Virus record (IMG/VR): IMGVR_UViG_3300044626_001227
Coordinates: 1 to 21,149 of that record
Direction: 5' to 3' (one strand)
DNA from: a virus
DNA length: 21,149 nt
This document shows positions 1 through 21,149 of the stretch, one piece after another; position 1 is the first letter of the stretch; each line of letters begins with the position of its first letter. The notes under the pieces were generated by a model. The model was not told where the DNA came from, made no database searches, and saw nothing but the letters and a program-made list of their open reading frames with translations. The position numbers and the translations under genes are program-made.

Positions 1-1841
1 TAGGCTACGTTTGCAATATTAGCTATGTTGGCTGTATTTGCCCCTGAAACATCACCAATAACATTTGCTCCACTTACTGAGTAAGCAACGTTGGCTATGT
101 TTGCTGTATTAGCAGTGTTGGCAGAATTTGCTACGTTTGATGTATTAGCATAGTTTGCGTTAGAAACAGGTGGTAAGTTTGTTAAATTAGAACCATCACC
201 ATAAACATAATTTGAATATACAACATTAGCACTTACATCCCATACTACATTGATATAATTTGCTGTAGCTAAATTACCAAGATTTGCATTACCTGATTTT
301 AAATTACCTGTAACATTAGCAATTAATGTTGTTAATGTATTACTTACTGCTAAGTTGTTACTGATTGTTTGGTTAAATGAAGTGACAGTGTTAACAGAAA
401 GAACGTTTGATACTTTATTGTAAGTAAATCCTGCATCACCACCAAAATTGCCTTGATCGTTAAACTGTACTTGGGTATTTGCTCCTGCAGGTGATCCGTT
501 ACCACCACCTCCACCATTACCTGCAGGTGCCCATGTTAAATTACCTGCACCATCAGTCTGTAGGAAATAACCATTATCTCCACCAAAAATAGTAACATTT
601 GATACATTGCCTAAATTAGCTGACCCTGTTACCTGAATATTGCTTAATGTTAAATTACTTGTAACAATATTGGCTTCAATACTATCAAAGAAACCTGAAG
701 CAAAGCGATTATTAGTTGTACCTAAAGTAACATTTGCGCCTGATTGAGGAATAATATTGGCAGCAATATTAATATTACTCTTAGGATCATCATATAAGAA
801 ATTTGCACTGCCATCTAATCGAGCAGGTACACTAACATTTGCCCATACTGAATTACCAAAACCTAAATTAATAACCGCACTATTTGCACCTGTGGCAATA
901 AATGTATTACCTGCAATGGTTACATCAACAAGATTTTGTGCAATAGGATTAGTTTGTGGGGTCCATATAACCGCATTAGCATCAGTACTTTGATAAACTA
1001 CACCATTCTCACCTACAGTGATAAACGTTAAATTACCTGAAACATTAGCAGATGTAACACTGTACAAATCTACAGTGACATTTGGAGTAGTTCTATCGGA
1101 CCATGTTGCCAACAGATTGCTAGTAATAATTGTACCGTTTGCACCAACTGCAGTAAAGAGTGCACCATTGTACGTAATGCTGTATAATTCTTCGGTAACT
1201 GTAGTATTAGCTACATTCCATACTGTACCATTGGTACTATATAATGCAGTACCATTTGAACCTACTGTTACAAAACCTAAACTGTCTGCAAATGTTACAC
1301 CATTTAGGTTTTCAGTAGTACCACTTGTTTGTAATGTCCAATTCGCTCCATTAGTGCTATATAAAATTCTACCATTATCACCAACAGTAACAAATCTTGT
1401 ATTTGAACTATCGTAGGCAATATCACGTAATGTATCAGTGACACTTGTTTGTATAGCATTTGCCCAAATAACACCATTATTACTTGTAACAACTGTACCA
1501 CCTTCACCAACCCCCCAAAAATTACCACTTGCGGTAATCAATGAATAGATGGTATTACTTGTAGGTGGGTTTGGGTTTAATGTAAAATCAACTAAATCAG
1601 TTGAAGTATAAAATCTTGATGGTGAACCTGTTAAAAGATATATATCGCCTTTTAACGCAACTGCTTGTAAATTATTTACACGCTTAAACTGTACACTGCC
1701 TTCAGGTCCATAAATTTGACTAAATGTATTGCCATTAAAAACTTGTGAAAAGTTGTTATTAATTTTTTGGAAAGCAACTCGTACAGGATCTCCTGTACCA
1801 TCATTTGGTAAGGTACCAATATTAATAAGTTCTTGTGTCAT
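1..1841 (-). CDS. Tail fibre / adhesin with YCF48-like (BNR) propeller, C-terminus cut by window edge
   Basis: An open frame starts at the ATG at 1841 and runs 613 codons to the left edge without a stop, so the C-terminus is missing. The N-terminus carries the motif NIGTLPNDGTGDPVRVAF followed by KINNNF, which is characteristic of structural proteins of marine T4-like phages. Residues about 108-320 hold six units of roughly 41 residues of the type FVTVGDNGRILYSTNGANW, with a weaker unit before them; this is the YCF48/BNR pattern and suggests a beta-propeller of six or seven blades. Next come a fibre motif (GYFLQTDGAGNLTW), a Gly-rich linker and NTQVQFNDQGNFGG. The last part is an Asn/Ala ladder (NTANTANIANVAY). 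Its role is probably host recognition on the virion surface (inference). The Shine-Dalgarno is weak (GGAC, about 12 nt upstream). Confidence 0.8.
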   Translation of the reverse strand, partial: MTQELINIGTLPNDGTGDPVRVAFQKINNNFSQVFNGNTFSQIYGPEGSVQFKRVNNLQAVALKGDIYLLTGSPSRFYTSTDLVDFTLNPNPPTSNTIYSLITASGNFWGVGEGGTVVTSNNGVIWANAIQTSVTDTLRDIAYDSSNTRFVTVGDNGRILYSTNGANWTLQTSGTTENLNGVTFADSLGFVTVGSNGTALYSTNGTVWNVANTTVTEELYSITYNGALFTAVGANGTIITSNLLATWSDRTTPNVTVDLYSVTSANVSGNLTFITVGENGVVYQSTDANAVIWTPQTNPIAQNLVDVTIAGNTFIATGANSAVINLGFGNSVWANVSVPARLDGSANFLYDDPKSNINIAANIIPQSGANVTLGTTNNRFASGFFDSIEANIVTSNLTLSNIQVTGSANLGNVSNVTIFGGDNGYFLQTDGAGNLTWAPAGNGGGGGNGSPAGANTQVQFNDQGNFGGDAGFTYNKVSNVLSVNTVTSFNQTISNNLAVSNTLTTLIANVTGNLKSGNANLGNLATANYINVVWDVSANVVYSNYVYGDGSNLTNLPPVSNANYANTSNVANSANTANTANIANVAYSVSGANVIGDVSGANTANIANIANVA

Positions 1842-1871
1842 CTAAATTCAGTCCAAATTTGTTGATATAGT

Positions 1872-1879
1872 TATTTAGT
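1872..1879 (-). promoter_or_regulatory. Possible degenerate T4-type late promoter (ACTAAATA)
   Basis: The minus strand reads ACTAAATA, matching the T4 late consensus TATAAATA at 6 of 8 positions, 30 nt upstream of the fibre ATG at 1841. The same octamer lies 21 nt upstream of the gene starting at 9637. The match is weak and the DNA is AT-rich. Confidence 0.3.
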
Positions 1880-1909
1880 TTTATTTCATGTCTTTTGAGG
1901 TACTAAAGA

Positions 1910-1917
1910 CATAAATA
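1910..1917 (+). promoter_or_regulatory. Probable late promoter (CATAAATA) for the plus-strand zinc-binding gene
   Basis: CATAAATA matches TATAAATA at 7 of 8 positions and ends 7 nt before the ATG at 1925. In T4 late promoters transcription starts a few bases after this element, so the transcript would begin at or next to the start codon. No Shine-Dalgarno is visible, so the mRNA may be leaderless. Confidence 0.4.
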
Positions 1918-1924
1918 TTAAATT

Positions 1925-2269
1925 ATGCTAACTAAGACAACAAAACGCCCGATTTGTGTTGAATGTAGGGTGCGTCCTGCACGTTCTTGTGGAAAAAGTG
2001 TACAAGGGTTTCCTAAATGGAGAAAATACTGCAGTAGTTGTGATAGTAAAAAATACAGGAAACAATTACAAAAAAATTCTACGTGTGAAACCTGTGGTTT
2101 TATAGCTAAGCATAGTTGTCAATTAGATTTGGTAAGGATTAGTGGAAAGTATAAAACTTATTGTTCTAATTGTAATCGTTTAAGAATACAAAACTTAAAA
2201 CAAAAAGCACACGATGAGTATGAATTAACTGTTGATGCTACTGTTGATTTAAATGAAATAACAATATAA
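1925..2269 (+). CDS. Small protein with two tandem Cys-rich zinc-ribbon-like modules
   Basis: This 114-aa protein is the only supported gene on the plus strand. It contains two similar cysteine modules: C11xxC14, C22, C36xxC39, and C54xxC57, C65, C80xxC83. The spacing is nearly the same in both (CxxC-x7-C-x13/14-CxxC), so the gene looks like an internal duplication. Basic residues surround both modules (WRKYCSSCDSKKYRK and YKTYCSNCNRLRIQ), which fits nucleic-acid binding. The C-terminal 20 residues are acidic. Similar Cys clusters occur beside the catalytic core of phage HNH endonucleases, but no HNH core is visible here. It could be a regulator or a relic of a homing endonuclease. It lies between two minus-strand genes, so it needs its own promoter. 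The family is not recognised. Confidence 0.7.
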   Translation: MLTKTTKRPICVECRVRPARSCGKSVQGFPKWRKYCSSCDSKKYRKQLQKNSTCETCGFIAKHSCQLDLVRISGKYKTYCSNCNRLRIQNLKQKAHDEYELTVDATVDLNEITI

Positions 2270-2271
2270 AC

Positions 2272-2295
2272 AAAAAAGGAATCACAAATGATTCC
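2272..2295 (-). terminator. Rho-independent terminator downstream of the desaturase / 54-aa ORF
   Basis: On the minus strand a 7-bp stem GGAATCA / TGATTCC with loop TTTG is followed by six Ts. It lies 35 nt past the stop of the 54-aa ORF and directly beyond the stop of the plus-strand gene. In the plus direction no T tract follows, so it should mainly stop minus-strand transcripts before they run antisense through the zinc-binding gene. Confidence 0.75.
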
Positions 2296-2329
2296 CTAAT
2301 TGCTCCCATCCCGTTTGAGATAATAATAT

Positions 2330-2494
2330 TTATTTTGTTTTTTCATTTTTATTCGTATTAGATAAGTTTTCTTGTAATTGTCTTGAAAATTTATAGCTTT
2401 CTTCACCGATAGGATCATTATGATATTTATTTTGTGACTGTCTATAAATCCATGGTGGTGTTTTTGAGTTTACTTTTTTATTAGTCCAAGACAT
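2330..2494 (-). CDS. Small 54-aa protein downstream of the desaturase
   Basis: This ORF starts at the ATG at 2494 and ends with TAA at 2330-2332. The product begins MSWTNKKVNSKTPPWIYRQ and continues with a polar stretch including YHNDPIGEESYKFSRQL. AAAGGA lies about 7 nt upstream of the ATG, a good Shine-Dalgarno of the type used across this window. The gene follows the desaturase stop after only 11 nt and is followed by a terminator, so it is probably the last gene of that transcript. It is hydrophilic, with no membrane segment, no cysteines and a Lys/Asn-rich tail. The family is not recognised. Its placement suggests a link with the desaturase, but that is only inference. Confidence 0.6.
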   Translation of the reverse strand: MSWTNKKVNSKTPPWIYRQSQNKYHNDPIGEESYKFSRQLQENLSNTNKNEKTK

Positions 2495-2505
2495 TATTTT
2501 TCCTT

Positions 2506-3207
2506 TTATCTATATTTTGCCAACCTACAAATCCTTAATATATTAAACCACATCCAACCTGTATCAAATTCATACCATTTCAAGCTTAGTTTAGGGCTAG
2601 CGGGATCATTATGATGGTTGTTATGAAGTTCTTCACCACCAATTATGATACCAATTGGGAATAAATTTTTGGATCTATCATTGGTATTGTTGTTACGATA
2701 GCCCACGTAGTGACCAAGACCGTTAACAACACCTGCAGCCCAAAAAGGTATCCACGCCATTTGGATGAGCCAAATAACAATCCCCCAACCGTTAAACAAT
2801 ATAGTATTAATAATGAGTAAAGCAAGGATGCCATGTACTGTGTATTTACTGTATATATTTCTTTCTACCCAATCATTAGGTGCACCTACACCATATTGGT
2901 CTATCATTTGTCTATTTTTTGTTGCTATATTATATAACCATGCGCCACGAAATACTACGTTAAAAATACCATAAACATGTGGTGAATGTGGATCACCAAT
3001 TTGTTCTGTATAACGATGATGTTTACGATGTACTGCAACCCATTCTTTGGTAACCATGCTTGTAGTTAGCCATAACCAAAAACGCATGAAATGAGATATG
3101 ATAGGGTGGAAAGTTATGCCACGATGTGCTTGACTACGATGAAGATATAATGTTACACAAAGTATTGTGATATGGGTAGATACTAGAGTGTAGATTATTT
3201 CTATCAT
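2506..3207 (-). CDS. Fatty acid desaturase (delta-9 / DesC-like, three His boxes)
   Basis: This 233-aa integral membrane di-iron desaturase would put a double bond into an acyl chain, using O2 and electrons from a donor such as ferredoxin. All three histidine boxes of the acyl-CoA/acyl-lipid delta-9 family are present: H23RSQAH28, H60RKHH64 and H195NNHH199, plus H166 in GHYVGY. Hydrophobic segments lie at about residues 4-22, 37-52, 125-150 and 150-165. It is shorter than most cellular homologues (often 270 aa or more) and has no cytochrome b5 domain, so the electron donor must come from the host. In a phage it is an auxiliary metabolic gene, probably changing host membrane fluidity during infection (inference). 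It follows the protease gene after 25 nt. The ribosome site is weak, and a GGTAAATA element sits just upstream. The exact position of the double bond cannot be read from sequence. Confidence 0.9.
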   Translation of the reverse strand: MIEIIYTLVSTHITILCVTLYLHRSQAHRGITFHPIISHFMRFWLWLTTSMVTKEWVAVHRKHHRYTEQIGDPHSPHVYGIFNVVFRGAWLYNIATKNRQMIDQYGVGAPNDWVERNIYSKYTVHGILALLIINTILFNGWGIVIWLIQMAWIPFWAAGVVNGLGHYVGYRNNNTNDRSKNLFPIGIIIGGEELHNNHHNDPASPKLSLKWYEFDTGWMWFNILRICRLAKYR

Positions 3208-3232
3208 GCTCTAGTATTTACCCTAATAATAT

Positions 3233-5764
3233 TTAAATAGACAACCCTGTAATTGTAACTCCTGTAAAGGTAACTTGAGTAGACGTTGGGGTTGGTACAA
3301 TATCTGAATTATATAATACACGTCTTGTTCCACCCATCAAACTATTTAAATCTGCCCAATCTGAACTTGTTGCAGTTGCAGGTGTAGGCCCTTGATAAAA
3401 TTTATTAGAATCTTGTATATCTAAACTTTGTAACCAAGTACGTACATCTTGCCATGTCCAACTACGATTTTGTTGCAATTTTGTTGCTATTAATCCTGTA
3501 GAAACAGGACATGCTGCACTAGTGCCACTAAATGCAGCATCATAAAATTCTGCAGCTTGACTTGAATTTAACCCAATTTGTATATCGAATTGATTTCGAG
3601 CATTTTCATACATGGTAAATTCCCATACCATGTTAGGGCTACCAACTACCCCTGTAATATCATCAGTGCCTTCAAACCTAAAACGAATTGTTCTATTTGG
3701 TGAAGTACCCTCAAAACCACCATAACAACGTTGGCAACTATTATCTGCTGCGCTAATCATAATTTTTCTCATGGCAGGGGTTGAATTATTCCACGTAAGA
3801 TCAATATATCCTGAAGTAAATGTGATTAAGCTATTAGTACTAATGTATACGTTACCAAATGTTGAATTAGCGAACGTGATAGTAAATCCTCCACCTCCTG
3901 CAATATTAACACCGTAATATCCATCATCATTATCACCACCTGATATAGACAATAAACTTAATCCCGTTGATCCTTTTAAATCACTAGCAATTGGAGTTAA
4001 TGTTGCCGTAGTATCACTTGTGGTAACTAATCGCCACCCTGTATTAGGCTCAGCAGTAAAACTCTCTGTACCACTTAATTGCGCAATTGCGTTACAAATT
4101 GCAGTGTATCCACGTGTTGTACCTGATGGTTCATATGTATCAGGACGTAAATATTGAGTAGCATAACCACGGTTTGCAGCCATTGTTCCATCAGCAGGAG
4201 CATATACATCAATTTGTTCGCCCATATCGCTATAGTTAACTTTACGTTCTTTACCATCTGACATGAATTGATCATCTAGTGCACCAATGTTAATTGCAGG
4301 ATAAACAACATTAGCACCTGATGTATATTTTCCTAATTGTTGTGGGAAACCTCTACGACTTGTAGTGTTATAACAAGTCAACCCAAATTCACTATGTGTT
4401 GCACTTGCTAAAGGCGTGTTTAACGCACTTGCCCAATAATTATTATAATCAGGTTGATCTGATCCTACTTGTTGTTGGTTACTATTTCCCGCAGCAACTA
4501 CAAAAATAACACCTGCCTGAATCATTTCAGCACCTGCTTCGGTAAAACTGTTGTCAACCATTTCACCTTTAAAACGATTTGCATCGCCTGTTGATCCAAG
4601 ATATTGCATAAACGCAGGTTTTGTGCTACTTGTAAATGATACACCACCTGTTCCTGAAGTACCCTGTCTAAAATAATATGCGCCACTTGTTATAGGAAGT
4701 GTAGCACGATAGCCCCAACTATTACTTGAAATGGTTGGGTTACGTGTGCCATGCGTTGCGTTAATTGGTTTATTTTGATGAAATAATTTCATCATATCAA
4801 AATATTGTTCAATACCTAATCCATAGGTACCATAGACGTTAATAAACCATTTATTTGCATTGTATGCCCAACCTTGTGTTCGCCCATAGGTTAATGCTGC
4901 ACAACACGTACCATGGTCACCTTCATTAGGAAAAGTTGTATTGTCTCCATTACAATTAGCTCTTGTATAACTTGCAGTAACGGTAACAGTACCCATACTG
5001 CTAAATGATGACGAACGTGCTGAAGAATTACCCCACCAATTTCTTGCAACTGATTCAACAGGTACAGTAGTGCCATCCCATCGGGTAGTTAAGCGGGTAC
5101 CAGGGTTAGCGTTAAAATAATCAGGATCTATGTAATATGGTCCTTCTAAAACCATGTCTAATAGCATACAAGTACCTGCTGCATCTAGCGGATTACCACC
5201 AATTAAATTAGTAGGACCTGAACCTGCATTGTCTTGAAACTCAACGTGCCCAAATGCACATCCATCATCGCCAACAATTACATCAACGCCCACACCTGTA
5301 TCTGAAATATCAATCCTATCTTGAATAACTGTTTGACTATTCAACCCATACCATGGGTTTTCTTTTTGTGTCATTCGTAAAAGTTGGTAACCTGTACGAT
5401 TTGTATCTGCCTCAGTAAAGTTAGTAGGCATAATACTAGGATTAGAAAAGTTTCTATAATTTTTTACGTTAGAAGCGTATCTATACGTAGCATGTAATTG
5501 GTCAGGAGGAGGTTTAAATTCATCATAACTTGCATAATCTAAATTTACAAATTTAATTGTTGGATGTTTAGATAATTCTTGTGCTTCTTCATCAGATAAA
5601 AGATAGGTAGATCTTGTTGGGCTATGTGCTTTATAATCCACTAGTTCTACTGCTCTTTGTGGGATATTATCTTCTAAAGTGCCATCTCTTGTTAAAAGTT
5701 CATGTAAATAATCCCAATCAGCTTCAGAGTTACAGCATATTTGATAAAGTTTTTTCTCACTCAT
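3233..5764 (-). CDS. Subtilisin-like (S8) serine protease with an inserted virion-type domain
   Basis: This 843-aa protein has the full subtilase set in order: Asp166 in VGDDG followed by GHVEF, His284 in GDHGT, the oxyanion Asn427 in VVAAGN, and Ser749 in FSGTSAACP. Residues about 50-75 (YLLSDEEAQELSKHPTIKFV) resemble the end of an I9-type propeptide, so it may be made as a zymogen. No signal peptide is visible, so it probably acts in the infected cell or on the virion. About 320 residues separate Asn427 and Ser749, far more than in ordinary subtilases. The extra part (about 560-740) is beta-rich, with NVYISTNSLITF, CQRCYGGFEGTSPNRT and MVWEFTMYE. From memory, domains of this kind occur in structural proteins of marine phages. 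It lies 18 nt downstream of the YadA-like fibre gene, which suggests virion protein processing or host surface cleavage (inference). Confidence 0.85.
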   Translation of the reverse strand: MSEKKLYQICCNSEADWDYLHELLTRDGTLEDNIPQRAVELVDYKAHSPTRSTYLLSDEEAQELSKHPTIKFVNLDYASYDEFKPPPDQLHATYRYASNVKNYRNFSNPSIMPTNFTEADTNRTGYQLLRMTQKENPWYGLNSQTVIQDRIDISDTGVGVDVIVGDDGCAFGHVEFQDNAGSGPTNLIGGNPLDAAGTCMLLDMVLEGPYYIDPDYFNANPGTRLTTRWDGTTVPVESVARNWWGNSSARSSSFSSMGTVTVTASYTRANCNGDNTTFPNEGDHGTCCAALTYGRTQGWAYNANKWFINVYGTYGLGIEQYFDMMKLFHQNKPINATHGTRNPTISSNSWGYRATLPITSGAYYFRQGTSGTGGVSFTSSTKPAFMQYLGSTGDANRFKGEMVDNSFTEAGAEMIQAGVIFVVAAGNSNQQQVGSDQPDYNNYWASALNTPLASATHSEFGLTCYNTTSRRGFPQQLGKYTSGANVVYPAINIGALDDQFMSDGKERKVNYSDMGEQIDVYAPADGTMAANRGYATQYLRPDTYEPSGTTRGYTAICNAIAQLSGTESFTAEPNTGWRLVTTSDTTATLTPIASDLKGSTGLSLLSISGGDNDDGYYGVNIAGGGGFTITFANSTFGNVYISTNSLITFTSGYIDLTWNNSTPAMRKIMISAADNSCQRCYGGFEGTSPNRTIRFRFEGTDDITGVVGSPNMVWEFTMYENARNQFDIQIGLNSSQAAEFYDAAFSGTSAACPVSTGLIATKLQQNRSWTWQDVRTWLQSLDIQDSNKFYQGPTPATATSSDWADLNSLMGGTRRVLYNSDIVPTPTSTQVTFTGVTITGLSI

Positions 5765-5782
5765 TCTATATGTTCCAAATTA

Positions 5783-8700
5783 TTAAACGTTATAATAAAC
5801 AATTTCACCTGTTGTTGGGTTATAATAAACCACTTTCAAACCTGTTACATCTGTTACTGCTCTAACAGGTTTTACGGTAAATGTATTAGCAGTGGTTTGG
5901 TTTAGGTTTGATCCTGATGCATTTAATATAATGGTATTAACTGCTTGGTTGGTGTAACCTGCATTTGCACCAATTGCAATACTAGTTGCACCTTGTCCTG
6001 TATAACCTGCATATGAACCGATAGCAATCGTATTTGCCCCAGGCACCCCACCACGCTGCGCATAAGTACCCATACCAATACTGTCTGCACCTGTACCACC
6101 TGTTCGACCGACTTCAAAACCAATCGCTATAGAGTTTGCTGCGATAGCTGCAGTAGAGTTAGCTGCTACGTTAGTACCAATACCAATAAAGTTATTAGCA
6201 ATAGTAGGTGCAGCAGAGGCAGAATTCTTACCTAAAACAATCATACCATCAGCACTACCTGCTGTTGCACCAATGTTTGCACCTGCAGATCTACCCATGA
6301 AGATTGAGTTTGCTGCTGCATTAGAATTTTGTGATGCAAGATAACCAATTGCAATACTATCTGTAGCAAGAGAACTTTCACCTGCTTGTGCTCCAATAGC
6401 GATTGCACGTGTTACTGATGCAGCAACCGTTGAGTTATTAGCTTGTGCCAACGTACCAATAGCGATGGTGTTGGTGCCTGGGCCTTTGGTGGAGGATCCA
6501 ATTGAAATTGCATTAGTTGAACTAGCACCCGCTAAAAATCCTATACCAAGTCCTGCTGCACCCGTAGATGCACCATTACCAATTGCAATACCGTTACCTG
6601 TACTTGATGAGTTCATACCAAGTGCGACAACACCACCTGAACTGATGTTTATAAGGTTTGCATCTCTATTAGCATTGGTATATGCTCTAATATTTCCCTG
6701 AAAAATAATAGGTGTAGTACCTGAATTATAATTAGCTACTACCACACTATTTACAGTCACTGTGATATTACCGTTTGCTGATAAGACTGCAATATTACTA
6801 TTAGCATTACTTATGGATGATCCACCACCTCCACCACTTACTGTTCCCCAATAAGTAATACCATTACCGTATGTTGTCAATACTTGTCCGCTTGTACCAT
6901 CAGTGTTTGCATAAGTTACTGCGCCTACTACTATAGGATTTGTAGTGGTTGTTGCAATAAAGTTAGCTGTATTACCAACTAGTTCTAAATTAATACCTAA
7001 ATTATTAACATTGGCATTGCCACTAAAGTTAGCTGTATTCCCAACTAGTTCTAAATTAATACCTAAATTATTAACATTGGCATTGCCACTAAAGTTAGCT
7101 GTATTCCCAACTAGTTCTAAATTAATACCTAAATTATTAACATTGGCATTGCCACTAAAGTTAGCTGTATTCCCAACTAGTTCTAAATTAATACCTAAAT
7201 TATTAACATTGGCATTGCCACTAAAGTTAGCTGTATTCCCAACTAGTTCTAAATTAACTGTTAAGTTTGGTAGAATAACATTGCCACTAAAATTAGCAGT
7301 ATTACCCGCAATATCTAATTCAACTTGAACATTACCTGCAAAATTAGAAAGTGTATCAGAAATTTCTACTCTATTAGCAGCACCTGCTACAGAAATTGTA
7401 ACATTAGTATTAGCTGCAATTGAAACATTACTATTACCATTTTGTACTGTTGGTGTTTGAACACTGTCCAAAATAGCATTACCTGCACGAATATTAGCTA
7501 ACGTATTGAAGCTTATTACTTCGTTAGCAATACCAACGTCTGATCCAAAAGAAATTTCTGCATTGCTTACATCCCAACCCATCCAAGCAACTTTTGCTGC
7601 TGTATCAAAATAATTTAATGCGGTACCAACATCTTTACCACTATTACTTGCAGGTGCTGCACCATTTGGTCCCATTTGTAGTTGAATAATAGGATCTTCA
7701 ATTGCCAAATCTTCAACATTGACATAAACTAAATTACCATCAACTGTTAAATTACCTGTAATTAAACTATCACCTGTAACACTAATGCCTGTACTTGAAA
7801 TAACTAATACATTTGCAGTACCACCCACGCCAATTTCAACGTTAGCATCGGTAGTAGGTATAGATACATTACTTGTACCATTTGATATAGTTGAACCACC
7901 CGATAATACATCATATGATATTTCACCTGATGTACTGTCATAATACATTACATTTGACGTACTTGCTTGACGAACAGGTTTAACCGTAAAACTGTTATTG
8001 TTGGCTGCAAAAAGATTAGCACCTGTAGCATTTAATACAATAGCATTAGATAAATCATAAACTCGTGCATTAGCACCTATAGCAATAGAATCGCTTCCAT
8101 TGACATTTGCATTAAGACCAATAGCAATAGAATTACCCGAACCTGCATTTGCTCTTCCAATTGCTATAGAGTTTGCACCGCCAGCAGTAGCAACTCTTCC
8201 CAATGCAACTGCATCACTACCTTCGGCTGCAGGACCAAATCCAATTGCAATTGATTCTGAACCTGCTGCACCAGTGGCAGTGCCCGAACCTATTCTTATG
8301 CTATTATTACCTGTAGCATTAGTATTATAACCTATAATTATTGCATTTGCAGCATTAGCGGTTACAAGTGAGCCTATAGAAATTGAATTATTACTATTAG
8401 CATTAGCACGATTTCCTATGGCTATTGCGCTAGTTGCATAAGCATTAGGATTTGCTCCTATCGCTATAGTCCCTGCTAAATCTGCGTTAGCATTTTGACC
8501 TATACTAATAGATTGACTACCATTTGCTTTAGCGTTAGTACCAATCGCTACTCCACTAGCCCCGCTAGCAATTGCAGCATTACCCAATCCTATTGTATTA
8601 GCTGCATTTGCTACTACACTTCTACCAATACCGACAACACCATTGGAATATAAGTTTAATAAATTACCAACTAAATTACCACCTGCTGCAACACGAAATA

Positions 8701-9301
8701 CGTTAGCTGTACCATTTACGCTGAAATCTATATTACCTGCAGCAGTTGAAATACTTACATTACTATTACCGTTAGCAATATTTGAACCACCACCTCCACC
8801 TGATACGGTTGACCAATAAGTTATTCCGTTACCATAAGTAGTTAAAACTTGTCCATTTGTGCCATCTGCGTTTGCATAAGTAACTGCACCTGCAATAACT
8901 TTTCCTGTAACATTAGCATTACCTGCAATGTTTGTATTTGCATCACTAATAACAACAATATTTGGAGTACCATTAATACCTACAGTAACATTACCACCTG
9001 ATGTAGCAATACTAACATTTGATGTACCATTGGCTATATTAGATCCACCACCCCCACCACTAACAGTACTCCAACTAAGAATACCACTACCATCCGTGGT
9101 TAAAACTTGACCGTTTGAACCACCTGTAATAGATACATTTGCAACTGCACCAAGATTTGCATACTTAGTTATAGAAATATTTTGACTTGAATCAATAGTT
9201 AATGCATTGCTGCCACTAGTTTGTATCGCAAGGTTTCCTGTATTATCACTTGATAGGATAAAACCATTTGCATTACCTGTTGAGTTAAGAGTTACTGCCA
9301 T
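5783..9301 (-). CDS. Large YadA-like repeat fibre protein
   Basis: This 1172-aa protein is probably a trimeric fibre. It has two arrays of YadA-head-like repeats (SIAIGxxA type) at about residues 222-426 and 888-1128. Each array ends in the same type of closing segment: SFTVKPVR...VMYYDSTSGEISY at 438-463 and TFTVKPVR...VVYYNPTTGEIVYY at 1141-1170. Three copies of a fibre motif with GQVLTT, a Gly5 run and SNVSI-type strands lie near residues 63-100, 148-185 and 804-840. A segment near 525-600 (DLAIEDPIIQLQMGPNGAAP ... NYFDT) is a motif seen in marine phage fibres. Residues 685-781 are a perfect 22-residue repeat. AAGGA precedes the ATG. The gene lies between a small beta-repeat protein and a protease. 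The likely role is host recognition; no enzymatic motif was found. Confidence 0.85.
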   Translation of the reverse strand: MAVTLNSTGNANGFILSSDNTGNLAIQTSGSNALTIDSSQNISITKYANLGAVANVSITGGSNGQVLTTDGSGILSWSTVSGGGGGSNIANGTSNVSIATSGGNVTVGINGTPNIVVISDANTNIAGNANVTGKVIAGAVTYANADGTNGQVLTTYGNGITYWSTVSGGGGGSNIANGNSNVSISTAAGNIDFSVNGTANVFRVAAGGNLVGNLLNLYSNGVVGIGRSVVANAANTIGLGNAAIASGASGVAIGTNAKANGSQSISIGQNANADLAGTIAIGANPNAYATSAIAIGNRANANSNNSISIGSLVTANAANAIIIGYNTNATGNNSIRIGSGTATGAAGSESIAIGFGPAAEGSDAVALGRVATAGGANSIAIGRANAGSGNSIAIGLNANVNGSDSIAIGANARVYDLSNAIVLNATGANLFAANNNSFTVKPVRQASTSNVMYYDSTSGEISYDVLSGGSTISNGTSNVSIPTTDANVEIGVGGTANVLVISSTGISVTGDSLITGNLTVDGNLVYVNVEDLAIEDPIIQLQMGPNGAAPASNSGKDVGTALNYFDTAAKVAWMGWDVSNAEISFGSDVGIANEVISFNTLANIRAGNAILDSVQTPTVQNGNSNVSIAANTNVTISVAGAANRVEISDTLSNFAGNVQVELDIAGNTANFSGNVILPNLTVNLELVGNTANFSGNANVNNLGINLELVGNTANFSGNANVNNLGINLELVGNTANFSGNANVNNLGINLELVGNTANFSGNANVNNLGINLELVGNTANFIATTTTNPIVVGAVTYANTDGTSGQVLTTYGNGITYWGTVSGGGGGSSISNANSNIAVLSANGNITVTVNSVVVANYNSGTTPIIFQGNIRAYTNANRDANLINISSGGVVALGMNSSSTGNGIAIGNGASTGAAGLGIGFLAGASSTNAISIGSSTKGPGTNTIAIGTLAQANNSTVAASVTRAIAIGAQAGESSLATDSIAIGYLASQNSNAAANSIFMGRSAGANIGATAGSADGMIVLGKNSASAAPTIANNFIGIGTNVAANSTAAIAANSIAIGFEVGRTGGTGADSIGMGTYAQRGGVPGANTIAIGSYAGYTGQGATSIAIGANAGYTNQAVNTIILNASGSNLNQTTANTFTVKPVRAVTDVTGLKVVYYNPTTGEIVYYNV
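6959..7249 (-). repeat. 66-bp tandem repeat, four full units and a partial fifth, inside the fibre gene
   Basis: Near-identical 66-bp units recur at a strict period (the same AAGTTAGCTG start at 6961, 7027, 7093, 7159 and 7225 on the plus strand). Each unit encodes 22 residues, ELVGNTANFSGNANVNNLGI plus NL. A diverged relative flanks the array on each side. The near-perfect DNA identity points to recent expansion by slippage or recombination; the number of units should vary in relatives. Confidence 0.9.
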
Positions 9302-9313
9302 TTTAAGTTCCTT

Positions 9314-9637
9314 TTATAATATAGTCCAATTCGCACCATCTTGAAGTGTTAGTGCAACCTCAGGATCAACATATATTGGAGAATTTTGAACGTAGGAGCC
9401 TGGGGTGAAGGTTACGTTGCTTGTATATACATTCGGTAAATCAGGAGTTACAGTCCAAGTTGCACCATTTTCAAATTTTAAAACAACGTTTTCTTCAACA
9501 GTGACAAAACCTTGTTGTTCATAACTACCTGCAGTAAATGTATAATTTGCAAAATAAGGGTTGGGTAAAACAATAACTTCTTGTCCCTGACCAAACGTTA
9601 TGCCATACCCAAATGTTATTCCAATTCCAATTTGCAT
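9314..9637 (-). CDS. Small beta-repeat structural protein
   Basis: This 107-aa protein has two related repeats of about 32 residues: YTFTAGSYEQQGFVTV...LKFENGATWTV at residues 30-62 and VTFTPGSYVQNSPIYV...LTLQDGANWTI at 74-106. The alternating hydrophobic pattern suggests short beta strands. From memory, similar GSYxQ...GAxWTI segments occur at the ends of structural proteins in marine T4-like phages. The Gly-rich N-terminus (IGIGITFGYGITFGQG) resembles a glycine-rich tip or collar. It sits 12 nt upstream of the large fibre gene, so it may be a fibre accessory or assembly protein. No specific function is claimed. Confidence 0.65.
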   Translation of the reverse strand: MQIGIGITFGYGITFGQGQEVIVLPNPYFANYTFTAGSYEQQGFVTVEENVVLKFENGATWTVTPDLPNVYTSNVTFTPGSYVQNSPIYVDPEVALTLQDGANWTIL

Positions 9638-9658
9638 TCTTATTCATCCATACTTATC

Positions 9659-9666
9659 TATTTAGT
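9659..9666 (-). promoter_or_regulatory. Possible degenerate late promoter (ACTAAATA)
   Basis: The minus strand reads ACTAAATA 21 nt upstream of the ATG at 9637, matching TATAAATA at 6 of 8 positions. The same octamer precedes the fibre gene at 1841. It would start a transcript covering the small repeat protein, the large fibre and perhaps the protease. Confidence 0.35.
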
Positions 9667-9729
9667 ATGTAAAATAGAATAACCTTAATTTGGATAAACT
9701 TAAAACTTAACTTACAAAAGTATAATATA

Positions 9730-9756
9730 AAAATTTAAAACTTAGTTTTAAATTTT
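9730..9756 (-). terminator. AT-only 12-bp hairpin, possible terminator
   Basis: A perfect 12-bp inverted repeat (AAAATTTAAAAC / GTTTTAAATTTT) with a 3-nt loop lies 34 nt past the stop of the 105-aa gene, and Ts follow on the minus strand. It has only one G-C pair, so it is a weak terminator at best and may be a processing or binding site. The rest of the gap 9638-9789 holds no ORF of note. Confidence 0.35.
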
Positions 9757-9789
9757 ATATCTAGTTTAATGGATGTGAATGGTTAATAA

Positions 9790-10107
9790 TTAAACAGAAG
9801 TTGAATGCAATCTGTCATAAAAATTAGTAGCTTCTGTTATAACTTCTTGATCTGTTAAAAAACCTTGAATTCCATCCTTACCTGGGCCATTTCTCTTAAC
9901 TAATTTATGTTCATTTTTGTGGATGAATAACAAGCGATCTATCATATCTTGTTTTGTCAAAATAAACACATCATTAGGCACTTGAGTTATATGACTCCAA
10001 CCTACGTAAGTTGAATCAGCTTTACAATAAAAAAATTCACCATTTGTAATACAGGTTGGTTTTGTTTGATTGTTAGAATTATCTTTTTTAAATTTTACTA
10101 TGGGCAT
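9790..10107 (-). CDS. Conserved-looking small protein of unknown function
   Basis: This 105-aa protein begins MPIVKFKKDNSNNQTKPTC. It has a middle with aromatic and polar residues (NGEFFYCKADSTYVGWSHI) and a helical C-terminal half (KQDMIDRLLFIHKNEHKL ... EVITEATNFYDRL). The two cysteines do not form a metal motif. AAAGGAT lies 9 nt upstream of the ATG, and the gene follows the Kelch-like protein gene by 12 nt, so the two are likely translated together. It is not recognised as a known family. The position between fibre genes suggests a fibre assembly or accessory role, but this is only inference. Confidence 0.6.
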   Translation of the reverse strand: MPIVKFKKDNSNNQTKPTCITNGEFFYCKADSTYVGWSHITQVPNDVFILTKQDMIDRLLFIHKNEHKLVKRNGPGKDGIQGFLTDQEVITEATNFYDRLHSTSV

Positions 10108-10119
10108 GAATATATCCTT

Positions 10120-11139
10120 TTAACCTTGACCATTGTATCCATTAAATTTTCCATTTACCAATGTTGCTACATTAGCTGCGTTAGTATCAGATGAAAAAGG
10201 AAATTTTTGGATAGCATTTATTGGAACAAAACGTGGATTAGAATTGGATGCTCCCCCACTGTTATAGCCATGAGTTCCCGAAGAATGCCCACCTGCCAAT
10301 TGAGTTGGTGTAGTTAAAACTGCTACATTTACTGCATTTGTATCGCTAGCGAATGGGAATTTTAAAATATTGTCTCTATAAGCATAAGGAGTAGTTAAGT
10401 AACCACCACTAATATAACCATTGGTAGTAGAATTTTGTGCTTGTGCCCAATAAACACCACCCCCAGGTACTGCTAAATCTCCAACAAACGATCCACTTGT
10501 TTCTGATGCGAATGGGAATTTATAGTATGCATTATGCTGATACCCACCCGCACCATAACCATGAGTAGGTGACTCTAAACCTGTTAAACCATAACTTTGC
10601 ATACCTAGTGCTGCTACATTTGACATTGCAGCAGTTGAAGAAAATGGAAATTTTGCTATTTGATTAATACCACCTGCAGGCCCATATTGCCCAGGCCCAG
10701 GCGTAGCAGGACTTCCACCTAACATATAACCATATCCATACGGAATAGAAGATACTCCTGCAGCATATTTTCCAATCCATGTTGGATAAGAGGATAAATT
10801 AGAGGACACAGCATAATCAGTTACTGAAGAAGCAAACGAAAATTTATAATAATGATTATAAAAACCTGATACACCATAACCATGTGTTGCAGAATCCATA
10901 CTAGCGGTAATTTGAGTATCGCCAGGCGAAATAGATCCTATATTTGATGAGTTTGTATCAGATGCAAAAGGAAATCTTTCAGCATAGAGTACGTAGGTGC
11001 CTGGGGCAGGAGGGTCATTAAAATTTTTATAACCTGCCGCAGAATACCCATATGTTGCAGCAGGACCAGGAGATGGTGATGGAGATCCTGATGAGCTAAA
11101 AGTTAGTCCACCTGAAATTGTAATAGAAGTTAGTTGCAT
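10120..11139 (-). CDS. Kelch-like FPFASD-repeat structural protein
   Basis: This 339-aa protein has about six repeats built around KFPFASDTNA-type strands, separated by HGYGxGG-type loops (FPFASDTNS, FSFASSVTD, FPFSSTAAM, FPFASETSG, FPFASDTNA, FPFSSDTNA). The pattern GYxxGG...IxKFPF recalls Kelch/propeller-like repeats of phage fibres, so a six-bladed propeller is plausible. A Pro/Ser/Gly linker (SGSPSPSPGPAA) follows a short N-terminal beta segment. A GTG 6 nt further upstream (11145) is in frame, but AAAGGG is placed 7 nt before the ATG at 11139 and only 1 nt before the GTG, so the ATG is preferred. A perfect late promoter lies just upstream. It probably takes part in host-surface contact (inference). 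Confidence 0.75.
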   Translation of the reverse strand: MQLTSITISGGLTFSSSGSPSPSPGPAATYGYSAAGYKNFNDPPAPGTYVLYAERFPFASDTNSSNIGSISPGDTQITASMDSATHGYGVSGFYNHYYKFSFASSVTDYAVSSNLSSYPTWIGKYAAGVSSIPYGYGYMLGGSPATPGPGQYGPAGGINQIAKFPFSSTAAMSNVAALGMQSYGLTGLESPTHGYGAGGYQHNAYYKFPFASETSGSFVGDLAVPGGGVYWAQAQNSTTNGYISGGYLTTPYAYRDNILKFPFASDTNAVNVAVLTTPTQLAGGHSSGTHGYNSGGASNSNPRFVPINAIQKFPFSSDTNAANVATLVNGKFNGYNGQG

Positions 11140-11161
11140 ATACACACCCTTTTTATAATTA

Positions 11162-11169
11162 TATTTATA
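11162..11169 (-). promoter_or_regulatory. T4-type late promoter (TATAAATA, perfect match)
   Basis: The minus strand reads TATAAATA, 22 nt upstream of the ATG at 11139 and directly after the stop of the 304-aa gene. It overlaps an 8-bp inverted repeat, ATTTATAC / GTATAAAT (11163-11170 and 11176-11183), so a near match (TATAAATT) also faces the other way. Confidence 0.7.
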
Positions 11170-11192
11170 CTAGAAGTATAAATTACAATTTG

Positions 11193-12107
11193 CTATTTTT
11201 TGGGTAACGCTAGTTTTTCCGTTTGTGTAAAATCTTCTAATATATTAGGCTTTAATCCTTGTAATTCCATGCGTTTTTGATCAACCTTATGGGAATCAAC
11301 TAGTTCATCAGTTAAGGTATTTACAAAATCATAAAGTCCACTAACATCCCATCCTTCTTCTTTATTTTCTCTTACAACATATTCTCTTAATAAAGATTGC
11401 AGTTTAGTTGGATTTACACCAATTTGTTCAATATATTCTTGTTCACCTTTAGATATACCACCTGTCATTCGTACATCTCTTATACACTGAACCAATGCTC
11501 GTTTTAAATGATTTTTTGTTTCTTCTTTTTCGTAATCAGCTTCACTAAAGTTTGAAAGTTTTGATTTTAATTGTTCATAAAATTCTGAAAGTGATAAAAT
11601 GTCTTTCATTGCACCTTCAATGTAAGTTATTCCATCGTGTAAACCTTCCTTAGCTTTAGCTAATTTAACTTTTAATTTTACTTCTTCCCAATAATCTAAT
11701 GAATTGTTTTCTAAACCTTTATTAAGTTTATCTTCCATTTCTCTAATATCAATTTCAAGGTCTATGCGCCTCCATTTTGCTTCATTGAGTGCTGTTTTTT
11801 TATTTTGTATTTCAGCAGCAATTTGTCTCATATTATTATAAGGTGACAGCCAACTTAGGTTAATATGTCGCCAAGTCCATTGTGTATGACTATGATTCCA
11901 TATTGTTTGAAGTTCCGAAGTGTTTTGCAATGCATAATCAACTTTTACAGTATTTTGTAACAAAGATTGACCTCCAAAACTCTCTTGATCACCCATTGAT
12001 CCTCTACCAAAAACCATACTTAAAGGCACTTTTGGTGTATTAACTATAGTTAAATCACGTCGAATTTCTTCAAATACAGTCAACTCATTTTTATTTTCTT
12101 CAGTCAT
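11193..12107 (-). CDS. Unknown 304-aa coiled-coil protein
   Basis: This hydrophilic protein shows no signal peptide or membrane segment. A Trp/His-rich patch lies at about residues 69-92 (IWNHSHTQWTWRHINLSWLS). It is followed by long helices with heptad-like charge patterns at about 95-205 (QNKKTALNEAKWRRIDLEID; EVKLKVKLAKAKEG), suggesting a coiled coil. The C-terminal third is also helical and ends in a Lys-rich tail. AAAGGAT precedes the ATG. It follows the dioxygenase gene by 36 nt. The sequence hints at a conserved marine phage family, but no function can be given; a virion or fibre-connecting role is possible from its position between modification enzymes and fibre genes. Confidence 0.65.
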   Translation of the reverse strand: MTEENKNELTVFEEIRRDLTIVNTPKVPLSMVFGRGSMGDQESFGGQSLLQNTVKVDYALQNTSELQTIWNHSHTQWTWRHINLSWLSPYNNMRQIAAEIQNKKTALNEAKWRRIDLEIDIREMEDKLNKGLENNSLDYWEEVKLKVKLAKAKEGLHDGITYIEGAMKDILSLSEFYEQLKSKLSNFSEADYEKEETKNHLKRALVQCIRDVRMTGGISKGEQEYIEQIGVNPTKLQSLLREYVVRENKEEGWDVSGLYDFVNTLTDELVDSHKVDQKRMELQGLKPNILEDFTQTEKLALPKK

Positions 12108-12143
12108 TTAATATCCTTTTTAATTATTTAAACAAACTTTAGT

Positions 12144-13460
12144 CTATCTAAACATTGGTCCTTCTATCCAAGTAACTAAAGAGTATCTAGTACCTGATTT
12201 AATTGGTGTAACTTCATGTGGCATAAAACTCGGAAACAAATGAACCGAACCTTGCTCATTTGAAGCTCTTATATGATTAGTATAATTGTTAATAACTAAT
12301 TCACATCCTGTATATGTATTTGGATCACTAAGTTGCACTACTACCGATATTTTTCTAAAAGCAAATGGGCCTGGACCCACATCAACGTGTGAAATGTAAT
12401 GCCCATTTTCACCATTATTGTTTGTTTCATATTCAAGTAATTGAAGGTAAGGATTGATACCCCATATATCATAGTTAAAATGTTTATGATTGGCAAAATT
12501 AACAATTAAACCTAATTTATGAAAAATCCATCGATTAGAATCGTTATTATGCACTGCATAATTATTAGCTGCACGTATCTTTGCAACATGTTTATTAGCA
12601 TTACCAACTTTTGCTGAATCTCCATAGGTATTAGAGATTAGCGCAATAATTGACTTGCATTCTTCTTTTGTAAAAGAAATTTCAGAAGCATTGCTTGGAG
12701 TGCACCCGAAATAACTTGGTAACTCACGTGGTAAAGAAGGTAACATAACATAATCAAAAATTGGTGTAGGAATATCTATACTAATTTTTTTATTGTTTGC
12801 TATAGGTTCATCTTCATATAACTTGTATGAATCTTCAACGATAGATTTTCTTTTATTATCTGCAATAATAGGTTTTTTTAAATTGTTTTGAGTAATAGTA
12901 TTTTTTTCTATGCCTAATTGTGATCTTTTATCTAATACATATTCTGTGTATGGACCATCAGCATCAACATAATGTAAAAAAACTTGTACTTGCCACGTGC
13001 CTTTGTATTTTGGTCGCCAATGCGTAACTTCACAACCTTTGTATACAAGCAAATCACCAATGTCTAAATTTAATTTAATTTCTTTTTCTTCATCAACATA
13101 TATAGGCCAAACAACTTTTCCATCAAAGCCTAAGGTAATAGTGGCACTAATTTCACAAGAAGGTCTATCTACATGTTTTTTTAGAATTTCATTTGGTCTA
13201 TAAATTCTTGCGTATGTATACGTTGGTAATAGTTTTCTTCCAACATGTTTTCCTATTGGATCTGCTAATTCACTTAACAAATTATCAAATACTTTATCAC
13301 CATAAACAGCATCTGACAATGGGCATTGTTCATCTTTAACCGTCTTATTATTTTTATGTAATTCAAACATGTGATTAACTAACTCAGTACATGATTCTGA
13401 ATCTAAAGCATTACTTAAAACTACATACCCATTGTTTTCAAAATAACTAATCGTATCCAT
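12144..13460 (-). CDS. Tandem 2OG-Fe(II) dioxygenase (two prolyl-hydroxylase-like domains)
   Basis: The 438-aa protein has two double-stranded beta-helix dioxygenase domains joined by a polar linker (about 175-240). Domain 1 (1-170) shows iron ligands H96xD98 (KKHVDRP) and H147 in THWRPKYKG, followed by QVQVFLHYVD; Arg149 is a possible 2-oxoglutarate contact. Domain 2 (265-438) shows H358xD360 (HYISHVD), H415 (FMPHEVTPI) and Arg425 (SGTRYSLVTW), a classic prolyl-4-hydroxylase-like set. Both sites look intact. These enzymes hydroxylate with O2, 2-oxoglutarate and Fe(II), releasing succinate and CO2. Substrates are unknown; virion proteins or host surface molecules are options. It starts 12 nt after the sulfotransferase stop with AAAGGA upstream, so the two are very likely co-expressed. 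Confidence 0.85.
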   Translation of the reverse strand: MDTISYFENNGYVVLSNALDSESCTELVNHMFELHKNNKTVKDEQCPLSDAVYGDKVFDNLLSELADPIGKHVGRKLLPTYTYARIYRPNEILKKHVDRPSCEISATITLGFDGKVVWPIYVDEEKEIKLNLDIGDLLVYKGCEVTHWRPKYKGTWQVQVFLHYVDADGPYTEYVLDKRSQLGIEKNTITQNNLKKPIIADNKRKSIVEDSYKLYEDEPIANNKKISIDIPTPIFDYVMLPSLPRELPSYFGCTPSNASEISFTKEECKSIIALISNTYGDSAKVGNANKHVAKIRAANNYAVHNNDSNRWIFHKLGLIVNFANHKHFNYDIWGINPYLQLLEYETNNNGENGHYISHVDVGPGPFAFRKISVVVQLSDPNTYTGCELVINNYTNHIRASNEQGSVHLFPSFMPHEVTPIKSGTRYSLVTWIEGPMFR

Positions 13461-13472
13461 TACTTTCCTTTT

Positions 13473-14306
13473 TTACTCATCTAATACTTCAGGATAAAAA
13501 TATTCAAAGTACCATTTATTTTCTTTAATTACTTTATTATGAAAATTATCATCAAGGATTCGATTAGGCTTTGAATATTCTCTAAATTCTGTATAAGTTT
13601 CATGACTTACTTTTTCACGAAAATAAGAATGGTCGTGTTCAAATAAAAATGATTGATCAATTTTATTTAAATTATGATTAAAATAATCAAGATCTAAAAA
13701 TTTATAGATAACTTTTATAATTTTATTTGGATCAGCGGTAAAATCTTCATATCTAATAAACAATACTTTGCGTGGGTCTTGATTATAAAGTTCTAGTGAT
13801 TTAGGTATTTCATGATTCAATGTTACTGACAATGAATTAGGTTCGCCAAAATAATATTTAAATTTTTCTAACCAATGCATTCCCATAGTTACGATTCCAC
13901 TAGAATTATAAGTGTGTAATGCTTTAAATTTACGGTTTACTCGTTCAAAACTTTCTACAATGTCACGTAAATCTCTAATTACACATATGAACTTTGATTG
14001 AGGATAAAGGTGTAATAATGATGACCATCCATGCCTTTTTGATATTACAATTGGTTTATCAGTAAGTGCTTCAAACCACCCCTTTGTCCCACCTTGAATT
14101 AAACCATATGTTGCAATATCTGCTTGTTCACTTGACATCGCAATAAATGATTCCTGCTGTCTTACTCGTACAAGTAGTTTATCTTTTATTATATCGTATA
14201 AAGCACATGTACTCGTAGTAAAAATCTGCGGGTTTTGTTGCAAAATATTCATTAATATTGTACTACCCGATCTTGGTAGTCCACCGCAAAAATGTATTAA
14301 TTCCAT
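13473..14306 (-). CDS. PAPS-dependent sulfotransferase
   Basis: This 277-aa protein has the 5'-phosphosulfate loop GLPRSGST at residues 9-16, directly after the first beta strand. The 3'-phosphate binding segment VIRDLRDIVESF lies at 109-120, and FIRYEDFTADP at 184-193 is typical of the family. It would transfer sulfate from PAPS to a hydroxyl or amine group; the acceptor is unknown. The start at 14306 is needed to keep the first strand ahead of the loop, although no Shine-Dalgarno is present and a perfect late promoter ends only 5 nt upstream. It lies immediately upstream of the tandem dioxygenase gene. Sulfotransferases are known in marine T4-like phages, and a role in surface modification is inferred. 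Confidence 0.88.
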   Translation of the reverse strand: MELIHFCGGLPRSGSTILMNILQQNPQIFTTSTCALYDIIKDKLLVRVRQQESFIAMSSEQADIATYGLIQGGTKGWFEALTDKPIVISKRHGWSSLLHLYPQSKFICVIRDLRDIVESFERVNRKFKALHTYNSSGIVTMGMHWLEKFKYYFGEPNSLSVTLNHEIPKSLELYNQDPRKVLFIRYEDFTADPNKIIKVIYKFLDLDYFNHNLNKIDQSFLFEHDHSYFREKVSHETYTEFREYSKPNRILDDNFHNKVIKENKWYFEYFYPEVLDE

Positions 14307-14311
14307 GCGTT

Positions 14312-14323
14312 TATTTATAAATA
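14312..14323. promoter_or_regulatory. Palindromic, apparently bidirectional late promoter (TATTTATAAATA)
   Basis: A 12-bp perfect palindrome holds a full TATAAATA on each strand: minus at 14319-14312, facing the sulfotransferase, and plus at 14316-14323, facing the 3' end of the Calx-beta gene. The minus element ends 5 nt before the ATG at 14306. The rest of the gap 14307-14423 is AT-rich and shows no ORF and no GC-rich terminator. Confidence 0.55.
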
Positions 14324-14423
14324 TTATTTTATTGAAAAAAATAACAATTTATGCTTAGTGTGTAAATAAATTTATAATACTAAATTACCACTGTTATTCG
14401 TTATAATTAAACTAATAATATAT

Positions 14424-16559
14424 CTAACTATCACTAGTACCGTTACTATTAAGTCTAGCTATATAGTTTGCAGTATTTCCATTAAACGTTGTGAAAAAAC
14501 CGCAAGCCATAATTTTACCGTCAGTTTGAGTACGAACACCACGTACTGAGTTTGATATCGCTTGGAATCCTGTACCCGTACCTGTTGTAAATGTTGCATT
14601 TAAAGCACCACTGCTACTAAGTTTAGCTATTCCATAACCAACACTAGAACCATTATAACTACTGAATTGACCACCAACAATTATATTACCGTCACTTTGA
14701 ACATCTATTGCAAACGTTGAATCATTAAAACCCGTACCCGTTACAAAACTAGTATCTCTAGTACCGTCTGAATTTAATCTTATTATACGATTTTGTGTAG
14801 TACCATTGAAAGATGTAAAAATACCACCTACAAGAATTTTGTCATCACTTTGAACTGCAATGGAAAATATTGATGATCCCGAACCAAATCCTGTACCAAT
14901 ATTAGTTGTAAAAGTTGTATCTATAGTACCATCTGTGTTAAGTCTAGCTATATAATTTGAAGTGGTACCATTATATGTAGTAAAAAGACCACCAACTACT
15001 ATTTTACCAGTACTTTGAATAGCTACTGCTGTAGCTCCGCCATTAAACCCTGTACCTACACTGAAACCTGTGTCTTTAGTACCATCTGAATTTAATCTTA
15101 TTATACGAGTTTGTGTGGCACTGTTATAGGTAGTAAAAATACCAACTACTACAATCTTACCATCACTTTGAACAGCTATTCCACGAGTACCATTATTAAA
15201 CCCCGCACCTTGTAAATTAAATCCCGTATCTCTAGTACCATCTGTATTCAATCTAGTTAAATAGTTTTGTGTAGTACCATTATAACTTGTAAAATTACCA
15301 CCAACTAAGATTTTACTATCACTTTGAATAGCTAGAGCACTAGGTATTGGGGCAGTTGAAAACCCAAGCCCCGTTCCAATACTAAACCCTGTATCCCTAG
15401 CACCCGTTGTAAGCAGTCTAGTTATATAGTTTTGAGTAGTATTATCATAACTAGTGAAACTACCCACTAATACAATTTTACCATCACTTTGAATCTCCAT
15501 TGCACGAGTTGCACCATTGAACCCTGTGCCTGGAACAAACGGTTCAGATATTGTAACCGTACTACTTGTAGCAACTACGGTTCCGCTAATACTGACCGTA
15601 CGTATTTGTACTTGGAATGTTTCTGGTCCTTCAGTGGTGACATCAGTGGACGCTGTAATATTAAATGATCCTGCGTTTGACGTAATAGTAAAGCTGCCAC
15701 TAGTAGCAACAAAATCAGCGGAAGATGTTGTAATATTTAAAACAGTCCAATATAAAGTTGTACTATCAGTTACATTAGTAGTAGCAACATTAAATGTTAA
15801 ACTTGATCCTTCATTAACTGAACTAGATGTAGGAGTTACACTATAAGTTGGATTAGTGCTAGTGTCTATAATCGTAATTGTGTTACTTGTAGCAACTACA
15901 GTACCACTAGTACTAACTGTACGTATCTGCATTTGGAATGTCTGAGATCCTTCGGTGGTAACATCATTGATCGTTGTAATATTAAACGATCCTGCGTTTG
16001 ACGTAATCGTAAAACTACCACTAATAGCAACAAAATCAGAAGAACTTGTTGTAATATCTAATATAGTCCAATATAAAGTTGTACCATTGACTACGTTAGT
16101 AGTAGCAACATTAAATGTTAAGCTTTCTCCTTCATTGATTGAGCTAGATGTAGGGGTTACACTATAGGTTGGATTAGTGCTAGAATCTATAATTGTAACT
16201 GTACTACTTGTGGCGACTACTGTCCCACTAGTACTGACAGTACGTATTTGCATTTGAAAAGTTTGAGAACCTTCAGTAGTAACATCATTGGTTGTTGTAA
16301 TATTAAATGAACCTGTGTTTGATGTAATAGTAAAACTACCGCTAGTGGCAACAAAATCAGCAGAGTCTGTAGTAATATCTAATACAGTCCAATAAAGAGT
16401 TGTTGAATCATTTACGTTAGTGGTAGTAACATTAAATGTTAAACTTTCCCCTTCATTGATTGAGCTAGATGTAGGAGATACACTATAGGTTGGCAATGCT
16501 TCAATGCCTGTATCCACAACAAAACCACCTTCAAATAATATACCACCCTCAAGTAACAT
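14424..16559 (-). CDS. Calx-beta / delta-60 repeat adhesin-like protein
   Basis: This 711-aa protein starts with a short Gly-rich leader (MLLEGGILFEGGFVVDTGIE). Residues 24-340 form three tandem Calx-beta-like repeats of 107 residues, each beginning TYSVxPTSSS and containing NEGESLTFNV, LYWTVLDITT and TTEGSQTFQMQIRTV. Residues about 345-711 form seven delta-60 repeats of the type VQSDGKIVVGGxFTTYNGTT...RLNSDGTRDTGF, a number that fits a seven-bladed beta-propeller. There is no classical signal peptide. Calx-beta domains are stalk modules, often Ca-binding, and propellers often bind ligands, so a virion surface stalk plus receptor-binding head is plausible (inference). TAGGATAA precedes the ATG and a perfect late promoter lies 20 nt upstream. 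The last delta-60 unit is cut a few residues short by the stop. Confidence 0.82.
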   Translation of the reverse strand: MLLEGGILFEGGFVVDTGIEALPTYSVSPTSSSINEGESLTFNVTTTNVNDSTTLYWTVLDITTDSADFVATSGSFTITSNTGSFNITTTNDVTTEGSQTFQMQIRTVSTSGTVVATSSTVTIIDSSTNPTYSVTPTSSSINEGESLTFNVATTNVVNGTTLYWTILDITTSSSDFVAISGSFTITSNAGSFNITTINDVTTEGSQTFQMQIRTVSTSGTVVATSNTITIIDTSTNPTYSVTPTSSSVNEGSSLTFNVATTNVTDSTTLYWTVLNITTSSADFVATSGSFTITSNAGSFNITASTDVTTEGPETFQVQIRTVSISGTVVATSSTVTISEPFVPGTGFNGATRAMEIQSDGKIVLVGSFTSYDNTTQNYITRLLTTGARDTGFSIGTGLGFSTAPIPSALAIQSDSKILVGGNFTSYNGTTQNYLTRLNTDGTRDTGFNLQGAGFNNGTRGIAVQSDGKIVVVGIFTTYNSATQTRIIRLNSDGTKDTGFSVGTGFNGGATAVAIQSTGKIVVGGLFTTYNGTTSNYIARLNTDGTIDTTFTTNIGTGFGSGSSIFSIAVQSDDKILVGGIFTSFNGTTQNRIIRLNSDGTRDTSFVTGTGFNDSTFAIDVQSDGNIIVGGQFSSYNGSSVGYGIAKLSSSGALNATFTTGTGTGFQAISNSVRGVRTQTDGKIMACGFFTTFNGNTANYIARLNSNGTSDS
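15540..16490 (-). repeat. Three tandem 321-bp repeats encoding Calx-beta-like domains
   Basis: The ACTATA(A/G)G landmark on the plus strand recurs at 15840, 16161 and 16482, exactly 321 bp apart (107 codons). The copies are similar but not identical at DNA level, so the duplication is older than that of the 66-bp array in the other fibre gene. Confidence 0.8.
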
Positions 16560-16578
16560 AAAAAGTTATCCTATTGTA

Positions 16579-16586
16579 TATTTATA
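16579..16586 (-). promoter_or_regulatory. T4-type late promoter (TATAAATA, perfect match)
   Basis: The minus strand reads GTATAAATATA, with TATAAATA ending 19 nt before the ATG at 16559. Between them lies TAGGATAA, a fitting ribosome site. It sits just downstream of a terminator, so the adhesin gene has its own late transcription unit. Confidence 0.75.
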
Positions 16587-16610
16587 CCTTTATATTAATT
16601 ATACTAATAT

Positions 16611-16638
16611 AAAAAAGGGCACTTAGATGCCCTTTTTT
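16611..16638. terminator. Strong, symmetrical terminator after the acetyltransferase gene
   Basis: AAAAAAGGGC, an 8-nt loop, then GCCCTTTTTT forms a 10-bp stem flanked by A and T runs, so it can act in both directions. It closes the gp23/acetyltransferase transcript and separates it from the adhesin promoter at 16579. Confidence 0.85.
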
Positions 16639-16673
16639 CTTTCCATCCCGAAAGATTAATATTATCATTTGTA

Positions 16674-17240
16674 CTAATCAATATATGGCTCATATGATTC
16701 CGTAACGAAACTTTTATTTTTAGCAAACATAGGCCAATCAAATTCTCCAATATTTTCCAACATCAATCGCCATGGGGTAGGACTCAAATAACTATAAAAA
16801 TTATCTAGGGTATCTAAAGAAAATGGTTCTTTTTCATTAGTACGAATATTATACCAATACTTGTTAAACCTACTTAATCCTTTTATCACTTCTTGCATCA
16901 TTTTAGAATGGACCTGACCCAACATCAACGGAGATCTATTCAATCTAGTTTTGAAGAACCATAGCATCATTGAAAATATCTTTTTACCTCTATATACAGG
17001 ATTAACATATACATCGTCAACTTCATTTGATGCGTTACTCAATGAAGATACTGCTACCAATGTATCATCATCCCACAGACTATAATAAATTCCATCCTGA
17101 AGTACTTTGTAGTTTTCAATATCAGCAATGTGTTTGCCATGAGTATACCAACGTTTTTTGTTTGTATTAGCAAATTTTTCTGCTTGTTGGGAAAGATCAG
17201 GTCCTAACATGGTCATTTCTTCTATTTCATTGATTTTCAT
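16674..17240 (-). CDS. GNAT-like N-acetyltransferase
   Basis: This 188-aa protein has a GNAT-type acetyl-CoA-binding segment at residues 74-100: VDDVYVNPVYRGKKIFS followed by a helix, where RGKKIFS corresponds to the Q/RxxGxG/A loop in a relaxed form. The preceding strand (TLVAVSSLSN) also fits the fold. The rest, ending with YEPYID, is less typical. Acceptor unknown. The N-terminus MKINEIEEM recalls the short leaders of T4 internal head proteins, with IxE sites that gp21 could cut, but this is speculative. TAGGAAAC is a good ribosome site. The gene lies just downstream of gp23, beyond a strong terminator, with its own candidate promoter and a terminator after it. Confidence 0.65.
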   Translation of the reverse strand: MKINEIEEMTMLGPDLSQQAEKFANTNKKRWYTHGKHIADIENYKVLQDGIYYSLWDDDTLVAVSSLSNASNEVDDVYVNPVYRGKKIFSMMLWFFKTRLNRSPLMLGQVHSKMMQEVIKGLSRFNKYWYNIRTNEKEPFSLDTLDNFYSYLSPTPWRLMLENIGEFDWPMFAKNKSFVTESYEPYID

Positions 17241-17303
17241 TTTCGTTTCCTAATTAATGATACGTTTCCTATCGTTAGAAATTATTGTTAATAGAATTTG
17301 GAA

Positions 17304-17311
17304 TATTTATT
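17304..17311 (-). promoter_or_regulatory. Probable late promoter (AATAAATA) for the acetyltransferase gene
   Basis: The minus strand reads AATAAATA, matching the late consensus at 7 of 8 positions, 63 nt upstream of the ATG at 17240 and downstream of the gp23 terminator. The DNA around it is very AT-rich, so a chance match is possible. Confidence 0.4.
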
Positions 17312-17347
17312 ATTAATAAAATATTACATTCCATTAATTTAAGTTAC

Positions 17348-17371
17348 AAAAAAGGGCACCGAAGTGCCCTT
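17348..17371 (-). terminator. gp23 terminator with UUCG tetraloop
   Basis: The minus strand reads AAGGGCAC-TTCG-GTGCCCTT with six Ts overlapping and following the stem. C(UUCG)G is an exceptionally stable RNA loop known from T4 late-gene hairpins. It lies 35 nt past the gp23 stop and should end or stabilise the capsid gene mRNA. Confidence 0.88.
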
Positions 17372-17405
17372 AGATATTTCTAAAATATATTTTTTATAAT
17401 ATATT

Positions 17406-18617
17406 TTACTGAAATGATACGTTCTGTACAGCAATCTCGCCAACGTAGTCAGCAGCATTACCAAAGCTTGATGCTGTATTGGTAAGCTCAACATAACCAT
17501 AACGTGTCATGAAGCTAACTACAGGTTCGAATGTTGTTGGATCTAGAACAACACCACTGCTCATCAATGGAATGTATGGGCAATAGAATGCTGCTGCATC
17601 TGTCTCGCTTGAACCCTTATAACCAACCAATACTGCTGTACCTGTTGGAGCATATGAGTCAACGAAAACACGCATTGCGTTATTCAATGTACCAACAAAC
17701 TTAGTGTTTGTAGGTGCTTCGAATGTACCTTCAGTGGTACGTGCAAATGCTGATGTTGTTGCACTTTGGAGAATTGTTAAGCTTTCGCTTGAAACAACTG
17801 CCCAATTACCTGCGCCACGGCGTGTACGCTGTGCAATCAAGTTAGCAACACGATTGATCAATACTGCTAATGCTGCATGCTCATCACCTACGAATGTTGC
17901 AGTACCTGAAACGGTTGCTTGATTGTATGTGAATTCTGTTGCAGCTAAACTACGCAATGAAAGAAGAATTTCTTGGTCAATTTCAGCAGTAATTTCTTGT
18001 GCTAAAGCTGCCATGATTTCTGCTTCAACGTCGATACCATGTTGTGACTGTGCATCTTGTGCAGCCTCAAATGTCCAACGTGCTTGCAACTTACGTGACT
18101 TAGCTTCAACAGCCTGACGTAAGATCTGTACGCTGATTTGGCGACCACCACTACCTTCAAGAACGCTTGTATCAGCAGCAGTATAACGTGACTGATTTGT
18201 GTTAACAACACCTGCAGTAACGCTGCTTGCTGAAGAATATGCTTGCGCAATCTTGAATGGTGACAATGCTTCTTCACCTGCTACTGTGCTTGTTTGTGCA
18301 GCACTTGTATCGTTCATGTTATTAGCATAACGAACACGTAGTGTGTGAATTTGTCCAACAGGACCTGTCATTGGCTGAACACCTACCAACTCATTAGCGA
18401 TAACGGTTGGCATAACACGGCGGATAACGGGAAGAATAACACGGTTAAGTGTTGCAATGTTACCTGCTGTAGTTGTACCTGCTGAACTTTCAGCAAGTAA
18501 CTGCTTGCGAGTGTTTTCAAGAATGACACCCATCATTGAACGGCGAGTTCCTTTGAGACCTTCTAGAAGGGCTTCTTTTGTTTCACCCCAACGGCTCTCT
18601 AATAATACTTTAGACAT
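17406..18617 (-). CDS. 23: Major capsid protein gp23
   Basis: This 403-aa protein forms the hexameric capsomers of the head. Two regions match T4 gp23 as I recall it: VIRRVMPTVIANELVGVQPM followed by TGPVGQ near residues 63-90, and WTFEAAQDAQSQHGIDVEAE followed by helices near 181-220. T4 gp23 is 521 aa, so this is a short, diverged form. A site fitting the gp21 consensus (L/I-x-E) lies at LLAE43-S44, which would remove a basic helical N-terminal leader during maturation (inference). AGGAG and AAAGGA both precede the ATG. Upstream are scaffold and protease genes in T4 order; downstream is a UUCG-loop terminator. Confidence 0.95.
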   Translation of the reverse strand: MSKVLLESRWGETKEALLEGLKGTRRSMMGVILENTRKQLLAESSAGTTTAGNIATLNRVILPVIRRVMPTVIANELVGVQPMTGPVGQIHTLRVRYANNMNDTSAAQTSTVAGEEALSPFKIAQAYSSASSVTAGVVNTNQSRYTAADTSVLEGSGGRQISVQILRQAVEAKSRKLQARWTFEAAQDAQSQHGIDVEAEIMAALAQEITAEIDQEILLSLRSLAATEFTYNQATVSGTATFVGDEHAALAVLINRVANLIAQRTRRGAGNWAVVSSESLTILQSATTSAFARTTEGTFEAPTNTKFVGTLNNAMRVFVDSYAPTGTAVLVGYKGSSETDAAAFYCPYIPLMSSGVVLDPTTFEPVVSFMTRYGYVELTNTASSFGNAADYVGEIAVQNVSFQ

Positions 18618-18646
18618 TTTTCCTTTATCTCCTGTAATATGTCAAA

Positions 18647-19750
18647 TTAAAGCCCTGCCAAACGTCTAATCGCAATTACGTTGTCACGTTCATCATCGAC
18701 TTCAACATCCTGTTTTACGGCAGTTTTATCACCTGTTACTGCTACACTTTCAGAAATTACTTGCTTTTTAACAGCAGGTTTCTCTGTTCCATGATTTAGT
18801 ACTGCAGGTAAATACTTCTCATATGCAGACTTTAGCTTTCCTGTCTGCACACTTTCGAGCAAGCTCTTCATCGTTTTAGCTTTGTCTTCATTTAATGGTC
18901 CTAACAATTCTGTCATGATCTTTTCACGAAGATTACTTTCTTTAATGATGCGAACTTCACGCTCTTTACTCTCAACTAAAGTTTTAGCTTTCTTAACTTC
19001 AGCAATGGACTCAGCCAATTTTTTGTCTTTCTCAACAATTTGTGACATTAATTTACGTGTTTCAGCCTTCTCATTGAGATGCGTTGCACTAAATTCTGTA
19101 GCAAATGCTTCGAATAAACGACGACCAAAACTGTTTTCTGTAGCAATCTTGATGTCTTCTTTCAATTGACTAATTTCACCCTTGAGATGCTTAGTAACAC
19201 TTTCATTAACACGCTTTGCACTCTCTGCAATGAATTTAGTCTTCAATGTTTCGAGTTGTGCTCTTGCCTCAGCAACAAGTTTTACCTTGGCTTCAACAAT
19301 TGCTTTCTTGTCCTCTGAGAATTCTTTGATCTCACGTGCAAGTGCATGTACAACAAACTGTTCTAATTTTTCACGACCTTCTAACTGTACCTTACGATCA
19401 CTACGTAATTCTTTGATTTCTTCAGCTAATTTGCTGATCATGAAATCATTGAATTTACGTGCGTTTTCACGTAATGCAACCTTGGCTTTAACACGATCTT
19501 CATTCATAGCTTTACGCTCATCATGAAACTCCGAAATTTCAGCCTGTAGACCTGCTGTGACCATCTTATCAAGGGCTTCAACCATTACATTTTTATCATG
19601 CTCGTACTTTCTTGCATATTCTTCACGCAATTCAGCACGTACTTGCTCACGTGCTTCATTCAACTTTGACTCCCAAGCCTCGTTAATTGCTCGACCTGTG
19701 TCTTCGTTGATGATGCCGTTATCAAGCAATGGCTTAATAGCATCAAACAT
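18647..19750 (-). CDS. 22: Prohead core scaffolding protein gp22
   Basis: This 367-aa protein is almost entirely charged helix, as expected for the T4 gp22 core scaffold that is degraded by gp21 during head maturation. Residues about 70-165 contain three related units, each with EI(S/K)E(F/L)xxxxKA-type helices spaced by about 33 residues, indicating an internal duplication in the coiled coil. Several L/I-x-E sites could serve as gp21 cut sites. The start MFDAIKPLLDNGIINEDTG is preceded by AGGGG at proper distance. The C-terminal tail is Lys/Val-rich, ending IAIRRLAGL. It lies between gp21 and gp23, 29 nt before the latter. Confidence 0.9.
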   Translation of the reverse strand: MFDAIKPLLDNGIINEDTGRAINEAWESKLNEAREQVRAELREEYARKYEHDKNVMVEALDKMVTAGLQAEISEFHDERKAMNEDRVKAKVALRENARKFNDFMISKLAEEIKELRSDRKVQLEGREKLEQFVVHALAREIKEFSEDKKAIVEAKVKLVAEARAQLETLKTKFIAESAKRVNESVTKHLKGEISQLKEDIKIATENSFGRRLFEAFATEFSATHLNEKAETRKLMSQIVEKDKKLAESIAEVKKAKTLVESKEREVRIIKESNLREKIMTELLGPLNEDKAKTMKSLLESVQTGKLKSAYEKYLPAVLNHGTEKPAVKKQVISESVAVTGDKTAVKQDVEVDDERDNVIAIRRLAGL

Positions 19751-19816
19751 TTGTATGTTCCCCTATAGTGGTTAGTCCGTTTAACCCCGAACTGACGGGT
19801 ATTATTAAAGTTGAAA

Positions 19817-20461
19817 TCATTTTAATTTCAACTCCTTAATTAGGTTTACTACGGATTCTTTTAAATACTTTTGAACCTGAGCATCCTTGTCTAACTTGCT
19901 ACCTTTTAAATTCTCTAAGACACGATGACCACCTTTCATGTTCATCAATCCCTCATAAATAGCCTTTGGATATGCATTAGGTGCACTTGGCTGTGCAACT
20001 ATATCTACCGTTACAATTTCAAAATCACTAACACGACCATTCATGTCATTAACATTGCCACTGCCACGACTAGATACACCTAACTTAACACCGCTCTCTA
20101 ACATCGTAGATACTAAATTACCCATAGGTGTAGGTAATATTTTTAACTTACCATAACCATTGGGTCCATCCATCCACATGTTTACAATCATGTGAGATAC
20201 ACGATCTAAGTTAATCTTTAAATCATCAGGATGATCAACTTCACCTAGAACACTGTATCCCTCACTAATTTGACCGTTAAGTGTTTCTACTGCACGTTCA
20301 ATTTCATCAACAGGATATACACGCTCATTAGCATTCTTTACGCCACCCTGTATGAAAATACCTTTCATATAAAGTGCTTTGGTTTTTTCATCACCCTCTT
20401 TGACAGACTCGACAATTAATCCCGCTCTGTCAAAAGTTAGATGTTCACGTAAATATGCCAT
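19817..20461 (-). CDS. 21: Prohead protease gp21
   Basis: This 214-aa serine protease (T4 gp21 type, fold related to herpesvirus assemblin) cuts scaffold and capsid proteins after head assembly. The catalytic His is H77 in GEVDHPDD. The nucleophile is Ser130 or Ser131 in GVSSRGSG. The motif VDIVAQPSAPNAYP near 152-165 is a family hallmark. The N-terminal strand MKGIFIQGGVKNANERVYP is typical too. AAGGAT precedes the ATG. A 66-nt gap to gp22 contains a GTTGAAAT / ATTTCAAC hairpin overlapping the gp21 stop. Gene order and motifs together make this assignment firm. Confidence 0.94.
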   Translation of the reverse strand: MAYLREHLTFDRAGLIVESVKEGDEKTKALYMKGIFIQGGVKNANERVYPVDEIERAVETLNGQISEGYSVLGEVDHPDDLKINLDRVSHMIVNMWMDGPNGYGKLKILPTPMGNLVSTMLESGVKLGVSSRGSGNVNDMNGRVSDFEIVTVDIVAQPSAPNAYPKAIYEGLMNMKGGHRVLENLKGSKLDKDAQVQKYLKESVVNLIKELKLK

Positions 20462-20474
20462 TGTACTTAAATCC

Positions 20475-21149
20475 TTAGCGTACTACTTTTTTAACAGATT
20501 TTTTACTCTCTGCTACAGGACTACGCTTGTCAGATGCTGCATCCTTTGTTACAGGCTTTGGTGTTGATTCACCTTTTTCGCTAAAAGATGAGCCTGGTGC
20601 GTTCTTTACACCACTGATTAAATCACCACCCTGCTTTACATATCCCATGTTGGCTTTTGGACTTGTTGGTACAGTCTCATCACCACCACCTGAGAAATTT
20701 ACAGGACCTGCACCTGTTTGGACAACTTTAGGCTTGGTTAAAGCAGGACTCTTGGTGTTAGAACCATCATCACCACCTTTGGCAAATTTGTCATAAGTTG
20801 CACCACCTACTTGCTTAAGAGCAATAGCTTCAGCAACCATGCTTTCACCTTCTTCTTCCTCTTCTTCGCCTTCTTCCTCTTCTTCTTCACCCTCTGAACC
20901 CATCATTGCTTCAAATTCAGCAATAAGTTCATCAAGCTTATCTTCTAAATCTTGAATGTCACCCTTGGTTGCAGGTGCTTCTTCATCACCACCCATGTCA
21001 CCCATGTCATCCATATCCATGTCAGCAGCATCTGCATCCATATCTGCAGCATCCGCATCCATGTCAGCAGCATCAGTGTCAAAGTCCATGTCTTCAATTT
21101 CATCTTCTTCACCTGCTTCCATCATGCCATGCATACCTGCTTCTTCAGT
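20475..21149 (-). CDS. Acidic prohead-core-type protein, N-terminus beyond the window
   Basis: The frame is open from the right edge to the stop at 20475. An ATG occurs at 21134, but codons before it (Thr-Glu-Glu-Ala-Gly) continue the same acidic composition and no good ribosome site precedes it, so the true start is probably outside the window. The visible part has three DxDAADM units, a Glu run (GEEEEEEGEEEEEE) and a Lys/Ser/Pro-rich basic tail (ESKKSVKKVV). A short helical segment (GDIQDLEDKLDELIAEF) lies in the middle. T4 has small acidic core proteins (gp67, gp68) between gp20 and gp21, so a prohead core role is likely by position; no sequence homology is claimed. Confidence 0.7.
   Translation of the reverse strand, partial: TEEAGMHGMMEAGEEDEIEDMDFDTDAADMDADAADMDADAADMDMDDMGDMGGDEEAPATKGDIQDLEDKLDELIAEFEAMMGSEGEEEEEEGEEEEEEGESMVAEAIALKQVGGATYDKFAKGGDDGSNTKSPALTKPKVVQTGAGPVNFSGGGDETVPTSPKANMGYVKQGGDLISGVKNAPGSSFSEKGESTPKPVTKDAASDKRSPVAESKKSVKKVVR

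Follow-up and report, generated by a model that had tools for sequence, protein, structure and literature searches.

The subtilase encoded at positions 3233 to 5764 (minus strand) of the window, the whole 21,149-nucleotide stretch of marine phage DNA analysed here, is read with moderate confidence as a virion-borne tail protease of the zymogen type, in which exchangeable fibre modules would serve to tether or aim the enzyme; its activity is predicted. In the proposed mechanism, the tail-associated enzyme would be produced as a zymogen, with a predicted I9-like prodomain and no apparent signal peptide, and would be incorporated in the virion along with the fibre or baseplate-connector protein of the directly preceding gene. 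A fibre-type beta domain of ~190 residues, spliced into a surface loop ahead of the catalytic-Ser strand, would act as an accessory module outside the catalytic machinery, either holding the protease on the tail or aiming it at a substrate. The protease would most likely cut a polypeptide of the host surface during infection, or else trim the accompanying fibre. We infer both the presence of the protein in the virion of this phage and the tethering or aiming by its insert.

The 843-residue protein belongs to the Peptidase_S8 group and to the phrog_9158 family. It scores 53.5 bits against PF00082 in the Pfam scan, where the curated cut-off is 21.8 (E=3e-14), and the phrog_9158 profile covers residues 3-561 with E=4.3e-102. 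Relatives come from 30 phage records and from 76 IMG/VR loci. Pfam, alignment, AlphaFold2 and Foldseek delimit the first part of the catalytic core at residues 146-545 (4130 to 5329, minus strand). This part includes D166 (codon 5267 to 5269), H284 (4913 to 4915) and the oxyanion-hole asparagine N427 in an AAGN motif (4484 to 4486), each invariant in 64 of 64 aligned relatives. The catalytic serine S749 (3518 to 3520) is present in 63 of the 64, the sole exception being the truncated ORF of locus L062. By alignment and AlphaFold2, residues 738-843 (3233 to 3553, minus strand) form the end of the core, a last strand and helix with a GTSAACP motif, and a C-terminal tail. An earlier note on this DNA had claimed a complete subtilase set in these four residues, and the alignment bears it out: the tetrad is intact in sequence, and activity is predicted from it. 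The protease could also be inactive, or could cut itself alone.

The same note had put about 320 residues between N427 and S749; the measured spacing is 322, versus ~130 in insert-free relatives. In subtilisin BPN', 66 residues separate N155 from S221. Given these two reference spacings, ~190 of the extra residues can be assigned to the insert, and the remaining ~65 are family-wide. A core HMM built without the insert finds a single insertion of 191 residues after residue 546 of the window protein, in a surface loop of the S8 core that precedes the strand leading to S749. The inserted segment spans residues 546-737 (3554 to 4129, minus strand), slightly longer than the beta-rich part at about 560-740 that the note had described and that proves to be real. 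Within it lies the conserved beta domain, residues 573-735 (3560 to 4048, minus strand), delimited by alignments, AlphaFold2 and fibre relatives.

Structure prediction points the same way. Modelled alone from a shallow alignment of 17 relatives, the insert yields an all-beta fold of 13 strands (pLDDT 84.7, pTM 0.84). The full protein, modelled from a likewise shallow set of 38 relatives, reaches a pLDDT of 80.4 and a pTM of 0.69, with flexible linkers (pLDDT <50) on either side of the insert at residues 545-573 and 732-737. In Foldseek, the full model has 159 PDB matches at E<=1e-3, those listed being subtilases, with target TM values of up to 0.60, and its predicted fold is of the subtilisin type. 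The insert is thus confidently predicted to form a separate beta domain alongside an intact S8 core, as the note had anticipated, and the AlphaFold2 models of insert and full protein rule out a single continuous S8 fold. The best phmmer match, to subtilisin E, was set aside because it aligns insert residues to the S8 core. No PDB relative of the insert emerged by sequence, nor by fold at E<=1e-3, the latter from a shallow 17-sequence model and hence not proof of a new fold. Among viral models, the insert matches a 286-residue protein of S-SRM01 (3e-7), an RCC1-type phage protein (2e-6) and others.

Residues 1-75 (5540 to 5764, minus strand) form a predicted prodomain with the beta-alpha-beta-beta-alpha-beta order of an I9-like topology. 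The AlphaFold2 elements are strands at 4-11, 41-43, 51-57 and 70-75 and helices at 14-25 and 58-64. The best Foldseek matches of the full model are the pro-form ProN-Tk-SP and fervidolysin, and pro-subtilisin E is also among the best. By sequence, the N-terminal domain has neither a PDB propeptide match nor a Pfam I9 match, and no obvious signal peptide was seen by eye in the window protein. The predicted topology suggests that the window protease would be under zymogen control.

The insert can be judged no assembly artefact, since locus L018, an independent IMG/VR contig from another dataset, is 100% identical to the window protein over residues 1-843, and L016 and L017 (77-78% full-length identity) carry inserts at the same place that are 74-82% identical to that of the window. 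The insert at residue 546 is missing from most of the ~60 relatives in T4-like phages, and an ordinary subtilase variant was rejected on this ground. The note had also proposed a resemblance to phage structural proteins, and a search with the segment alone does retrieve tail fibres and free-standing proteins near fibre genes, besides subtilases. The domain occupies the same core loop in L016, L017, L107 and L108 and, in diverged form, in L020. In L098 it separates window residues 450 and 451, in another loop of the core (the insertion sites of L098 and L020 were fixed by eye and pairwise alignment), and in L100-L106 it lies C-terminal to the S8 core of a diverged subtilase. Outside proteases, it is free-standing or joined to another N-terminus in S-SRM01, L109, L110 and L125, the S-SRM01 protein adjoining fibre genes, and it forms part of an RCC1-repeat protein in L099. 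Annotated tail fibres of the Stenotrophomonas phages AXL_1 and DLP4 carry it, that of AXL_1 being the last structural gene ahead of the holin, as does a protein of Xanthomonas phage DoCa6. The S-SRM01, AXL_1, DLP4 and DoCa6 proteins share the domain at 34-37% identity, but with no protease domain attached. Aligned carriers, however distant, retain conserved motifs in the domain. A search of genome contigs gave only two matches, one at the end of a MAG contig and the other in a Nostocales protein. The latter is encoded on the Nostocales HT-58-2 chromosome (L130, 3635 to 5203), and by eye the segment that follows its beta domain appears lectin-like. Neither Pfam nor PHROG, both searched, holds a family that matches the insert domain. 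Since it has no Pfam entry and no PDB match, the segment 573-735 is a candidate for a new domain family, one that unrelated phages have in their fibres.

The protease gene is tightly coupled to a fibre gene. In nearly all loci, a fibre-like ORF with a high content of G, S, T, N and A lies directly upstream on the same strand, usually at -4 to +11 nt from the subtilase; in S-SSM7 and S-H38 this upstream gene matches baseplate-wedge/tail-fibre-connector families. In the window, the neighbour that the note had reported is a 1172-residue fibre ORF with YadA-head repeats (5783 to 9301, minus strand; PF05658, E=8e-9), 18 bp upstream on the same strand and a candidate partner or substrate. Near-identical short tandem repeats (LELVGNTANFSGNANVNNLGIN) occupy window positions 6945-7328 within it. 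Most protease-linked fibres (e.g. those of L003, L042 and L098) have in common a C-terminal domain of ~110 residues with the pattern IQSQKVLVM...AYSQEYAIMY...TPExGVSG...TYRF, a candidate docking or cleavage site. The window's 1172-residue fibre is without this domain, and the partner or substrate of the protease therefore cannot be read from the fibre's position alone.

This coupling is what keeps alive a fairly unlikely alternative, namely that the enzyme is an assembly protease that clips itself, or the fibre or connector encoded with it, as the tail is built, with the insert docking the fibre and no role at the host surface. The C-terminal domain common to most partner fibres would suit such a role, as would the presence of partner-fibre modules in some of the proteases. 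Against it, the C-termini of the partners vary by group and the common one is absent from the window fibre, while the rapid turnover of modules would be more typical of host-facing parts. Because the modules turn over fast, we lean towards a host-surface polypeptide, rather than the co-encoded fibre, as the substrate of a tail-borne protease.

The note's further proposal, that the protease is virion-borne, gains indirect support from the gene order with fibres and baseplate connectors, from fusions to tail or head modules (long C-terminal extensions in L081, L006 and L009) and from a distant homologue, S-SCSM1 gp144. The last, which is ~25% identical and has no insert at residue 546, is tagged 'virion protein', one of 47 such tags in the S-SCSM1 record by hand count. 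PMC9602691 reports 45 S-SCSM1 proteins by mass spectrometry and names NMNAT and D-Ala-D-Ala carboxypeptidase as detected though non-structural. The tagged set includes both, together with the lysozyme gene adjoining the latter, which appears to be the third non-structural protein of that report. Because the set includes non-structural proteins named there, the tag most likely denotes detection by mass spectrometry.

A second module recurs in the same proteases. In L042-L044 and L010, a cupredoxin-like module interrupts the core near residue 384; in L083 it lies near residue 87 of the core and in L032 at the C-terminus. These modules are mutually homologous, are homologous also to parts of fibre proteins whose genes immediately precede those of other subtilases, and match phrog_677 (baseplate wedge tail fibre connector) and phrog_15006 (tail fibre). 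They are unrelated to the domain inserted at residue 546 and may deserve a separate domain entry. In L042, L010, L083 and L032 the module has a GTYYYQCEYHGGMVG motif, and phage fibres share this module. Two unrelated modules are thus found at four internal core sites (546, 450/451, ~384 and ~87) and at C-termini, which argues that what counts is that fibre module and protease are physically joined, whatever the exact position.

Such indifference to position favours a role in tethering or aiming over one modelled on CspB, the S8 germination protease of Clostridium. Like the window protein, CspB has a beta domain inside its S8 core; its prodomain has a predicted counterpart in the window protein. 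CspB depends on this jellyroll of ~130 residues for its stability and autoprocessing, and it retains the prodomain in bound form (PMC3567191). By analogy, the window insert would pack on the S8 core and prodomain, rigidify the protease or gate its active site, and bind nothing else. This is unlikely, even if the insert loop adjoins the catalytic Ser strand. A dedicated stabiliser would be expected at one position, whereas the insert is missing from most relatives and the beta domain also occurs in a second loop, C-terminally and in proteins other than proteases; moreover, AlphaFold2 predicts its linkers to the core to be flexible. In contrast to the CspB jellyroll, described at one place, the window domain is larger and mobile among phage fibre proteins. 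Its model, itself from a shallow 17-sequence alignment, matches neither the CspB/Tk-SP jellyroll fold nor any other PDB structure at E<=1e-3.

The history of the insert was followed on a maximum-likelihood tree computed from the S8 core after removal of the insert. Proteins with the insert at residue 546 do not form one clade (single clade rejected, AU p=8e-53), and at least four changes of state are required at this site, a count blind to gain versus loss. L108 pairs with L022 and L020 with L023 and L028, these partners all being insert-free, and L107 and the tandem paralogue L016a, which has no insert, fall in one group with the window, L016b and L017. The L016 paralogues (3297 to 5324 and 5624 to 8146, plus strand) stand in tandem on one contig, without and with the insert, respectively. 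The beta domain's own tree is poorly resolved. Since fibre modules have come or gone at several sites among its relatives, the protease has the look of an exchangeable tail component and not of an ordinary enzyme.

The insert is also under purifying selection approximately as strong as that on the core. Its dN/dS values are 0.09 and 0.16, versus 0.11 and 0.13 for the core, all approximate as dS exceeds 1; in the Nei-Gojobori comparison with L017, subject to the same limit, the insert gives 0.09 and the main core 0.11. Neutral hitch-hiking, whereby recombination would paste promiscuous fibre modules into tolerant loops of virion proteins with no function for the protease, fits the patchy occurrence and the several insertion sites but is very improbable given this core-like constraint, the motifs conserved across distant carriers and the repeated occupation of the same loop in separate lineages.

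The wider window holds further features. Its major capsid protein (17406 to 18617, minus strand) is 65-67% identical to those of jumbo T4-superfamily phages of ~350-470 kb, the closest being from Vibrio phage 2.275.O, Sinorhizobium phage Phosso and Escherichia phage A4. Given this resemblance, the 21-kb contig probably represents one fragment of a much larger genome. A cyanophage origin was dropped in view of the same capsid affinity, although the protease family itself is known mostly from cyanophages. Putative auxiliary genes stand amid the fibre genes at 2506-3207 and 12144-14306 (minus strand), with matches to fatty-acid desaturase (PF00487), sulfotransferase (PF13469) and, weakly, 2OG-Fe(II) oxygenase. 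A 711-residue protein (14424 to 16559, minus strand) has three similar N-terminal repeats of ~105 residues and, after them, DUF5122 beta-propeller repeats (PF17164, E=2e-90), and a zinc-ribbon-like ORF of 114 residues with repeated CxxC motifs (1925 to 2269, plus strand) runs opposite to the ORFs around it.

Several known systems resemble parts of this arrangement. The cyanophage members of phrog_9158 (T4-GC 292), S-SSM7 SSSM7_232 and P-SSM2 PSSM2_297, are of the same family, have the same tetrad, lie near baseplate and fibre genes and already carry a PF00082 domain note in their records. They differ in having no insert at residue 546; over the shared parts, the window protein is ~48% identical to the S-SSM7 protein and ~26% to that of P-SSM2. 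PA-domain subtilases (C5a peptidase, lactocepin and cucumisin) have an accessory domain between the His and the Ser of their S8 core. They are alike in placing an accessory domain within the core, but Pfam scans detect no PA domain (PF02225) in the window protein or its insert. The literature searched yielded no paper describing tail-linked subtilases with fibre modules in the catalytic core.

A bolder and more tentative possibility is that the S8 core acts as a socket, several surface loops of which take interchangeable fibre or adhesin modules. One protein would then combine a fibre or receptor-binding element with a protease, module exchange would re-mount or re-aim the protease, and residues 573-735 would represent an undescribed phage fibre domain, possibly of a new fold. 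The question can be tested on relatives with and without the insert, which in one case stand in tandem on a single contig. Among the enzymes known from phage tails are depolymerases and lysozymes. If the tail-protease reading is true, a tail-linked subtilase family, widespread in marine T4-like phages, would be a protein-cutting counterpart of the tailspike depolymerases, and it would show a phage mounting an enzyme through the enzyme's own core.
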